From Mycobacterium simiae (lineage in GTDB: Bacteria > Actinomycetota > Actinomycetes > Mycobacteriales > Mycobacteriaceae), in the NCBI RefSeq assembly GCF_010727605.1, contig NZ_AP022568.1:5642001-5706000 (forward strand): 64,000 nucleotides of DNA, given 5' to 3'. The translations under genes were made by a program, and so were the position numbers. The notes below the pieces were generated by a model, which was not told the origin of the DNA, did no database searches, and saw nothing but the letters and a program-made list of their open reading frames with translations. Position 1 is the stretch's first letter. The number at the start of each line of letters is the position of its first letter. This document shows, piece by piece, positions 1 to 64,000 of this stretch.

Positions 1-672
1 GATCGTCGGCAGTCCCAGCATCGCGGGATTCTCGCTGAACGTGACGGCGTGAAAACCGCGATCGGCATTCTCATAAATCATCTTGGCGCCCAGCTCGGGG
101 TCCAGCAGCCACGGCAACTGGCACGGGATGATGCGTTGGGGATACGACCCCGCCCACACCTCGAGGTGCCAGTCGTTCCACGCGCGGACCGAGGCCAGCG
201 CCAGGTCCCGGTCCGTGGTGACCTGCTGCAGCCGCTGACCTGCGAAGCCGGGCAGGAAGGACGGAAAGTTGAGCGACGCGTAAATGCCATTGAGATCCAT
301 GTCTTTGACGCGCGCATGGATATCCCACGCGCCCCTGCGCATCTCGTCGAATCGGACCGGTTCGAAGCCGTACTCCGATACCGGACGCCCGACCACCGCG
401 TTGAACCCGACATTGGGCAGTTCCCGGCCGTCGTACACCCACGTCTGACCGCCGCCGTCGGTCTCGACGACCCGCGGCGCCCGATCCGAGAATTTTCGTG
501 GCAGCCGGCCCGTGAACGTGTCCGGCGGTTCCACGATGTGGTCGTCAACCGAGATCACGGTGTACCGGCGCGCCGCCCGGGGCGGATCCGGCAGAAACGT
601 GACCGACCGCTCGTCTCCGGTCTTGGCGGTGGTGAAGTTGAGATCGGTCGCCAGCTCGTCAATCGACTTCAC
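1..672 (-). CDS. Amidohydrolase-family metal-dependent hydrolase (C-terminus off the window)
   Basis: The reading frame is open from a GTG at 672 to the left edge (224 codons, no stop), so the C-terminal part is missing. An AGGAGG ribosome site lies about 5 nt upstream of the GTG. The residues VISVDDHIVEPPDTF near position 35 are the usual start of the amidohydrolase-2 TIM barrel (a D-x-H form of the metal site), and GFHAVTFSENPAML near the break is typical of the same family. Members are hydrolases or non-oxidative decarboxylases of cyclic or aromatic acids. It lies about 50 nt downstream of the aldolase and CoA-ligase genes on the same strand, so it is probably the third gene of a catabolic operon. 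The substrate is unknown. Confidence 0.85.
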   Translation of the reverse strand, partial: MKSIDELATDLNFTTAKTGDERSVTFLPDPPRAARRYTVISVDDHIVEPPDTFTGRLPRKFSDRAPRVVETDGGGQTWVYDGRELPNVGFNAVVGRPVSEYGFEPVRFDEMRRGAWDIHARVKDMDLNGIYASLNFPSFLPGFAGQRLQQVTTDRDLALASVRAWNDWHLEVWAGSYPQRIIPCQLPWLLDPELGAKMIYENADRGFHAVTFSENPAMLGLPTI

Positions 673-722
673 GATCAACCTCCTCGCCGGGCGGGGTGCC
701 GCTGCTGCGCTTCCAACCGGAT

Positions 723-1496
723 TCAGGTAAGCACATCAGGATCCGCTTTGATGGTCATCCGCGCCGCGCCGGCCCAATACACGCCCGCGGCCCGTTCGAT
801 CAGCGATCGCTGCATGCCCACCATGTCGGACCAGTTCATCTGCAGGGGTTCCTGGCCGGTGAGCATGACGTCGTAGGCCAGCTTGCACACCCGTTCTATC
901 GACGCCGCTCGGTATACCGCCTCCGCCAGATTCCGGCCGGTAGCGATGACGCCGTGGTTGGCCAAAACGGTCAAATTGGCATTGCCGATCCGTGCCGCGA
1001 GATCCGCCGCGCGCGACGGGCTATCGACCTCGCCGTCGTAGGTGTCGACCAGACACAAATCGTCGAGGAACAGCGAACCGGTCTGATGCACCAGTTCGGG
1101 CAGCCTGCCCAACGCGGACAGCACGCAGACCCAATAGGGGTGGTTGTGGATGACCACCCGCGCATCCTCACGCACCCGGTGTAGCTCGGTGTGGATGTGA
1201 ATCGCCGGAGTGACGTCCCACCGGCCGCGGACAAGCCGCGCGTCGCCATCCACCACGCAGATGTCGGACGCCGTGAGCTCCTGCCACCACAGGCCCCACG
1301 GGTTGACCAACATGTCGGTTTGTCCGTCGAGCTGCCAGGTGATGTGTCCGGCCATGTTCTCGGCGAACCCGGTGCCGGCCAGATGGCGAAAGGCGATCGC
1401 CAGCGCCTGTTCATGAGTCAGCTCGACACCGATCGGCGGCACCACGGACGGCGCCCACACTTGCAGACCACCCCGACGGGGACTAGGCGTGTTCAT
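723..1496 (-). CDS. Class II aldolase/adducin-family protein
   Basis: 257 residues, a normal length for the family. The fold is recognisable from AGHITW near residue 49, the zinc-ligand run HIHTELH and IHNHPYW near residues 100-120, and a third histidine in LANHGVIATG. Family members are zinc-dependent aldolases or decarboxylases acting on hydroxy-keto acids or sugar phosphates. The start codon lies inside the end of the upstream CoA ligase (14 nt overlap with 1483), indicating translational coupling. With the ligase and the amidohydrolase it suggests breakdown of a CoA-activated acid, but the substrate cannot be inferred. Confidence 0.9.
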   Translation of the reverse strand: MNTPSPRRGGLQVWAPSVVPPIGVELTHEQALAIAFRHLAGTGFAENMAGHITWQLDGQTDMLVNPWGLWWQELTASDICVVDGDARLVRGRWDVTPAIHIHTELHRVREDARVVIHNHPYWVCVLSALGRLPELVHQTGSLFLDDLCLVDTYDGEVDSPSRAADLAARIGNANLTVLANHGVIATGRNLAEAVYRAASIERVCKLAYDVMLTGQEPLQMNWSDMVGMQRSLIERAAGVYWAGAARMTIKADPDVLT

Positions 1497-3105
1497 GGTC
1501 GGCCTCCATCCTTGCTCGAATATCTTGGCGCAGTTCGCCTTTGGCGATCTTGCCGCCGGATGACCGGGGTAGTTCGTCCACCACGATGAGACGTTCGGGC
1601 AGCAGTTCCTTGGAGACGCCCAGCATCAGCAGGTGGTCGACGAGTTCGCGCAAGTCGACGCTCGCCGAGTCGACGAGTTCGGCATACAGGCAAACTCGTT
1701 CACCGAACACCGGGTCGGGCATTGCCACCGCCGCGGCCAGCGCGATCGCGGGGTGGGTCAGCGCGGCGTCCTCCACCTGCGCGGCACTGATGTTCTTGCC
1801 CCCACGCAGGATGAAGTCGGACGTCCGGCCGGTGACCGTGAGGTATCCGTCGGCGTCGAGCTCGCAGACATCGCCCATCAACATCCATCCGTCGGGGGTG
1901 AAGAGCTTGTCGTGGTCGGTACCGCCAAGATAGCCGAGGCTCGTCGCCGGTCCCCGGCAGGCAGGCTGGCCACGGCCCGTCGCGGTGACATCGCGGTCGC
2001 CGTCGAAGAGCCGGACCGACATCTCGGGAACGATCCGGCCGGCGGTGCGCAGTCTGCGGTCCCGCGAGTCGTCGACCGTGGTCGCGCTGAGCAAGCCGGT
2101 CTCATTTGAGCCGTAGAACTGCAGGATCTTCGCCCCGGTGCGTTCTTCGAACTCCGCGGCTGGCCGGTACGGTATGGCTTCGCCCCCGGTGAACACCACC
2201 CGCAACGAACTCAGGTTCGTCTCCCGGAACGCCGGCTCAGCCAGCAACATGGTCAACTGGGAACTGACGCAACACAATACGGTCACGTGGTGTCGGGCTA
2301 TCGCCGCGCACGCCGCCTTGGCGGAGAAGCGCTGCAGGATTACCGTAGCGGCACCGAGGTAAATCGGGGTGGTGTGGCTGGTCCAAATTCCAAATCCGAA
2401 AGGCATGGGAATGACGGGCAAGAACACATCGGCTGAGGTCAACAGTCCGTTCGCGACGGCCTTCTGGTGAAAGTAGTACCAACGGTTCTGGGTGTGCACG
2501 ACGCATTTCGGCAGACCCGTGGTCCCAGACGTGGAGTTGATCAGAAATACGTCGTCGGCGCCGAGTTGAACGTCGATTCCGATCGGTGTGGCCGCCGCTT
2601 CGACGTCCAGGCGCAGCGGTCCCGCGTGCCGGTGCAAAACCAGCACGGGCACCGCGGAGTCGGCCGCGGCCCGGGCCGCGGCCGCCCGATGCGTCTCATC
2701 GCTGATCAGAACCTTCGGCTCGGTATTGCCCAGCAGCGCGCCCACTTCCCGGACGCCGGCCCGCGCTCCGATGCCCACCACGACGGCGCCACAGCGCTCG
2801 ATTGCGACGAATAGGACATGGATGGCCGCGCAGTCGCCGTGCCACACCGCGACGCGCCCACCGCGACCTATACCGGCAGCCGACAGCTGTTCGGCCAAAG
2901 AGGTTGCTACCGCGTCGAATTCGCGCCATGTCAGGCAGGAGCCGGGCTCGTCGGAATAGGCGCGACACTCTGGTGATCGTTCGGCGTTGCGACGCACCGC
3001 ATCCGAGAGCGTCGATTCGGACCACCAGCCGGCCGCGCGGAATCGGGCCGGGTCCTCGTCGGTGAATGCCGGCGAGCCCATGGTGTTCAGCTCACCAGCG
3101 CTCAT
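1483..3105 (-). CDS. Class I adenylate-forming acyl/aryl-CoA synthetase
   Basis: An ATP-dependent acid:CoA ligase of about 540 residues, normal for the family. Visible motifs are the nucleotide loop STSGTTGLPK near residue 190, GSNETG, the hinge TGRTSDFILRGGKN near 435, and the C-terminal catalytic lysine in SSGGKIAKGE. I place the start at the ATG at 3105 rather than the in-frame TTG at 3111, because TATCAT sits exactly 6 nt before that ATG and there is no ribosome site, which suggests a leaderless mRNA. It heads a co-directional operon with the aldolase and amidohydrolase. It probably activates an aromatic or branched acid; the chain type cannot be read from the sequence. Confidence 0.9.
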   Translation of the reverse strand: MSAGELNTMGSPAFTDEDPARFRAAGWWSESTLSDAVRRNAERSPECRAYSDEPGSCLTWREFDAVATSLAEQLSAAGIGRGGRVAVWHGDCAAIHVLFVAIERCGAVVVGIGARAGVREVGALLGNTEPKVLISDETHRAAAARAAADSAVPVLVLHRHAGPLRLDVEAAATPIGIDVQLGADDVFLINSTSGTTGLPKCVVHTQNRWYYFHQKAVANGLLTSADVFLPVIPMPFGFGIWTSHTTPIYLGAATVILQRFSAKAACAAIARHHVTVLCCVSSQLTMLLAEPAFRETNLSSLRVVFTGGEAIPYRPAAEFEERTGAKILQFYGSNETGLLSATTVDDSRDRRLRTAGRIVPEMSVRLFDGDRDVTATGRGQPACRGPATSLGYLGGTDHDKLFTPDGWMLMGDVCELDADGYLTVTGRTSDFILRGGKNISAAQVEDAALTHPAIALAAAVAMPDPVFGERVCLYAELVDSASVDLRELVDHLLMLGVSKELLPERLIVVDELPRSSGGKIAKGELRQDIRARMEADHEHA

Positions 3106-3167
3106 TACCAAATGATAGGAAAACGGCGCGGAATTACGGTGACCGACGCTGCGGCTGCCCGACCCGG

Positions 3168-3479
3168 TTAGGGATTCTGCGGTCTGGCCGCCGGATGCTG
3201 CGACGTGGTCGCCGTGACCGGGTGGTGGTGCTGCATGGGCCGGGGCGGGTTGATCGGACCGCAGTTCAGACCGATGATGCAGCCGCCGCCGCCGCCGGCG
3301 GGTTCCACCAGTAGGGCGGCCCCGCCGTTGGTGTTGACCGAGGGCGTAGCCGCTGAGGCCACATTGCTTGTTGGCGCCGTGGCGCTGATCGGCGATTCGC
3401 CGGCACCGCTGATTGCCAGGGCCAGTACGGCCACCCCGCCACCCAGCGCTGCGAGCGTAGCGCCCGCTCTTTTCTTCAT
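3168..3479 (-). CDS. Small exported two-cysteine protein, tandem paralog 1
   Basis: 103 residues beginning MKKRAGATLAALGGG, then an alanine/leucine-rich hydrophobic stretch typical of a signal peptide. A low-complexity Ala/Thr/Ser region follows, then GGGGGCIIGLNCGPINPPRP near residues 63-82, then a His/Pro tail. The CIIGLNCG block recurs in the three following genes. The ATG is preceded by TAAACT with a 7-nt spacer and no Shine-Dalgarno, so translation is probably leaderless. I do not recognise a described family. Possibilities are a disulfide-bonded secreted peptide, a metal-binding peptide or a processed precursor. Function is unknown. Confidence 0.75.
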   Translation of the reverse strand: MKKRAGATLAALGGGVAVLALAISGAGESPISATAPTSNVASAATPSVNTNGGAALLVEPAGGGGGCIIGLNCGPINPPRPMQHHHPVTATTSQHPAARPQNP

Positions 3480-3486
3480 GTGCGCG

Positions 3487-3492
3487 AGTTTA
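3487..3492 (-). promoter_or_regulatory. -10 hexamer of leaderless promoter, paralog 1
   Basis: Read on the minus strand this is TAAACT, fitting TANNNT. Seven bases separate it from the ATG, which places the expected transcription start at or next to the first codon base. Confidence 0.6.
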
Positions 3493-3612
3493 CGTACTTG
3501 GTACACGGAATGTACTCAGCGGCAACGTGAATCGTCTGTGGGTCAGCTGTGATGACGCTTGGTGGTGTGCTCACGCGCGCCGGTGCCGACGTGTGAGCTA
3601 CCCACCGGGCGA

Positions 3613-3939
3613 CTAGGGACTGTGCGGAGTGGGCGCGGCGTTCTGCGGGCCGTGTCCAAGTGTCGGCGGACGGTGCGGCGGTGGCGGCTTCGGGGGGTTG
3701 ATCGGCCCGCAGTTCAAGCCGATGATGCAACCCGGGCCGCCGCCGACGGGGTGAACTGGCAGTGCACCGCCGTCGCCAGGGACCGAGGGCGACGAAATCG
3801 CACCGGTCGGAATAGCCGCCGCCGCGCTCAACGACGGCCGCTGGGCACCCCCTACGCCTCCGGCGGCGACGCCGACCATGACGAGCACGGCGAGGCCGCT
3901 GGACAATGCGGATGCGGATTTGCTAGCACGAATTCCCAC
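3613..3939 (-). CDS. Small exported two-cysteine protein, tandem paralog 2
   Basis: 108 residues, GTG start. The N-terminus MGIRASKSASALSSGLAVLV aligns by eye with paralogs 3 and 4 (basic residues, SKSA, then a hydrophobic helix), consistent with a signal peptide. The motif GCIIGLNCGPINPPKP lies near residues 70-86, followed by a Pro/His-rich tail. A perfect TACAAT lies 7 nt before the GTG, as in paralogs 3 and 4. The gene sits 134 nt upstream of paralog 1 on the same strand and has its own promoter, so the array need not be one operon. Function is unknown. Confidence 0.75.
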   Translation of the reverse strand: MGIRASKSASALSSGLAVLVMVGVAAGGVGGAQRPSLSAAAAIPTGAISSPSVPGDGGALPVHPVGGGPGCIIGLNCGPINPPKPPPPHRPPTLGHGPQNAAPTPHSP

Positions 3940-3946
3940 TGCGCCG

Positions 3947-3952
3947 ATTGTA
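3947..3952 (-). promoter_or_regulatory. -10 hexamer TACAAT, paralog 2
   Basis: Minus-strand TACAAT with a 7-nt spacer to the GTG start. The same hexamer and spacing occur at paralogs 3 and 4. Confidence 0.65.
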
Positions 3953-3980
3953 GTCCGCCCGCGCGGCGCGGCGGCGCTGA

Positions 3981-4304
3981 CTACATCTCGTGCGCCGGGA
4001 TCGGTCTGTTGGGCACCCGCGCGCCCTCCTGCTGCTGAGGTGCAAGACGCGGTGGGTTCTGGGGGGCCGGTGGTCGCGGCGGGTTGATGCGCCCGCAGTT
4101 CAGGCCGATGATGCAGCGGCTCGACCCCGCGGGTTCGACCGTCAACGCACTGTCGCCGCTCGCGGGCGCCGAGACCATCGTGGACCCAGCGGCGGCAACG
4201 TGGATCGGCAACGCAGCGGTAGGGCCAACGACTCCGGCGGCCAGGGCCAGCACGGCCATGCCGCCACCCAACACTGATGCTGATTTGCTGATGCGGTTTC
4301 TCAC
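3981..4304 (-). CDS. Small exported two-cysteine protein, tandem paralog 3
   Basis: 107 residues from a GTG at 4304. I chose this start because TACAAT lies 7 nt upstream and because it gives an N-terminus (VRNRISKSASVLGGGMAVLA) that lines up with the other copies. The open frame itself extends further upstream, but that part looks non-coding. A signal-peptide-like helix is followed by an Ala/Ser region and SSRCIIGLNCGRINPPRP near residues 61-78, where Arg replaces the Pro seen after NCG elsewhere. The tail is Pro/Gln-rich. No function is recognised. Confidence 0.75.
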   Translation of the reverse strand: MRNRISKSASVLGGGMAVLALAAGVVGPTAALPIHVAAAGSTMVSAPASGDSALTVEPAGSSRCIIGLNCGRINPPRPPAPQNPPRLAPQQQEGARVPNRPIPAHEM

Positions 4305-4311
4305 GAGCCCA

Positions 4312-4317
4312 ATTGTA
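4312..4317 (-). promoter_or_regulatory. -10 hexamer TACAAT, paralog 3
   Basis: Minus-strand TACAAT, 7 nt before the GTG start at 4304, with no Shine-Dalgarno between. Confidence 0.65.
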
Positions 4318-4353
4318 CTTAACCGCGGCGCGCGGGCCACGTGTCGCAGCCGA

Positions 4354-4707
4354 CTACAGCGCGTTTGCCGGGACCCGCTTATCGGTCGACGGCGCGGCCT
4401 GTGGCCGGGGGGCAAGACGCGGCGGATTGGTCACCGCCGGCGGCCGGGACGGCCTGATCGGGCCGCAGTTCAGGCCCACGATGCAGTTGTTGCCGCCCTC
4501 GGCGCGCAGCGATAGCGGTGCGCCCATCGGGTCGTTCAGCCAGCCGCAACAATCATCCGGCGAGGGCGCCGCAGGAACGATAGTCGGCGAAGGGGCGGTG
4601 GCGTAGCTTTGTGGAATCGTCACGCCGATGGCACCGCCGAGGCCGAGCGTCAGCACCGCCGCACATCCGGACGCCGCCCCAATCGACTTCACTGTGCAAT
4701 TACGCAC
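4354..4707 (-). CDS. Small exported two-cysteine protein, tandem paralog 4 (with extra CC pair)
   Basis: 117 residues from a GTG at 4707, chosen because TACAAT lies 7 nt upstream. An in-frame GTG at 4692 is an alternative. A hydrophobic N-terminal helix (AAVLTLGLGGAIGVTI) is followed by a spacer containing an adjacent cysteine pair (DDCCGW) absent from the other three copies. The shared block then appears as NNCIVGLNCGPIRPSRP near residues 74-90. The tail is Pro/Arg-rich. This is the most diverged copy and is the first of the array on the minus strand. The extra cysteines suggest a second disulfide or a metal site, which is inference. Confidence 0.72.
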   Translation of the reverse strand: MRNCTVKSIGAASGCAAVLTLGLGGAIGVTIPQSYATAPSPTIVPAAPSPDDCCGWLNDPMGAPLSLRAEGGNNCIVGLNCGPIRPSRPPAVTNPPRLAPRPQAAPSTDKRVPANAL

Positions 4708-4714
4708 GCATCGA

Positions 4715-4720
4715 ATTGTA
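4715..4720 (-). promoter_or_regulatory. -10 hexamer TACAAT, paralog 4
   Basis: Minus-strand TACAAT, 7 nt before the GTG start at 4707. Confidence 0.65.
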
Positions 4721-4857
4721 ATGGCCCGGCGCGCCCATGGGTAGGCCCGCAGCCTTGCTGGTTGGAAGCATCCCGGCCACTGCGGTGTTTGGTCGCAAAC
4801 ATGGTGATGGCGCGCCGCCCGGTGCACACGGGGGCGCCGGCAAAGGAGGACGATTTC

Positions 4858-5739
4858 ATGAGCCACGTTGAGGTAGCCCGGCTGCTCGCAAAGCACATGG
4901 CAGCTGGCCGTCGCTTCACCGCCGCCGCGATCTCGTCGTTCGTCCTGGACGATGGCCCCGCCGACGCAGCGCCGGTGGTGTGCGTACACGGAGTTCCGGC
5001 TTCAGCCTTCCTGTACCGCAAAGTGCTACCCGAATTGGCGTCCCGAGGTTTGCGCGGAATCGCCATCGACCTGCCCGGGCTCGGCCTGGCCGACCGTCCC
5101 GACGATGCCGACTACACCTGGACGGGGCTGGGCCGCTGGTTGCTGGCAGCGATCGACGAGTTGGAACTCGAACACTTCCACCTGGTGCTGCACGACATCG
5201 GCGGTCCCATCGGGTTCGAGGTGGCCAACGCGGTACCCGACCGGGTGCTGTCGATGACGCTGTTGAACACCATTATCGAGGTGGAGTCGTTCCATCGGCC
5301 ATGGCCGATGGAACCCTTCGCCCACCCGTTGCTCGGCGAGGCGTGGCTCGCGTCGCTGCGCATCCCGGGAACATTCCTGTCGATCATGCGACTGGTCGGC
5401 GTGAGTCGTCATGTCCCGGCCGCGGAGATCATGTGCTGGAAGCCGTTGCTGTTCGGCGACGACGGCGGGCGGGCGTTTCTGAACATCATGCGCGGCTTCG
5501 AGCTGACCGCCGCCAAACAACAGCTGTATCTGGACGTGCTGCGCGACAGCCGCTACCCGGTGCAGGTGGTCTGGGGAGCCCGCGACAAGATGCTGCCGTG
5601 GCACCGCTACGGCGTCCAGGCTCAGCGCGCCGCTGGCCTGCAAGATCCAATCACGCTGCCTGCCAAGCATTTTCTGCAAGAAGATTACCCGCGTGAGATC
5701 GCCGAGGCGGTGTACCGGCTGACCCAGCGGAAAGGTTAG
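4858..5739 (+). CDS. Alpha/beta hydrolase with Asp nucleophile (haloalkane dehalogenase / epoxide hydrolase type)
   Basis: 293 residues from an ATG preceded by AAAGGAGGA. The oxyanion segment VCVHGVPAS lies near residue 41. The nucleophile elbow LVLHDIGGPIGF (near residue 105-116) carries Asp instead of Ser, as in haloalkane dehalogenases and epoxide hydrolases. A C-terminal catalytic His is plausible in AKHFLQED, and the WGARDKMLP segment is the usual strand 6-7 region. Such enzymes hydrolyse carbon-halogen bonds or epoxides through an ester intermediate in the cytoplasm. The fold is secure; dehalogenase versus epoxide hydrolase is not decided. Confidence 0.88.
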   Translation: MSHVEVARLLAKHMAAGRRFTAAAISSFVLDDGPADAAPVVCVHGVPASAFLYRKVLPELASRGLRGIAIDLPGLGLADRPDDADYTWTGLGRWLLAAIDELELEHFHLVLHDIGGPIGFEVANAVPDRVLSMTLLNTIIEVESFHRPWPMEPFAHPLLGEAWLASLRIPGTFLSIMRLVGVSRHVPAAEIMCWKPLLFGDDGGRAFLNIMRGFELTAAKQQLYLDVLRDSRYPVQVVWGARDKMLPWHRYGVQAQRAAGLQDPITLPAKHFLQEDYPREIAEAVYRLTQRKG

Positions 5740-5788
5740 CGGCCACGGCCTTACCCTCGAGCTCGGTCACCCTCGTATTGTCAGCGCT

Positions 5789-6640
5789 GTGCTGATCGGG
5801 TTTCTCCTCGCACTGGGTTGTTCGGTGTGTTACGGCGCGGCCTCGGTGCTGCAGGCCGTAGCGGCCCGCTCGGTGGAAGCCGGCGGCACGTCCGGTGTGG
5901 ACGCGGCATTGCTGTGGCGCGCCATCCGGCAGTGGCGATATGTCGCGGGCATCGCCCTGGACGGGCTGGGCTTCGTGCTGCAGGTGCTGGCGCTGCGCCT
6001 GGTGCCGATCTATGTCGTCGCCGCGGCGCTGGCCGCCTCGATCGCGGTGACCGCGCTGGTGTCGGTGTGGGTGCTGTCCGCTCGGTTATCGCGAGCCGAG
6101 TGGGTGGCCGTCGGGGTGGTTTGTGTCAGCCTGGCCGCGCTGGCTGCTGCCGCTGGGCCCGGACACTTCCGCCACGGCCCCGCCGGGCTCGGTTGGGCCT
6201 TGATCGGCGTGGTCGCCGCTCTCTTCCTCGGCGGTGCCGCCGCCGGTTGGCTGCGCGACCGGGAACGCGCCCTGGCCCTGGGGCTCGCCGCCGGAACCGG
6301 GTTCGGTGTGGTGGAAATCGGGGTGCGCCTGGTCGACGAGATCGATCCCACCAAGGCCGCCTTCTACGCCAACCCGGCGCTGTACGCGGCGGCCGGCGGC
6401 GGCCTCGCGGGGTTTCTGTTGTTCACCTCGGCGTTGCAACGGGGATCCGTCACCACCACCGTGGCCGCGATGGTCGTCGGGGAAACCATCGCGCCCGCAC
6501 TGGTCGGGGTGGTGTGGCTGGGCGACACCGCCCGGCCGGGCTGGAGCTGGCTGGTCATCGTGGGGTTCGTCGTCGCGGTGGCCGCGACGTTGCTGCTGGC
6601 CCGCTTCGGTGAAGCCCCTAACCCCGCGGAAGCCGGCTGA
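5789..6640 (+). CDS. DMT/EamA-like multispanning membrane permease
   Basis: 283 residues with about nine to ten hydrophobic helices and no long soluble domain; the N-terminus LLALGCSVCYGAASVLQA is typical of DMT-superfamily proteins found in mycobacteria. The start is a GTG with TATTGT exactly 7 nt upstream, so the transcript is probably leaderless. It sits 50 nt downstream of the hydrolase gene but with its own promoter. The transported substrate is unknown. Confidence 0.8.
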   Translation: MLIGFLLALGCSVCYGAASVLQAVAARSVEAGGTSGVDAALLWRAIRQWRYVAGIALDGLGFVLQVLALRLVPIYVVAAALAASIAVTALVSVWVLSARLSRAEWVAVGVVCVSLAALAAAAGPGHFRHGPAGLGWALIGVVAALFLGGAAAGWLRDRERALALGLAAGTGFGVVEIGVRLVDEIDPTKAAFYANPALYAAAGGGLAGFLLFTSALQRGSVTTTVAAMVVGETIAPALVGVVWLGDTARPGWSWLVIVGFVVAVAATLLLARFGEAPNPAEAG

Positions 6641-6917
6641 ACCACTGCGTTACGGCCCCCGAAACCGGTTGCGCCGCAGCCGAAGCAGCCGATACGTCGA
6701 TGGTGTGCGCCAGTTCCCGCCGAACCAGCTTCGCACCGGTCTTGCGGCGAAACGGTGTGGCGGAACGCGTGAACCTCGTCGAGCCACGCGCCTAGTCCGG
6801 CGTCGAGTTTCGAGGTGCACTTGCCCACCCGGGTCCATTTCCGCCAGCCGCGCCAGCGTCCGAGATCGCTGACAGTCGTCATTGACGGGTGTCAGTGACG
6901 TCGGGTACGTTGCTGGC

Positions 6918-7514
6918 ATGCCATCGCCGGTGACGAACACCAGGGAGGCACAGCGACTCCAGACCCGCGCCCGCCTGTTCGACGCCGCCGTGGCCGAGAT
7001 CGCGCAGTGCGGATTGGCGGGCGCAGACGTCGCCGCTATCGCCGCGGCCACCGGGGTGTCCCGCGGCACCTTCTACTTCCACTTCCCGACCAAAGAGCAT
7101 GTGCTGCTCGAGCTGGAGCGAGCCGAAGAGGCCAAAATCGTCGCCAAGCTCGCCACGAGCCGCAAAGCCGGCGGCTTGCGGTCGATGCTGACGATGCTGA
7201 TTCGTCAGGTATTGGCCGCCGAGGAGCGGCTCGGACCGGTGGTTTTCAGGGACATGCTGGCGCTGCACTTTTCGGCGACGCGCCCGATCGAAGACGAAAC
7301 CGCCGAGCACCCGCTCGCCGGGTTCGTCATCGCCACCATCGAAGACGCGCGGGCCGCGGGATGCCTGCGCCGCGACGCGGACGCCGCCGAACTCGGCGTG
7401 ATCTTCTTGACCGGCCTGTTCGCCTTGCTCGTCACCACCGCAAGCACCAAAACACGTGCCGCCCTCTTGGACCGCTACGTCACAACCATTGTTCACGGAA
7501 TGGAGACACCATGA
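6918..7514 (+). CDS. TetR-family transcriptional regulator
   Basis: 198 residues. The N-terminal helix-turn-helix is clear: RLFDAAVAEIAQCG, then ADVAAIAAATGVSRGTFYFHF (split here over residues 33-56), then PTKEHVL. The ATG at 6918 is chosen over an upstream frame extension because TACGTT lies 6 nt before it. Just upstream lies TGACGGGTGTCA (about 6891), a short inverted repeat that could be its operator. The stop overlaps the ATG of the next gene (ATGA), so the pair is co-translated and the regulator probably controls it. Confidence 0.88.
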   Translation: MPSPVTNTREAQRLQTRARLFDAAVAEIAQCGLAGADVAAIAAATGVSRGTFYFHFPTKEHVLLELERAEEAKIVAKLATSRKAGGLRSMLTMLIRQVLAAEERLGPVVFRDMLALHFSATRPIEDETAEHPLAGFVIATIEDARAAGCLRRDADAAELGVIFLTGLFALLVTTASTKTRAALLDRYVTTIVHGMETP

Positions 7515-8335
7515 CCACCACCGGCATCGAGGGCTACCGAGCCTATCTCGCGCATCGCGACGGCGACGCCGATCTGCTGCATCGCCGGCTCGCCAACCGA
7601 GAGGAGTTCTTCACGTCGTTGGAGGACGACCCGGTGCGCTCGGTGCATCCGATCGACCGGGAGGTGTTTCTACGAAACCTGCGCCGCCGCCGGCCCGAAC
7701 CGGGATTGCCCCGCGAGACGTTGTTCGCATTGGCCACCGCGAAGCTCAACCAGGCGGAGCGGTTCGGGGTGGACCTGGGCGACACCTACGGACGCATCGG
7801 CGGCGCGGATCAACCACCGGAACGCATCTATCTGGCGCTAGAGGAGCATTACCACACCCGCTTGTTGGCTTACGTGCTGGACATTTTTGAGCTGCCCTTC
7901 CAGGTGGTAGTGCCGCCCCTGGTGCTGCGCCAGTTCGTCAAGATGCAGGTATTCCTTCCCGAACGCATGGGCTTCCCGTTCGTCGGCGCCGCCGAGATGG
8001 CGGGCTGCATCATGTTCGACGAATTGCGCCGCGTCGGTGTCGAATTGTTCGCCAACGAGCCAGCGGTCGCCGCGCGCATCGAGCGCCTTTACACCGAAAT
8101 TCTCACCGACGAACTCGGCCATGTCGGCTATTGCGCGGCCCGTTGCAGCGCTGCGGAGCGCAGGGTAATGCGTTGGCTCTACCCGCTTTTCGGGCGGCTT
8201 CTGGCCCGTCAGACCGCCGAGATCAGCCTGCTGATTGATCGCGAGAAGTTGCGCGCACGTCTCGAGGCGCCCTTCGACGCCGCGGAACTCGCCGCTGGTG
8301 TTGCAAACGAGACGTTCGTCGCCGCGTACCCGTGA
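7511..8335 (+). CDS. Ferritin-like-fold protein, possible diiron enzyme, function unknown
   Basis: 274 residues, almost all helical. Candidate diiron ligands are EEHYH at residues 111-115, Glu162 in AAEMAG, and DELGH at residues 200-204, in the E-x2-H spacing of ferritin-like proteins. No signal peptide is seen. It is coupled by ATGA overlap to the TetR gene. An oxygen-dependent oxygenase or oxidase role is possible but unproven, and I do not recognise a named family. If the ligand reading is wrong it is simply a helical hypothetical protein. Confidence 0.7.
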   Translation: MTTTGIEGYRAYLAHRDGDADLLHRRLANREEFFTSLEDDPVRSVHPIDREVFLRNLRRRRPEPGLPRETLFALATAKLNQAERFGVDLGDTYGRIGGADQPPERIYLALEEHYHTRLLAYVLDIFELPFQVVVPPLVLRQFVKMQVFLPERMGFPFVGAAEMAGCIMFDELRRVGVELFANEPAVAARIERLYTEILTDELGHVGYCAARCSAAERRVMRWLYPLFGRLLARQTAEISLLIDREKLRARLEAPFDAAELAAGVANETFVAAYP

Positions 8336-8465
8336 ATTGGGCTCCCGCAGCCGCATCTTCTGTAAATAGACTGTCAAACTCCCGTTAAAACCCCTGCTCC
8401 GCGGCGCAGAAAAGCGTTCAGGCTGGAATGCTTTTCGCATCGGCGCGACGAAATCGGGAGATGTC

Positions 8466-8630
8466 ATGCCAACTATCGAGACGCGGCTCCGCCAGGAGTT
8501 ACACAACTATGCCGTCGAATTGCGCCAGCTGGCGTACACCCTGCCGAACGGGGTCGGCGAGCATGGATTGCTCCAGCTGTCCGACCGGATGCACGCGGCC
8601 GCCGAACAGGCGGTCCGCAAAGGAGCCTGA
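8466..8630 (+). CDS. Small hypothetical protein, 54 residues
   Basis: ATG at 8466, 5 nt downstream of GGGAG, and TGA at 8628-8630. It encodes a mostly helical, soluble peptide (starts MPTIETRLRQELHNYAVEL, ends AAEQAVRKGA). The codon use is mycobacterial, with strong G/C at third positions. It lies alone between the ferritin-like gene and the convergent FHA-ABC gene. No function is recognised. Confidence 0.6.
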   Translation: MPTIETRLRQELHNYAVELRQLAYTLPNGVGEHGLLQLSDRMHAAAEQAVRKGA

Positions 8631-8659
8631 CCCCCTCCGCCGGGCATCATCGACGATGC

Positions 8660-11341
8660 TCAGCGTCCGCCTTTGAGGCGAATCTTCCAGCGCACAAAGG
8701 TCAAGTAGGCGATGCAGAGCACGATCAGCATGCTCGTGTCCAACCACCACGCGCTGGCCGTATGCCGCCAGTGCGAGTCCTTCGGCGATACCGGACCCGG
8801 TACCAGCTGATTGAGATCGGCGGTAGACGCCGACGCTGCGAAGCCCCAGCGCGCGGGCGTGGCCCAGGACATCTGGTCGAGGCCGATGCGTCCGGTAACC
8901 GGAATCATCCCGCCGGAAAATACGAGCTGCGACATGACCGCCACCACTAGCAGCGGCATGATTTGGTCGTTGGATTTCGCGACGGATGACAACAGCAGCC
9001 CGAGCATCGCCGACGCGACGGTGGTCAGCGCGACGTCCACGAAGAGCTCCAGCCCGGGTCTGCCCAACACCACCGCACCATGGGTCGGTGCCCCCTTGCC
9101 GATCAGGGCGATGATGGTCACGATCGCGGACTGCGCGACCGCGAACACGGTGTAGACGCAGACCTTGGCCATTAGATAGGCGGTGGTGGACAGTCCGACC
9201 GCCTGCTCGCGGAGGAAGATCGCGCGTTCACCGATGAGGTCGCGGATGGTCAGCGCGGTTCCCATGAACACCGCCCCGACGTTGAGCAACACCAGGATCT
9301 GGCCCGGCTCGTTGGGCGCGGAGCCCATCGGATTCGGTGTCCCGAAGCCGACGTCACCGGGCACCGACATCGACAGCGAACCCATGATGAACGGCAGCAG
9401 CGCCAGGAAGACGAAGTAGCCGCGGTCGGAGACGATCAACCGGACCTGGCGGCGCGCGATCGTGGAGAACTGCCGCAGCAGGCTGGTGTGCGACGGGTCG
9501 CCGATCTCGGCCGGCTTCTCCGCCGGCGGCGGTGGCGGCGGCGGGCCGGTGCGCGCCAAATACTTGGCCTTGGCGCCGTCGGGATCGCCCGCAACCGAGC
9601 TGAAGATGTCGGCCCAGTTGGTCGTGCCCATCGCCGGGCCGATCTGGGCGGGCGGTCCGCAGAACGCGGTCTTGCCGCCGGGTGCCAGCAACAGCACCTG
9701 ATCGCAGACGTCCAGGTAGGTCAGCGAGTGCGTGACCACGAGAACCACGCGGCCGGCGTCGGCCAATTGCCGCAGCATGGTCATGACCTGCCGATCCAGG
9801 GCTGGGTCCAGCCCGGACGTCGGCTCGTCGAGAATCAGCAGCGATGGGCCGGTCAGTAGCTCCAGCGCCACCGACGCGCGCTTGCGCTGACCGCCGGAGA
9901 GCTTGTCGACCCGGGTGTGCAGATGCTGGGTCATCTCCAGCTCCTCGAGCACCCGGGCTACCACTTGCTCGCGGTCGGCCTTGGTGGTGTCCGGCGGCAG
10001 CCTCAGCTCGGCGGCATACCCCAGCGCCTGCTCGACAGTCAGCTGGCCGTGCACGACGTCGTCCTGCGGGACCATGCCGATCCTGCTGCGCAGGGAGGCG
10101 TATTCGGCGTGCACGTTGTGGCCTTCGAAGGTCACCGTTCCCTTGGTGGGATGGGTGTAGCCGGCGACCAGCCGGGCGAAGGTCGATTTCCCCGCGCCCG
10201 ACGGCCCGATGACCGCCGTGAGTGTCCCGGGGCTAGCGGCCAGGGAGATCTCGTCCAGCAGGGTCTTGTTGTTTTCGATCGTCCAGGTGACCCCGCGCAC
10301 GTCGAGGCCGCCGAGGCGGGTCTGGGCGGCAGTGTCGGCGTCGCGCCGGGCCAGTTTGCCGTCGGCGAAGACCAGGTCGATATTGCCGATCGTGACGACG
10401 TCGCCGTCCTTCAGCAGCGCGGAATCCACTCGGGCGCCGTTGACGAAGGTGCCGTTGATGCTGCGGTTGTCCTGAATCTCGGTGCCAGCGGGCGTCGGTA
10501 TCAGGGTCGCGTGGTGCCGGGAGGCCAGCACCTCCGGAATGACGATGTCGTTGTCGTTAGCGCGGCCGATCCTGATCGCCCCCGGGGCGTCGGCTCCCGA
10601 CCTGCCGGGCCGCAGGATTTTCATCATTGATGTCGCCAGGTTGGAGGCGTCACCGCCAACCCGGCCCGTCATCGTGGTCGGCGTATCGGCCGGCGGAGCC
10701 GGCGGCACCTGTGCGGGTTGTGCCCGGTAGATGTGCGGTGTCGATCCGGTAGCTGAACCGGCCGGATGGGTGCCGGTCGGGGAATGTGACAGCGGCCCGG
10801 ACGGATGGCTGGGGTGTGCACCGGTCGTGTGCGTCGGCACGGGGCCCGAAGAGGTGCCGGATTGGGGGCCGGCGGGCGGGTACGCCGGCGACGGCCGGGC
10901 AGGCGGCGGGGGCTGCGCCGCGCCCGGCCAGGCCGGTCCTGCCGGGGGCCGTCCCTGCCCCGGCCGCGAGTCGCTGGTGTGGTTGATCAGCGGGATCGAC
11001 GTTGTCGGGGGCGGTGTCCCCGCGGACCCCTGATGCCGGCCGACCTCGAAGGTCACGGCCGGCCCGTCGGGATTGCCGATGTTGATTCGCTGGCCGTCTT
11101 GGATCTCGACGGCCGGTACCCGGCGGTTGTTGACGTACAGACCGTTGAGGCTGCCGTTGTCGATGGCGATCCAGCGGCCCTGATCGAAGCGCACCAGCAG
11201 ATGTATCCGGGAAATCAATGGATGCGCGACGCGGACGTCGGCCCGCAGGTCACGCCCGATGACCACGTCGTTGCCGGGTGCGAAAGTCCGTTCGGATCCC
11301 TCGTACCGCACGGTCAGCACAGGTGGGGCTGGTCGGCTCAC
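8660..11341 (-). CDS. Double-FHA-domain ABC transporter, ATP-binding plus permease (Rv1747-like)
   Basis: 893 residues. The order is: FHA domain 1 (about residues 22-95, IGRDLRADVRVAHPLISRIH), a long Pro/Thr/Ser-rich linker (about 100-225), FHA domain 2 (about 248-325, IGRANDNDIVIPEVLASRHH), an ABC ATPase (Walker A GPSGAGKST, signature LSGGQRKR, Walker B LLILDEP), then an ABC-2 permease with about six helices. In M. tuberculosis the equivalent exporter is bound and phosphorylated by PknF through its FHA domains; the Thr-rich linker here could serve likewise. The start is a GTG with TACAGT 6 nt upstream, so leaderless. It is divergent from the small acidic protein at 11444. Confidence 0.93.
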   Translation of the reverse strand: MSRPAPPVLTVRYEGSERTFAPGNDVVIGRDLRADVRVAHPLISRIHLLVRFDQGRWIAIDNGSLNGLYVNNRRVPAVEIQDGQRINIGNPDGPAVTFEVGRHQGSAGTPPPTTSIPLINHTSDSRPGQGRPPAGPAWPGAAQPPPPARPSPAYPPAGPQSGTSSGPVPTHTTGAHPSHPSGPLSHSPTGTHPAGSATGSTPHIYRAQPAQVPPAPPADTPTTMTGRVGGDASNLATSMMKILRPGRSGADAPGAIRIGRANDNDIVIPEVLASRHHATLIPTPAGTEIQDNRSINGTFVNGARVDSALLKDGDVVTIGNIDLVFADGKLARRDADTAAQTRLGGLDVRGVTWTIENNKTLLDEISLAASPGTLTAVIGPSGAGKSTFARLVAGYTHPTKGTVTFEGHNVHAEYASLRSRIGMVPQDDVVHGQLTVEQALGYAAELRLPPDTTKADREQVVARVLEELEMTQHLHTRVDKLSGGQRKRASVALELLTGPSLLILDEPTSGLDPALDRQVMTMLRQLADAGRVVLVVTHSLTYLDVCDQVLLLAPGGKTAFCGPPAQIGPAMGTTNWADIFSSVAGDPDGAKAKYLARTGPPPPPPPAEKPAEIGDPSHTSLLRQFSTIARRQVRLIVSDRGYFVFLALLPFIMGSLSMSVPGDVGFGTPNPMGSAPNEPGQILVLLNVGAVFMGTALTIRDLIGERAIFLREQAVGLSTTAYLMAKVCVYTVFAVAQSAIVTIIALIGKGAPTHGAVVLGRPGLELFVDVALTTVASAMLGLLLSSVAKSNDQIMPLLVVAVMSQLVFSGGMIPVTGRIGLDQMSWATPARWGFAASASTADLNQLVPGPVSPKDSHWRHTASAWWLDTSMLIVLCIAYLTFVRWKIRLKGGR

Positions 11342-11443
11342 GAGCCCACTGTATCGACGTTGACGGCAAACGGGGACCTGTCACCGATACCCGCCTCGGA
11401 TTGGCGGGTTTTTGCCGAGGGCGCCGCGGGTAAGCTGACATTC

Positions 11444-11659
11444 ATGCCTGGCAGCGATAGCGGGTTCCCGGACGACGTCCCCATCGCCGACGCCGTCGAG
11501 CAGCAGCGCGCGACCGGAGACTTTCCTGTGCCCGACGATGACGACGACGCGGACCTGCAGATCAGTGGTGAATTGCCCTTAGAGGCAACGGAATCCGATT
11601 GGCAAGAGCAGCAAGAGACCGTTGTCATCGATCCGGAACTCGACGCGCCTGGACAGTAA
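11444..11659 (+). CDS. Small acidic hypothetical protein
   Basis: 71 residues, strongly acidic (VPDDDDDADLQ in the middle), with no signal peptide or membrane segment. The ATG follows TAAGCT by 7 nt, so it is probably leaderless. It is transcribed divergently from the FHA-ABC exporter with about 100 nt between the two start codons, so the two promoters are back to back. It may be natively disordered. Function is unknown. Confidence 0.7.
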   Translation: MPGSDSGFPDDVPIADAVEQQRATGDFPVPDDDDDADLQISGELPLEATESDWQEQQETVVIDPELDAPGQ

Positions 11660-11718
11660 ACGTTCGGCGCGGTTACGCCTGTAACGTCCGGAAGCGGTGC
11701 CGCCCCAATTGCTTTGAG

Positions 11719-12726
11719 TCAGCCCGCGTTGGCGACGACATGCCTGAGCGCGGGCTCGACCGTGACTTCTTTGACGAAATCGCCGAGTAGCCGGATGGCC
11801 CGTCTGCCCTCCGGTAATACCTCGGCCGCTATCGGAAAGTCGTGAATCTGCCCCTCCCAGACATGCAGATCGCACGGAATCCCATTGGCTGCCAACCGTT
11901 CTGCCATCAGCTCGGCGTCCGGGAGGAGAAGCTCGTCAGAGCTCACGTGAATGGCGACGGGCGGCAAGCTCGACAATTCGGCGTCGACGGGCGATACCAC
12001 GTGGCTCCCCGAAGACCCAGGCCCGTCCGGGATTTCGACCTCGCCGAGGTAGCGGGTGAATATCGACAGCGCCGCGGCGGTGAACATGGAGCACTTGCGC
12101 GCGTTACGGTGGTTGAGTTTGCGGGCCGGGTCCGCATCGGTGAACGGCGAAATGGTCGCGATCCCGGCGGGGTTGGCGACGCCGGTGCGGATTGCGGCCA
12201 ATGTCGCCATGAACGCGAGATAGCCGCCGGCCGAGTCGCCGGCCACCACGATGCGTTCCTCGTCGAAGCCGCGTCGCTTCAACCAGCGCAGACCGCAAAG
12301 ACTGTCGTCAATGGCATCGGCGATCTGGTGCGCCGGCAACTTTCGGTACCCAACGATCAGCACGCCGGCATCCGCGGCCTTGGACAGGCGACTCACCAGA
12401 GCGCGGTGGGTATTGAGGCCGCAGGTCAGAAACGCGCCGCCGTGCAGATACAGGATGGCCCGCGTCGGGGATACGCCGGGCGCACAGACCCATTCGGCGT
12501 TGCATTGATCGAGGCGGACGACATCTATTTGGGCTTGGGAGGGTAGCCGCGGGAACAAACCCGCGAAATCGTCGACGTATCCCAGCGGCCAGCGCAGATT
12601 CGGTTGCATCGCCCAGGCACGCACGACGTTCTTCACAATCAACCGACTGGCTAAGGACACCGCGACGGATTGCGGACTGCGGCGATGGTGAATTCGCTGC
12701 TTGAGCGTCTTGGTTTGCATTGTCAT
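11719..12726 (-). CDS. Alpha/beta hydrolase, hormone-sensitive-lipase type esterase
   Basis: 335 residues from an ATG at 12726 preceded by a GGGGG run; in-frame ATG 12720 is an alternative. The HSL-family oxyanion motif LYLHGGAF lies near residue 92, and the nucleophile elbow VAGDSAGGYLAF near residue 162. A conserved Asp/His pair is plausible in SSDELLLPDAE and EGQIHDFP near the C-terminus. Such enzymes hydrolyse short acyl esters; many mycobacterial Lip proteins belong here. It converges with the small acidic gene and is divergent from the SDR gene at 12907. Confidence 0.88.
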   Translation of the reverse strand: MTMQTKTLKQRIHHRRSPQSVAVSLASRLIVKNVVRAWAMQPNLRWPLGYVDDFAGLFPRLPSQAQIDVVRLDQCNAEWVCAPGVSPTRAILYLHGGAFLTCGLNTHRALVSRLSKAADAGVLIVGYRKLPAHQIADAIDDSLCGLRWLKRRGFDEERIVVAGDSAGGYLAFMATLAAIRTGVANPAGIATISPFTDADPARKLNHRNARKCSMFTAAALSIFTRYLGEVEIPDGPGSSGSHVVSPVDAELSSLPPVAIHVSSDELLLPDAELMAERLAANGIPCDLHVWEGQIHDFPIAAEVLPEGRRAIRLLGDFVKEVTVEPALRHVVANAG

Positions 12727-12906
12727 CAACCCCCAGATCTCGCGGGTACCCAGCACCGCGGCGCCAAAACCGGCGGTAGGCCGGCGTTTAACGGGTCCAC
12801 GTTCGCTGTTTATCGATCCCGAATTGGGGGTACCGGTGCTGGTAGATTGCGCCTGCGCCCGGGCCTGGTTGCCCACCCAATTGCGCATGTGTTCAAAGAT
12901 GGGTGC

Positions 12907-13752
12907 ATGGAGCAGTCAATTCAGTTCGATCGCCTGTTGGCCGATCGGGTCGCGGTGGTCACCGGAGCCGGGGGCGGGATCGGCGCAGCAACCGCGCAAC
13001 TTTTCGCTGCACATGGCGCACAGGTCGTCATCGCCGACATCAATGCCGAACTTGCACAACGTACCTCGGACCGCATCACCGCCTCCGGCGGGTCGGCCCT
13101 GGCTCTGGTCACCGATGTCCGTGATCCCAGACAGGTCGCCGCTCTGGCACACGCGGTGCTGGACCGGTTCGGGCGGACAGACGTATTGGTCAACAACGTT
13201 GGCCATTGGCTGCGCCACCCCGGAAATTTCGTCGACACCGAGCCGCAGTTCTGGGATGAGCTCTACCGCATCAACCTTCACCACGTCTTGCTCGTCACGC
13301 ACGCGTTTCTGCCGGCGATGATCGCTCAGCGCCGCGGCTCAATCGTCAACGTCTCCTCCGTCGAGGGACTACGCGGCTACCCCGAAGACCCGGTCTACGC
13401 CGCGTTCAAAGCGGCCGTCCTGCATTTCACCCGCAGCCTCGCGGTGCAAGTGGGCCAAAACGGCGTGCGCGTCAACGCAATTAGCCCCGACGTCACCGAA
13501 TCGCTGCAAGTCCCCTATTCGCAGTGGCTTTCGGCCGAAGAACATGCACACTGGCCACAGTGGGTCCCCGTCGGACGGATGGGTCAGCCCGAAGACCAGG
13601 CCCAGGTGATCCTGTTCTTAGCCTCGGAGTTGGCGGCATTCGTAACCGGCCATACGATTTCGACCGATGGTGGCACCAGCGCCGCGGGCGGCTGGTTCCG
13701 TTCGTCCCGACGGTCCGACCGGGAGTGGACGAATCGGCCGATCGCGCCCTGA
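12907..13752 (+). CDS. Short-chain dehydrogenase/reductase
   Basis: 281 residues. The cofactor loop TGAGGGIG lies near residue 20, NNVG near 98, and the catalytic Ser in IVNVSSVEG with Tyr-x3-Lys in YAAFK follows. The C-terminal TISTDGGTSAAGGWF is typical of the classical SDR family. It reduces or oxidises an alcohol/ketone with NAD(P). The start is set by the ATG at 12907; the upstream in-frame extension lacks coding character. The substrate is unknown. It faces the molybdo-enzyme gene tail to tail. Confidence 0.88.
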   Translation: MEQSIQFDRLLADRVAVVTGAGGGIGAATAQLFAAHGAQVVIADINAELAQRTSDRITASGGSALALVTDVRDPRQVAALAHAVLDRFGRTDVLVNNVGHWLRHPGNFVDTEPQFWDELYRINLHHVLLVTHAFLPAMIAQRRGSIVNVSSVEGLRGYPEDPVYAAFKAAVLHFTRSLAVQVGQNGVRVNAISPDVTESLQVPYSQWLSAEEHAHWPQWVPVGRMGQPEDQAQVILFLASELAAFVTGHTISTDGGTSAAGGWFRSSRRSDREWTNRPIAP

Positions 13753-13783
13753 TTGCTCGGCCGTTGCGTAATCGACGCGACGG

Positions 13784-16051
13784 TCAGCTCACCGGCACGG
13801 GTTGTGCGGCTTCGAATCTCGCTTGGTCGGACACGACGGTCACCGGAATCCCGTTGAGGGCACCGTTTCCCGAGGGTTCGTCGACGAACGTGGGCAGGGA
13901 TAGCGCGTTGGTGTTGGCACCCGGGGAACTGTTGGCCACCGACATGCGCGTGCCCGGTTTACCGTGTCCCCAGCCATGCGGTAGCGACACCACACCGGGC
14001 ATGATCGCATCGGTGATCTCGACGGGCACCTTGATCTCTCCGGCCGCCGACTTCACGGTGACGATGTCATCGTCCGTGACACCACAGCGTGCCGCGTCGC
14101 CGGGATGAATCAGCAAAGTACACCGGTCTTTTCCCTTCATCAGCGCGGGCACGTTGTGCAGCCAACTGTTGTTGGAGCGCAGGTGCCGACGGCTCACCAG
14201 CACCAACGACTCGGCGGGCCGCTCCAGCCGCGCCGCCAGTCGCGGCAGGTCGTCGAGCAGATACTGCGGGGCGAGCCTAATCTTTTTCTCAGGCGTGCCA
14301 AGGATCTCGGGCACCTGCGACACCATCGGCCCGAAGTCAATACCATTCGGGTTGGCTTTGAGCAGATCAAGCGTGAGCCCGCCGGGGTTCGCGCCGTACT
14401 GGTCGCCAAAGGGCCCGGTCCGTAGCGTCAGGTCAAGTATCCGCTCGGGCCCGCCGCCCAAACCGGAAGCGGCGTAGTGCTTGCGGAGTTCGGCCCCGTC
14501 CAGGCCACGGGTGAACGCGAGGTAGTCGAAGAAGCCGTCGTCAATCGCGGCGACGTCGACGTCTTCGGCCGGTGTGCCGGTGCACAGACCCGTCAACCGG
14601 ATCAGGATCTCCCACTCGTGCGGCCGATCGCCCGGGTCGAACACCGGCGCGGAGTAGTTCGCGATGCTATGGATGGCGAACAGCAGGATCAGATCATCGT
14701 GGTGCGGCTGCTCGAGCGGTGACAGCCCGGGCAGGATCACGTCGGCGTGCCGGGTCGTTTCGTTGAGCCACAGGTCAATAGAGATCATCGCGTCCAGCAT
14801 CGGCAGCACCTCGTCGAGCTTGTCACCGCCGGGCGTGGACAACACGGGATTGCCGGCGACGGTGATCAGTGCTTTGAGCTGTCCCGCGCCGGGGGTGGCG
14901 ATCTCCTCGGCCATGCAGGACACGGGCGCTTGGCCCAAGACCTCTTTGGCGCCGCGCACCCTGGTCTGCCACCGGCCGAATTCGGGCCGGCCACCCTCGA
15001 GCCCGGGCAGCGGCTGGGTAGTGATCGACCAGGCGGCTGGCCTTGGAAACATCGCCCCGCCCGGCGTGTCGAAGTGACCGGTCAAGATGTTGACAACGTC
15101 GACGAGCCAGCTGGCTAAACTGCCAAACTCCTGATTGCACAACCCGATTCGGCCGTACACCACCGACCGATCGGTGCCTGCCAGTTCGCGTGCCAAGCGG
15201 CGGATGGTGTCGCTGTCGATGCCTGTGACGGCGCCAACCCGGTCCGGCGGCCAATCCGCGGCGACCCGCCGCATGGTGTCGACCCCGTCGACGTGCGGCC
15301 CGGGTTTGATCAGGTCCTCGGCGAAGAGAGTGTGTGCCACCGCCAATAGCAGCGCAGCGTCCGTGCCCGGGACGATCGGAAGCCATTCATCGGCGTGGGC
15401 GGCGGTCTGCGTGCGCACCGGATCGATCACGATCACTTTTCCGCGCCGGCGAATGCCGTCGATCAGCCCCATCACGTTCGGGGCTGCCAGCAGCGAGCCC
15501 TGGGAGGCGGCGGGGTTGGCGCCCATGATGACCAACAGATCGGTGCGCTCGATGTCGGGTACCGGGAAGTTCCACCACAGGCCATACATCAGATGCGACG
15601 ACAGGTTTTTGGGCCACTGGTCCACCGTGCCTGGCGAATACGTGACCGGCATGCCGGACATACCCATCAAGACCCCGGCGTAGCGGGCCAGCGAAAAGGA
15701 GTGCGCCAACGGGTTGCCGGTGTAGGCCGTGACCGCACCGATGCCGTACTTCTCGATCACGGGGGTCAATAGTTCGGTGCACCGGCGAAATGCCCTGTCC
15801 CAGCTGACTTCCTGCCACGCGCCGTCGACCTTGATCAGCGGTCGGCGGACGCGATCCGGGTCGTGGTGCACTGCGCCGAGCGATACGCCCTTTGGACACA
15901 GATGTCCCCGGCTCCAGACATCGTCGGGATTTCCGCGGATGCTGGTGACCCGACCGCCCTGGCGGCCCCCTTCGACGTGAATCTCCAAGCCGCACATGGC
16001 TTCACACAGTGGACACGTCCGCAGGTGCTTATCGCTGATGCCGGGTGTCAT
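13784..16051 (-). CDS. Molybdopterin-dependent oxidoreductase, formate-dehydrogenase/DMSO-reductase family (Rv0197-like)
   Basis: 755 residues from an ATG at 16051 that follows TACAGT by 6 nt, so probably leaderless. The N-terminal Fe4S4 motif CPLCEAMC, then CPKG about 30 residues later, gives C-x2-C-x3-C-x(n)-C. Then come the molybdopterin domains (SPGTVDQWPK, VIMGANPAASQGS) and the C-terminal dinucleotide-binding domain (HPGDAARCGV, LPHGWGHG). No twin-arginine signal is seen, so it is likely cytoplasmic. It is a single-subunit enzyme with no partner genes nearby. The substrate is unknown. Confidence 0.9.
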   Translation of the reverse strand: MTPGISDKHLRTCPLCEAMCGLEIHVEGGRQGGRVTSIRGNPDDVWSRGHLCPKGVSLGAVHHDPDRVRRPLIKVDGAWQEVSWDRAFRRCTELLTPVIEKYGIGAVTAYTGNPLAHSFSLARYAGVLMGMSGMPVTYSPGTVDQWPKNLSSHLMYGLWWNFPVPDIERTDLLVIMGANPAASQGSLLAAPNVMGLIDGIRRRGKVIVIDPVRTQTAAHADEWLPIVPGTDAALLLAVAHTLFAEDLIKPGPHVDGVDTMRRVAADWPPDRVGAVTGIDSDTIRRLARELAGTDRSVVYGRIGLCNQEFGSLASWLVDVVNILTGHFDTPGGAMFPRPAAWSITTQPLPGLEGGRPEFGRWQTRVRGAKEVLGQAPVSCMAEEIATPGAGQLKALITVAGNPVLSTPGGDKLDEVLPMLDAMISIDLWLNETTRHADVILPGLSPLEQPHHDDLILLFAIHSIANYSAPVFDPGDRPHEWEILIRLTGLCTGTPAEDVDVAAIDDGFFDYLAFTRGLDGAELRKHYAASGLGGGPERILDLTLRTGPFGDQYGANPGGLTLDLLKANPNGIDFGPMVSQVPEILGTPEKKIRLAPQYLLDDLPRLAARLERPAESLVLVSRRHLRSNNSWLHNVPALMKGKDRCTLLIHPGDAARCGVTDDDIVTVKSAAGEIKVPVEITDAIMPGVVSLPHGWGHGKPGTRMSVANSSPGANTNALSLPTFVDEPSGNGALNGIPVTVVSDQARFEAAQPVPVS

Positions 16052-16103
16052 CCACCCACTGTATTGCGCTACCGCGGGTAGCGGAAGTGCCAATTGGCCG
16101 ACC

Positions 16104-16526
16104 TCAAGCCCAGGGGCCGATGCCGCCCACCTTGTCGATGTGAATGTGATTGAGGTATCCCGGCGGCGCGTCGTCCGGAGGAAACTTCAGGTCGGGGTTT
16201 CCCAGCACCGGGTTCAGTTCCTGCAACAGCTCAGGGGCGCCCCCCTCGACGATCCGCGCGGTCCCCGTAATGGACAAGTAGGGCCGCATTCCCTGCTCGG
16301 CACCGCCCGTCGACACGATCGTGACGGCGACCCGGGGATCGTTGCGAATGTTGCGCAGCTTCTTGTAGTCCGCCAGGTGTGCGCTGACGAGTTCGTCGCC
16401 GTCCGGTGTGGACCGCAGTGCCACCCATACCAGGCTCACCTGGGGGCTGCCGTCGGGATTGATCGTGACCAGCGTCGCGTCGGCACCCTGGCCGATGAAA
16501 TTGCGTGCGGCTTCGTTGAGTTCCAT
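16104..16526 (-). CDS. PPOX-class F420/flavin-dependent split-barrel protein
   Basis: 140 residues. NFIGQGADATLVTINPDGSPQ (the start of the split beta-barrel, split here), VWVALRS and DYKKLRNIRNDPRVAV are typical of the Rv1155-like PPOX/F420 group. The ATG at 16526 gives the canonical N-terminus; the longer open frame upstream is not coding in character. Likely a cytoplasmic F420-dependent reductase of unknown substrate. It lies 52 nt upstream of the molybdo-enzyme, co-directional. Confidence 0.85.
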   Translation of the reverse strand: MELNEAARNFIGQGADATLVTINPDGSPQVSLVWVALRSTPDGDELVSAHLADYKKLRNIRNDPRVAVTIVSTGGAEQGMRPYLSITGTARIVEGGAPELLQELNPVLGNPDLKFPPDDAPPGYLNHIHIDKVGGIGPWA

Positions 16527-16697
16527 GCGCTGTTCTACCGCAACGTGGCGCGATTCATTCCCGTGCGGTCCCCCGGGTCCTATTACGTGAAACAGATGTG
16601 AATCCGACCGGGCAGCTAGGCACCGGCGGGGCAGGCACCCTAGCGTCAAATACGACCTATACTCCGGCACCAGGAGCTAACCGCCACAGGCGCAGTT

Positions 16698-16880
16698 ATG
16701 ACTGATCACGAGCTTCCGACGAACATCGAATACCTCCGCCGCGAGGTGCTCGCCCGGATCGACGCACACCCGCTTGATGACTGGTCCCCCGCGATGCTGC
16801 GGGCCGTGATCGCCCTGTTCGACCTGAATGGGGTCATGCCTGTGCCCGTCCACCGCTTTACGCCGCGCGTCGTCAAGTAA
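16698..16880 (+). CDS. Small hypothetical protein, 60 residues
   Basis: MTDHELPTNIEYLRREVLAR opens a soluble, helical 60-residue protein ending TPRVVK. A good -10 (TATACT, 16658-16663) lies upstream, but the CAGGAG at about 16671 is too far from the ATG to be its ribosome site, so the exact start is uncertain. It is divergent from the PPOX gene. Function is unrecognised. Confidence 0.55.
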   Translation: MTDHELPTNIEYLRREVLARIDAHPLDDWSPAMLRAVIALFDLNGVMPVPVHRFTPRVVK

Positions 16881-16881
16881 A

Positions 16882-17022
16882 CCGCACCAGGATCGCCACA
16901 GCCGCTACCGGGACATCCTGGTGCCCGCCGAAGGCACCTGGTTGCTCAAGCATCGAACGGTGTCGACCGACTGGCGCGCCGCCGACTCGGTCATGGCGCG
17001 GCGCGGCCCGGGCGGGTATTGA
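16882..17022 (+). pseudogene. Fragment resembling the C-terminus of a SnoaL/NTF2-like protein
   Basis: The frame reads RYRDILVPAEGTWLLKHR followed by TVSTDWRAAD and a stop at 17020-17022. That pattern (strand, Gly-Trp-Leu, basic turn, strand) is what closes SnoaL-like domain proteins. No upstream part of such a gene is present, because the preceding bases encode the 60-residue ORF in another frame. I read it as a decayed gene end. The rest of the gap to 17224 shows nothing convincing. Confidence 0.4.
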
Positions 17023-17223
17023 TCCTCGTCCTCGCCGCGCCCTCGATCGCGCATTTCGACGTGGTCGGTGCACAGCTGGTGCACGCGATCATGTCGTCCG
17101 CGGTGGTGGTCAGCGCGCTGTCACCGGGCTCGAGCGGGTGACACCGACTGTAGACGGCGACTCGCTGGCCGAACGCCGGAACACCGGTCCCGGTGCACGC
17201 GGCAACATGGCAGGGTGAGAGCC

Positions 17224-18096
17224 GTGGCAAATACTTCTCCGGCGACCGTCGAGCAAGACCTGCGTGAGGTCGACACCCCGAAAGGCGCACTGCGCTACTA
17301 CGACTGCGGACCGGGTTCCGCTCCGACGCTGCTGTTTCTGCACGGCTCGGGCCCCGGGGTGACCGGGTGGCGCAACTTCCGTGGGATCCTGCCCACCTTC
17401 GCCCAGCACTTCCGCTGCCTGATCTTGGAGTTTCCCGGCTTCGGGGTCACCGACGACTTCGGCGGCCACCCGATGGTCACCGCGTTCGGCGTGGTGCTGC
17501 CTTTTCTAGACGCACTCGGTGTCGACCAGGCACACGTCGTCGGCAACTCGATGGGTGGCGGCGTCGGTATCAACTTCGCGATCGGTAATCCGGACCGCAT
17601 CGGGCGGCTGGTGACCATCGGCGGCATCGGCACCAACATCTTCAGCCCCAGCCCCAGCGAGGGAATCCGCCTGCTGCAGGAGTTCGTCGAGGAGCCGACC
17701 CGCCAGCGTCTCGTCGACTGGCTCAAGTCGATGGTGTACGACCAGGCGTTGGTGACCGACGAACTCATCGACGAACGTTGGCAGCTGGCCACCGACCCCG
17801 TCGCCCTGGACGCCGCCCGCCGCATGTACGGCAAGGCGGCGTTCGCCGCGATGAACTCCGCGATGAGCGCGTCTGACCGGCCGTTCCCGTGGGCGATGAT
17901 GCACAAGCTGGCCGCACCCACGCTGCTGACCTGGGGCCGCGACGATCGGGTGAGCCCGCCCGACATGGCATTGATCCCGATGCGCACCATCCCGAACGCG
18001 GAACTGCACATCTTTCCGAACTCGGGCCACTGGGCCATGATCGAAGCCAAGGCGGCGTTCGAAAGCACGGTGCTGGGCTTTTTGTCCCGCGATTGA
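17224..18096 (+). CDS. Alpha/beta hydrolase, meta-cleavage-product hydrolase type (HsaD-like)
   Basis: 290 residues from a GTG at 17224; an in-frame GTG at 17215 is an alternative. The oxyanion loop FLHGSGPGVTGW near residue 38-49, the nucleophile Ser109 in VVGNSMGGGVG, an acid in WGRDDRV (about 240), and His269 in NSGHW make a full Ser-Asp-His triad. The GSGPG and NSMGGG forms are those of C-C bond hydrolases such as HsaD and BphD, which cleave extradiol ring-fission products. The next genes are HsaA-, HsaC- and KstD-like, so the role in ring degradation is supported by context. Confidence 0.88.
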   Translation: MANTSPATVEQDLREVDTPKGALRYYDCGPGSAPTLLFLHGSGPGVTGWRNFRGILPTFAQHFRCLILEFPGFGVTDDFGGHPMVTAFGVVLPFLDALGVDQAHVVGNSMGGGVGINFAIGNPDRIGRLVTIGGIGTNIFSPSPSEGIRLLQEFVEEPTRQRLVDWLKSMVYDQALVTDELIDERWQLATDPVALDAARRMYGKAAFAAMNSAMSASDRPFPWAMMHKLAAPTLLTWGRDDRVSPPDMALIPMRTIPNAELHIFPNSGHWAMIEAKAAFESTVLGFLSRD

Positions 18097-18268
18097 GCTC
18101 GGGCGCACGGCCTTTCGTCGGCATGGCGTGCGCGGTGCCGGCGTCCACGGCGGGTCAAGCAGAGTGCGCAGGGGCCCGGTGATTTGCGTCCGCTCATCGG
18201 GATTCCTTCCGGGCGGGCCGGGGACTGCGGTAGACCATTACCCAGGCCCCCACAGTAAGGACAACGAC

Positions 18269-19453
18269 ATGAGCGATCGCGTACTCGACCGGGTGATGGC
18301 TATGGCGGACCAGTTGCGCGACCAAGCGGCGGAAGCCGAACGCATTGGCCGGCTCACCGACGACACCGTCAAACTGATGAAAGGGGCCGGCCTAATCCGA
18401 TTGCTGCAGACCAAGCAATACCAAGGCTTCGAGGTGCACCCGCGCGAATTCGCGGAGACGACGATGGCGACGGCCGCGCTGGACCCGGCGGCGGGCTGGA
18501 TCGTCGGTGTGGTCGGGGTGCACCCGTATCAGCTGGCGTACGCGGACCCGAAGGTGGCCGCCGAAATCTGGGCCGACGACGTCGACACCTGGATGGCCTC
18601 CCCGTACGCGCCGCAAGGGGTGGCCAAGCCGGTCGATGGGGCTTACCTCTTCAATGGACGCTGGCAATTCAGTTCGGGTACCGACCATTGCGACTGGATC
18701 ATCCTGGGCGCGATGAAGACCGACGAAAAGGGCATTCCGCTGATGCCGCCACAGATGCTGCACATGATTCTGCCGCGCAAGGACTACGAGATCGTCGAGG
18801 ACTCGTGGAACGTGGTAGGGCTACGCGGAACCGGCTCCAAAGACGTCATCGTGAAAGATGCGTTCGTCCCGACCTACCGCACGATGGACGCGACCAAGGT
18901 GATGGACGGCACCGCGCAGCGGGAGGCCGGCATGACCGAGCCGCTGTACTTGATGCCGTGGTCGACGATGTTCCCGCTGGGCATCTCCGCGGCCACCATC
19001 GGCATCGCCGAGGGGGCGTTGGCGGCGCACCTGGACTATCAACGCGAGCGCGTCGGCGCGACCGGAACCGCGATCAAGGACGACCCGTACGTCATGCACG
19101 CCATCGGTGAGGCGGCCGCCGACATCAACGCCGCCCGCCAGGAGTTACTGGCCAACGCCGACCGGATCTACGACATGGTCGCGGCCGGGAAAGAGGTGTC
19201 GTTCGCCGACCGGGCGGCCGGGCGCCGGACACAGATTCGCGCGGTGTGGCGCGCCGTGTCCGCAGTCGACGAGATCTTCGCCCGCTCGGGCGGTAATGCG
19301 GCCCGGATGGACAAGCCACTGCAGCGATATTGGCGCGACGTGCACGTGGGCCAGCTGCACGCCATCCATATGCCGGGCACCACTTATCACGCGTCGGCGC
19401 TGAGTTCGTTGGGTATCGATCCGCCCGAGGGCCCCCTGCGGGCTTTGATCTAG
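18269..19453 (+). CDS. Flavin-dependent monooxygenase, HsaA-like (acyl-CoA dehydrogenase fold)
   Basis: 394 residues, the same length as HsaA, the oxygenase of the two-component HSA hydroxylase. An AAGG ribosome site precedes the ATG. Helical N-terminal domain (MADQLRDQAAEAERIGRL), a beta domain (GRWQFSSGTDHCDWIILGA), the strand motif WNVVGLRGTGSKDV, and a C-terminal helical domain with MPGTTYHASAL. Group D monooxygenases hydroxylate a phenol using reduced FMN or FAD supplied by a reductase. No HsaB-type reductase gene is adjacent, although a flavin-reductase-like protein lies at 32787. Confidence 0.88.
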   Translation: MSDRVLDRVMAMADQLRDQAAEAERIGRLTDDTVKLMKGAGLIRLLQTKQYQGFEVHPREFAETTMATAALDPAAGWIVGVVGVHPYQLAYADPKVAAEIWADDVDTWMASPYAPQGVAKPVDGAYLFNGRWQFSSGTDHCDWIILGAMKTDEKGIPLMPPQMLHMILPRKDYEIVEDSWNVVGLRGTGSKDVIVKDAFVPTYRTMDATKVMDGTAQREAGMTEPLYLMPWSTMFPLGISAATIGIAEGALAAHLDYQRERVGATGTAIKDDPYVMHAIGEAAADINAARQELLANADRIYDMVAAGKEVSFADRAAGRRTQIRAVWRAVSAVDEIFARSGGNAARMDKPLQRYWRDVHVGQLHAIHMPGTTYHASALSSLGIDPPEGPLRALI

Positions 19454-19462
19454 GAGAGCACG

Positions 19463-20371
19463 TTGGCAGATCTGAAAAGCCTGGGCTACATCACCATCTC
19501 GACCAACAACATCGAACGCTGGCGGCAGTTCGCATTCGGGGTCCTAGGATTCGCCGAAGGGAAGGGCCCGGACGCGTCCGCGCTGTATTTGCGGATGGAT
19601 GAGCGGGCAGCGCGGTTGATCGTACTGCCGGGTCAAACCGACCGGGTGCTCACCATCGGCTGGGAGGTGCGTGACCATCCGGCGCTGCAACGGGTCAAGG
19701 CGGCTCTCGATAGCGCCGGGGTGCCGTTCAAGCAGCTCTCCGTCGACGACGCCGAGAGCCGCCGCGTCGAAGAGGTGATCAGCTTCGAGGATCCGACCGG
19801 CACCACGCTCGAGGTGTTCCACGGCGCGGTGCTCGACCACAGCCCGGTCGTCACCCCGTTCGGCGCGAGATTCGTCACCGGCGACCAAGGCATGGGCCAC
19901 GTCGTGGTCCCGGCCATGGATCCCAACGGGGTGTTCGAGTTCTACACCGAGCTCCTCGGCTTTCGCTCCCGCGGGGCGTTCCGGGTGCCGCTCCCGAAAG
20001 AGTTTGGCCCCGTGCGGGTTCGGTTCTTAGGCATCAACGAACGCCATCACAGCCTGGCGATTGTGCCGGCCGGGCACATGCGCGACCCGCGGCTGGTACA
20101 CATCATGGTCGAGGTCGACACCCTCGATGCCGTGGGCCAGGCACTGGACCGGGTCAATGCCGAGGGCTTCCAGCTGTCGTCCACGTTGGGACGCCACACC
20201 AACGACAAGATGATCTCCTTTTACGTCCGAGCGCCCGGTGATTGGGACATCGAGTTCGGCACCGACGGCATGCGGGTCGACGAAAACTATTACACCGCAG
20301 AAGAAATCACCGCCGACAGCTACTGGGGCCACCAGTGGGTCGGCGAGATGCCGGCGGCGATGCGGTTATGA
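19463..20371 (+). CDS. Extradiol ring-cleavage dioxygenase, HsaC-like (type I, vicinal oxygen chelate)
   Basis: 302 residues, TTG start with a GGAG site. It has two vicinal-oxygen-chelate domains. The Fe(II) ligands expected in the C-terminal domain are seen as His146 (MGHVVVP), His213 (LVHIMVE) and Glu264 (WDIEFG). Catecholic C-ring or monoaromatic substrates are opened between the hydroxylated carbon and its neighbour (meta cleavage). It lies 9 nt after the HsaA-like gene and overlaps the next gene by ATGA, so the three form one transcript and give consecutive steps: hydroxylation, ring cleavage, then the hydrolase upstream. Confidence 0.9.
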   Translation: MADLKSLGYITISTNNIERWRQFAFGVLGFAEGKGPDASALYLRMDERAARLIVLPGQTDRVLTIGWEVRDHPALQRVKAALDSAGVPFKQLSVDDAESRRVEEVISFEDPTGTTLEVFHGAVLDHSPVVTPFGARFVTGDQGMGHVVVPAMDPNGVFEFYTELLGFRSRGAFRVPLPKEFGPVRVRFLGINERHHSLAIVPAGHMRDPRLVHIMVEVDTLDAVGQALDRVNAEGFQLSSTLGRHTNDKMISFYVRAPGDWDIEFGTDGMRVDENYYTAEEITADSYWGHQWVGEMPAAMRL

Positions 20372-21846
20372 GTCCCGACAGCCGCCCTTTTTCCGGCGTA
20401 ACGCCGGCGCTGGCCTCATCGATCAGCACCTGGGACTACGAGGCCGACGTGGTGATCGCCGGTTACGGCGTCGCGGGCGCCGCGGCCGCGGTTGAGGCGG
20501 CGCGTAGCGGCGCGGACGTTTTGGTGGTCGAACGCACCGGCTCATGGGGTGGCGCGGCTTCGATGGCCGGCGGGTTCATCTACCTCGGCGGCGGCACTCC
20601 CCTGCAAAAGGCTTGCGGCTTCACCGATTCCGTCGACAACATGGCCGCGTTTCTCAATGTCGCGATGGGGCCGGGCGCCGACGAGAACCGGATCGCCGAT
20701 TACTGCGCCGGCAGCGTCGCACACTTCGAGTGGCTCGTCGGATGCGGCGTGCCGTTCAAGGCCGAGTTCTTTCCCGAACCCGGTTGGGAGCCGATGGGCG
20801 ACCAGGGCTTGATGTACAGCGGCGGGGAGAACTCCTATCCGTTCAACACCATCGCCACCCCCGCCCCGCGCGGCCATGTGCCACAGATGCAGAACAAGAA
20901 GCAGGGCGAAGCCAGCGCTGGGTACATGCTGATGAAGCCCTTGGTCGACACCGCCACCGCCGCAGGCGCCCGCGCGATCTATGACGTCCGGGTGCAGCGC
21001 CTGATCATCGAATCCGACGGCCGGGTCGCCGGCATCTGCGCCCGCCGGTACGGCTCCGAACTCGCGATTCGGGCGCGCACCGGCGTGGTGCTGGCCACCG
21101 GGAGCTTCGCCTACAACGACTCGATGGTGGCACGTTACGCCCCGCGCATCGCCGGGCGGCCGGCCGCCTCCATCGAGCAACACGACGGCCAGGCGATCCG
21201 GATGGCCCAAGCCCTGGGCGCCGATCTGGCCCACATGGACGCCACCGAAGTCGCGATCTTCATCGATCCCCAGCAGCTGGTGCGCGGCATTCTCGTCAAC
21301 GGCCGCGGTCAACGCTACGTCGCCGAAGACACCTACCCCGGGCGCATCGGGCAGCTCACCCTGTACCACCAGGACAACGTCGCTTACCTAATCATCGACA
21401 GCGACGCCCAGGAAGAGGCGATGGCATCGTGGTCGCCGAAGCTCATGCTGCGGCAGCCGACCTGGGTGGCCGACACCGTGGCCGATCTGGAAGCCGACAT
21501 GGGGCTGGCGCCGGGTTCGCTGCAGGCGACCGTGGCGGCCTTCAACGAGGGCGCCGCCCACGGTGAGGATCCCCTGTTGCATAAGAAGCCGGAGTGGATC
21601 AGGCCGATCGGTACCCCGGTCGGCGCGATCGACCTGCGCGACAACACCGGCGGGTTCACCCTGGGTGGATTGGCCACCACGCTCGACGCCGAGGTGCTCC
21701 ATGTCAGCGGTGACCCGATTCCGGGACTGTTCGCCGCGGGCCGCTCGACGGCCGGGCTGGCGGCCTGGGGGTACGCCAGCGGGGTCTCGCTCGGTGACGG
21801 CAGCTTTTACGGTCGCCGCGCCGGGCGGTCGGCCACCAAGGGTTGA
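20368..21846 (+). CDS. FAD-dependent dehydrogenase, 3-ketosteroid delta-1-dehydrogenase / fumarate-reductase-like
   Basis: 492 residues. The N-terminal dinucleotide loop is DVVIAGYGVAGAAAAVEAAR near residue 28-47, with ERTGSWGG after it. The C-terminal segment GLFAAGRSTAGLAAWGYASG binds FAD. The overall plan matches KstD and related flavin dehydrogenases. The ATG overlaps the stop of the HsaC-like gene (ATGA), so it is in the same operon. KstD enzymes introduce the C1-C2 double bond in the steroid A ring before ring opening. Whether the substrate is a steroid is inference from the neighbours. Confidence 0.85.
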   Translation: MSPDSRPFSGVTPALASSISTWDYEADVVIAGYGVAGAAAAVEAARSGADVLVVERTGSWGGAASMAGGFIYLGGGTPLQKACGFTDSVDNMAAFLNVAMGPGADENRIADYCAGSVAHFEWLVGCGVPFKAEFFPEPGWEPMGDQGLMYSGGENSYPFNTIATPAPRGHVPQMQNKKQGEASAGYMLMKPLVDTATAAGARAIYDVRVQRLIIESDGRVAGICARRYGSELAIRARTGVVLATGSFAYNDSMVARYAPRIAGRPAASIEQHDGQAIRMAQALGADLAHMDATEVAIFIDPQQLVRGILVNGRGQRYVAEDTYPGRIGQLTLYHQDNVAYLIIDSDAQEEAMASWSPKLMLRQPTWVADTVADLEADMGLAPGSLQATVAAFNEGAAHGEDPLLHKKPEWIRPIGTPVGAIDLRDNTGGFTLGGLATTLDAEVLHVSGDPIPGLFAAGRSTAGLAAWGYASGVSLGDGSFYGRRAGRSATKG

Positions 21847-21869
21847 CGTACACCGAACACCGGATGCGC

Positions 21870-22139
21870 CTATCGCTCGTCGACGATGGCCAGCTCCCCA
21901 CGCCGCACCGCCTCGAGGATCGATTCGCGCAGCGCCGAACACAGTAGGAACACACCGCGATTCGCGTGCGGAGCGACCTGGCGGTCGGCCACGCGTTCGG
22001 CGCACCGCGTGGTCGCGTCGGCGGTCCACTGCACGCTGGTTTGATTCCAGGTGCTCTTGCGGACCAGCACCCGAGCGGCACAGCTACCGCACGTCACCGG
22101 CGCCATCGGCATCTCGTCGAGCCGATTGTCCGTTCTCAT
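21870..22139 (-). CDS. Small CGSC-motif protein coupled to the Rieske oxygenase
   Basis: 89 residues with cysteines at 17 and 20 (TCGSC), about 46 and about 67. Four cysteines with a C-x2-C pair suggest a zinc ribbon or a metal-binding role; there are too few in ferredoxin spacing to call a ferredoxin. The ATG overlaps the stop of the Rieske gene (ATGA on the minus strand), so it is translated with it. I do not recognise the family. It could assist or stabilise the oxygenase; that is inference from coupling only. Confidence 0.68.
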   Translation of the reverse strand: MRTDNRLDEMPMAPVTCGSCAARVLVRKSTWNQTSVQWTADATTRCAERVADRQVAPHANRGVFLLCSALRESILEAVRRGELAIVDER

Positions 22140-23248
22140 CTGGCCGCCAGGTTGGCTTCGACTTCTTTCATCCACGCCTGGTAGGGCCGGGTGGTGTCGA
22201 GCTCGAACTCGAACCGGTCCACCATATCCGGCTCCACGTCCGCGACATCGACGTAGAACTGCTGATACCAGCGCCGCAACTGGTACACCGGGCCGTCCTC
22301 CTCGACCAGCAGTGGGTTGTCGATGCGCGTCTTGTGCCGCCAGATCTCGACGTCCTGCTCGAAGCCCAACTTGATGTAGTCGCCCAATGTGATCGCCGTC
22401 CGCATGGCCTGATCGCCGGGCAGCGCCTCGGACTTCTTGACGATGATGCCGTATTGCAGCACAAAAGAATTCGAGTCGATCGGATAGTGGCAGTTGATGA
22501 GAATTGATTGAGCATCGCCGTGCTCGTAGTGATAGGTCAGGTCGTCGATCATGAAGGACGGCCCGTAGTACGACGCGACCGAGGTGTTGCCCAGCATCCG
22601 CGAGCCCTCCGTACCGGCCATGTCGGGGCGGCCTTGACCGTTCATGTACTGCGTCGCGACATGTCCCTCGAAGATGTTCTTGAAGTAGGTCGGCAGCGCG
22701 CCGTGGATGTAATAGAAGTGCGCCATATCGACGACATTGTCGATGATTTCGCGACAGTTGCTGTTGACCACGGTGGTGTACCAATGCCAATCGGTCCACT
22801 CGTCGCTGGTGGCCCCTTCGATGCGCGGGATGGTGACCTCCCGAGGCGGCGGATTATGTTCCGGGTCATTCCAGACGAAGAGCATGCCGTCCTGCTCTAG
22901 GGTGGTCCAGGTTGCCGTGCGAGCTAATCGGGGTGTCCGTCGCGCGTAGGGCACCCGCTTGCAGCGGCCGTCGCCGCCCCAGCGCCAGTCGTGAAACGGA
23001 CAGGCGATCTCGTCGCCCTTGACCTCGCCCTGCGAGAGGTCGCCGCCCATGTGCCGGCAGTAGCTGTCCAGTACGTTGAGCTTGCCGTCGCCGCCGCGGA
23101 ACACGACGAGCTTCTGGCCGAACGCGTTGACGGCGTGTGGCTTGCCATCACCGAAATCTCTGATCAGGCCCAGGCAATGCCAGCCCCGGGCGAACCGGGT
23201 CGGTACGGCCTGGGCTTCGATGAGCCGGATTTCGTCGCTGTCTTGCAT
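22136..23248 (-). CDS. Rieske non-haem iron oxygenase, KshA-like (3-ketosteroid 9-alpha-hydroxylase type)
   Basis: 370 residues. The Rieske cluster ligands are Cys64-x-His66 (YCRHMGGDL) and Cys83-x2-His86 (ACPFHDW). The mononuclear iron site is Asp174-x2-His177-x4-His182 in DNVVDMAHFYYIHG. Length and layout match KshA, which hydroxylates C9 of 3-ketosteroids and so opens ring B together with KstD. The required reductase (KshB) gene is not in the cluster. The gene runs opposite to the KstD-like operon and starts 79 nt from a tandem palindrome. Confidence 0.9.
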   Translation of the reverse strand: MQDSDEIRLIEAQAVPTRFARGWHCLGLIRDFGDGKPHAVNAFGQKLVVFRGGDGKLNVLDSYCRHMGGDLSQGEVKGDEIACPFHDWRWGGDGRCKRVPYARRTPRLARTATWTTLEQDGMLFVWNDPEHNPPPREVTIPRIEGATSDEWTDWHWYTTVVNSNCREIIDNVVDMAHFYYIHGALPTYFKNIFEGHVATQYMNGQGRPDMAGTEGSRMLGNTSVASYYGPSFMIDDLTYHYEHGDAQSILINCHYPIDSNSFVLQYGIIVKKSEALPGDQAMRTAITLGDYIKLGFEQDVEIWRHKTRIDNPLLVEEDGPVYQLRRWYQQFYVDVADVEPDMVDRFEFELDTTRPYQAWMKEVEANLAAR

Positions 23249-23326
23249 TCCACCGATTCAACTCCCCCGGCGCACCCGGCGCGAGCGCTATTCCACTCTT
23301 CAGGCCGGCCATTTGTGTCAGGCGTG

Positions 23327-23364
23327 CTAGGGCGTGTCTCCTAGGCGGTAGGACATGTGTCCTA
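23327..23364. promoter_or_regulatory. Tandem palindromes, likely regulator operator
   Basis: Two adjacent inverted repeats lie between the divergent Rieske and old-yellow-enzyme genes. The first is CTAGG-N8-CCTAG (23327-23344). The second is TAGGACA-TG-TGTCCTA (23349-23364), perfect in both arms. Both share the AGG/CCT core. The sequence does not match the KstR consensus, so another repressor is implied. No regulator gene is adjacent. Confidence 0.6.
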
Positions 23365-23519
23365 GCCGTGCCGGGTCTGGCGACCACACCATGGAAGTCG
23401 TCCGCACGTTAACGGGGCAGTCGGGCGTCCGTATCTCGTGGCAGGGCAAGACCCGACGAAAGGTGCGGACAAGCGTGGCTCGAATATTCGCTGTTGCCGG
23501 TCTCAGACAACCATTCTTC

Positions 23520-24626
23520 ATGGCGCTCGCAGCCGATGACGCGACGAAGCGGCGGTTACTGCATCCGGGCCATCCATTACTGGCTCCCCTGCAGCTCGGC
23601 GCCTTGTACGCACCCAACCGAATTCTGATGGCCCCCATATCGCGGACGCGTGCAACTGACGACGGCGTACCCACCCGGCTGATGGCCGAGTACTACGCCC
23701 AGCGCGCCAGTGCCGGCCTGATCATCACCGAGGGCGCGTTTCCCTCGGCGCGCGGGCAAGCGTATCCCAACCAGCCCGGGTTGGAAACCGCCGCACACCA
23801 AGCGGGATGGGAACGGGTTGCCGAGGCCGTTCATGCAGCCGGCGGACGAATTGTCATGCAGCTCACCCACTCTGGGCGCATCTCGCATCCGGCGATTTTG
23901 GGCGGCGAGCGGCCCGTGGCACCCTCGGCCATCAAACCGCCCGGCGGCGTGCACACCGCAACCGGCAATCGGCCGTTCGTTGTTCCCCATGAACTCACGT
24001 TCGACGAAATACACGATGTGATTGCCGACTTCGTCGCGGCCGCCCGCCGTGCCCGGGCCGCCGGTGCCGACGGCGTGGAGATCGATGCCGCAAACGGCTA
24101 CCTGCTCAGCCAATTCCTGAGCTATGACGCGAACTATCGCCGCGACGCCTACGGGGGCTCCGCACAGGATCGTGCACGACTACCCAGCGAGGTCATTCGC
24201 GAAGTCGCGAACGCGATCGGACCCGGCCGGGTGGGTTTGCGCATATCCCCCGGCAACCCGGAGAACGACATCCACGAACCAGACCTCGAAGCGCACCTGA
24301 TCCTGGCTAAAAATGCCCGCGAACTGGGCCTGGCGTACCTACATGTGCGGGTTGCGCCCGAAAGCCCGATCTTTTCCTGGCTGCGCCGCCGCTGGCCGGA
24401 CCGTCTCCTGCTCAACCGGGCGTTCCAGACGACAACGACCCGCGAGCAAGCGGTCGACGTCGTCACGGACGGGACCGCCGATGCGGTGACCATCGGCCGT
24501 GCGTATGTCGCCAATCCCGATCTAGTCCGCCGCTGGACGGATGGGGCCGAACTCAACGTGCCGCGCATGGAATTCCTGTACGCCGGTGGCGCCACCGGCT
24601 ACACGGATTACCCGTCCATGTCCTGA
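23520..24626 (+). CDS. Old yellow enzyme family FMN-dependent ene-reductase
   Basis: About 368 residues from the ATG at 23520. The frame is open further upstream, so a GTG at 23475 is possible; I chose 23520 because OYEs begin shortly before [10 protein letters not shown]. Motifs: [29 protein letters not shown] (the histidine pair for the carbonyl is replaced by THSGR), [22 protein letters not shown], and the FMN-phosphate site [12 protein letters not shown]. OYEs reduce activated C=C bonds with NAD(P)H. Next to a carboxylic acid reductase it would give a saturated aldehyde or alcohol, which is inference. Confidence 0.9.
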
Positions 24627-24717
24627 CAAGTCACCAAGGTCACACCTAGGAGCGTGCACCCCTCTCGTCCGGCCGGAGTTCTGCTTCGAAGAACAGATAA
24701 AGACGGAAGGACACCCC

Positions 24718-27700
24718 ATGACGACCGGCCCACTTCACCCCATGCCGATGTCCGACATCGACGAGGACCAGGGCGAGCGACTGGCCCGCCGAGTGAGCGA
24801 ACTGTTCGACATCGACCCGCAGTTCCGCGCGGCCACCCCCCTACCCGCAGTGATCGACGCGGCGTGTGCGCCGAATTTGCGGCTCACCGAGATTCTGCAA
24901 ACGATCGTCGACGGCTACGCCGACCGGCCCGCGCTGGGAGAACGTGCCCGCGAGGTGGTCACCGACGCAACCGGTCGGACGACTGTGCGGCTGCGACCAC
25001 GGTTTGACACGATCAGCTACCGACAGCTGTGGGACCGGGTGTGCGCGATAGCTGCCGCCTGGCGGCACGACACCGAAAACCCGGTCGCGCCAGGCGATGT
25101 CGTTGCGACCGTTGGGTTCTCCAGCGCCGACTACCTGATCGTCGACATGGTATGCGCCTATCTCGGCCTCGTCACCGTGCCGCTACAACACAACGCCCCG
25201 GTGTCGAGGCTGCGATCGATCATGACGGAATGCGAGCCGAAAATTGTCGCGGTGAGCGCCGAATACCTCGATCTAGCAGTCGAATCCGCATTGACCAGTT
25301 CGTCGTTGCGGCAGCTGGTGGTGTTCAACTATCAACCTGAGATCGACGAGCAACGGGAAAACTTCGAAAACTCCCGCATACGCTTGCAGCGCAACGGGAC
25401 TCGTGTGGTTGTCGGCACGCTGGATGAAGCCGTTGAGCGGGGCAGGCGCCTGCCGGCCGGGCCCGCATTCACCGACGACAACGACGAGCGCCTGGCGATG
25501 ATCATGTACACCTCCGGAAGCACGGGCACTCCCAAGGGCGCCATATACACCGAGCGGATGCTCGCCAAGATCTGGACATCCGGGTCCTTCCTGCCGGGCG
25601 ACTTGCCAGTGATCAACGCCAATTTCATGCCGCTCAACCACATCGGCGGTCGGCTCCCGCTCGCATCTGCGTTCCTCATGGGTGGCACCAGTTACTTCGT
25701 CCCTGAATCCGATCTGTCCAGCCTGTTCGACGATTGGGCATTGGTGCGGCCGACCGAACTGGGGATGGTGCCTCGGGTGGTGGAAATGCTGTACCAGCAT
25801 TACCGCAACGCCATCGACCGGGGGATCGCGGACGGAGCCGATCCCGGCACCGCAGAGCGGGACGCCGCGGGCGAGCTGCGCGAGCGGGTGTTGGGCGGCC
25901 GGGTGCTGGGCGGCTTCGTCGGCAGCGCGCCGCTGGCCGGCGAAATGAAGTCGTTCTTGGATCGAGTACTTCAGACGCACATCGCCGACGGGTACGGACT
26001 GACGGAGACCGGCATCGTCGCCCGTGATGGCGTGATCAACCGCAGACGGGTGATCGACTACAAGCTCGTCGACGTGCCTGAACTCGGTTATTTCGGTACC
26101 GATCGGCCCTTCCCGCGGGGCGAATTGCTGGTCAAGACCGACACGATGACGCCCGGCTATTTCAAGCGCCCGGAACTCACCGCGCAGGTTTTCGACGAAG
26201 CCGGTTTTTACCGGACCGGTGACGTCGTCGCGGAAATCGAGCCGGATCGGGTGGCCTACGTCGACCGCCGCAACAACGTCCTCAAGCTGGCTCAGGGTGA
26301 ATTCGTCGCGGTGGCGACCCTGGAGTCGGTGTACGCCACCGCCCCGCTAGTGCGGCAGATTTTCCTCTACGGCAACAGCGAACGGCCGAGCCTGCTGGCC
26401 GTGATTGTGCCGACGTCCGAGGCGCTGGCCGAGTATGGCAACAGCCAGGCCCTGAAAACCGCTCTGTACCGGTCACTTCAGCAGAGTGCCTCTGCCGCGC
26501 AGCTGCAGTCCTACGAGGTGCCCGTCGACTTCATCCTGGAAACCGAGCCCTTCACCGAGAGCAACGGATTGCTGTCCGGCTTGGGCAAGCAGCTGCGCCC
26601 GCGGCTCAAGGAACGCTACGGCGAGGAACTCGAGCGGCTTTACACCGACATCGCGGCCGCGCAGGTCGACGAGATCCGCACGCTGCGCGAAAACGCCGAG
26701 CACCGTCCGGTGGTGGAGACACTCTCCGGCGCCTGCCGCGCCCTGCTCGGCACGTCCGGCGCCACTGCCGAGATCCATTTCACCGACCTCGGCGGAGATT
26801 CGTTGTCCGCGTTGAGCTTTTCGCATCTGCTCGAGGGGATCTTCGGCGTCGAGGTTCCGGTGTCGGTGATCACCAGCCCCGCCAACAACATCGGCAAGAT
26901 CGCCGATTACATCGAGGCGCGGCGCGGCGCGGTCAGCCAACGGCCAACCGCCGCCACCGTGCACGGCCACGGCGCGACCAGCATCGCCGCCGCGGACTTG
27001 ACGTTGGACAAGTTCCTCGACGCCCAAACCCTGGACGGGGCAACGTCATTACCGCGCGCCGGCAGTACGCCGCACACCGTCTTGTTGACCGGTGCCAATG
27101 GTTGGCTGGGCCGGTTCCTCACCCTGGAGTGGCTGCAACGGCTCTCCGCCGGGGGCGGCAAAGTGATCACGATCGTGCGTGGCCGCGACGCCGACGAGGC
27201 CAGAGCCCGGTTGGAGGACGCGTTCGACAGTGGCGATCCGGCACTACTGAATCGATTCCACGAGCTGGCTGCGCACCTCGAGGTGCTGGCGGGTGATGTC
27301 TCCGACCAGCATCTGGGCCTGGACGGCGCCACCTGGCAACGGTTGGCCGACACCGTCGACCTGATCGTGCATCCGGCGGCCCTGGTTAACCATGTGCTGC
27401 CCTACGACCAATTGTTCGGCCCCAATGTGGTTGGCACGGCAGAGGTTATCCGCCTCGCGCTCACCAGCCAGATCAAACCAGTCAGTTACCTGTCCACGAT
27501 TGCGGTGGCGATGACGGTGCCGCCCGGCGAGTTTGAGGAGGACGGCGATATCCGCCGGATCAGCCCTACCCGGGCGCTCAACGACAACTACGCCAACGGC
27601 TACGCCAACAGCAAGTGGGCCGGCGAGGTGCTGCTTCGCGAGGCCAACGACTTGTGTGGCCTGCCTGTCGCGGTGTTCCGCTCCGACATGCTGCTCGCCC

Positions 27701-28263
27701 ACACCCAATACCGCGGCCAGCTCAACGTCCCGGACATCTTCACCCGACTGATCTTCAGCCTGCTCGTGACGGGTATCGCCCCGCATTCGTTCTACGAAGA
27801 TGACGGACTCGGCAGCCGAGCCCGCGCCCACTACGACGGTCTGCCGGTCGACTTCGCTGCCGAGGCCATCACAGCCATCGGCATCGGGGTCACCGCGGGC
27901 TACCGGTCGTTTGACGTGATGAACCCCTACGACGATGGTGTCTCCCTGGATGTGTTCGTGGACTGGCTGATTCGTGCTGGCTACAGCATTGAACGCATTC
28001 CCGACTACGACGATTGGCGAGAGCGATTCCAGACCGCGCTCACGGGTCTACCCGAACACCAACGCCAACACTCGGTCCTGCCGCTGCTGCACGCATTCCG
28101 CCAGCCGGAGCAGCCTATCCGGGGCGCCGCCGCCCCGACCACCGCATTCCAGGCGGCGGTACGCGCGGGCAGGATCGGGCCCGACCACGACATCCCGCAT
28201 ATTTCGCCGGATCTGATCGGAAAGTACGCGGATGACTTGCGCCGGCTGTCCTTGCTCGGCTGA
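24718..28263 (+). CDS. car: Carboxylic acid reductase (adenylation-carrier-reductase, FadD9/CAR type)
   Basis: 1181 residues, matching the 1170-1180 of mycobacterial CARs. Adenylation domain residues about 1-650, with the nucleotide loop [11 protein letters not shown] near 264 and the DGYGLTETG and [15 protein letters not shown] motifs. Phosphopantetheine attachment Ser near 695 in LGGDSLSAL. Reductase domain from about 780, with the NADPH loop [12 protein letters not shown] and Tyr-x3-Lys in YANSKW near 962-966. The enzyme reduces carboxylic acids to aldehydes with ATP and NADPH and needs a phosphopantetheinyl transferase from elsewhere. A GGAAGG site precedes the ATG. Confidence 0.95.
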
Positions 28264-28289
28264 GTTCACATCACACGAAGGAGCACGCG

Positions 28290-29210
28290 GTGCAGTTATC
28301 GGTATTCGCCTATCTCGGAGCGCAGCAGGGGCAATGGAACATCGACGCCTACGTCGAAAGCATCGCCGAATTTGCCGACGCCGGTTTCACGCGGGTGTGG
28401 TCCGCGCAATTACCTTGGGAACCCGATCTGTTCACCGCGCAGGCCGTCGCGCTTCGCGAGGTTCCCGGGATCGAGCTGGGTGCGGCGGTGCTGCCCATCC
28501 AGGTCGCGCACCCGATGCTGACCGCGCAGCGGGCACTGACCCTCAACGCGATTGGTGAGGGGCGGTTCAAGCTCGGCATCGGCGTCAACCATCCGGGCAT
28601 GAGCACGGAGCTGTGGGGGATCCCCTGGTACAAGCCGGTACGCCGGATGAGCGAGTACTTGGACGGACTGCTGCCCTTGCTTGCCGGTGAGAAAGCTGAC
28701 GCCGTCGGCGAGTTGGTCACCACCCGTGGTGAGCTTGACATTCCGGGCGCCCCGGCGCCCGAGGTCTACCTCGCCGCCCTGGGCCCACAGATGTTGCGCC
28801 TGGCGGGTCGGCGGTGCGCCGGAACGATCACCTGGATGACCGGCCCCAAGACCTTGGCCAACCACATCGGTCCGACGCTGCGCGATGCCGCTGCGGGCCG
28901 CCCCGAACCGGTCCGGGTGGCCGCCGCGGTAGCGCTCTGTGTCACCGACGACGAGGCCGGCGCCCGAGCCCGCGCCGCCGAAGAGTTCCAGCTGTACGGC
29001 ACACTGCCGTCCTACCAGGCCATGCTGGAGCGGGAAGGCTACGCCGGCCCCGAAGACGCCGTCGTCATCGGCGACGAAGCCGCCGTATCCGACCGGATCG
29101 CGGAAATCCGCAGTGCCGGCGTCGACGAGCTGATCGTCTCTCCGTTCGGGGACAACGCAGAATCCATCGCGCGGTCAGTGGCTCTGCTGAAAACGGTCGC
29201 CGGTCACTGA
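28290..29210 (+). CDS. Luciferase-like F420-dependent oxidoreductase
   Basis: 306 residues from a GTG with AAGGAG 7 nt upstream. The TIM-barrel pattern FADAGFTRVWSAQLPWEPDL, GAAVLPIQVAHPM, and GRFKLGIGVNHPG is typical of the LLM superfamily, actinobacterial F420-using branch. It follows the CAR by 26 nt, so it is the third gene of the OYE-CAR-LLM operon. Substrate unknown; a carbonyl or ene reduction step is likely from context. Confidence 0.88.
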   Translation: MQLSVFAYLGAQQGQWNIDAYVESIAEFADAGFTRVWSAQLPWEPDLFTAQAVALREVPGIELGAAVLPIQVAHPMLTAQRALTLNAIGEGRFKLGIGVNHPGMSTELWGIPWYKPVRRMSEYLDGLLPLLAGEKADAVGELVTTRGELDIPGAPAPEVYLAALGPQMLRLAGRRCAGTITWMTGPKTLANHIGPTLRDAAAGRPEPVRVAAAVALCVTDDEAGARARAAEEFQLYGTLPSYQAMLEREGYAGPEDAVVIGDEAAVSDRIAEIRSAGVDELIVSPFGDNAESIARSVALLKTVAGH

Positions 29211-29213
29211 TCC

Positions 29214-30056
29214 TCACCGGATATGCAAACCGCGCCGATGCACCCATAGCACTGCCGCGCCAGTTCCGGCCGCCCACACTGCTAGCGCAATAACAAGGTG
29301 TACAAAGCTTTTCGTGTCACGACCGAAGATCGGCCAGATCATCGCTGGGAGCTGCGTCCACAACACCCGGTGCTCGACCCCGTTCATCGGATCCGCGATG
29401 TAGTAGAGCGCATACGGCAAGAGCAGCGCGATGATCCAGCCGCGAATAAGGCGACGGTCGTCACGCTGTCGCCACCGACGCAACAGCGGCTCGACACCGA
29501 TCGGGTGTAACACCGAGAACAGGTTGCCCACCCCCAGCCAGGACACAATAGGGACCGCGACCGTCGGGATCGTGACGGCCAGGCGCTGCGGGCTCTCCAT
29601 CCATAACGTCAACACCATCGCGGCCAGCAGAGTGGGCAGCCCCACGATGACGAGCAGCGCAACATTCTTGATCAACAGCACCCGCCAGAATGGGACACCG
29701 TCGGACACGGCCTGTCGGACGCGGTAGTGATCGGCGCCGAGCAGGTTGGTGGTGGTGACGTCGGCCAAGATCCACGACGAGAAGTACGTCCCGACCAGGA
29801 TCACCCAGTCCTGGTGGCGGCCCGCCGTCAGCGGCTGCACCACCAGCCAGCCGACGGCGAAAATCAGGTTGGCTACCACACCCATCAGCCAGGTGCGTGG
29901 CGGCGTGAACGCCCAGCGGATCTCGGCGCCAATGGCCGGCCACACGTCACGCTGCAGATCCTTGGCGGCCCTCCTGGCCGCGTCGGGACGCGGCGCCGAT
30001 GCACGCGCCACCGTGCGCACCGCGGCCCGCAAACGCGACTGCTCCTGCTTGACCAC
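29214..30056 (-). CDS. Multispanning membrane protein, unknown function
   Basis: 280 residues, GTG start. About six predicted helices (for example WLMGVVANLIFAVGWLVV, VLLIKNVALLVIVGLPTLL, ALAVWAAGTGAAVLW) follow a basic cytoplasmic N-terminus of about 45 residues. The layout is like ABC-2-type or YhgE-like membrane proteins, but I see no decisive motif. It lies 20 nt downstream of the DUF1003 gene on the same strand. Function is unknown. Confidence 0.7.
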   Translation of the reverse strand: MVKQEQSRLRAAVRTVARASAPRPDAARRAAKDLQRDVWPAIGAEIRWAFTPPRTWLMGVVANLIFAVGWLVVQPLTAGRHQDWVILVGTYFSSWILADVTTTNLLGADHYRVRQAVSDGVPFWRVLLIKNVALLVIVGLPTLLAAMVLTLWMESPQRLAVTIPTVAVPIVSWLGVGNLFSVLHPIGVEPLLRRWRQRDDRRLIRGWIIALLLPYALYYIADPMNGVEHRVLWTQLPAMIWPIFGRDTKSFVHLVIALAVWAAGTGAAVLWVHRRGLHIR

Positions 30057-30076
30057 AGCGTCTCGGCTTTCTCGGG

Positions 30077-30535
30077 TTATTCGCGATGTTCGCCGGCCGG
30101 CGGCAGGAGCCGCCGGTGCAACTCCTCGGTGAGCACGTGAATCTGGCGGGTGAGCTCGGTGTTGGTCTTCAGCTCCAGCTCCTGGGTCTGGAAGTCATGG
30201 TCGGCCCGGGCCTGTTGGAAGGCCGCCTGACGGTTCTGCCCGATCATGACGAAGGTCGACAAAAAGATGGCTTCCAGGGATACCACTAGCGTGAGCGTCG
30301 GCCAGGGGTTGCGTTCCACGACCAGCATCCAGACGCCGAACAGGGCCGCGTGTATCCAGACAAAGTTCATTGATCCCGCGAACGCGGTGATCCGGTCGGC
30401 CAACCGCAGCTGGAAGTCGTCGCTGCGCCGCTTGGCCTCCTCCAGCACGGCGGGGTGATGGATCTGTCCGGAGCGCAGTAGCCGGCGCGGAACCAATTGT
30501 GGGACATGTCGGTGGCCGTCGGCCGGTGTGGTCAT
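30077..30535 (-). CDS. DUF1003 family membrane protein
   Basis: 152 residues. The DUF1003 core is plain: ADRITAFAGSMNFVWIHAAL then WPTLTLVVSLEAIFLSTFVM and QNRQA, two helices joined by a short loop, followed by a coiled-coil-like basic/acidic C-terminus (QELELKTNTELTRQIHVLTE). AAAGGAA precedes the ATG. Role unknown in the family; it lies in a pair with the membrane protein at 29214 and divergent from the flavoprotein at 30762. Confidence 0.85.
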   Translation of the reverse strand: MTTPADGHRHVPQLVPRRLLRSGQIHHPAVLEEAKRRSDDFQLRLADRITAFAGSMNFVWIHAALFGVWMLVVERNPWPTLTLVVSLEAIFLSTFVMIGQNRQAAFQQARADHDFQTQELELKTNTELTRQIHVLTEELHRRLLPPAGEHRE

Positions 30536-30616
30536 CGCGAGCGGTTCCTTTCTGCCCTGCTGGGCTGCGCGCCGCTGGCCAATATTAGTGGTCGACTGCT
30601 TCCTCCCCGCTGCGAA

Positions 30617-30630
30617 TAGAACGTGTTACA
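30617..30630. promoter_or_regulatory. KstR-type operator (TnnAACnnGTTnnA)
   Basis: TAGAACGTGTTACA fits the published KstR palindrome TnnAACnnGTTnnA at every fixed position. It lies between the DUF1003 gene and the flavoprotein, 132 nt before the latter's ATG. KstR represses cholesterol genes in mycobacteria and is relieved by a steroid acyl-CoA. Binding here is inference. Confidence 0.6.
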
Positions 30631-30761
30631 GTTCTGCCGATCCGCGGCCAAGGCACCGGTCGCCCGGGCATTGCAGGTAAGGAGGCCCGCATGGTTTCCG
30701 CCGCGGCGCACTGGTGGCCTCCTTTCACGAAATTTCCTGTGACGCAGGGGAATTCACGCTA

Positions 30762-31889
30762 ATGGCGGGGCGCAAGCGCGTTGTGGTCGCCGGTCTGGGC
30801 GATGTTGGCCTGCTGACCGCGATCCGGTTGGCAAAGCATGCCGACGTCGTGGGAATCTCCGTCAAGGACGCGTTGGTCAGCGGCCAGGAGCTCGGTGTCC
30901 GGCTGTCCCGCCCCGGCGACTGGGCCCGTGACTACTGGATTCCGTTTGACCGATTCCGCGGTCTGGACCGGGTGCGCACGGTGCAGGCCGAGCTGACTGG
31001 CGTGGACTTGGCCGACCGCACCGTGTTCGCTCGAGGCAGCGACGGCGCCGCGATCACCGAAGAATTCGACGCGCTGGTGATCTCGACCGGTGTAACAAAC
31101 GGCTTCTGGCGTCAACCCATCATGCAGTCGGGCGCCGAGATCGCTGCGGACTTGCACGCCACACACCAGCGCCTGGCCGCCGCCGAGTCGATCATCGTCA
31201 TCGGCGGCGGTGCGGCCGCGGTCAGCAGCGCCGTCAACCTGGCCACCACCTGGCCGAACAAGCGAATTGACCTCTATTTTCCGGGACCGGACGCGTTGGC
31301 CGGATATCACCCGCGGATTTGGAAACGAATCCGCGGCCGGCTCGGCGAGCTGAGCGTAGGGGTACACCCGGGGCACCGCGCGGTCATCTCGAACGGGTCC
31401 GGGGACACACGCATCACGAGCGAACCTGTTCGATGGAGCACCGGACAACCACCGGCCGCCGCGGAGGCCGTGCTGTGGGCGGTGGGCCGGGTGCGGCCGA
31501 ACACCGACTGGCTACCACCCGACATTCTCGACGCGCGGGGCTTCGTTCGTGTGACGCCGGAGCTGGAAGTGCCGGGCCTTCGCGGTGTGTTCGCCGTGGG
31601 TGATGTCGCGGCCAGCGATCCGCATCGCAGCTCGGCACGCAATCGCGGAGATTCGCTGGTCGCCCACAACATCCGCGCCGAATTCACCGGCCGCCGCCTA
31701 CGCTGCTACCGGACCCCCGGCCGGCGGTGGGGCTCGTTGCTGGGCATTCAGGCTGATGGGCTGGAGGTGTTTCTGCCCAGCGGTCACGCGTTGCGGATCC
31801 CGGCCTGGCCGGTTCAGCGTATCGTGATGCCCGGCTTCGTCCGGTGCGGCATGTACCGCGGGGTCCGGCCAAACGATCCGCTTCGATAA
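30762..31889 (+). CDS. FAD/NAD(P)-dependent oxidoreductase (type II NADH dehydrogenase / AIF-like)
   Basis: 375 residues from the ATG at 30762, preceded by AGGGG. The FAD loop VVVAGLGDVGLLTA, a second dinucleotide loop VIGGGAAAVSSAVNLA near residue 147, and the C-terminal FAD site GVFAVGDVAASD are all present. Two-dinucleotide-fold flavoprotein with no membrane segment. It may pass electrons from NAD(P)H to a quinone or protein partner. A KstR-like box upstream suggests control with steroid catabolism, which is inference. Confidence 0.83.
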   Translation: MAGRKRVVVAGLGDVGLLTAIRLAKHADVVGISVKDALVSGQELGVRLSRPGDWARDYWIPFDRFRGLDRVRTVQAELTGVDLADRTVFARGSDGAAITEEFDALVISTGVTNGFWRQPIMQSGAEIAADLHATHQRLAAAESIIVIGGGAAAVSSAVNLATTWPNKRIDLYFPGPDALAGYHPRIWKRIRGRLGELSVGVHPGHRAVISNGSGDTRITSEPVRWSTGQPPAAAEAVLWAVGRVRPNTDWLPPDILDARGFVRVTPELEVPGLRGVFAVGDVAASDPHRSSARNRGDSLVAHNIRAEFTGRRLRCYRTPGRRWGSLLGIQADGLEVFLPSGHALRIPAWPVQRIVMPGFVRCGMYRGVRPNDPLR

Positions 31890-31942
31890 GCGTTGCGTCG
31901 ATTGCCTTTCCGTCGGCAGCCGGCGGCGGTCCGCACGGCCGC

Positions 31943-32641
31943 TCAGGTGTTACGGGTGTCGATGACCCGCTGTGCGACGTCGACGAGGCGCATGTTGGAC
32001 TCCTGCGACAAGCTGCGCAGCATGCCGAAGGCGCGCACGTCGTCGACGCCGTAGCGCTCCATGATGATGCCTTTGGCCTGGCCGATGCGGTCCCTGGTCA
32101 GCAACGCGGAGTTCAGGTTCTCTCCCTCGCGGCTGGCCGCCAACGCCGCGGCGGCGTGCGCGGCCAACACCATGCCAATCGTCTCGGCGTCCGCATCCCA
32201 CGCGTGGGGCTGGAATCCGAAGACGTTGAGCGCGCCGGCGGTGCGATCCGCGGTGTAGAGCTTGAACGACAGTCCGCTGAACACGCCGACCTCCAATACT
32301 GCGGCACTGTATTTCGGCCAGCGCGGCTCTGCCCTGAAGTCGTCGGTGCGAACGACGGTTTCCTTGAGCGCGGCTTGCATGCACGGCCCTTCGCCGAGGC
32401 TTTTCTGCAGCTCGTCCAGCTCGTGCGGGATGCCTGTGGTGCCGGCCATGGAGTCGAACTTCCCGCCCGGACCGATCAGCAGCACACCGGCGGTGTCAGC
32501 CCCCGGAATCAGCTCGACAACGGCGGTAGTGACCTCGGCTAAGACGTCCTCGGTGCGCCGCGGCGCCGCGATGCTGCGGGATAATTCGGCCATGCGTTGC
32601 GCCAACAGGTGTCGGTCCAACACAGGCTCGTCAGTTTGCAT
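31943..32641 (-). CDS. GAF-ANTAR domain regulator
   Basis: 232 residues from an ATG at 32641 with GGGAG upstream. A GAF domain (about residues 30-170) is followed by an ANTAR RNA-binding domain (about 175-230) with the diagnostic ALLTRDRIGQAKGIIMERYG and LRSLSQESNMRLVDVAQRV. ANTAR proteins act as antiterminators on hairpin RNA. Converges on the flavoprotein. A second protein of the same architecture lies at 57313. Ligand unknown. Confidence 0.88.
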   Translation of the reverse strand: MQTDEPVLDRHLLAQRMAELSRSIAAPRRTEDVLAEVTTAVVELIPGADTAGVLLIGPGGKFDSMAGTTGIPHELDELQKSLGEGPCMQAALKETVVRTDDFRAEPRWPKYSAAVLEVGVFSGLSFKLYTADRTAGALNVFGFQPHAWDADAETIGMVLAAHAAAALAASREGENLNSALLTRDRIGQAKGIIMERYGVDDVRAFGMLRSLSQESNMRLVDVAQRVIDTRNT

Positions 32642-32786
32642 TTCCGTCGCTCCCGGGTACTTGGCTTCAGGCAGGGTTCCCAAATACGGGATCTCGAACA
32701 CGCCGGCCCTGGACAGCCGCGGCAACGTGCCGCGGCCATAGCGCTCAGCGTGGTTCCAATCCGGCACAAATGGGAATAGTGAGCGG

Positions 32787-33284
32787 GTGAGCGAACCGGG
32801 GGTTAACGCCTTTGAGAAGTTGGTGGCGCTGCTCAACTATCCGATGTTCGTCGTCACCACGCAGGCCAACGGCATTACGGCCGGGTGTCTGGTGGGTTTC
32901 GCCTGTCAGGCGAGCATCCATCCACCGCGCTTCCTGGTCGGCCTGTCGACGCAGAATCACACCTACCGGGTGGCCGCCGAAGCCACTCACCTGGCCGTGC
33001 ACGTGTTCGACATCGAGCACATCGACGTCGCCGAACTCTTCGGCAGTTATACCGGTGACCAGACCGACAAGTTCGCCCGATGCCGCTGGCACGTCGGTCC
33101 CGCCCAGTTGCCCATCCTCGACGATGCCGCGGCCTGGTTCGTCGGCAAGATCTTGCACCGCTTCGCCCTTGGCGATCACGTCGGCCACCTGCTGCAACCC
33201 CTGGACGGCGACCCACCGGCCGAGCTGGAGCAATGGGTGTCCTTCAGCGACGTCCGCATGCTCGAACCAGGCCACGAGGCTTGA
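32787..33284 (+). CDS. Flavin-reductase-like split-barrel protein
   Basis: 165 residues, GTG start. FVVTTQANGITAGCLVGFAC and ASIHPPRFLVGLSTQN followed by HLAVHVFD are typical of the flavin-reductase domain (FMN-binding split barrel) used by two-component monooxygenases such as HsaAB. It lies 13 kb from the HsaA-like gene, so a partnership is only a guess. It is 3 nt from the next gene and co-directional with it. Confidence 0.85.
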   Translation: MSEPGVNAFEKLVALLNYPMFVVTTQANGITAGCLVGFACQASIHPPRFLVGLSTQNHTYRVAAEATHLAVHVFDIEHIDVAELFGSYTGDQTDKFARCRWHVGPAQLPILDDAAAWFVGKILHRFALGDHVGHLLQPLDGDPPAELEQWVSFSDVRMLEPGHEA

Positions 33285-33287
33285 CCG

Positions 33288-34034
33288 ATGACCACGTCCG
33301 ATCGCTGCCGCCAACAGTCCGACACCACGCGCCTGCGCAGCATCACCAGCATCGATGAGCTCGCGTCGTTCTATGCCGAGCCGCCGGACGGCGTGCGCGC
33401 CAACATGATCTACAGTGCCGACGGTGCCGCTGCCTTCGGCGGTCGCACCGGGCCGCTGTCATCTGAGACCGATCGCGAGTTACTGCGCATCCTGCGCGGC
33501 TTCGCCGATGTGGTTCTAGTGGGCGCTGCGACCGCACGTACGGAGAATTACGGGCCGGTGCAGCTCAACGACGCCCAACACGCCACACGGCGGCGCTGCG
33601 GAAGGTTCAGGCCACCGCCGGTCGCGGTAATAAGCCGGACCGGTGAACTCCCTCCCAGACTTGTCAGCGACCCGAGCCAACCGCCACTGCTGATCACCAG
33701 CGCCGAGACCGCAGCTCGCCACGACCGCACCGGCGACCAACGCTGCGGCGTACTGGTGGCCGGTGAGCGTTTCGTCGATGTCGTCACGGCCGTCGCGCTG
33801 CTACGCCACCATGGGCTGTCGCGCGTGCTCTGTGAGGGCGGGCCGACGTTGCTCGACGAATTGGTCAGCGCCGACGCGGTCCAGGAAGTCTGCGTGACGC
33901 TGGCGCCCAAGCTCGCCGCCAGTCAGCCGCTCGGTCACCGGCAGTCGCCGTCGCCGTTGGCTTTACCTGCGACGCTGCGACTCGAACACGCGTTGGTCCA
34001 CGACGACTACCTGTTTCTGAAGTACTGCCGCTGA
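33288..34034 (+). CDS. Pyrimidine reductase / RibD C-terminal domain protein
   Basis: 248 residues. NMIYSADGAAAFGGRTGPLS (substrate/NADPH region), VLVGAATARTENYGP, and the C-terminal VLCEGGPTLLDELV are hallmarks of RibD-C dihydrofolate-reductase-like proteins. The family reduces the riboflavin precursor or related pyrimidines and includes DHFR-like proteins of M. tuberculosis. It starts 3 nt after the flavin-reductase stop, so the two are coupled. Confidence 0.88.
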   Translation: MTTSDRCRQQSDTTRLRSITSIDELASFYAEPPDGVRANMIYSADGAAAFGGRTGPLSSETDRELLRILRGFADVVLVGAATARTENYGPVQLNDAQHATRRRCGRFRPPPVAVISRTGELPPRLVSDPSQPPLLITSAETAARHDRTGDQRCGVLVAGERFVDVVTAVALLRHHGLSRVLCEGGPTLLDELVSADAVQEVCVTLAPKLAASQPLGHRQSPSPLALPATLRLEHALVHDDYLFLKYCR

Positions 34035-34316
34035 CCAGCCTGACCAGTCGCCGGGAGTCGTTGAGCGCTTCGGATGTCCGAAACCGGAAGGCCCCCAACG
34101 GTTGCCTTACCGCGGCGGAGCCCAACTGCGGGCAAGTTCAAATGGCGCCCCACACCGTGCTGTGCCACGGTGGAGTGATGCGGCAGTTTCCGGGCGCGGT
34201 GCGGGTGGCGACACGATGAGAGTGGGTCGAACAGCTGTCGAACTTGCTGCGCGCCATTACCTTCGGGCCGCCAGCAGCCGCTTTCGGTATAGGTGTGGAG
34301 GAGGACCATCGGTCCG

Positions 34317-34658
34317 GTGAGCTATTCACGTGACGATGAGCGCTACCGCAATATCGCGGTGAACGGACTGCGGCCCAACGAACTTCGCTGGGCGCTCAAC
34401 CATGATTCGGTGCACGGGATTGCCTACGCTTTCAAAAATCCCGTCGCAGTCGCCGATGCGAGCGATGATCCCGACGACGACCGCCTGACTTATCTGGTGC
34501 GAATCAAACGCACGGACTTAGCTACGGCGCTAGGCAACATCAGCGCGTGGATCGGCCAAAACCCCGGCAAGACAGGCCTGCACGCCTACGGTTTCCTGCG
34601 AGCATTGTCCAGAGAGGGCCTGACCGAGCCCAGAACCGGCGACGAGGAACGCCGCTAG
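34317..34658 (+). CDS. Conserved hypothetical protein, unknown function
   Basis: 113 residues. The GTG at 34317 is chosen because GGAGGAGG lies about 12 nt upstream; a GTG at 34293 would place that site inside the coding region. Sequence: VSYSRDDERYRNIAVNGLRP, then RLTYLVRIKRTDLATALGN. Soluble, alpha/beta, with no recognised motif. The 34035-34316 interval before it shows no gene. Confidence 0.6.
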   Translation: MSYSRDDERYRNIAVNGLRPNELRWALNHDSVHGIAYAFKNPVAVADASDDPDDDRLTYLVRIKRTDLATALGNISAWIGQNPGKTGLHAYGFLRALSREGLTEPRTGDEERR

Positions 34659-34795
34659 CCCCGCGCGGCGGGCATTTGCCATCGCCACTGGCATTTTTTA
34701 GCCCCGGGAACTGAATCATTTGGCATTCTTTCTATTCACCATGCCCTTGGCTGGCCCAAACTATTAGCCTTATGCCTGGTACGGAGGAGTCGGCG

Positions 34796-36601
34796 ATGGG
34801 TGACACCGCGGGTTCGCGGGAGGGCTCGCAGTTCGGGCCCTACCTTTTGCGGCGGCTGGTAGGCCGCGGCGGGATGGGCGACGTCTACGAAGCCGAGGAC
34901 ACCGTACGCGAGCGCATCGTCGCGTTGAAGCTGATGTCGCAGACGCTGTCCAGCGACCCGGTTTTTCGCATCCGCATGCAGCGGGAGGCGCGCACCGCGG
35001 GACGGCTGCAGGAGCCCCACGTCGTGCCGATTCACGACTACGGCGAGATCGATGGCCAACTCTACGTCGATATGCGGCTGATCGACGGCCTGGATGCGGC
35101 CACCATCTTGAGTCGCTATGGGCCCCTGTCGCCGCCACGAGCGGTAGCCATCGTGCGCCAGATCGGTTCCGCGCTGGACGCCGCGCACGCCGCCGGCGTG
35201 ACGCATCGCGACGTCAAACCGGAGAACATCCTGATCAGCAAGGACGACTTCGCGTATCTGGTCGACTTTGGCATCGCCAGCGCCACCTCCGACGAGAAGC
35301 TGACGCAGTTCGGCACCACGGTGGGAACCTTCAAATACATGGCTCCCGAACGGTTCAGCGACGGCGACGTGACTTACCGGGCCGACATCTATGCGCTGGC
35401 CTGCGTGTTGTACGAATGCCTGACCGGAGCGCCGCCGTATAAGGGCGACCAGGTGAGCGTGATGAGCGCACATCTGCACCAGCCGATTCCACGGCCCAGC
35501 GTCACGCGTCCCGGCATCCCGGCCGCGTTCGACCGGGTGATCGCGCGCGGCATGGCCAAGGATCCGTTGGATCGCTATCCGACCTGCGGCGATCTCTCGG
35601 CAGCGGCGTACGCCGCACTGGCCACGCCTGACCAGGACCGGGCCACCGACATCCTGCAGCGCAGCCAGGCCGAGGTTCCGGCGGCCTACGCCGGCCAGTC
35701 CCCCGCCAATTTCGCGTCCGCACCGCCCGCCATGGCTGGTCAGTCGCCGGGCCCGGGCTGGCCCGCATCGCTTACCGGGTCACCGGCACCGCCGAGCGGA
35801 GCCATGCCGCAGCCGACGGGATGGCCCGGCACCCATGGCTGGGGCACCGGCGACGCGGCAAGCACGGTGACGCCCCCGTGGGGCCAGCCGGCACCCCGTC
35901 GGGTCCGCAATGCCTGGTTGTTCGTCGGCTTGGCAGCATTCGTGGTCGTAGCACTGGTCAGCGCGGTTCTCCTCGTCGCCCAACCGTGGCGCTCGTCGGG
36001 GCGATCCGAGTCGACGACGTCACCACCGGCCGCGGACGGGGTCGAGCTGCGCGTCCTCGACGACGGTGTGCTGGTGGGTAGCTCGACCGCCCCCGTCACG
36101 GTCGATATTTTCAACGAACCCATCTGTCCCCCGTGTGGCAGCTTTATCCGCTCCAACGCGGGTGACATCGAAACCGCAATCAACAACAAGAAGCTCGCGG
36201 TGCGGTATCACCTGCTGAACTTCCTCGATGACAAGTCGCACAGCAAAAACTATTCGACCCGCGCCGTCGCCGCGACCTACTGCGTTGCGGCGCAGAACGA
36301 CCCGAAGCTCTATCTCGCCTTCTACTCCGGCCTGTTTGCCAGTAACTTCCAGCCGCAGGAGGGCGCGGCCGAGGACCGAACCGATGGTGAGCTGGCCCAA
36401 CTGGCCAAGACCACCGGCGGCGACGCCACCGTGATCAACTGCATCAAAGCGGGCGAAGACGTCGCCACGGCCAGGGCGAAAGCCGAGGCCGGCGACGCGT
36501 CGCTGGCGGGGCTGAATGCAACCGGCACGCCTTTCGTCTGGGACGGCAGCAAATCGGTGAACTATCAGGACGCGACCTGGCTGACCAAGCTCCTCGGCTA
36601 A
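34796..36601 (+). CDS. pknE: Ser/Thr protein kinase PknE-type with extracytoplasmic thioredoxin-like domain
   Basis: 601 residues from the ATG at 34796, which follows GGAGG; an in-frame ATG at 34772 is possible. Kinase domain residues about 15-270: GRGGMGDVYEAED, VAGLKL-type Lys in VALKLMS, HRDVKPEN near 137, DFG near 157, and APE. A Pro/Gly/Ser juxtamembrane stretch is followed by a helix (AWLFVGLAAFVVVALVSAVL, about 372-391) and then a DsbA/DsbG-like domain with CPPC near 443. This is the PknE architecture; that kinase senses oxidative/nitrosative stress. Here it is followed convergently by an unrecognised gene. Confidence 0.93.
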   Translation: MGDTAGSREGSQFGPYLLRRLVGRGGMGDVYEAEDTVRERIVALKLMSQTLSSDPVFRIRMQREARTAGRLQEPHVVPIHDYGEIDGQLYVDMRLIDGLDAATILSRYGPLSPPRAVAIVRQIGSALDAAHAAGVTHRDVKPENILISKDDFAYLVDFGIASATSDEKLTQFGTTVGTFKYMAPERFSDGDVTYRADIYALACVLYECLTGAPPYKGDQVSVMSAHLHQPIPRPSVTRPGIPAAFDRVIARGMAKDPLDRYPTCGDLSAAAYAALATPDQDRATDILQRSQAEVPAAYAGQSPANFASAPPAMAGQSPGPGWPASLTGSPAPPSGAMPQPTGWPGTHGWGTGDAASTVTPPWGQPAPRRVRNAWLFVGLAAFVVVALVSAVLLVAQPWRSSGRSESTTSPPAADGVELRVLDDGVLVGSSTAPVTVDIFNEPICPPCGSFIRSNAGDIETAINNKKLAVRYHLLNFLDDKSHSKNYSTRAVAATYCVAAQNDPKLYLAFYSGLFASNFQPQEGAAEDRTDGELAQLAKTTGGDATVINCIKAGEDVATARAKAEAGDASLAGLNATGTPFVWDGSKSVNYQDATWLTKLLG

Positions 36602-36611
36602 CCCAGAGCGG

Positions 36612-37760
36612 TCACTGCGGCAACGGCCGGACCGGGACGCAGTCCGTGGGGTTCGGCGACATCTTGGCCGAAAGCCGTTGCAGGAGCACAAAGGGATCGC
36701 TGCTGGAGAGGTCGAGCGCGGCGAAGGTGTCCGCGTCGGCGCGCACGCTGATCAGACATGGCCGCCCCGCTTGGCCGGTGCTGGGATCCACCCGGTCAAT
36801 AACGCCATCGAAGATCACTGCATCGAGGCGGTGCGTAGCGTCGACCGCGAACGCGGCTGCCAACGCCAGCAGCGTGAGTTGGGCAATGATGCTGGCGTAC
36901 AACGCTTTTACTTGGCCGGCCGGCCGTGCGGTGGCGACCACGGTGTCGCGCGCCTTGACGTGCCGGTAGGCCTTGACCTTCGGGACGACCTCGACCCCGG
37001 GCAGCCGATATTCGATCGCCAGTTGGCGCCGGGACTGCGAGTACGTAACGGTTACGGCCGAAGCGATATTGGGCGGCAGCGGAATTGCCGACAGCGCCGC
37101 TTCGACCCGGGCCGCGATGTCGCCGCCGTCCCCCGGGTCCGGCGGCGGCGCATCGACTTCACCCGTCAGCCGCCGTAATCCCGTCCGAAGCAGCTCTCGT
37201 AGTGCGGCCACCCGGGATTCGATGTTCGCGTTCTGCCGCTCAACTTGAGCGGCGATGCCATCGAGGTCATAGATCTCCCGGTCCAGCACAACGTCTTTGG
37301 GCCATCGGCTGCGCTGCCACTCACGTCGGCGTGTGGTCTCTGCGGCGCGTTCTCTGGCGTCGGCGACCTGCATCGCCGTATACAGCGCTTTGGTGGTCTC
37401 GAGCTCTTTCAGGCGCTGTGCGTCACGGACCGGATGCCGGAGCCGGGCGAGCTGGTACTGATGACGCACCTGAGCCAGCTGGTGCTGGGCGTCGGCCACC
37501 CCGTAGTAGTGCGGCGGCGGCACGAAGTCCGCGAGTTGCGGCAACGGCTCGACGACCTGCAGGTAGTGGATGCGCATTTCACAGGCGGCACGGTCCTGGC
37601 GCGCCTTGGTGACGGTGTAGTAGGTCTGCAGCATCCGGCAGGCCGTTTTCCAGTTCTCAGTGGTCGGTGCCGAGCGCGACGGACACCGCCACAGATTCCA
37701 GAGCGCTTGGTAGGCCGCCAGCTCCGCGGCCCGTCGCTCGCGGTCGTCGAATGACGCCAT
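36612..37760 (-). CDS. Hypothetical protein, possibly related to restriction-system proteins
   Basis: 382 residues with AGGGGAGAG before the ATG. An N-terminal helical, coiled-coil-like half (residues about 1-200, rich in Arg/Gln, for example LKELETTKALYTAMQVADAR) is followed by an alpha/beta half (YSQSRRQLAIEYRLPGVEVV, PCLISVRADADTFAALDLSS). From memory, the C-terminal half resembles the region preceding the nuclease domain in actinobacterial restriction-system proteins, but no nuclease motif is seen here. Function is unknown. Confidence 0.65.
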   Translation of the reverse strand: MASFDDRERRAAELAAYQALWNLWRCPSRSAPTTENWKTACRMLQTYYTVTKARQDRAACEMRIHYLQVVEPLPQLADFVPPPHYYGVADAQHQLAQVRHQYQLARLRHPVRDAQRLKELETTKALYTAMQVADARERAAETTRRREWQRSRWPKDVVLDREIYDLDGIAAQVERQNANIESRVAALRELLRTGLRRLTGEVDAPPPDPGDGGDIAARVEAALSAIPLPPNIASAVTVTYSQSRRQLAIEYRLPGVEVVPKVKAYRHVKARDTVVATARPAGQVKALYASIIAQLTLLALAAAFAVDATHRLDAVIFDGVIDRVDPSTGQAGRPCLISVRADADTFAALDLSSSDPFVLLQRLSAKMSPNPTDCVPVRPLPQ

Positions 37761-37856
37761 GCTCTCCCCTGACCGGACTACCTCCGTAATTGAAACCTAA
37801 CCGGTCGGGGCGAGGCATGCAGCATGGCCGTTCCCACAGGAATATCCGCACCGGCT

Positions 37857-40034
37857 TCAGAGAATGTAAAGCATCTCCTGGTAGGTCGGTAGCGGCCACA
37901 AATCGTCGGCGACAACGGTTTCGAGCGTGTCCACGGCCGCGCGGACGGCGTCCATCGCTGGCAGCAGGGACTTCTGGGCATGGGTGGCCTCATCCAGTGC
38001 TGACTGCGCCGAGTGCTTGGACAGGGCCGCCGACAAGGTCGTTAGCGCCGCGGAGAGATCGTTCAGCGGCCCCGAAACGGCTTCCAGGGCAGCTGTACTG
38101 GGCTCGATACCCGCCGCTTTCATGGTGGCAACATTCTGTGCGAGCTCGGTTTGATAGCGGATCGCGGCGGGCAGGACGACCGTCGTCCCGATTTCCAACG
38201 CCAACTTCGCCTCAACCCCGATGGTCAGCGCATACTGCTCCAACCGGACTTCATAGCGGCTGTGCAGCTCACGTTCGTTGAACACGTCGTACTTGGTGAA
38301 CAGCTCGACCGCCTCCGGCTTGATCAGCTCCGGAATGGCGTCCAGCGTCGTCTTCAGGTTCGGCAGGCCGCGCTCGGCCGCCTCGATCTGCCAGTTCTCC
38401 GAGTATCCGTCCCCGTTGAACACCACCGCGCCGTGTTCGGTGATGACCTCGGTGAGCAGCTTCTGCACCGCCTTGTCGAAGTCTTCGCCATCGGCGACGG
38501 CTTGCTCGAGAGCCGTGGCCATGTAGTCGAAGGAGTCGGCCATGATCGTGTTGAGCACGATCATCGGGACCGCTACCGTCTGGCCCGAGCCCGGTGCACG
38601 GAACTCGAACCGGTTACCGGTGAAGGCGAATGGGCTGGTCCGGTTGCGGTCTCCCGCGTCGGTCGGAAGCGGGGGCAGCGTGTCTACCCCGATGATCATG
38701 GTGCCCTTGCCCTTTGACGAGGTGGCTTGCCCCTTCGCGATTTGCTCGAACACGTCGGCGAGTTGTTCGCCGAGGAAGATCGAAATGATCGCGGGCGGCG
38801 CTTCGTTGGCGCCCAGCCGGTGGTCGTTGGTCGCCGACGCGACCGACACTCGAAGCAGCCCGGCGAACTTGTGTACCGCCCGGATGACGGCCGCGCAGAA
38901 CACCAAGAATTGTGCGTTCTCATGCGGGGTGTCGCCCGGGACCAGCAGCGAACCCAGCTCCGCGTTGCCTACCGAGAAGTTGACGTGCTTGCCCGATCCG
39001 TTCACGCCCGCAAACGGCTTCTCGTGGAACAGGCATTCCATGCCGTGCTTTTTGGCCACCGTTTTGAAGATTGTCATCAGCAGTTGCTGGTGGTCCGAGG
39101 CGATGTTGGCCCGCTCGAACATCGGCGCGACCTCGAACTGGCCGGGTGCGACCTCGTTGTGCCGGGTCTTGGCCGGGATGCCGAGTTTGAATAGCTCCCG
39201 CTCGGTGTCCATCATGAAGCCCAGGACACGTTCAGGCACCGCGCCGAAGTAGTGATCGTCGAATTCCTGGCCTTTCGGCGGCTTGGCGCCGAACACCGTG
39301 CGGCCGGCGTTGATCAGGTCCGGCCGAGCCAGAAAAAAGTGCCGGTCTACCAGGAAGTATTCCTGCTCCGGCCCACAGAACGACACCACCTTGTTGAGGT
39401 CTTTGTGGCCGAACAGCGTCAGGATTCGCTCGGCGTGGATCCCCATGGCCTGCTGGCTGCGCAGCAAGGGGGTCTTGTAATCCAGCGCTTCCCCGGTCAT
39501 CGACACGAAAACCGTTGGGATGCAGAGCGTGTTGCCGTTCGGGTTTTCCAAAACGTAGGCCGGGCTAGTGACATCCCAGCCGGTGTATCCGCGTGCCTCA
39601 AAGGTGCTCCGCAACCCGCCGGACGGAAAGCTCGACGCGTCGGGCTCCCCCTGTATCAGGGTCTTGCCAGCGAACTCGGCCAGTGTCTGTCCGTCGGAGA
39701 TGGGCTCGAGAAAGCTGTCGTGCTTTTCGGCGGTCAAACCGGTCATCGGGTAGAACACGTGGGCGTAGTGGGTGGCGCCCTTCTCCAGCGCCCAGTCCTT
39801 CATAGCGACCGCGACCGTATCGGCGACCGCGGGGTCGAGTTTGGCGCCCTTCTCAATCGTGGCAATGACGGACTTGTACACGGATTTCGGCAGCCGCCGT
39901 TGCATTTCGGCTTTGGTGAAGACGTTCGAGCCGAAGACCTCGCCGGGTGTCTCTCCGGCCACGAAACTGACGGCCGGGGGGACGTATGATTCGACGTTGT
40001 TGATCGCCTGCAGGCGGACTGCGTTACCGCTCAA
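37857..40034 (-). CDS. glnN: Type III glutamine synthetase (GlnN)
   Basis: 725 residues, the size of GSIII and far longer than GSI or GSII. The TTG start is set by AGAGGAAC about 6 nt upstream. GSIII signatures: the N-terminal [21 protein letters not shown] (metal and glutamate site), [35 protein letters not shown] and [16 protein letters not shown], and the long C-terminal helical extension. It makes glutamine from glutamate, ammonia and ATP. It lacks the GSI adenylylation Tyr loop, so it would not be controlled by GlnE. The convergent neighbour is on the left; upstream is the rhomboid-like gene. Confidence 0.93.
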
Positions 40035-40188
40035 TGGAGTTCCTCTCGCTGGGCACACGTTGCGGACATCAGGGGCCTTCGCGGGCGGAAGGCGGGACCG
40101 CCCCACCTTAGGAACTTTCGATGGCAAACTTGTTACATGCGCATCAACGGTGCGCTTTTCGCGTTGCGAGCGTGCAAAGACCGGCTTG

Positions 40189-40896
40189 TCAGCTATGTCG
40201 TCGCAGCACGGCCCCCAGCAGGGCCGGGCTCAACGGGCGACCGGTGCGCCGTCGGATCGCCGGGTAGAAGCAGAGCCCGACGAGGATCGCGGTGAAGTGA
40301 CCGATCGCCGTAAAGTTCAGAACGGTAAAGTTCATCGTCAACAGCGGGGATCCGAAGACGATCAGCAGCGCACCAAGATAGCCCCAACGCCACGGCGTAG
40401 CGATGTGGTACGCCAGCACCGCCGCCACCCCGGCAAGGAAGTAACTGACGCCGATGTCACGCGCATGCACCAGACGCTCCGGCGCCTGATTCTCCTCGAT
40501 CGCCAGGTAGAGGATGCCTTCGCTGAGGTAGGTCGCCAGCACATGGGCGGTCAATCCAACTGCCAGCCAACGCACCCGGCCAAGCCAGTGTTCTGCGGGT
40601 GCGAGGATCAACGTAAAGAACACAAGGTAGGGCAACAGGTTCTTGCCGTCGATCCACAACAGGCTCGATACCAGGACGCTGATCGGGTCCGTACTCAAGT
40701 GGTAGATGTCGGTGGAGTGCCGCAGAAGTAGCCAATGCCGCTGCCGTCCCGTGAGTCCGTCCTGGATGATCGTCGTGATGAGCAGCACGGACAGCCAGCC
40801 GTAGGTGAGCGGCGCCGTCCTGATGAATCGCCATATCACCAGGGCTGTTGAAGATAGTTTCGCCTGTGCCGATGATTCAGCCATGAGCTCGATCAT
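40189..40896 (-). CDS. Rhomboid-like integral membrane protein
   Basis: About 235 residues from the ATG at 40896; ATG 40884 is an alternative and neither has a strong ribosome site. Six or seven helices. [12 protein letters not shown], the [17 protein letters not shown] segment and a late His in [12 protein letters not shown] resemble the rhomboid fold, but I do not see the GxSG catalytic Ser, so it may be an inactive relative. It could recognise membrane substrates without cleaving them. Confidence 0.65.
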
Positions 40897-41179
40897 GGCA
40901 GCATTTCGGTTGCAGCCAAAGACAATTGGGCTTTTCGCAATGGGATTCGGCACGTTGAATCGCCGCTGCCACATGTGGCGGACCGGCAGACAAGGGACAA
41001 CGATTGCCCAAACGGCCGCGCCCCCGCGGCGAGCGGGTCCGTCTCAAGACGGCAACATCTGTGCGTGTTACGTCGTGCTTCGCGCAAAGTTCGGCGTTTA
41101 ATGCTCCCAAGAGGGCGACTCCCGACCCTTTTCTCAATACAGCAGCGCGCCGCCGCCGCGGCTCGAGAAAAGGATGCCC

Positions 41180-41845
41180 ATGAAGCGCACCCCGACTGCC
41201 ATCGTTGCGGTGGTGGTGCGCGGCGTCGCCGTCACTCTCGCGGCCGCCGCGTCCGCCTCGCTTATCCTGGCCACCGTGGTCCACGCGGCCCCCGGCCCGC
41301 CGGTCCCGGACGCCGACCACGAGGCGGGCATGTACGGGGACCCCGCGGCCGCCGCGCCCTTCTGGCGCCAACAACATGCGTCGGACTGCGGAGAGATGGC
41401 CGTGGCCGATGTCGTCGGCGAAATCACCGGGCACCAGCCGACTGAGCAGCAGATCACCCTTTTGGCCGGAAAACTGCCAAATGTAACGGGTTCCGGACCG
41501 ATTTGGCACCCGCCGGGCAATACCGACATCAGGGACCTACCGCTGCTGCTGTGGCACTACTGGATCAGGGCCGACAACATCCAAACGGAAATCGCTGCGG
41601 TGCAAAGGGATCTGGCACAGCGACGCAAGGTAATCGCCCTGGTGAACGCCGAGACCATCTGGAATCGGCCGGGCAACCGCAACATCGGAAACCACTTTGT
41701 GGTTGTCACCGGCGTCGACACCAGGGCCGGGGTGGTGCATCTCAACGACAGCGGCATCTCGGCCGGCCGCGACGAGCAGGTTCCCCAAGCCGTGTTCGAG
41801 CGGGCCTGGGCACCGAACTACCGGTCCGCCGTGGTGACGAGGTGA
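41180..41845 (+). CDS. Secreted C39-like cysteine peptidase family protein
   Basis: 221 residues. GAAAAGG precedes the ATG at 41180; an ATG at 41174 also exists. A signal peptide (RTPTAIVAVVVRGVAVTLAA, ending AAPG) precedes the mature part. Cys in QHASDCGEMAVADVV, His in IGNHFVVVTGVD and Asp in HLNDSG form a plausible Cys-His-Asp triad as in papain-like C39 proteins. The role is probably exported proteolysis or transpeptidation; the substrate is unknown. Confidence 0.8.
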   Translation: MKRTPTAIVAVVVRGVAVTLAAAASASLILATVVHAAPGPPVPDADHEAGMYGDPAAAAPFWRQQHASDCGEMAVADVVGEITGHQPTEQQITLLAGKLPNVTGSGPIWHPPGNTDIRDLPLLLWHYWIRADNIQTEIAAVQRDLAQRRKVIALVNAETIWNRPGNRNIGNHFVVVTGVDTRAGVVHLNDSGISAGRDEQVPQAVFERAWAPNYRSAVVTR

Positions 41846-41857
41846 CCGAAAGTCGGT

Positions 41858-42130
41858 TCAGGTCAAGGTTTTCGTCGCCGCCAGCTCCACGGGAGCCGAT
41901 CCGCGACCGGTGGCAAGACTGCAGGACTGGGCCAGCGGCGGGCCGTAGGTAGCGGCGCCGCACTCACATTCCCAGCAGATGTGCCGGCCGCACGAACAGG
42001 GAATTGTTGCCACGATCATATGTCCCGGCAGCAGCCAATGACCACGTGCACACCGTTGTGGTGGTCTGTCCATCCATTGCGTGCGCGGGCGGCACGCCGG
42101 CGCGTCGACATGAACACTCACGAGCACCAC
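41858..42130 (-). CDS. Small cysteine-rich protein, probable zinc-binding
   Basis: 90 residues from GTG at 42130, or about 71 from an ATG at 42073; start unsettled. Cysteines pair as CARGHWLLPGHM, PCSCGRHICWECECG and QSCSLATG, giving several C-x-C/C-x2-C units and flanking His, a zinc-ribbon-like pattern. Codon use is mycobacterial. It fills most of the gap between the protease and the methyltransferase. Function unknown. Confidence 0.6.
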   Translation of the reverse strand: MVLVSVHVDAPACRPRTQWMDRPPQRCARGHWLLPGHMIVATIPCSCGRHICWECECGAATYGPPLAQSCSLATGRGSAPVELAATKTLT

Positions 42131-42219
42131 CCTCCCATTGGCTGCCGGAGCCGACCAGGGTGATGGGCGAATCGTTATGGACTCGTTGACCGTGTCGTTG
42201 TCCGCGGGTTCGCGGGTGG

Positions 42220-42978
42220 TCAGTCCTTTTCCAGGGTCACCTGGGTGACATCAATCTGGCCGGTGCGGAACGCGTTGGCCCGACCGGTCAGGAAGTGCAG
42301 GTATCGCTGGTAGACCTCTTCGGAATGCCTGGCGATGGCCTCGTCCTTGTGCGCCTCCAACGCCTCAGTCCACAGGTCGAGCGTCTTGGCGTAATGCGGC
42401 TGCAGCGTCTCGCGCAGGGTCAGCGTGAAGCCCGCTTGCTCCGCGCGCTGTTCGACCGGAGCCGGGGTCGGCACTTCGGTGATGGTGTGCAGAAACATGA
42501 CGCCGTCGTCGGGTAGCACGGCGTAGGCCATTTCGAAGAGGTCGTCGTAACGCCCGTGCTCGAACGCCCCGATCGAGACGATTCGGTCGACGGGCTCGGC
42601 GAACTCTTCCCAGCCCTGCAGCATCACCCACTTGCTGCGCTGGGTGTCCATCTCGTCGAATGACTGCTGTACGTAAGCGGCCTGGTCGCTGGACGATGTC
42701 AGCCCCACCACGTTGACGTCGTATTTCTCGATCGCGCGCCGCATCGTGGTCCCCCAGCCGCAGTCGACGTCGAGCAGCGTCATGCCCGGCTGTAGATCCA
42801 GCGACGCCAGCGCCAAATCGATCTTGGCGAGTTGGGCTTCTTCCAGCGTCATGTCGTCGCGCTCGAAATATGCGCAACTGTAAATTTGAGTCCGATCGAG
42901 GAACAACCGGAAGAAATCGTCGGACAGGTCGTAACGAACTTGCGCGTCGTCAACCCTCGGAATCATCTCCTGAGTCAT
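42220..42978 (-). CDS. Divergent mycolic-acid cyclopropane-synthase/methyltransferase paralog (internally shortened)
   Basis: 252 residues against about 287-300 in CmaA/MmaA/PcaA. AAAGG precedes the ATG at 42978. Family parts are clear: VRYDLSDDFFRLFLD, IYSCAYFERDDMTLEEAQ, VNVVGLT, GFTLTLRETLQPHYAKTL, and SEEVYQRYLHFLTG. Motif I is LLDVDCGWG, where the first glycine of DxGxGxG is Asp72. The segment corresponding to FGHERYD is shortened to HGRYD, and about 30-40 residues between LHTIT and the GFTLT strand are missing. SAM-dependent modification of mycolates is the family role; activity here is doubtful. Confidence 0.85.
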   Translation of the reverse strand: MTQEMIPRVDDAQVRYDLSDDFFRLFLDRTQIYSCAYFERDDMTLEEAQLAKIDLALASLDLQPGMTLLDVDCGWGTTMRRAIEKYDVNVVGLTSSSDQAAYVQQSFDEMDTQRSKWVMLQGWEEFAEPVDRIVSIGAFEHGRYDDLFEMAYAVLPDDGVMFLHTITEVPTPAPVEQRAEQAGFTLTLRETLQPHYAKTLDLWTEALEAHKDEAIARHSEEVYQRYLHFLTGRANAFRTGQIDVTQVTLEKD

Positions 42979-43162
42979 GAATTCTTGCCTTTCTGGACCC
43001 AGGGCCCCCCGCATGACTTCTCAAGTCTGCACATAGTTGCCCGGGCCCGCATGCGGCAAACCCGATTCGAAGGAAGTTCTCAGCATTGGGCTAGCGTCCC
43101 GGCGATGAATTTCCGACCGCCCGCGAGTCAGACCACCAAGTCAACATTGAGGAGCGGATCTC

Positions 43163-43858
43163 ATGTCACGGAGTCCTGCGGCCCTGCCGCCGATCGTCGA
43201 TCACCACACCTGGCGCACCCAACTCGACAAGTTGCGCACGCGAGAGAAGGCGGCGACGCGCGAACTCGATGCGATCGCCGCGCAGCGGCGCCGCCTGCCG
43301 ATGGTCGAGTTGCCCGATTACACGCTCGTCGGGCCCGACGGACCCATCCGCCTGGTGGAGGTGTTCGGCGGGCGATCCCAGCTCATCACCTACCACCACA
43401 TGTGGTCGGACGGCGCCGAGTGGCAGTGCGCCGGGTGCACCGGCTTCACGTCGCAGTTCACCCGGCTGGAGTTCCTCGAGAACTACGACGCCCGCTTCGT
43501 CATCGTGACCAACGGGCCGATTGAGGACGCGCTCGCCTACCGGCGCAAGGTGGGCAATCGGATGCAGTGGTATTCGTCGGCGCAGAGCCCGTTCGGGACG
43601 GACATGGACGCACCTCCGGGCGGCGGCTTTGCGGTCAACGTGTTCCTGCGCGACGGTGACACGGTGTATCGGACCTGGCACACCAACGGGCGGGGCACCG
43701 AGCAACTCAGTCACTCATTCGGGCTCATCGACGTGTTGCCGTGGGGTCGACAAGAGCAGTGGTTGGACTCGCCGGAGGGCTGGCCGTCGCGGCCCACCTA
43801 CTCGGGGTGGCTGGATTCCCCCGCCATCGCCCGCGCCTACGGAGTCGCGGAGGGCTGA
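43163..43858 (+). CDS. DUF899 family thioredoxin-like protein
   Basis: 231 residues, with GAGGAGC before the ATG. MVELPDYTLVGPDGPIRLVE, QLITYHHMWSD, and CAGCTGFTSQFTRLEF are DUF899 signatures; the family has a thioredoxin-like fold and a C-x2-C. LPWGRQEQWLDSPEGWP closes it. The last 22 nt overlap the 3' end of the convergent Fe-S gene. Function in the family is uncharacterised; a peroxide- or thiol-related role is a guess. Confidence 0.88.
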   Translation: MSRSPAALPPIVDHHTWRTQLDKLRTREKAATRELDAIAAQRRRLPMVELPDYTLVGPDGPIRLVEVFGGRSQLITYHHMWSDGAEWQCAGCTGFTSQFTRLEFLENYDARFVIVTNGPIEDALAYRRKVGNRMQWYSSAQSPFGTDMDAPPGGGFAVNVFLRDGDTVYRTWHTNGRGTEQLSHSFGLIDVLPWGRQEQWLDSPEGWPSRPTYSGWLDSPAIARAYGVAEG

Positions 43859-44880
43859 GGCCGTCCACCGTCGACTACCCTGACCGGCTTGTGCGGATAG
43901 CGACGCTCGGCGTACTCCTTGGCTTTGGAGTTCGGCAACACGTAGAGCGTTTCCTTCTTGTCCTGCAACGGTTTGAGCACCAAGTCCAAGAAGCTTTTCC
44001 GGTTGTCCAAATAGGGCTCGATGACATCCTCGCCGGCGGGGCAGACGGCCAGACAGTAGGCGGCCTTGTAGTTCGGCTTGAACGACAGGCTCTGCCACAT
44101 CGATGCATTCTCGGAATCGGTTACCCGCGAACGGAACTCGGCTGCGTCGGTACTGTCGGCCACGGTCTGCACCCAGTCGGTAAAGCCGCCCATGAACTCC
44201 CGGTAGTTGTGTGTCGAACAGGCCAGCCAGTCGAAGCTGCCGTCCTTGCCGATCGCCCCGACCGGGCACGCCGCGACGCACAGCTTGCACTCCAGACACG
44301 GGCTGTAATCCAATGGCTGGCCGTAGCGGCTGATCGGGGCGTCGACCAGGATGGTGCCGAGCAGGATGAAATTGCCGAACTTAGGGTGAATGACGTTGCG
44401 GTGGATTCCCATTACGCCGAGGCCGGCCGCCACGGCCACCGGCTTGTGCGCGACCACCCAGATACGGCCCGGGTAGTTGTCCATCTCCATCGGGAAGGTG
44501 GCAGACGGGTTCAGGGCTCGGTAACCGGCGTCCTGCAATCGGCGAACGACGCGGTGGGCCGTCTCATTGAGCAGCTCACCGCTGCGGTGGAACTCCTGGT
44601 TGGCGACGCTGCGGGCGGTAGATCGGATGTTGTCGCGGTTCATCTTGACCACCAGCGAGATGTAGCTCTTGGTTCGGGGCAACGCCGCCTCGACATGCTC
44701 GACCTCCGAGGCGAGTTCGGGGTCGTCCACCCGGGCGAACGCCACGTCGTCGGCGCCCGCGTCCAGGCAGATCTCGCGCAGCCAGTCGGCGTCGAGAATG
44801 CCGGGCCGGCGCGGTTGCCGTCCGCGCACCGTACGCACCGTTGGATGCTGCGCTAATCGGCCGGGAAGTTTGTCGCCCAT
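43837..44880 (-). CDS. 4Fe-4S protein, epoxyqueuosine-reductase / reductive-dehalogenase-like
   Basis: 347 residues. The ATG at 44880 follows TAGTAT by 7 nt, so leaderless. A C-terminal ferredoxin-type pair of clusters is given by CLECKLCVAACPVGAIG and later CLAVCPAGED. The middle has the VAAGLGVMGIHRNVIHPKFG region seen in QueG and reductive dehalogenases (cobamide-binding group). No twin-arginine signal is seen. A cytoplasmic corrinoid- or flavin-linked reductase is plausible; the substrate is unknown. Confidence 0.8.
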   Translation of the reverse strand: MGDKLPGRLAQHPTVRTVRGRQPRRPGILDADWLREICLDAGADDVAFARVDDPELASEVEHVEAALPRTKSYISLVVKMNRDNIRSTARSVANQEFHRSGELLNETAHRVVRRLQDAGYRALNPSATFPMEMDNYPGRIWVVAHKPVAVAAGLGVMGIHRNVIHPKFGNFILLGTILVDAPISRYGQPLDYSPCLECKLCVAACPVGAIGKDGSFDWLACSTHNYREFMGGFTDWVQTVADSTDAAEFRSRVTDSENASMWQSLSFKPNYKAAYCLAVCPAGEDVIEPYLDNRKSFLDLVLKPLQDKKETLYVLPNSKAKEYAERRYPHKPVRVVDGGRPQPSATP

Positions 44881-44901
44881 GCTGGGTATACTACACAATA
44901 C

Positions 44902-46575
44902 TTAGAGCATGGGGCCGAATCTGCAGGCACAGGACGCGGTGATGGGGACGTCGGCGCGTCCTTGCGCCAGCACCAGTTGCTGCTCGATGATCGCGGCTTC
45001 AGCGGTGCGGCCAAGGCGGCGCAGACACTCGTGGTAGCCGTGCAGGCTCCAGACGTTGCCGGGATGTTGACAGCTTCGCCGGACAGCTGGATCAAGACCC
45101 AGATCGGCCGCATAGACCTCGGCCGCTTCGCTCACCCGCCCCTGCTCGAGCAGCAGCGCGCCGTAGGCGTGGCGGGTCGGCTGCATCCAGCCCCACGGCT
45201 CGTCGTACGGCAGGGCGTCGTCGAGTTCCACCGCGCGGGCCAAATGGTCGAATGCGGTGTCGAAATCTCCTCGGCGGTAAGCGATTTCACCGTCGATCAT
45301 CGCTGCGGCGACCGCGAGGATGTCACGACTGGTGTTGTTGAACAAATACCGCGAGGCCGGGATGCGGGCATAAGCCTCGGCGAAGGCTTGCCGCTCGGCA
45401 TCTGCGCGCGACAGTTGACCCAAGGCCGCATAGGCAACGGCGCGGCCATAGTGCACCGTGGTCGCCGTGGTGCAGTACAGATCCGGGTCGGCGGGCAGCG
45501 GCGCGGCGATCAAATCAGCCCACCGCCCGAAGCGGATGAGAACATGCACCCGCAGCGGCACGAATGCTTCCAGCCAGTCGGCCATCGGGGGCGAATCGAT
45601 CAACAGCACTGCCGGCGTGAGTTGCGCGGCCAGCTCATCGGCGGCCGCGAGCGCGACTCGAGACTGTCCGGAAAACATTGCCGCGTAGACCACGAAGTGC
45701 AAGTCGTGTGCTCGGTAGGCGGAGTAAAAGTTCAGTGCCCCTTCGCGTTCCAGGAACTTGCGATCCGCGCGCACTGCCGCCAGGTTCGAGACCACCGCAC
45801 TGCGGTAATCGCCGCACAGTACGTCGATATGGGTCGGCATGTGTTCGAGGTGACCGGCGTCCGGCACCAGCCCGCGCAGCAGATCGGCCGCGGGCAGCGC
45901 AACCTCGGGATGTGTCGATAACTCCATCGTGTGCAGATAGAGATGCAGGATGCCGGGGTGAGCTTGCCCGGCGGGAGTCGCTAGCGCGGTCTCGAGGAGC
46001 TGCTTGGCCTCGAGGACACGAGAGCCGGGAGCCGGCTCGCCGGTGTCGGTATCCCAAAGGGCCCAGGCAGTCACGTTGACCAGCGCATCCGCAGTCAAGG
46101 CCGCGACGTCCACGTCGTGCGGGTACGTCGAGGCCAACGTTGACATCGAGTCGGCGTACGCGGCTTGACCCGCCGCCAGCGCCGCGGTGTCCCCGGCGTC
46201 CGCGGTGGGAAACCGGGCGGCAAGCGCGTCGATCAGACCCCGTTCGAGGGCCGTGGCGCGGCCTCGGCGGGCGAGCCGAAGTTCCGCGCGAGCGCGGGTC
46301 AGCGATGCGGCAAGGTCGGCGGGATCAAAGGCATCCCAGGCCTTGTTGTAGTTCGGCCCGACCGAATACGCGATGCCCCAGCGTGCGATGGCCAGATCGG
46401 GATCCAGCTCGAGCGCCTTGTCGAAGCAGCGCACCGCCTCTTCATGATTGAACGCGTACGCCCACACCATGCCTCGGTCGAACCATATTTGGGCGTGCGC
46501 CGAAGGCGTGTCAACGGCCCGATGGTAAGCCCCAAGGTTGTAATACGAGTCGACGTCGCCCAGCGGTAGCGTCAC
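44902..46575 (-). CDS. TPR-repeat protein
   Basis: 557 residues; a GTG with TATCGT 7 nt upstream, so leaderless. Several tetratricopeptide-like units are visible, for example FDRGMVWAYAFNHEEAVRCF with DKALELDPDLAIARWG, and DFDTAFDHLARAVELDDALP. The central LHLYLHTMELS and GHLEHMPTHIDVLCGDYRSA segments carry conserved His residues, as in a group of TPR proteins of unknown role. The C-terminus is CACRFGPML. No enzymatic motif is seen. Confidence 0.8.
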   Translation of the reverse strand: MTLPLGDVDSYYNLGAYHRAVDTPSAHAQIWFDRGMVWAYAFNHEEAVRCFDKALELDPDLAIARWGIAYSVGPNYNKAWDAFDPADLAASLTRARAELRLARRGRATALERGLIDALAARFPTADAGDTAALAAGQAAYADSMSTLASTYPHDVDVAALTADALVNVTAWALWDTDTGEPAPGSRVLEAKQLLETALATPAGQAHPGILHLYLHTMELSTHPEVALPAADLLRGLVPDAGHLEHMPTHIDVLCGDYRSAVVSNLAAVRADRKFLEREGALNFYSAYRAHDLHFVVYAAMFSGQSRVALAAADELAAQLTPAVLLIDSPPMADWLEAFVPLRVHVLIRFGRWADLIAAPLPADPDLYCTTATTVHYGRAVAYAALGQLSRADAERQAFAEAYARIPASRYLFNNTSRDILAVAAAMIDGEIAYRRGDFDTAFDHLARAVELDDALPYDEPWGWMQPTRHAYGALLLEQGRVSEAAEVYAADLGLDPAVRRSCQHPGNVWSLHGYHECLRRLGRTAEAAIIEQQLVLAQGRADVPITASCACRFGPML

Positions 46576-46599
46576 GCCGCCGACGATAGTCCCAACCAG

Positions 46600-48063
46600 C
46601 TAGTCGTCGTTGTCGGCGTCGGCCACCGTCAACGGCAGTGCCAGATCCTCCAGGGCGCGTTGCTCGGCGGCGATGCCGAGCCACAGTTCGACGAGGCCCG
46701 CGACCGCCATCACGATCGCCCCGATCAAAAACGACCACAACACCTGGCCACGTTCGCCGGAATTGATCAGCTCGCCGAACAGGACGGGCCCGGTGATACC
46801 GCCGATCGCCGTGCCCACCGCGTAGAAGAACGCGATCGCCAGCGCCCGGGTCTCCATCGGAAAGATCTCGCTGACGGTCAGGTAGGCCGCGCTCGCACCC
46901 GCCGACGCCAGAAAGAACGCCGCCGCCAACACGACGATGAACGTCCACACACCGCCGGTCTGGTTCACGAACAACACACCGAGCACGACCGCAATGGCCG
47001 CCGAGCCGATGTAGGTCATCGTGATCATCGGTTTGCGACCGACGGTGTCGAAGAGCCGCCCGAGGACCAGCGGGCCGAAGAAATTGCTCAACGCCCACAG
47101 AATGAAAAAGACCGGTACCGTTCCCGAAGCGACGCCGTAAAACCTGCTCAACAGGGTGCCCAGATTGAACGTCACGCCGTTGTAGAGGAACGCCTGGCCG
47201 ATGAACAAAGCGAGCCCGAGAATTGCGCGCTTGGGATAAAGCTTGAATGCCACCTGAGCAATCTCTACGAACGAAATCGTTTCGCGCTGACGAATTTTCA
47301 GCGGCTGTCCGTGCGGCTCAGGCAGCGACTGACCGGTTTCCCGCTCGACGTCGCCCTCGATGTCCGCGACGATCTGCTCGGCTTCCTGGTCACGACCGTG
47401 AATGAACAGCCACCGTGGGCTTTCCGGGACGTTACGCCGGACCAGCAACAGGAAGATGCCGAAGATGGCACCGATGCCGAACGCTAGGCGCCAACCGATG
47501 TTCGGGGGGAAATTCGAGGTGTCCAGCAGCACCAACGCGCCAGCCGCTCCCGCGGCCGAGCCGAGCCAGTAGGTGCCGTTGATGATCAGGTCGACGCGTC
47601 CGCGCACCCGCGCCGGAATCAACTCGTCGATCGCGGAATTGATGGCGGCGTATTCGCCCCCGATGCCGGCACCGGTGAAAAACCGGGCGACGAAGAAATA
47701 CCAGGGCGCGAAGGCGAATGCGGTCGCCACGGTAGCGACTAGGTAGACCGCCAGGGTCAGGATGAACAAGTTGCGCCGCCCGAACCGATCCGTGAGGTGA
47801 CCGAAAACCAACGCACCTAGGCAGGCGCCGGTGATGTAGATCGCCGCGGCATAACCGATCTGTGCAGGATCGAGTTCGATGCCGCTGCCCTGCTCGGTGA
47901 GGCGTGCCGAGACGTTGCCGACCATCGTGACCTCGAGTCCGTCGAGAACCCACACACCGCCGAGACCCACGACGACGCGCCAGTGGAACCGCGACCAGGG
48001 CAGCCGGTCCAGCCGCGCCGGTACGTGCGTCGTGATGGTCTTCGTGTGTGCGCGTGAGCTCAT
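46600..48063 (-). CDS. MFS transporter, sugar/organic-acid type
   Basis: 487 residues from an ATG with AAGGAGA upstream. Twelve helices, with the MFS motif GHLTDRFGRRNLF after helix 2 (near residue 100) and GRLFDTVGRKPMITM in the second half. The central cytoplasmic loop (about 205-270) is long and acidic (EAEQIVADIEGDVERETGQ). VWVLDGLEVTMVGN in helix 1 suggests the metabolite:H+ symporter group. Substrate unknown. Confidence 0.88.
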   Translation of the reverse strand: MSSRAHTKTITTHVPARLDRLPWSRFHWRVVVGLGGVWVLDGLEVTMVGNVSARLTEQGSGIELDPAQIGYAAAIYITGACLGALVFGHLTDRFGRRNLFILTLAVYLVATVATAFAFAPWYFFVARFFTGAGIGGEYAAINSAIDELIPARVRGRVDLIINGTYWLGSAAGAAGALVLLDTSNFPPNIGWRLAFGIGAIFGIFLLLVRRNVPESPRWLFIHGRDQEAEQIVADIEGDVERETGQSLPEPHGQPLKIRQRETISFVEIAQVAFKLYPKRAILGLALFIGQAFLYNGVTFNLGTLLSRFYGVASGTVPVFFILWALSNFFGPLVLGRLFDTVGRKPMITMTYIGSAAIAVVLGVLFVNQTGGVWTFIVVLAAAFFLASAGASAAYLTVSEIFPMETRALAIAFFYAVGTAIGGITGPVLFGELINSGERGQVLWSFLIGAIVMAVAGLVELWLGIAAEQRALEDLALPLTVADADNDD

Positions 48064-48204
48064 GCCGTCTCCTTCTCGGTGGGTACAGAGTTACCCGCCG
48101 CCCGGTTTCAGCAAGCCTCGAAAATATTCGGCGGCGAGCAGGCGGACCCTACCCCACCAGCCGCAGACAGCACCCGATCGGCGCGATCGGAAATTACTGG
48201 GCAG

Positions 48205-48594
48205 ATGAGCGCCAGCCATCCGAGCAAGAGGGCCCGCTTACTGCAAGCGCTGGCGGATTCGACGTCGATCGCCATGGAGAACGTCCGCGTGTGCGCCGAA
48301 CTGGAACAACGGGTGCGCGACCGCACCGCGGCGCGGCAGCAGGCAAACCGAGGAGATTCGTCAGCTCGCCGTGACCGACGAGATGACCGGGCTGACGAAC
48401 CGGCGCGGCTTCTATCTGCTGGCCGAGCAAAAGCTACCGGGAGCACATCACAACGGCCCTATCGGCTTGCCGCCAGCATCGGCGCGGTGCGGGCGCCAGC
48501 GCACGGAGCGGGCGCAACCGTGGACGAATTGCTGATCCGGGCCGACGAGTTGATGTACGACGAAAAGAAGACCAGCGGCAATACCCGCGCATGA
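48205..48594 (+). pseudogene. Broken GAF-GGDEF diguanylate cyclase remnant
   Basis: An ATG at 48205 opens ALADSTSIAMENVRVCAELE, a GAF end plus linker, and then the frame goes wrong. The next frame at about 48350-48430 reads EIRQLAVTDEMTGLTNRRGF, the standard entry of a GGDEF domain. The first frame then resumes as SIGAVRAPAHGAGATVDELL and ADELMYDEKKTSG, the end of such a domain. The GG[DE]EF active-site block between them is missing. A frameshift and a deletion have therefore removed the active part. Confidence 0.8.
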
Positions 48595-48631
48595 ACCGGC
48601 GTTACGCCAATTCTTCTGCAGGACAATAGTT

Positions 48632-49372
48632 TCAGCCGGCGCCCTTGCCGTTGTCGACTCGGTAGACGGCGCCGTGGATGGCAGACGCCGCATCGCTGGC
48701 AAGGAACGCGACCACGTCGGCGACTTCGCGGGGCTGCATCATGCCGCGCGGCGCGGCTGTCCGCATGATCAGGTCGTAATTGGGATCTTCGGGTGGGCGG
48801 AATTCTGCGAGTTGCGGCGTCAGCATGCCGCCGGGGCATACGGCGTTGACGCGCAACCGATCCGCGGTGTACTCCACTGCCAGCGCGCGGGTCAGCCCGA
48901 TGAGCCCGTGCTTGGCGGCGCAGTATCCGGCCGAGTACGCCTGGCCTTCCACACCGGCGATGGAGCTGACGTTGATGATGTTGCCCCCGCGCTCGAGTAG
49001 GTGTGGCAATGCGGCCCGGCACAGATAAAACGGGCCGCTCAGGTTGACCGCGAGATCTTGTGTCCAGTCGTCGTCCGTCATCGATTCGGTGCGACGCATC
49101 TGATGTTTCCCGGCGATGTTGACCAAGACGTCCAGGCCGCCGAATTCCTCGACGCACCGGTGCACCGCGTCCTGACATTCCCGTGGCGAGGCTATGTCCA
49201 CCGACGCGTGCGCACCCGACCGCACATCGGCGAACACCTCGGTCAACCGTGCGGTATCGCGGGCAATCCCGAAAACGGTTGCGCCGTGGCGAGAAAACAG
49301 CCTAGCTGTTTCGGCGCCAAGGCCCGAAGATGCACCCGTCACCAACGCGACCTTGCCCTGTAGTGCAGTCAT
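48632..49372 (-). CDS. Short-chain dehydrogenase/reductase
   Basis: 246 residues from an ATG at 49372. TGASSGLG cofactor loop near residue 12, NIAGKHQ, NVSSIAG, and Tyr-x3-Lys in YCAAK near 150; classical SDR with C-terminal GAVYRVDNGKGAG. Substrate unknown. It lies between the broken GGDEF gene and a small membrane protein. Confidence 0.88.
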   Translation of the reverse strand: MTALQGKVALVTGASSGLGAETARLFSRHGATVFGIARDTARLTEVFADVRSGAHASVDIASPRECQDAVHRCVEEFGGLDVLVNIAGKHQMRRTESMTDDDWTQDLAVNLSGPFYLCRAALPHLLERGGNIINVSSIAGVEGQAYSAGYCAAKHGLIGLTRALAVEYTADRLRVNAVCPGGMLTPQLAEFRPPEDPNYDLIMRTAAPRGMMQPREVADVVAFLASDAASAIHGAVYRVDNGKGAG

Positions 49373-49392
49373 AACCGTCCTCACCCATCTCG

Positions 49393-49674
49393 TCACGACC
49401 GCATCCGTGCGACACCCACTCGCAAAAACTTAAGCGGCACAACGGATCTCGGCCCCATGCTGGTTACCACGTAGCGCAGCATGCGCTCTGCCCGGAGGCG
49501 CTGCCGAACGCGCCGTGCGGTGATCAGCACGAGCAAGCTAAACACAAGCCGGCCCAGTGCGACACGACTCGTGCGCTGCTGCCAGCTCAGCGGCGGCGAG
49601 CTGGCCCGTCGGCCGGCGTAGTAGCCCAGGCACGCCGTGGCGGCCAGTGCGCAGATCACCACAAGTACTGCCAT
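49393..49674 (-). CDS. Small membrane protein, unknown function
   Basis: 93 residues from ATG 49674; a longer open frame to 49713 exists. One N-terminal helix (MAVLVVICALAATACLGYYA) and a second hydrophobic segment (LGRLVFSLLVLITARRV), then a basic tail. It looks like a mycobacterial inner-membrane protein. The gap to the STAS gene holds nothing else. Confidence 0.6.
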   Translation of the reverse strand: MAVLVVICALAATACLGYYAGRRASSPPLSWQQRTSRVALGRLVFSLLVLITARRVRQRLRAERMLRYVVTSMGPRSVVPLKFLRVGVARMRS

Positions 49675-49797
49675 GGTGATGAGCGTCCTGTCCCACTGTC
49701 GCGGGCAGGTCACGAACCAGATACACCTCAGCTAACTCGGCCGGGAATGTCTCGGGGGGGAATGTCCCCCGAACATCTGAACCCCGAATGTTTGGTG

Positions 49798-50127
49798 TCA
49801 GTCCTGTGTCGGCGCCGGCGCGGGTTCGACGGTGACCAATTCGGCTAGGCCGCTGACGGTGAGGCTGGTCATCAACAGGCGGTGAGCGATGACCCGAATG
49901 TGGTCCGCACGGTTGAACAGGGCGTTGATTGCCGCGCTGTCCAGGTACTCCACCCCGCTGAGGTCGACGACGAGCGTCTCCCCGCTACTCGCGGCCTGAG
50001 CCGTGGCGGCACCGAGCGCCTGGTCGAAAGCGTCGATGTTGCTCAGGTCGATTTCTCCCGCCGCCACCAGCGTGAGATTTCCATCGTCGGAGCGCACAGT
50101 GTTCAGGGTGAGCGATGTCGCCATCAT
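49798..50127 (-). CDS. STAS-domain anti-anti-sigma factor
   Basis: 109 residues. LVAAGEIDLSNIDAFDQAL opens the STAS fold, and VVDLSGVEYLDSAAINALF contains the phosphorylatable Ser (DSAA) at about residue 63. Its ATG overlaps the 3' end of the SpoIIE-type phosphatase gene, so the two are coupled. SpoIIE-family phosphatases dephosphorylate such proteins, which then bind an anti-sigma factor. Confidence 0.9.
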   Translation of the reverse strand: MMATSLTLNTVRSDDGNLTLVAAGEIDLSNIDAFDQALGAATAQAASSGETLVVDLSGVEYLDSAAINALFNRADHIRVIAHRLLMTSLTVSGLAELVTVEPAPAPTQD

Positions 50128-52694
50128 GCGATCCTCACCGATAGCTGAACCTTGGTGCCCTCAGGGTCCGGGTTGATGGTGACGTCATGCATGAGGCCGC
50201 GCATCAGAGCGATGCCGCGGCCGCGGTGGGGATTGGCGGCGGGTTGCGGAGTTTTCCACGAACCCGTGTCGGTGATGGTCAGCTGCACCTCGTCGACCAA
50301 AGCGGTGGCGTCCAGGGCGATGGTGCCCCCGGGTGTGTGCCGGTGGCCGTGCTCGATGGCGTTAGCAACGGCTTCGCCGGCGGCGATGAGCACGTTCATG
50401 GTCTGATCGGGATCCAGTCGGGCGCGGCTCAGCCAACTGCGCAGCGCACGACGAACCGGGGCGAGATGGCTGACGTCGGCCGGGAAGGTGAGCTCCAGCG
50501 GAGCGGGATGTCGATAAAGCAGCAGCGCGACGTCGTCCTGGTAGCCGCTGCTGGGCGCCAGCCGGGACATGATCTGGTCGGCCAGTTCGTTCAGCGGCGA
50601 CACCCTACCGTCCTGCACCAGCGCCGCGGCCCGATCGATGCCTTCGTCGAGTGACTTGCGGCGACGTTCGACTAGACCGTCGGTGTAAAGCAGCAGTGTC
50701 GAGCGGGCCGGCACGATCAGCCGGGCCTCGGAACGGGCGCGATGGGGGCGTATCCCCAACGCGACGGAGTGGCCGTCCTCGAGCATGCGGGTGCTGCCGT
50801 CGGCATCGACCAGGATGGGCGGTGGGTGCCCGGCACTGGAATACACCAGCTCACCGGTGTCGGGATTGAGCACGGCGCACACCGCGGTGGTGCATTGGGC
50901 GCCGGGTAGCCGAGCGGCGAAGCGATCGAGGCCCTCGAGGGCGGCCGCCGGGCTGGGGTTGTCGAACAGCAGTGCGCGGCAGGCGCTGCGCACCTGGCCC
51001 ATCACGGTAGCGGCGGCCAGGCCGTGGCCGACGCAGTCGCCGACGATCATCGCAATGCGTCCGTCATCGAGGTCGACGACGTCGTACCAGTCACCGCCGA
51101 CTTGCAGCGGGCGGGTCGCGGCCTGGTAGCGCACCGCGAAGCCGTGGGGCAGCTCGGCCGGACCGAGGATCGCGTGTTGCAATGCCAGGGCGGTCTCGCG
51201 CTGCTGGTCGACCTGATAGACGCGTTGCAAACCTTGTCCGAGGCGGCCGGCCAGCACGGTGAGCAAGGTCTGGTCTTCGAGGGTGAACGGCCGCTTGTCG
51301 GCCAGTTCGATCCAGACGACCAGGACGCCCTCGGGGTGCTGCAGCGCAATGGCCGCCGTCCCGGGCGTGCTGATGTTCGGGGTCAGCAGGTCCCCGTCGC
51401 GCAATGCGGCGAGCATGCGCCGCGTTTCGTCCGGCAGGTCGGTCCACCGGGTGGGCTCACCCACGGCCACGAGTCCTGGTGCGCCAGAATCGGTTTGGGC
51501 TGGCGCACCAAGGCCGGCCCTGCGGGTAGGGAACGTCAGCGCCAGCACGCGGCGGGCCCGCCACAGCCGACGCAGCTCCTCGGCCGCGGCCGATACCGCG
51601 TCCTCGACGGTGTCCGCCTGCGCGAGCTCCTGGTTGAGCGCGTGTTCTCGGCCCGCCGCCAGCGCCAGGGCGATCGCGGCGTGTCGGGCGAAATCACTGA
51701 CCAGCTCGAGGTAGTCACTGCTGAACCTCGGCTGTTGCGGGTCTCGTGCCACCGCGATCACTCCGAGCACTGCGCCGTCGGCTACCAGCGGCATGACGAT
51801 GGCCGGGCGCTCACCCACATCGGTGAAGCCCTCGATGGGGTACTGGAAGGAATCGGTGATCAGCGGTTCACCGCGCCGTGCCACCCCGCCGGTGGTCGAA
51901 CCGTCCATCGGTACCTGGCGACCGATCACTTGCGACGCGTAGCGCCCCGCGGTCGCCGCCACGATGAGGGAGGCCACCTTGTCGGTCGGCAGATCGGGCT
52001 CGCTGGGAACCAATAGAATGGCCTGCTCGGCACCGGCCAGTTCGAGCGCCAGATTCACGATCAGCTGCAGTGGACCGGTCTGCGGGTCACCCGACAGCAA
52101 CGCGGTCGTGATCTCCCGGCTGGCCTTCGTCCAGCGCGCCGACTCGCGTTCACGTTCAAACAACCGCGCGTTGTCGATAGCGGCCGCGGCCGCCGTCGCC
52201 AGCGCCCGCACAGCGTTCTCCTGATAGTCGGTGAACACCCGGTCCGGCCGGTCGTCCGCGAGGTACAGGCTGCCGAAATCGGCCGCCCGCACGGTGATCG
52301 GAATTCCGAGCAACGCCCGGACGGAGGGTCCGTGCGCATGCAGTTCGGTGGCCTGCGGATGGGCACTCACATCGTCGATGCGGATGCCCTCGCCCACCGG
52401 CAATTCGCCCAACCGGCGTGCCGCGTCGGCGTCGATGCCGGTGTGGACGAACGAGGCCAGGTGACCGTCGGCCGCACGGATGCCCAACGCCCCGTACCGA
52501 GCGTCGGTCAGCTCCATCGCCGCGCTAACGACACGATGCAAGGTCACATCGAGGTCCAGGTCGGAACCGATCTCGACGATGACGCGCACCAGGTGAGCCA
52601 TCTGATCGCGAGCGGCCACCAGCTCGTCGAGTCGTTCGTCCGCTTGGCTCACCGGCTCGCGCTGCCCGCTGCCGGGATCGTTGACCACAGACAT
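50124..52694 (-). CDS. Multi-GAF SpoIIE/PP2C phosphatase with C-terminal HATPase anti-sigma-type domain
   Basis: 856 residues. Two or three GAF-like domains (about 30-180, 190-340 and possibly 350-480) are followed by a PP2C/SpoIIE phosphatase (VGGDWYDVVDLDDGRIAMIV near 530; GDCVGHGL) and a HATPase_c kinase-like domain at the end (NVLIAAGEAVANAIEHGH; RGRGIALM). A phosphatase fused to an RsbW-like ATPase next to a STAS protein is a partner-switching module. The listed start is ATG 52694, but TACATT lies 7 nt before the third-codon GTG (52688), so a leaderless start there is likely. Signal sensed by GAF is unknown. Confidence 0.92.
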   Translation of the reverse strand: MSVVNDPGSGQREPVSQADERLDELVAARDQMAHLVRVIVEIGSDLDLDVTLHRVVSAAMELTDARYGALGIRAADGHLASFVHTGIDADAARRLGELPVGEGIRIDDVSAHPQATELHAHGPSVRALLGIPITVRAADFGSLYLADDRPDRVFTDYQENAVRALATAAAAAIDNARLFERERESARWTKASREITTALLSGDPQTGPLQLIVNLALELAGAEQAILLVPSEPDLPTDKVASLIVAATAGRYASQVIGRQVPMDGSTTGGVARRGEPLITDSFQYPIEGFTDVGERPAIVMPLVADGAVLGVIAVARDPQQPRFSSDYLELVSDFARHAAIALALAAGREHALNQELAQADTVEDAVSAAAEELRRLWRARRVLALTFPTRRAGLGAPAQTDSGAPGLVAVGEPTRWTDLPDETRRMLAALRDGDLLTPNISTPGTAAIALQHPEGVLVVWIELADKRPFTLEDQTLLTVLAGRLGQGLQRVYQVDQQRETALALQHAILGPAELPHGFAVRYQAATRPLQVGGDWYDVVDLDDGRIAMIVGDCVGHGLAAATVMGQVRSACRALLFDNPSPAAALEGLDRFAARLPGAQCTTAVCAVLNPDTGELVYSSAGHPPPILVDADGSTRMLEDGHSVALGIRPHRARSEARLIVPARSTLLLYTDGLVERRRKSLDEGIDRAAALVQDGRVSPLNELADQIMSRLAPSSGYQDDVALLLYRHPAPLELTFPADVSHLAPVRRALRSWLSRARLDPDQTMNVLIAAGEAVANAIEHGHRHTPGGTIALDATALVDEVQLTITDTGSWKTPQPAANPHRGRGIALMRGLMHDVTINPDPEGTKVQLSVRIA

Positions 52695-52757
52695 AAATGT
52701 AGTCGGTCGGGTTCAGGGCGAACCCCGACGTTGCGCGTGCGCGCCGCGCCGCTGCGG

Positions 52758-54068
52758 TCACTGGCAGCCGAGCAGGCGTTGCTTCTGTTCAACGAATTCC
52801 TTATCGGTCAACACCCCACTGTCGCGCAGACGCCCAAGTTTGCCCAGCAGGTCGGTGATTTCGTGGAAGTCGGCGACGCCCGGCCGTGACGGTCCGGCCG
52901 GCCTTTCGCGCTGGTCATGATGCCTGCCACCGGGCACGAGCGCAGCCGGGCGCTGGCGCGCATCCCCCGGCTCGCGGCGGGACTGCGCGGCGCCACGTCC
53001 CGGCAATGCCATCAGCGGGCCGTTACCGAACATGGGCATTCCGCCAGAAACACCCGAGCTGGACGTACTGGGCGGGAGGGCGCCGCCGCCCGCGGCGGGG
53101 TGCGCCGCCAGTCGCACCTGGGGGGCCGCGGCGCCCCATCCATCCGGAACCGATACCCGGCCCACAGCGGACGCCCTGCCCATGTCCGCCGACACCGTGG
53201 TCACCCGGTCGGGCATTCGACGCGCCTGCCCGCTCGAGGCCTCCGATGCCGGTGCCGACACCGTCTGCGGCCCAACAGCCTTCTGCTCGGCATCGGAGAT
53301 GAACCCGGCGGCCCCCGACAACCCGATCAGCCCAACCCCGTTGCCCAACAGCCCCGACCCGAGCGACGCGAGGTCGTAGGGGTTGGTGAAGTCCGAGAAG
53401 TCGGCCAATCCCGGCGACGAGGCCAGCAGGTGCAGCGCAGTCGGCACCGCGGCCATTGCATCGCGGCTCGACGTCTGGGCCTGCCCGGCCGCCGTGCCGG
53501 TCGCCTGGGCGATCGCGGCGCCCTGGGCGCTGAGCCCGTCCTGCTGCACCGGCGGTTCGGGTGGCGCGAACGGGCGCACTTCTGCGGCCGCGCGCGACAT
53601 GCCGGCATAGGTGTACATGGCGGCCACGTCCTGGGCCCACATCTCCGCGTAGGCGACCTCATTGGCCGCAATCGCTGCAGTGTTCTGGCCGACGAGATTC
53701 GTCGCCACGAGGGCTATCAATTCGGAACGATTCGCGGTGATCACCGGCGGCGGCACCGTCATCGCGTACGCGGACTCATAAGCCGCGGCGGCGGCTTTCA
53801 CCTGCTCACCGGTCTGCGTGGCCTGCGCCGCGGTAGTGTTCAACCACGCTACGTGCCCTTGGGCGGCCACAGCCATCGCCGCCGAGGCCGGCCCCTGCCA
53901 TGGTTCACCGGTGAGCCCGGAGACCACGGACTCGAGATCGGCAGCGGTTGCGTGCAGCTGGTTGGCCAATTCTTCCCATGCCGCGGCGGCGGCCAGCATC
54001 GTGCCCGCCCCCGGTCCGGCGTACATGCGCTCGGAGTTGACCTCCGGTGGCAATACGGCGAAATGCAA
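52758..54068 (-). CDS. PPE family protein, SVP subfamily, with C-terminal SHOCT-like domain
   Basis: 436 residues, TTG start with AGGGGA upstream. Residues 1-180 are the PPE domain: [28 protein letters not shown], and EPWQGPAS (the W-x-G turn). The SVP motif is present as [11 protein letters not shown] near 300. After a Gly/Arg-rich stretch, the last 35 residues [28 protein letters not shown] match the SHOCT pattern. PPE proteins are exported by type VII secretion with a PE partner; no PE gene is adjacent here. Confidence 0.9.
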
Positions 54069-54422
54069 TTGTTAATCCCCTGAAATCGTCGGTCGGTTGC
54101 CTCGGCTTCAGGTACCCCTTGTTAGCACGTAATATTGCAAATCGTCAATGACATTGGCGCAGCGCCCTTTTGGGCGAATTTGTGGAACATCTACAGAAGA
54201 AATCGGCTGATATGCAGTCCGACGCCGGTGCGTACCGCGAGCGTATCGCCGAGCGTTGCTAGGCGGGAGATCATCGCCACAATTCTCGACCACAGCTTCG
54301 CCCCGGGCCGCACTGGCCATGTTCCGGCTTTCGATGCGTCTCAAGCCTTTTCGATCGCTATCGGGCCCGCCGGCAAAGGCGGGCTTCCGCAGGCGTCGGA
54401 TGCCGTGGGCCCGAGCGCGCGG
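54069..54422. other. Non-coding interval between PPE and TetR genes
   Basis: About 350 nt of locally AT-richer sequence near the PPE start, with no supported gene on either strand. It contains a GCCCGCC/GGCGGGC hairpin at 54365-54384, close to the end of the minus-strand TetR gene, which could terminate it. Confidence 0.5.
54365..54384 (-). terminator. Candidate terminator hairpin after the TetR gene
   Basis: A perfect 7-bp GC stem (GCCCGCC...GGCGGGC) with a 6-nt loop, 39 nt past the stop codon of the TetR gene. No T-tract follows, which is common for mycobacterial hairpins but makes the call weak. Confidence 0.35.
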
Positions 54423-55016
54423 TCACGATCGATGGCTCGAGTTGACCGATTCTTGTGCGGCCGCGGTCAGCAGAGCGATGGCCGAATCGAACGGTTCGCG
54501 GCTTCGCAATGCCCGACTGACGATGAGTGCCCCTTCCATGGTCGTGAAGATCACGCTGGCCAACTCGCGGGCGCGCTCACGGTCGATTCCTTTTTCTTCC
54601 AGGCGCGTAGCCACGGTGACAATGAGATCACCGAAGCCGCGTCGGGTTACCGCACTCAGCGGCTCTGACGCGGGTATGGATTCCAGAACGATCGGCGCGA
54701 CGGCACAACCCTGGCGGTAACCGCTGGCGACAAGCTCATCGCGGAAATGCCGCAGGAACTGGGCGACGAATTCCGGTGCCGTATCGGTGACGCCGGCAGC
54801 GCGGTTGGCGTGCGAGATGACATCGGCAGCATGTTGCAGCACTACTTCGGTCGCAAGTTCTTCCTTGCCTCCGGGGAAGTGAAAGTACAGCGAGCCGCGC
54901 GGACCGCCGCTCTCGCTGACGATGTCAGACAGTGCCGTCCCGACAAATCCGTGTTCGCGGAACAATCGGCGAGCTGCGGTGATCATGCGCTCTCTGCTGT
55001 CACTGCGCCTACCCAT
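54423..55016 (-). CDS. TetR-family transcriptional regulator
   Basis: 197 residues. The HTH is clear (AARRLFREHGFVGTALSDIV, RGSLYFHFPGGKEELA). The ATG at 55016 follows TACGAT by 7 nt, so leaderless, and the two palindromes between it and the GMC gene are its likely operators. The C-terminal domain resembles the TetR group that controls redox enzymes (HSRALRSREPFDSAIALLT region). Divergent from the GMC oxidoreductase, which it probably represses. Confidence 0.9.
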   Translation of the reverse strand: MGRRSDSRERMITAARRLFREHGFVGTALSDIVSESGGPRGSLYFHFPGGKEELATEVVLQHAADVISHANRAAGVTDTAPEFVAQFLRHFRDELVASGYRQGCAVAPIVLESIPASEPLSAVTRRGFGDLIVTVATRLEEKGIDRERARELASVIFTTMEGALIVSRALRSREPFDSAIALLTAAAQESVNSSHRS

Positions 55017-55032
55017 GTCTTACATCGTACAT

Positions 55033-55050
55033 AGCTGATGCCTATCAGCT
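55033..55050. promoter_or_regulatory. Inverted repeat AGCTGAT-N4-ATCAGCT, candidate TetR operator 1
   Basis: A perfect 7-bp inverted repeat with a 4-nt spacer, upstream of the leaderless TetR -10 (55024-55029) on the minus strand. Confidence 0.6.
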
Positions 55051-55082
55051 CTAAGTCTTTTACACGCAGATAGCGGAATAAG

Positions 55083-55098
55083 TATGTCGCTTGACATA
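55083..55098. promoter_or_regulatory. Inverted repeat TATGTC-N4-GACATA, candidate TetR operator 2
   Basis: A perfect 6-bp inverted repeat with a 4-nt spacer, 41 nt before the GMC oxidoreductase ATG, so it could block that promoter. Confidence 0.6.
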
Positions 55099-55138
55099 TT
55101 AAGCTGAGGTAGACCCCCGATTGGATTGGAGAGCCATC

Positions 55139-56692
55139 ATGGCTGCAACGCTGGATGCCGGGTACGACTTCGTCGTGTGCGGAGCCGGATCATCCGGCTC
55201 GGTGATCGCTCGTCGATTGGCGGAAAACCCCGCCGTGACGGTCCTGCTGTTGGAGGCCGGCGGCAACGACGACGTCACAACCGTCACCGAGGCCAATCAG
55301 TGGCCGCTCAACCTGGGCAGCGAACGCGACTGGGGGTTTGCCTCGGAACCCGACCCACGACTGAACGGCCGCTCGATCGCCTTTTCGATGGGCAAAGTCC
55401 TGGGTGGTGGTTCGAGCATCAATCTGATGATCTGGGCCCGCGGACACCGTAGCGACTGGGACCACTTCGCCGCCGAATCCGGTGAACCGGCCTGGGGCTA
55501 CGAGCCGGTCCTCGATCTGTACCGCCAGATCGAGGATTGGGACGGTACGGGTGAACCCGACTATCGAGGCGCCGACGGGTTCCTGTTCGTACAACCGGCG
55601 CCCGAGCCGCACGCGGTGACTCACGCGACAGTGAGCGCGGCCAAGCAATTAGGAATCCCGACGTATCAAAGTCCCAATGGTCGCCTGATGGAGGAGGTTC
55701 GGGGCGCCGCCATCATCGATTTGCGTTGTCGTGACGGAAAGCGCCAGTCCATATTTCGTAGCTACGTCGCCCCATACTTGGACAAACCGAATCTGACGGT
55801 GGTGCCCCAGGCGCTGGTGACCGCCGTGACATTCCGGGGCAACCGAGCCACCGGCGTCGAGGTCGTACACGGCGGTGCGGTACACCGGGTGGCGGCCGCA
55901 GCCGAGGTCGTGCTCTGCCTCGGTGCCTTTCACACGCCCAAGGTGCTGATGCAGTCCGGCATCGGAAATCAAGATGACCTGCGCCGGGTCGCGGTCCAGG
56001 TCCGCCAGCACCTGCCCGGTGTCGGACAGAACTTCCAAGATCACTACGGCTTTGACTGCGTGTGGGAATTCCCGCAAGGAATGCATTCCGACGCCCGGGC
56101 CGAGGCCGCATTGTTTTGGGATTCGGGGCTGGGCGACCCCGACGAGCCCGACCTGTTTGCGTGCTTGGGCACCTTCGCCAAGGGCACACCGGAGTGCGTC
56201 GCCAAATACGGATTACCGCAGAACGGTTGGACGTTGTTTGGCGCACCGACCCATCCGAAGAGCCGCGGGCAGCTGCGGCTGTCGGGCCCGGATCCCACCG
56301 ACCCACTCAGAATTGAGGCCAACGCGTTAACCCATCCGGATGATGTCAAATCCGCATTGTCATGCATCGAAACCTTGCGCCACATCGGCAATTCCATCGA
56401 GCTGCACCCGTTTGTCGCGCGCGAGGTGATGCCGGGCGACATGACAGGTGACGAGCTGCAAGCGTACCTACGCGACGCAGTCTGCACTTACTGGCACGAA
56501 TGCGGTACGGCGAAGATGGGCCGCGACCCGATGTCGGTGGTGGACGGACACCTCAGGGTTTACGGCATCGAAAATCTGCGCGTTGCCGATGCCTCGATCA
56601 TGCCCCGCATCACCACCGCCAATACCATGGCGCCTTGCGTTGTGATCGGTGAGCGGGCAGCGCAATTCATCAAAGCGGCGCATGGGATGTAG
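55139..56692 (+). CDS. GMC-family FAD oxidoreductase (choline-dehydrogenase type)
   Basis: 517 residues from the ATG at 55139 with GGAG upstream; the in-frame TTG at 55121 is less likely. FAD loop FVVCGAGSSGSVIARRL, LLLEAGG, the GMC signature GKVLGGGSSINLMIWARG, and the C-terminal active-site His in YWHECGTAKMG and the PRITTANTMAPC region. It oxidises an alcohol with FAD. Divergent from and likely controlled by the adjacent TetR gene. Confidence 0.9.
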   Translation: MAATLDAGYDFVVCGAGSSGSVIARRLAENPAVTVLLLEAGGNDDVTTVTEANQWPLNLGSERDWGFASEPDPRLNGRSIAFSMGKVLGGGSSINLMIWARGHRSDWDHFAAESGEPAWGYEPVLDLYRQIEDWDGTGEPDYRGADGFLFVQPAPEPHAVTHATVSAAKQLGIPTYQSPNGRLMEEVRGAAIIDLRCRDGKRQSIFRSYVAPYLDKPNLTVVPQALVTAVTFRGNRATGVEVVHGGAVHRVAAAAEVVLCLGAFHTPKVLMQSGIGNQDDLRRVAVQVRQHLPGVGQNFQDHYGFDCVWEFPQGMHSDARAEAALFWDSGLGDPDEPDLFACLGTFAKGTPECVAKYGLPQNGWTLFGAPTHPKSRGQLRLSGPDPTDPLRIEANALTHPDDVKSALSCIETLRHIGNSIELHPFVAREVMPGDMTGDELQAYLRDAVCTYWHECGTAKMGRDPMSVVDGHLRVYGIENLRVADASIMPRITTANTMAPCVVIGERAAQFIKAAHGM

Positions 56693-56720
56693 TCGGTTAC
56701 TCGACCGAAAGTGCGCGATC

Positions 56721-57290
56721 ATGCCAGTGAATTTCGGTATCGTCTCGGCTGATTCCTCCTCACCTAGAGCACAGTGGCCCGCAACCACGCGCTTCGGGCT
56801 GCGCCCGGCTCCCCGCACGCTGGCCGTGGTCGAAGAGTTCCTCAACACCCGAGCCGAGCCGACTCACGATCCGCTCGCCGATGCAGAGCGGGCCCAAGAA
56901 TGGTCAACGCGGGCCGCGCAAGCCTGGGCACGGGAACGCGGCGTGCAGGTGCAGCGGCCCGAGCTGGCGGAGGGCGACGAAGCCAGACTCAGGGATTTGC
57001 GGGCCCGTGTCGGCGCCTTGATCTCTGGACAAGGCATCGCGGCAGCAGATTGCTTCGATCTCGGAGTGGCCGCATTCGCGATATCTGTTGACGGCGAATT
57101 ATGTTGGCAGCCAACTGGTCACGGGTGGCTCTGGTGGTCATCCGTCATCTGCGGCGAGGTGTTGCTGAGCCAGCACATGGGCACGTGGAAGCGCCTGAAA
57201 CAATGCCGCGGCGACTCCTGCCGGTTGGTCTTCTACGACCGGTCCTGGAACAACAGCGCCGCATTACATGCGGGGCGCTGCGCGGAGTAA
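56721..57290 (+). CDS. CGNR-type zinc-finger protein (divergent)
   Basis: 189 residues from the ATG at 56721. The C-terminus LKQCRGDSCRLVFYDRSWNN then HAGRCAE follows the CGNR finger pattern (C-x4-C ... FYDRSRN), but the final CGNR block is altered and the protein ends there. CGNR proteins are usually DNA-binding regulators with an ABATE domain; FLNTRAEPTHDPLADAER at the start fits. It is 29 nt after the GMC gene. Confidence 0.72.
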   Translation: MPVNFGIVSADSSSPRAQWPATTRFGLRPAPRTLAVVEEFLNTRAEPTHDPLADAERAQEWSTRAAQAWARERGVQVQRPELAEGDEARLRDLRARVGALISGQGIAAADCFDLGVAAFAISVDGELCWQPTGHGWLWWSSVICGEVLLSQHMGTWKRLKQCRGDSCRLVFYDRSWNNSAALHAGRCAE

Positions 57291-57312
57291 CCAATCGCCC
57301 CGGGCAGCGCGG

Positions 57313-58002
57313 TCAGGCGGAGGCGCCTCGGCTTGCGACGAGCTTGCGGGCAACCTCGACGAGCTTCAGGTTGGTTTCTTGCGACAGTCTGCAGAGCAGG
57401 CGGAAGGCGCCGATCGCATCGGTATCGAAGCGTTCCATGATGATGCCCTTGGCCTGACCGATGATGTCGCGAGTGCTCAGGGCGTCGTTGAATTGGGCTT
57501 CCGCAGCCGCGCCGATGAGCGCCACCGACGCATGCTGGGCCAGCAATTCGCCGGTGAGGATGGATTCTTCGGAGAATGCGCTGCTGCGTTCGCCATATAG
57601 GTTGAGCGCGCCCAAATTCTGTTGACGAACGAACAGTTGGAACGACAGCAGTGCTCGTGCGCCCAGGTCCGCGGCCGCCCGACAATAGGTCGGCCAGCGT
57701 GCTTCGGTTGCCATGTCGTTGATCACGACGGTGCGGTGCTCCCGCAGCGCGCTCAGACAGGGGCCCTCATTGAGTTCGGATTGCAGCGAGTCGAGTTTGG
57801 CCACCAGCGGATGGCTGGGCACTCGCGCCTCTACGGCGTGCGCGTCGATCAGCGAGATGCCGGCCCAACGCGCACCGGGAACAATCGCGACGGCACCGTC
57901 GACTATTGACTGAAGCGTCGCCTCGGTATCCGTTTGGTTCTGCATCTCGATGGCGAGTGCGCCCAGGACCTGTGCAAGGCCGCCGCTGGACTTCCGGACC
58001 AT
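57313..58002 (-). CDS. GAF-ANTAR domain regulator
   Basis: 229 residues. The ATG follows TATCCT by 7 nt, so leaderless. GAF domain (about residues 25-165) and ANTAR (LSTRDIIGQAKGIIMERFDT, LLCRLSQETNLKLVEVARKL at about 175-222). Same architecture as the protein at 31943. Probably an RNA-binding antiterminator responding to a small molecule. Confidence 0.88.
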   Translation of the reverse strand: MVRKSSGGLAQVLGALAIEMQNQTDTEATLQSIVDGAVAIVPGARWAGISLIDAHAVEARVPSHPLVAKLDSLQSELNEGPCLSALREHRTVVINDMATEARWPTYCRAAADLGARALLSFQLFVRQQNLGALNLYGERSSAFSEESILTGELLAQHASVALIGAAAEAQFNDALSTRDIIGQAKGIIMERFDTDAIGAFRLLCRLSQETNLKLVEVARKLVASRGASA

Positions 58003-58179
58003 GGTTTTGAGGATAGCCCGGTGCGTGCATGTTGTGAGGCTGTCCGCAGCTGAGGTTGCGTCGGCTGGGCGGCCGAAGGGGCCGGTCGACCGCGCACCGT
58101 GGATTACCCTGCGTCTCTAGATCACTGAGCCATGTCACTCGCATTGCGTCCGGACGAATTTATGGCTTCACTGCGCCAG

Positions 58180-58401
58180 CCGATGCTGGCTCACTGTGAC
58201 TCGCCGCCCAAGCGTGCCAGCGCACCGTCGATGCCGGACAGCAGATGGTGGCTAAGATCGTCGCGCACCGACTGGAAACGAGCCACCGGCAAACGCCACA
58301 ATCAGGTGCTGCTGGTGCTGGCCAGACGTCGGGTCAACGTCAGCTGGGTGCCGGTGCACGATCAAAGCACCTGCGAGCCAGTGGCTCTCAAAATCGCTTG
58401 A
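58180..58401 (+). pseudogene. Fragment of an IS110-type transposase C-terminus
   Basis: In one frame the end reads WKRATGKRHNQVLLVLARRR, then VNVSWVPVHD, like the RAEGKRHNQALLALARRRVNVLWAMLRD end of IS110/IS116/IS902 transposases. The rest is not recognisable, and no inverted repeats or intact transposase are nearby. Likely an old insertion remnant. Confidence 0.5.
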
Positions 58402-58499
58402 CGGTCGCTTTCCTTGAGTATGAGGCATTTCGGGTGAGCTGAACTGCGTTGCCCCAGCTATTGTGAGAATTCGATCCAGATTGAGTCCGAGGTGATGTC

Positions 58500-59045
58500 G
58501 TGACACGCGATACAAGCGGCCTTGTTCGTCCCGCATCCCGCGACGATGCGAAAGCCTGTATCGCGATCTATCAGCCTTACGTTGAGGACACCGCAATCAC
58601 GTTCGAGACCGAGGTTCCCACGCCTGCGGAGATGGCCGAACGCATAGCCGCGGCGCGCCAGCACCACGAGTGGCTCGTCCTAGAACACCACAGCGAAGTG
58701 ATCGGTTACGCCTACGCACACACATTCAATCCCCGGGCCGCGTACCAATGGTCGACCGAGACCAGCATCTATATCGCAGTCGACCGTCGTCATGCTGGAG
58801 GCGGTCGCCAGCTTTACACCCAACTGCTGCAACACTTAACCGATCGCGGCTACCGGCGGGCCTTCGCCGGCATTACCCAGCCCAACTCGGCAAGCAACGC
58901 CTTCCATCGATCGTTCGGTTTCGAGCAAGTCGGCCTCTACCGACGCGTGGGATGGAAGCACGGCCGCTGGCATGACGTTGCCTGGACCCAGCTCGACCTA
59001 CGCGGTCGCGCCGACGACAACGACCCACCAGACCCCATCACGTAA
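58500..59045 (+). CDS. GNAT N-acetyltransferase, phosphinothricin-acetyltransferase-like
   Basis: 181 residues from a GTG with GAGGTGATG upstream. YQPYVEDTAITFETEVPTPA and EMAERIA, ETSIYIAVDRRHAGGGRQLY (acetyl-CoA loop), AGITQPNSASNAFHRSFGFE and GRWHDVAWTQLDL match the PAT branch of the GNAT superfamily. It transfers acetyl from acetyl-CoA to an amine; the substrate is not certain and family members also act on methionine sulfone. Confidence 0.9.
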   Translation: MTRDTSGLVRPASRDDAKACIAIYQPYVEDTAITFETEVPTPAEMAERIAAARQHHEWLVLEHHSEVIGYAYAHTFNPRAAYQWSTETSIYIAVDRRHAGGGRQLYTQLLQHLTDRGYRRAFAGITQPNSASNAFHRSFGFEQVGLYRRVGWKHGRWHDVAWTQLDLRGRADDNDPPDPIT

Positions 59046-59113
59046 ACCGACAGCGGGGGTGATCGCCGCGCCCCAAATCACCGAGAACGGTCACGTGACA
59101 ATGTCATTGAGAC

Positions 59114-59659
59114 TCACGGTGACAGTTGTACGTGGCCTCCGGGCGGACGCGGCGGCGGTGGCGGCGGCGTCGGCGCTGAGGGCGGGGGGCCTTGCTGTTG
59201 GGGTGCGGGGCCCGCCGGCGGTTGCGGCGCGGGCCCCTGCGGCTGTTGCGGACGCGGTTGCTGCGCGCGCGGCGGCGGCGCCGGCGGTTCGAGAGGGTTC
59301 GCCGTCGGCGCCGGAATGGCCGGCGGATCGGGCGTGATCTCGCCGCGCGGAACGGGCCCGAACAGGGGTGCCATCACAGTGGGCTGACCCGCTGGCCTTT
59401 GCCACGGCGCCGATGCAACGGCGACGAGGCTCGAGCCGCAACAGAGCACAGCGGCAACCGCCGCGCACTGCGCCCGTATCCGTCGGCGACGTTTGGTGCC
59501 GGGATTCGACTGCCCGGCTCCCCCAGGAGCCCGCGCGGTCATGCGCCCGCATAGCCGTCGGGCGGCCGCCTTCAGCTGCAGGTCCACGCGAAAGTCCAGT
59601 GGTGATTCACGGTTCCAACCAGTTACGATGTCGATGATTGCAGTGCTAATCGCCTCCAT
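59114..59659 (-). CDS. Single-helix, proline-rich membrane/exported protein
   Basis: 181 residues from the ATG at 59659; the open frame goes further up without support. A short cytoplasmic N-terminus with basic TKRRRRIRAQ precedes one helix (CAAVAAVLCCGSSLVAVA, near 88-105) and then a Pro/Gln-rich tail (PPAPPPRAQQPRPQQPQGPA). The protein is probably anchored in the membrane with its tail outside. The extreme Pro content could also reflect codon bias in a GC-rich stretch. Function unknown. Confidence 0.6.
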   Translation of the reverse strand: MEAISTAIIDIVTGWNRESPLDFRVDLQLKAAARRLCGRMTARAPGGAGQSNPGTKRRRRIRAQCAAVAAVLCCGSSLVAVASAPWQRPAGQPTVMAPLFGPVPRGEITPDPPAIPAPTANPLEPPAPPPRAQQPRPQQPQGPAPQPPAGPAPQQQGPPPSAPTPPPPPPRPPGGHVQLSP

Positions 59660-59725
59660 TGTTACCACTTGATGTCGATTGGTGAGACGTCGAGCGGGTG
59701 ACACCGAAGAGACCGGAACCCCGCC

Positions 59726-60082
59726 GTGCGCATCCGCATCCGTGACTTTGCCAGCATGGCGGTGATACTGGGCGTCGCCATCGGTGGTGCCGGCGCGGCC
59801 AGCGCCGACGCGCAGGAGGACCAGTTCGTCGCATTGCTCGCGCAATTACAGATACCGGTGATCGACAACGTGCCCGGGCTGGTCTATCGAGCCCGCGAGA
59901 TCTGCGGCGAACTCGACAACGGCGCGCCTTTTCAGTCCGTGGTGGACGAGGAGACGAACACGACGTATGCGGGTAGTCCGTCGTTACACCTGGTTCCGGA
60001 TCGCGTCACGCGCACGGCCGTCAAGTTCGTCACCGCGTCGGTGACCGTCTACTGTCCGCGCCATCAAGGATTACTCCCGTAA
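59726..60082 (+). CDS. Secreted DUF732 protein
   Basis: 118 residues, GTG start. Signal peptide RIRDFASMAVILGVAIGGAG ending ASADAQ, then the DUF732 pattern DQFVALLAQLQIPVIDN, and two cysteines (REICGEL; VYCPRH). DUF732 proteins are small exported mycobacterial proteins of unknown function. Divergent from the proline-rich gene. Confidence 0.85.
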   Translation: MRIRIRDFASMAVILGVAIGGAGAASADAQEDQFVALLAQLQIPVIDNVPGLVYRAREICGELDNGAPFQSVVDEETNTTYAGSPSLHLVPDRVTRTAVKFVTASVTVYCPRHQGLLP

Positions 60083-60114
60083 CGGTCAATAGCTCTGGGA
60101 CGCAACCCGTCTGA

Positions 60115-61191
60115 TCACCATCGCAGCGGCACACATTCCGGCACCCAGCCGTCGAAAATGCCGTCCGAGAACACGCCGTAGGGTTTGGGATGCCAGGCTT
60201 TGGGGATGTTGCCGGCTTGCCAATCGAATTCGAAAGACGGGACCCCGGCGAGCCACACCTGGTAGAACGCGGTGAGCAGATCGCGAGCCAGGTGCGAGGC
60301 CGGGCACCGGTGCGGGCCACCCCCGAAACTCCAATGCCGGTGCGCGCCATCGAGCTTCATGTCCTGTCCCGACATGATGTCGGACTCGTCGCGATGCACC
60401 AAACCGACGCACAACTCGACCGGCGATCCGGCCGGGATCGTGGTTTCACCGATGGTCACGTCACGAGTGGCGACGCGCGAAACCGTTTTCGCCCCGCCGT
60501 CCAGCCGCAACAGCTCTTCGATGAAACCTCCTTGCCGGTCGGGGTTTTCGCGCAATTCTTGCTGGAGTTCGGGCTTGCGTGCAAGCAACGCCAGTCCGGC
60601 CTTGATGGGGAACGAGGCGAACATGAAACCGCGGATCACCGTGGCCATCAGTCCCATGACCTCTTCGTTGGTGAGCGCCTCGTCGGCCAGGCGGGTGATC
60701 ACATCGGGACCACCCATGGGCTCGAGGCGAAGCTGGCCGACGAGCGCGGCCGTTACGCTATCGATCGCAACGTAAGGCGGCAGGCCGCAAACCAACCCGG
60801 ATGCCGTAAAGCACACGATGTCGGCGACTTGCGCGGCATCGCAGCGGCGAAGTTTCGCTACGGTGCCGACGCCTTCTTCGATGAGCCCGCGTATCGGCTT
60901 GAGCATTTCCCGCGAACTGCCCGGATTGAACAGGTCGACCAAGATCGCGTGGTAAGGATCGAACGGCCGATCGCCGGGCATCAGTTCGCCCTGGCGGCTG
61001 CCGAAAACTTCGCCGTCGCGCATGGCGGTGAGCACATCGTCACGCTGCCAGACCAAGTACGAGCCCTGGGGTCCTCGCAGCACCCGCTGGCCCGCCCGCT
61101 CGGCGGCCGCGTGCCACTCGCGAAAGGCCGCGGCCGCCTTCTCGTCGGACCGCATGACTTCTTGCACGCCCTCGCCTCCGGACCAGGTCAT
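60115..61191 (-). CDS. Cytochrome P450, short and with atypical I-helix
   Basis: 358 residues (about 345 from ATG 61155), shorter than the usual 400. Heme ligand loop FGGGPHRCPASHLAR near the C-terminus and ExxR in EELLRL are clear. The I-helix region EEVMGLMATVIRGFMFASFP lacks the usual AG[DE]T acid-alcohol pair. Such changes are seen in P450s that do not use the standard oxygen-activation path. Redox partner genes are not adjacent. Substrate unknown. Confidence 0.85.
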   Translation of the reverse strand: MTWSGGEGVQEVMRSDEKAAAAFREWHAAAERAGQRVLRGPQGSYLVWQRDDVLTAMRDGEVFGSRQGELMPGDRPFDPYHAILVDLFNPGSSREMLKPIRGLIEEGVGTVAKLRRCDAAQVADIVCFTASGLVCGLPPYVAIDSVTAALVGQLRLEPMGGPDVITRLADEALTNEEVMGLMATVIRGFMFASFPIKAGLALLARKPELQQELRENPDRQGGFIEELLRLDGGAKTVSRVATRDVTIGETTIPAGSPVELCVGLVHRDESDIMSGQDMKLDGAHRHWSFGGGPHRCPASHLARDLLTAFYQVWLAGVPSFEFDWQAGNIPKAWHPKPYGVFSDGIFDGWVPECVPLRW

Positions 61192-61767
61192 CGCGCACGG
61201 TCGAGCACGCCGCCTGCAATCAATGCCGCAACTGTAGCGTCAAGATTTGCCGCGCGCCGCCGCAAGGTAGGCCGGCTGACACCCGAGCGGGACTTTCCCA
61301 TCGAAACGAACGCGCTCGACGGGAACCATGTCCGGCAAGAGTCACCCACGGCCGCTGGCTTCGGCCGGCTGGTCTTCCGTTGGAATCTTGCCTGTCCCCG
61401 GGTCAGCGCGAGTTTCGGTAAACGGAATTCTTCCCCTGGCTCGGACAATCACTACTAGGTTCGCCAAACGCTGCGCGTCGCCGCGCCTGGAGATGGTCAT
61501 AACTGCTCCCCCGGAGCCGCTCGGCTCCCCACATGCGTGTGGCGCACGAAGCCGCCAACGTCGTTAGGTATAGGGCGGCCTGGATGCCGACTCCTTCCGG
61601 CTGCTGGCAGTGATCGTCGGGCGGTGCCCGGTGGGATGCGCGCCGGCGGTCAAGCTCAGGCTAGACCGCACCCCATATGCCGACAATCACAATTTCGCAC
61701 CCAAAGCTGCGTATTTCCGCACGTTGTTTTCGCGACACCGGTGGTTCCCGCGAGGCAGCATGGTGTA
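61192..61767. other. Gap without recognisable gene
   Basis: About 575 nt between the P450 and the hypA remnant. Open frames occur on both strands but none gives a recognisable protein. I see no tRNA, palindromic operator or IS end. It may hold decayed genes given the broken hypA beside it. Confidence 0.4.
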
Positions 61768-62002
61768 GTGCACAAGCTGTCGCCGTGCCATGCCGTCGCC
61801 GCTGCGGTGAAGCCCCCCGCGCCGGAGCGCCATGTCGACGCGGTCCCGGTCCAGATCGGCGCGCTGCGCCAGGTGGTCCCGGAATCGCTGGAGTTCTGCC
61901 GGTCGTTGGTGTGTCAGCATCTGGAAAGCGCCGACGTTGACTTTGCGCGGCAACGAATTTCTGGTCACGTCGGTCGAGGTGTCCGAAGGCGTTGATTACT
62001 AA
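61768..62002 (+). pseudogene. hypA: Broken hypA (nickel-insertion protein) remnant
   Basis: From GTG 61768 the frame reads VHKLSPCHAVAAAVKPPAPE with GALRQVVPESLEFCRSLV, the N-terminal half of HypA; His2, the nickel ligand, is kept but residue 3 is Lys instead of Glu. It then stops at 61995 after CQHLESAD. The next frame just before hypB reads NEFLVTSVEVSEGVDY and stops at 62002, which is the usual C-terminal end of HypA. The zinc-binding C-x2-C pairs between them are gone. The gene has lost its central zinc domain and is frameshifted. Confidence 0.8.
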
Positions 62003-62026
62003 GTCGATTTGCGAAAGGTCAAGTGA

Positions 62027-62815
62027 ATGGGACGATTTCACCGCCACGACGACGGCACGGTACACAGCCATGACCATGACCATGACCACGAGCATCACGA
62101 GCACGGCGACCACAGCGGCTATGCCACCGGCTCACAGCGCATCGACGTGCTGGAGTCGATCTTCGCCGAGAACGACTCGCGTGCGGACATCAACCGGCGC
62201 GCGTTCGAGGAACACAGTGTGCGCGCTCTCAACCTGATGAGCTCGCCGGGATCCGGAAAGACCACGATCCTGGGAGCAACGTTGGACGCGCTGGCCGACG
62301 AACTGGCCGTCGGCGTGATCGAGGGCGACATCGCGACCGACCTCGACGCCGCCAAACTCGCCGGGCGCGGCGCCCAGGTGTCCCTGCTGAATACCAGCAA
62401 CGGGTTCGGCGGCGAGTGCCACCTGGACGCCCCGATGGTCAACCGCGCGCTGCAGGGGCTCCACCTGCCAGACCTGGACCTGGTCATCATCGAGAACGTT
62501 GGCAACCTGGTCTGTCCGGCCGAATTCGACGTCGGCGAGCACGCCAAGGCGATGGTCTACTCGGTCACCGAGGGCGAAGACAAGCCGCTGAAATATCCCG
62601 TCATGTTCCGCTCGGTCGACGTCGTATTGCTCAACAAGATCGACCTGGTCCCGCACCTCGACGCCGACATCGGCACCTACATCGACCATGTCCGACAGGT
62701 GAATTCGACGGCCACCATTTTCCCGCTGAGCGCGCGCACTGGCGCCGGCATGTCGCAGTGGTTTGATTGGCTGCGCCAGTTCGCCGCTGCCGGACGGGGG
62801 CTGCCGCTACCCTAG
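62027..62815 (+). CDS. hypB: Hydrogenase/urease nickel-insertion GTPase HypB
   Basis: 262 residues; GAAAGG precedes the ATG. A His-rich N-terminus (HDDGTVHSHDHDHDHEHHEH) is typical of nickel-storing HypB. The GTPase core has the P-loop MSSPGSGKTT near residue 73, the metal/switch site GECHLDAPMV near 127, ENVGNLVCPAEF, and the NKIDL base-recognition motif near 210. HypB with HypA delivers nickel to [NiFe]-hydrogenase. No hydrogenase gene is in the window, and the adjacent hypA is broken. Confidence 0.95.
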   Translation: MGRFHRHDDGTVHSHDHDHDHEHHEHGDHSGYATGSQRIDVLESIFAENDSRADINRRAFEEHSVRALNLMSSPGSGKTTILGATLDALADELAVGVIEGDIATDLDAAKLAGRGAQVSLLNTSNGFGGECHLDAPMVNRALQGLHLPDLDLVIIENVGNLVCPAEFDVGEHAKAMVYSVTEGEDKPLKYPVMFRSVDVVLLNKIDLVPHLDADIGTYIDHVRQVNSTATIFPLSARTGAGMSQWFDWLRQFAAAGRGLPLP

Positions 62816-62817
62816 AG

Positions 62818-62834
62818 CGCGCCAGGACGGCGCG
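62818..62834 (+). terminator. Candidate terminator hairpin after hypB
   Basis: CGCGCC-AGGAC-GGCGCG, a perfect 6-bp GC stem with a 5-nt loop, directly after the hypB stop codon. There is no T-tract. Confidence 0.4.
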
Positions 62835-62978
62835 TGGAATAGATTGAGCCCCAATGCCTTTCAATCTTCATCACCCGCCGATCCTCGAGCGCAAGCCAGA
62901 CGAAAACCAGCAACGATCGCCGGCAATCCGATGGCAGCCAGCGTCAGCGCCAACCTGGCCGGGGTCGCCGTCGCGCCC

Positions 62979-63995
62979 TCAGTGCCCGCTCAGCGTCAGC
63001 GTGCCCTTCGTTTCAAGGACCCTACTGGCGGTGATCTTCTCCGTCCGACGAGCCTCGCGCTCCAGGTAGCGCTGCTTGGATTCGTCGAATTTGTCGGAGG
63101 CTTCCTCGAGTTCCTTGACCAGCAGAGCGAGGTCGTCGCGCATTCTTGCCGCCTCGCCGGTGAAGTCTTCGCGTTCGAAGATGCGCCACCTCTTGAGCAC
63201 CGGCATGACCACCTCGTCGAGATGGATTCGCGGGTCGTAGATGCCGCCGACGGCGATGATTACCGCCTTGCGGCGAAACTCCGGCACCGTGAACCCGGGC
63301 ATCTTGAAGTTGCGCAGGATCCGATGCACCGACTTCATCGCTTGATTGGGCGCGATGTCCAGGCCTGCGGCGCTGATGTCGCGATAAAAGATCATGTGCA
63401 GGTTCTCGTCGTGCGACACCCGCGCCATCAACTGCTCCGCGATCGTGTCGTTGCTGGCTTTGCCGGTGTTGCGGTGCGAAACGCGGGTAGCCAGTTCTTG
63501 AAACGACACATACATGACCGAGTCGAACAGACTTTCAGCAAACATGTCGCCTTGGCGGTTCTGGCCGGGGCTGAAGCCGCGTGTCATTTGCTCGAGGCGG
63601 AGCTTTTCCAGCTGTACCGGATCGACAGAGCGGGTGACCACCAGATAGTCGCGCAGCGCGATGCTGTGCCGGGTCTCTTCCGCGGTCCACCGATTCACCC
63701 ATTGGCCCCACGGTCCGTCCATGCCGAAGTTCATTGCAATCTCGCGGTGATAGGACGGTAAGTTGTCCTCAGTCAGGAGATTTTGGACCATCGCCACCTG
63801 GGCGACATCCGGAAGCTGGGTCTGCCCGGGCTCCCAATCTTGGCCGTCCAGCGCAAAAAAGTTCCTACCGTCCGACCATGGCACGTAGTCGTGGGGGTTC
63901 CATTCCTTGAACATCGCGAGGTGTCGGTTGAGTAGGCGTTCGACTTCCGGTTCCAGTTCGGTGAGTAGCTGAACGTTAGTCAGATCCTTGGACAC
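62979..63995 (-). CDS. Acyl-ACP desaturase, DesA1-like
   Basis: 338 residues, the length of DesA1; GTG start 5 nt from the right edge, so upstream control is not visible. Diiron ligands: E in EDNLPSYHREIAMNFG, EETRH near residue 107, E in YVSFQELATR, and DENLH near 198. Ferritin-like fold. DesA enzymes introduce a double bond in acyl chains on acyl-carrier protein for mycolic or unsaturated acids. It converges with hypB. Confidence 0.93.
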   Translation of the reverse strand: MSKDLTNVQLLTELEPEVERLLNRHLAMFKEWNPHDYVPWSDGRNFFALDGQDWEPGQTQLPDVAQVAMVQNLLTEDNLPSYHREIAMNFGMDGPWGQWVNRWTAEETRHSIALRDYLVVTRSVDPVQLEKLRLEQMTRGFSPGQNRQGDMFAESLFDSVMYVSFQELATRVSHRNTGKASNDTIAEQLMARVSHDENLHMIFYRDISAAGLDIAPNQAMKSVHRILRNFKMPGFTVPEFRRKAVIIAVGGIYDPRIHLDEVVMPVLKRWRIFEREDFTGEAARMRDDLALLVKELEEASDKFDESKQRYLEREARRTEKITASRVLETKGTLTLSGH

Positions 63996-64000
63996 GTAAC

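Follow-up and report, generated by a model that had tools for sequence, protein, structure and literature searches.

The window analysed here (the whole 64 kb stretch of DNA, which probably is chromosomal) holds a tandem array of four small genes belonging to a family that stands undescribed in the libraries that we searched. Its members probably are exported, and they share a seven-residue cysteine loop that probably is closed by a disulfide. On balance we favour, with some reserve, the view that they are low-complexity carriers exported by Sec, and that the loop which they present, oxidised by DsbA/VKOR, serves as a non-enzymatic ligand. The coding status of the genes, the selection on them, the spacing of their promoters, the pairing of their cysteines, and the spread of the family are read from sequence; export, oxidation, and a partner are what we infer from there. 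The features of the array and its conserved neighbours are listed in Table 1.

Table 1. Features of the loop-protein array and of its conserved codirectional neighbourhood (positions in the window)
Feature	Position	Strand	Remarks
Class II aldolase/adducin family enzyme	723..1496	-	conserved neighbour; candidate link only
AMP-binding acyl-CoA ligase type enzyme	1483..3105	-	conserved codirectional neighbour; candidate link only
Gene 1, putative exported 2-Cys loop protein	3168..3479 (3479-3168)	-	103 aa, ATG start, stop included
-10 hexamer TAAACT	3487..3492	-	7 nt 5' of gene 1 ATG; candidate leaderless promoter
Gene 2, putative exported 2-Cys loop protein	3613..3939	-	108 aa, GTG start, stop included
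-10 hexamer TACAAT	3947..3952	-	7 nt 5' of gene 2 GTG
Gene 3, putative exported 2-Cys loop protein	3981..4304	-	107 aa, GTG start, stop included
-10 hexamer TACAAT	4312..4317	-	7 nt 5' of gene 3 GTG
Gene 4, putative exported 4-Cys loop protein	4354..4707	-	117 aa, GTG start, stop included
-10 hexamer TACAAT	4715..4720	-	7 nt 5' of gene 4 GTG

A first-pass annotation of this DNA had described four consecutive minus-strand genes of 103 to 117 residues with a shared two-cysteine block, signal-peptide-like N-termini, a low-complexity middle, and a Pro-rich tail, and most of this picture was borne out. All four proteins carry the motif C-[IV]-[IV]-G-L-N-C-G-x-I, its block being spelled CIIGLNCG in three of them and CIVGLNCG in one; a degenerate DNA pattern of the block, allowing up to two mismatches, matched four times in the window against 0.01 expected from shuffling. 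The cysteine spacing, earlier given as four residues, is in fact five (C-x5-C, i.e., a seven-residue loop). The loop CIIGLNC occupies residues 67-73 in gene 1 (where the tail holds four histidines, HHH), 71-77 in gene 2, and 64-70 in gene 3; gene 4 has CIVGLNC at residues 75-81 and, in addition, a CC pair at residues 53-54. The N-termini show two to three positive charges followed by a 14-residue hydrophobic stretch (mean Kyte-Doolittle 1.97-2.48), the middle and tail are rich in Pro, Ala, and Gly, and 30 to 37 residues follow the loop. By protein alignment, genes 2 to 4 are 36-48% identical to gene 1. In the mechanical list of open reading frames gene 3 is contained in a 144 aa frame from 4415, and gene 4 in a 211 aa frame from 4989.

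The same four-gene array, with all genes intact and in one-to-one correspondence, is present at a second locus (L121, presumably M. sherrisii), which matches the array region at 85.7% identity over 6.7 kb. Since positional partners share 68-82% identity and all off-diagonal pairs at most 50%, the duplications are older than the split from the L121 lineage. Between the two loci dN/dS amounts to 0.27, 0.31, 0.39, and 0.32 for genes 1 to 4, respectively. M. genavense holds disrupted family copies, as one would see if such sequences were untranslated or decaying; for the array this is very improbable in view of the dN/dS values of all four genes, the intact array in L121, and the promoters that lie close to the starts of family genes in general.

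These promoters would set the four genes apart as units. In the 64 kb window we counted 15 cases of TANNNT-N7-RTG, with a chance mean of 12.5, and four of these cases are the four array starts. We extended the count to 91 distinct family genes with upstream DNA (the four of the array included, any in-frame candidate start being accepted): in 32 of them TANNNT stands 7 nt before the start and in 30 it stands 8 nt before it (62 of the 91, counting the array's four), while every other gap from 0 to 30 nt is found in at most 7. Taking 6 to 8 nt together, 66 genes have the box and 25 lack it, and a Shine-Dalgarno-like site accompanies it in only one of the 66. From the spacing at 7 nt and the family-wide position of the box, the array most likely consists of four separate leaderless transcription units; each gene would be transcribed from its own promoter, the -10 box 7 nt before the start giving a leaderless mRNA. 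According to PMC6448022, ANNNT lies upstream of the start site in 79% of M. smegmatis promoters, TANNNT accounting for 63% of those, and 24% of the transcripts are leaderless. The leaderless small proteins treated there resemble ours in having a TANNNT box by an ATG or GTG start and a small product; they form a class set by transcript, whereas the loop proteins are a family with a conserved product.

The family is mycobacterial as far as our searches reach. A pattern scan with one genome per species returned 49 stretches, of which 35 are mycobacterial with a family ORF, none being seen in the other 14. With a 26-row profile we found matches in 92 of 396 genomes of the genus (E<=1e-3; 86 of them at E<=1e-12), at one to five per positive genome, which are lower bounds as 12 candidates were scored per genome; in at least 18 positive genomes, judged by eye, two or more matches lie within 0.5 kb of each other. 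Across the order 19 of 298 genomes matched, ten strongly, all of these already in the genus sample, and nine weakly; at the five weak loci that were read the proteins are different ones. Strong matches are confined to Mycobacterium in the genomes sampled. A protein search with 46 rows gave 244 proteins at E<=1, and the named organisms among the 120 listed are all Mycobacterium. None of the 396 genus genomes carries the marker repeat used for the M. tuberculosis complex, and an exact motif scan of genome contigs had no record from that complex among the matches listed. The notation '1 TAG' in many second-site matches, considered as a possible read-through, proved in the fetched loci to be an ordinary stop codon beyond which the profile continues. 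A phage origin was likewise discarded: a scan of viral contigs returned 11 stretches in which no family-like ORF was seen, and no phage gave a match in tblastn with one 4-Cys relative.

Direct homologues are deposited as 'hypothetical protein' in M. sherrisii, M. colombiense, M. nebraskense, M. simiae, and others, with neither function nor family name, and no Pfam domain is assigned to any of the 120 listed of the 244 protein matches. No match near cut-off was obtained from Pfam and NCBIfam with the four array proteins, from PHROGs and Pfam over 46 relatives, from PADLOC, or from NCBIfam with the sister class described below; the best family-library match throughout (Pfam, NCBIfam, PHROG, PADLOC) was a weak one of E 0.019, and the best PDB match by sequence (E 0.79) was to the N-terminal region of LpqE. 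In the literature within our coverage, which took in few subscription papers and hence leaves absence unproven, there is no description of the GLNCG block or of such small secreted two-cysteine or cysteine-rich mycobacterial proteins.

The best evidence for disulfides comes from the number of cysteines. In 117 clusters (80% identity, from 166 sequences) the mature part has two cysteines in 17, four in 99, and five in one, i.e., two or four in 116 of the 117; the exception, P0064, has an unusually long C-terminal extension. Because the sequences were retrieved via the loop, its two cysteines are given by construction, and only the added ones test parity. These fall into two layouts that never mix. 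In 84 clusters the extra cysteines follow the loop (CGC...C); 83 of these have exactly two, and in 79 of the 83 the fourth cysteine comes 3 or 5 residues later. In 16 clusters two precede the loop, as a CC pair in the four printed (to be counted, an upstream cysteine had to lie at residue 39 or beyond and no more than 35 residues from the loop). Among the 84 clusters with a cysteine no more than two residues behind the loop, 83 have exactly one additional cysteine further on and the last has two; the other 33 all have no cysteine behind the loop, and only in this group are two upstream cysteines met with (16 of the 33). Genes 1 to 3 belong to the 2-Cys class of 17 clusters and gene 4 to the upstream-CC class. 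Gain in pairs is what disulfides predict, and because the added cysteines vary in this way, a disulfide is the best of the three readings given earlier (disulfide peptide, metal binder, processed precursor). In the mechanism that we propose, C-[IV]-[IV]-G-L-N-C would be oxidised by DsbA/VKOR outside the membrane to a seven-residue disulfide loop, and 4-Cys members would add a second pair after it (CGC...C) or before it (CC...).

According to PMC12421883, exported mycobacterial proteins are oxidised by DsbA-VKOR, and about 64% of them, to be taken as the baseline here, have an even number of cysteines. Predicted export and even mature cysteines are what our proteins have in common with the substrates described there. 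The ones validated there, LamA, PstP, LpqW, and EmbB, are inner-membrane proteins or a lipoprotein, unlike the loop proteins, which are low-complexity chains of about 100 aa with one short conserved loop.

Judged from composition, the array proteins probably are exported via the N-terminal signal sequence. No lipobox cysteine was found at the signal end of the array proteins: in genes 1 to 3 the loop pair are the only cysteines, and Cys 4 and 15 of gene 4 precede the hydrophobic stretch. Some distant members (L118, L115) show, by eye, a lipobox-like site. The mature chain is of low complexity, rich in Pro, Ala, Gly, and Ser, with no predicted fold. An AlphaFold model from 62 rows has a mean pLDDT of 60, a pTM of 0.21, no secondary structure, and no usable fold; in blocks of ten the pLDDT is 46-55 over the first 70 residues and 64 in the loop block, while the Pro-rich tail (residues 81-108) averages 81-87, with no secondary structure assigned. 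The model fits a chain without a globular fold, and it establishes neither the loop geometry nor tail disorder.

The loop also occurs in a sister class, proteins of about 70 aa ending on C-[IV]-x-G-[LA]-[DN]-C, whose genes, in the loci listed, have that for isocitrate lyase on one side and that for a luciferase-like monooxygenase on the other. Counts for this class rest on 120 listed of 186 proteins, as those for the array family rest on 120 listed of 244. All 63 sister clusters have exactly two mature cysteines with the loop at the end, the last residue being Cys in 60 and one further Gly in three, and the end-loop pattern fits 119 of the 120 listed proteins; its letters follow the majority, as two of the 63 clusters have D in place of G4 and a few vary at positions 5 and 6. 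Aligned by hhalign, the profiles of the two classes match with a probability of 98% (E 2.9e-13, 69 columns), part of which may reflect similarity of the signal sequences. Both classes have a signal-like N-terminus, a low-complexity stalk, and the C-[IV]-x-G-[LA]-[DN]-C loop; the sister class differs in its length, in the C-terminal position of the loop with no tail behind it, and in a conserved A-x-L-x-[GAS] directly before it. A lipobox-like [LVI][ASTVI][GAS] fills the three residues before the loop in 115 of 119 sister proteins and in none of 120 of the array class; as no long hydrophobic run was seen ahead of these residues, lipidation of the sister class is doubtful.

Turning to the neighbours, at many loci a family gene is followed, in the same direction, by genes for an AMP-ligase, a class II aldolase, and an amidohydrolase, and the family proteins might be accessories of this cluster, for instance an envelope component of its pathway, though we consider that quite unlikely. 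Among 56 loci compared, and as far as locus length permits, the ligase cluster is found at 24, the aldolase at 17, and the amidohydrolase at 15, with no gene cluster common to all. A family copy lies by the aldolase/AMP-ligase cluster in 66 of 85 tabulated family genomes (the table leaves out the strong G006 and six weak-only genomes with E 4e-5 to 9e-4). Conversely, of the best 101 of 189 aldolase genomes, 66 have a family gene at most 4 kb from the aldolase and two have one only elsewhere. The remaining 33 lack a strong family match (G029 and G194 have weak ones), and in the 20 of these that were fetched no family-like ORF was seen in up to 900 bp before the ligase. Nor is there an aldolase among the 101 for 17 of the 85 family genomes; for 12 of these 17 the full set of 189 includes a more distant one. 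Moreover, the ligase in the window has TATCAT 6 nt before its ATG at 3105 and so probably has a leaderless promoter of its own. Other family genes have a beta-lactamase-family protein and carA in their vicinity or, in Mycolicibacter, glnD and amt (the names carA, glnD, and amt being given by sequence reading), and still others lie elsewhere. As the contexts vary in this way, the family is not an obligate partner of any one pathway, and as the cluster is often found without a family gene, the tie to it is kept here only as a rival explanation. The search for relatives and conserved neighbours that the first-pass annotation had suggested thus yielded a mycobacterial family with a recurrent ligase locus, but no partner present in every locus.

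That annotation had further envisaged a secreted peptide system, with metal binding or processing of a precursor as possible roles; what stands is the undescribed tandem family, probably exported, with the disulfide as the best reading, and not metal binding as a general role. An exported binder using Cys and tail His to hold copper, zinc, or a metalloid in the envelope is unlikely. At least one tail His occurs in 81 of 84 CGC-class and 16 of 17 2-Cys clusters, and on an M. lentiflavum plasmid three loop-bearing copies and one Cys-less relative lie among arsenic, copper, and cation-efflux/metal genes. However, gene 3 has one His after the loop and gene 4 none, as have 15 of 16 upstream-Cys clusters; 2-Cys members lack a conserved third ligand, their tail His ranging from 0 to 4, and no ligand set is common to all members. 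At the chromosomal loci that were read, the neighbours identified are not metal genes. Plasmid carriage itself looks rare, since only one of four tblastn queries found a plasmid (a single record with the M. lentiflavum query; none with array gene 2 and two relatives). One of the plasmid copies is followed, after about 80 bp, by a gene named peptidase, which would suit a precursor from which the loop is cut free as a seven-residue disulfide ring, i.e., a released cyclic peptide acting as signal or antagonist, or RiPP-like. So would the short conserved loop between low-complexity flanks and, in the sister class, the loop that forms the C-terminus behind the conserved A-x-L-x-[GAS]. This origin of the loop we likewise hold to be improbable: in the array proteins the loop is followed by its long tail and never preceded by the sister box, the loci share no common cluster, and no maturase or protease family turned up when six neighbours in the window were scanned (AMP-ligase, class II aldolase, alpha/beta hydrolase, one protein without a family, TetR, and an FHA-ABC transporter about 4 kb away). 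The adjacent enzymes are the ligase, aldolase, and hydrolase, and the suggestion of a processed precursor or RiPP finds nothing to back it beside the array in the window, with no conserved modification enzyme, protease, or exporter among the neighbours scanned. Upheld, for the libraries searched, is that the block matches no described family (no match near cut-off). The leaderless spacing, the conserved ligase locus, the 4-Cys variants, and the sister class with its C-terminal loop lay beyond the view of that annotation.

Both the released peptide and the metal binder are weaker explanations than a displayed loop. In the displayed form, the loop, held on a flexible stalk and tail, would be recognised by a partner in the envelope or in the medium and would have no enzymatic role, and the tandem duplications with variable tails suggest diversification around a fixed loop. 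A bolder proposal, which we put forward as speculation with little expectation that it holds, is that the loop is the active principle of a mycobacterium-specific system of secreted heptapeptides, cyclised by a disulfide, which disposable low-complexity carriers display or release for cell-cell or host recognition. The array and sister classes would then be two carriers of one peptide pharmacophore, C-[IV]-x-G-[LA]-[ND]-C, and tandem duplication would have spread it, with the help of a plasmid in one species.

Our analysis defines an undescribed, repeatedly duplicated, and probably exported protein family in slow-growing nontuberculous mycobacteria (the M. simiae complex, M. avium complex relatives, and Mycolicibacter), with a seven-residue cysteine loop as its near-invariant and testable feature. 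The family would offer a compact, group-specific secreted marker and, for work on the mycobacterial disulfide machinery, a clean model substrate; it would also give a starting point for finding the binding partner of the loop.

On the minus strand, at window 3105-3117, the sequence TATCAT lies 6 nt 5' of ATG 3105 of the gene for the AMP-binding acyl-CoA ligase type enzyme, which suggests that translation would begin at this ATG rather than at TTG 3111, the mechanically called start, and that the mRNA may be leaderless, like those predicted for window genes 1-4. For genes 3 and 4, whose mechanically called frames extend further upstream, homology and promoter position support shorter starts, and the automatic annotation may therefore be wrong there.

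Beyond the window family there is a sister class of proteins of about 70 aa that end in C-[IV]-x-G-[LA]-[DN]-C; a lipobox-like triplet precedes this loop in 115 of 119 among the matches listed. In the loci listed, their genes are flanked by those for isocitrate lyase and a luciferase-like monooxygenase. The adjoining Gly-rich lipoprotein-like protein ends in GCVGN[IV]CGG, with a six-residue Cys pair close to its C-terminus, and further mycobacterial lipoprotein-like proteins of comparable build (loci L182 and L185) end in PPGAVCKEIVGNNC[IV]R (C-x7-C).

Features located in the window and at other loci
Feature	Sequence	Coordinates	Strand
Loop-bearing family copies (three), M. lentiflavum plasmid	L187 (NZ_CP092424.2 1-50000)	8731-9072; 21785-22087; 42134-42532	
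Cys-less family relative (one), M. lentiflavum plasmid	L187 (NZ_CP092424.2 1-50000)	30824-31165	
Sister class (P0121-P0240 among matches listed)	L188-L197	example L194:5282-5503	-
Gly-rich lipoprotein-like protein	L188	5456-6001	+
	L194	4889-5278	-
	L195	5504-5860	+
Gene 4, mechanical ORF, 211 aa	window	4354-4989	-
Gene 3, mechanical ORF, 144 aa	window	3981-4415	-

The plasmid copies of M. lentiflavum are surrounded by arsenic, copper and cation-efflux genes, and a gene named peptidase lies about 80 bp downstream of one of them. At the ligase locus of M. genavense (L027, L066 and L069) both family copies look disrupted, with broken reading frames, in line with gene loss.
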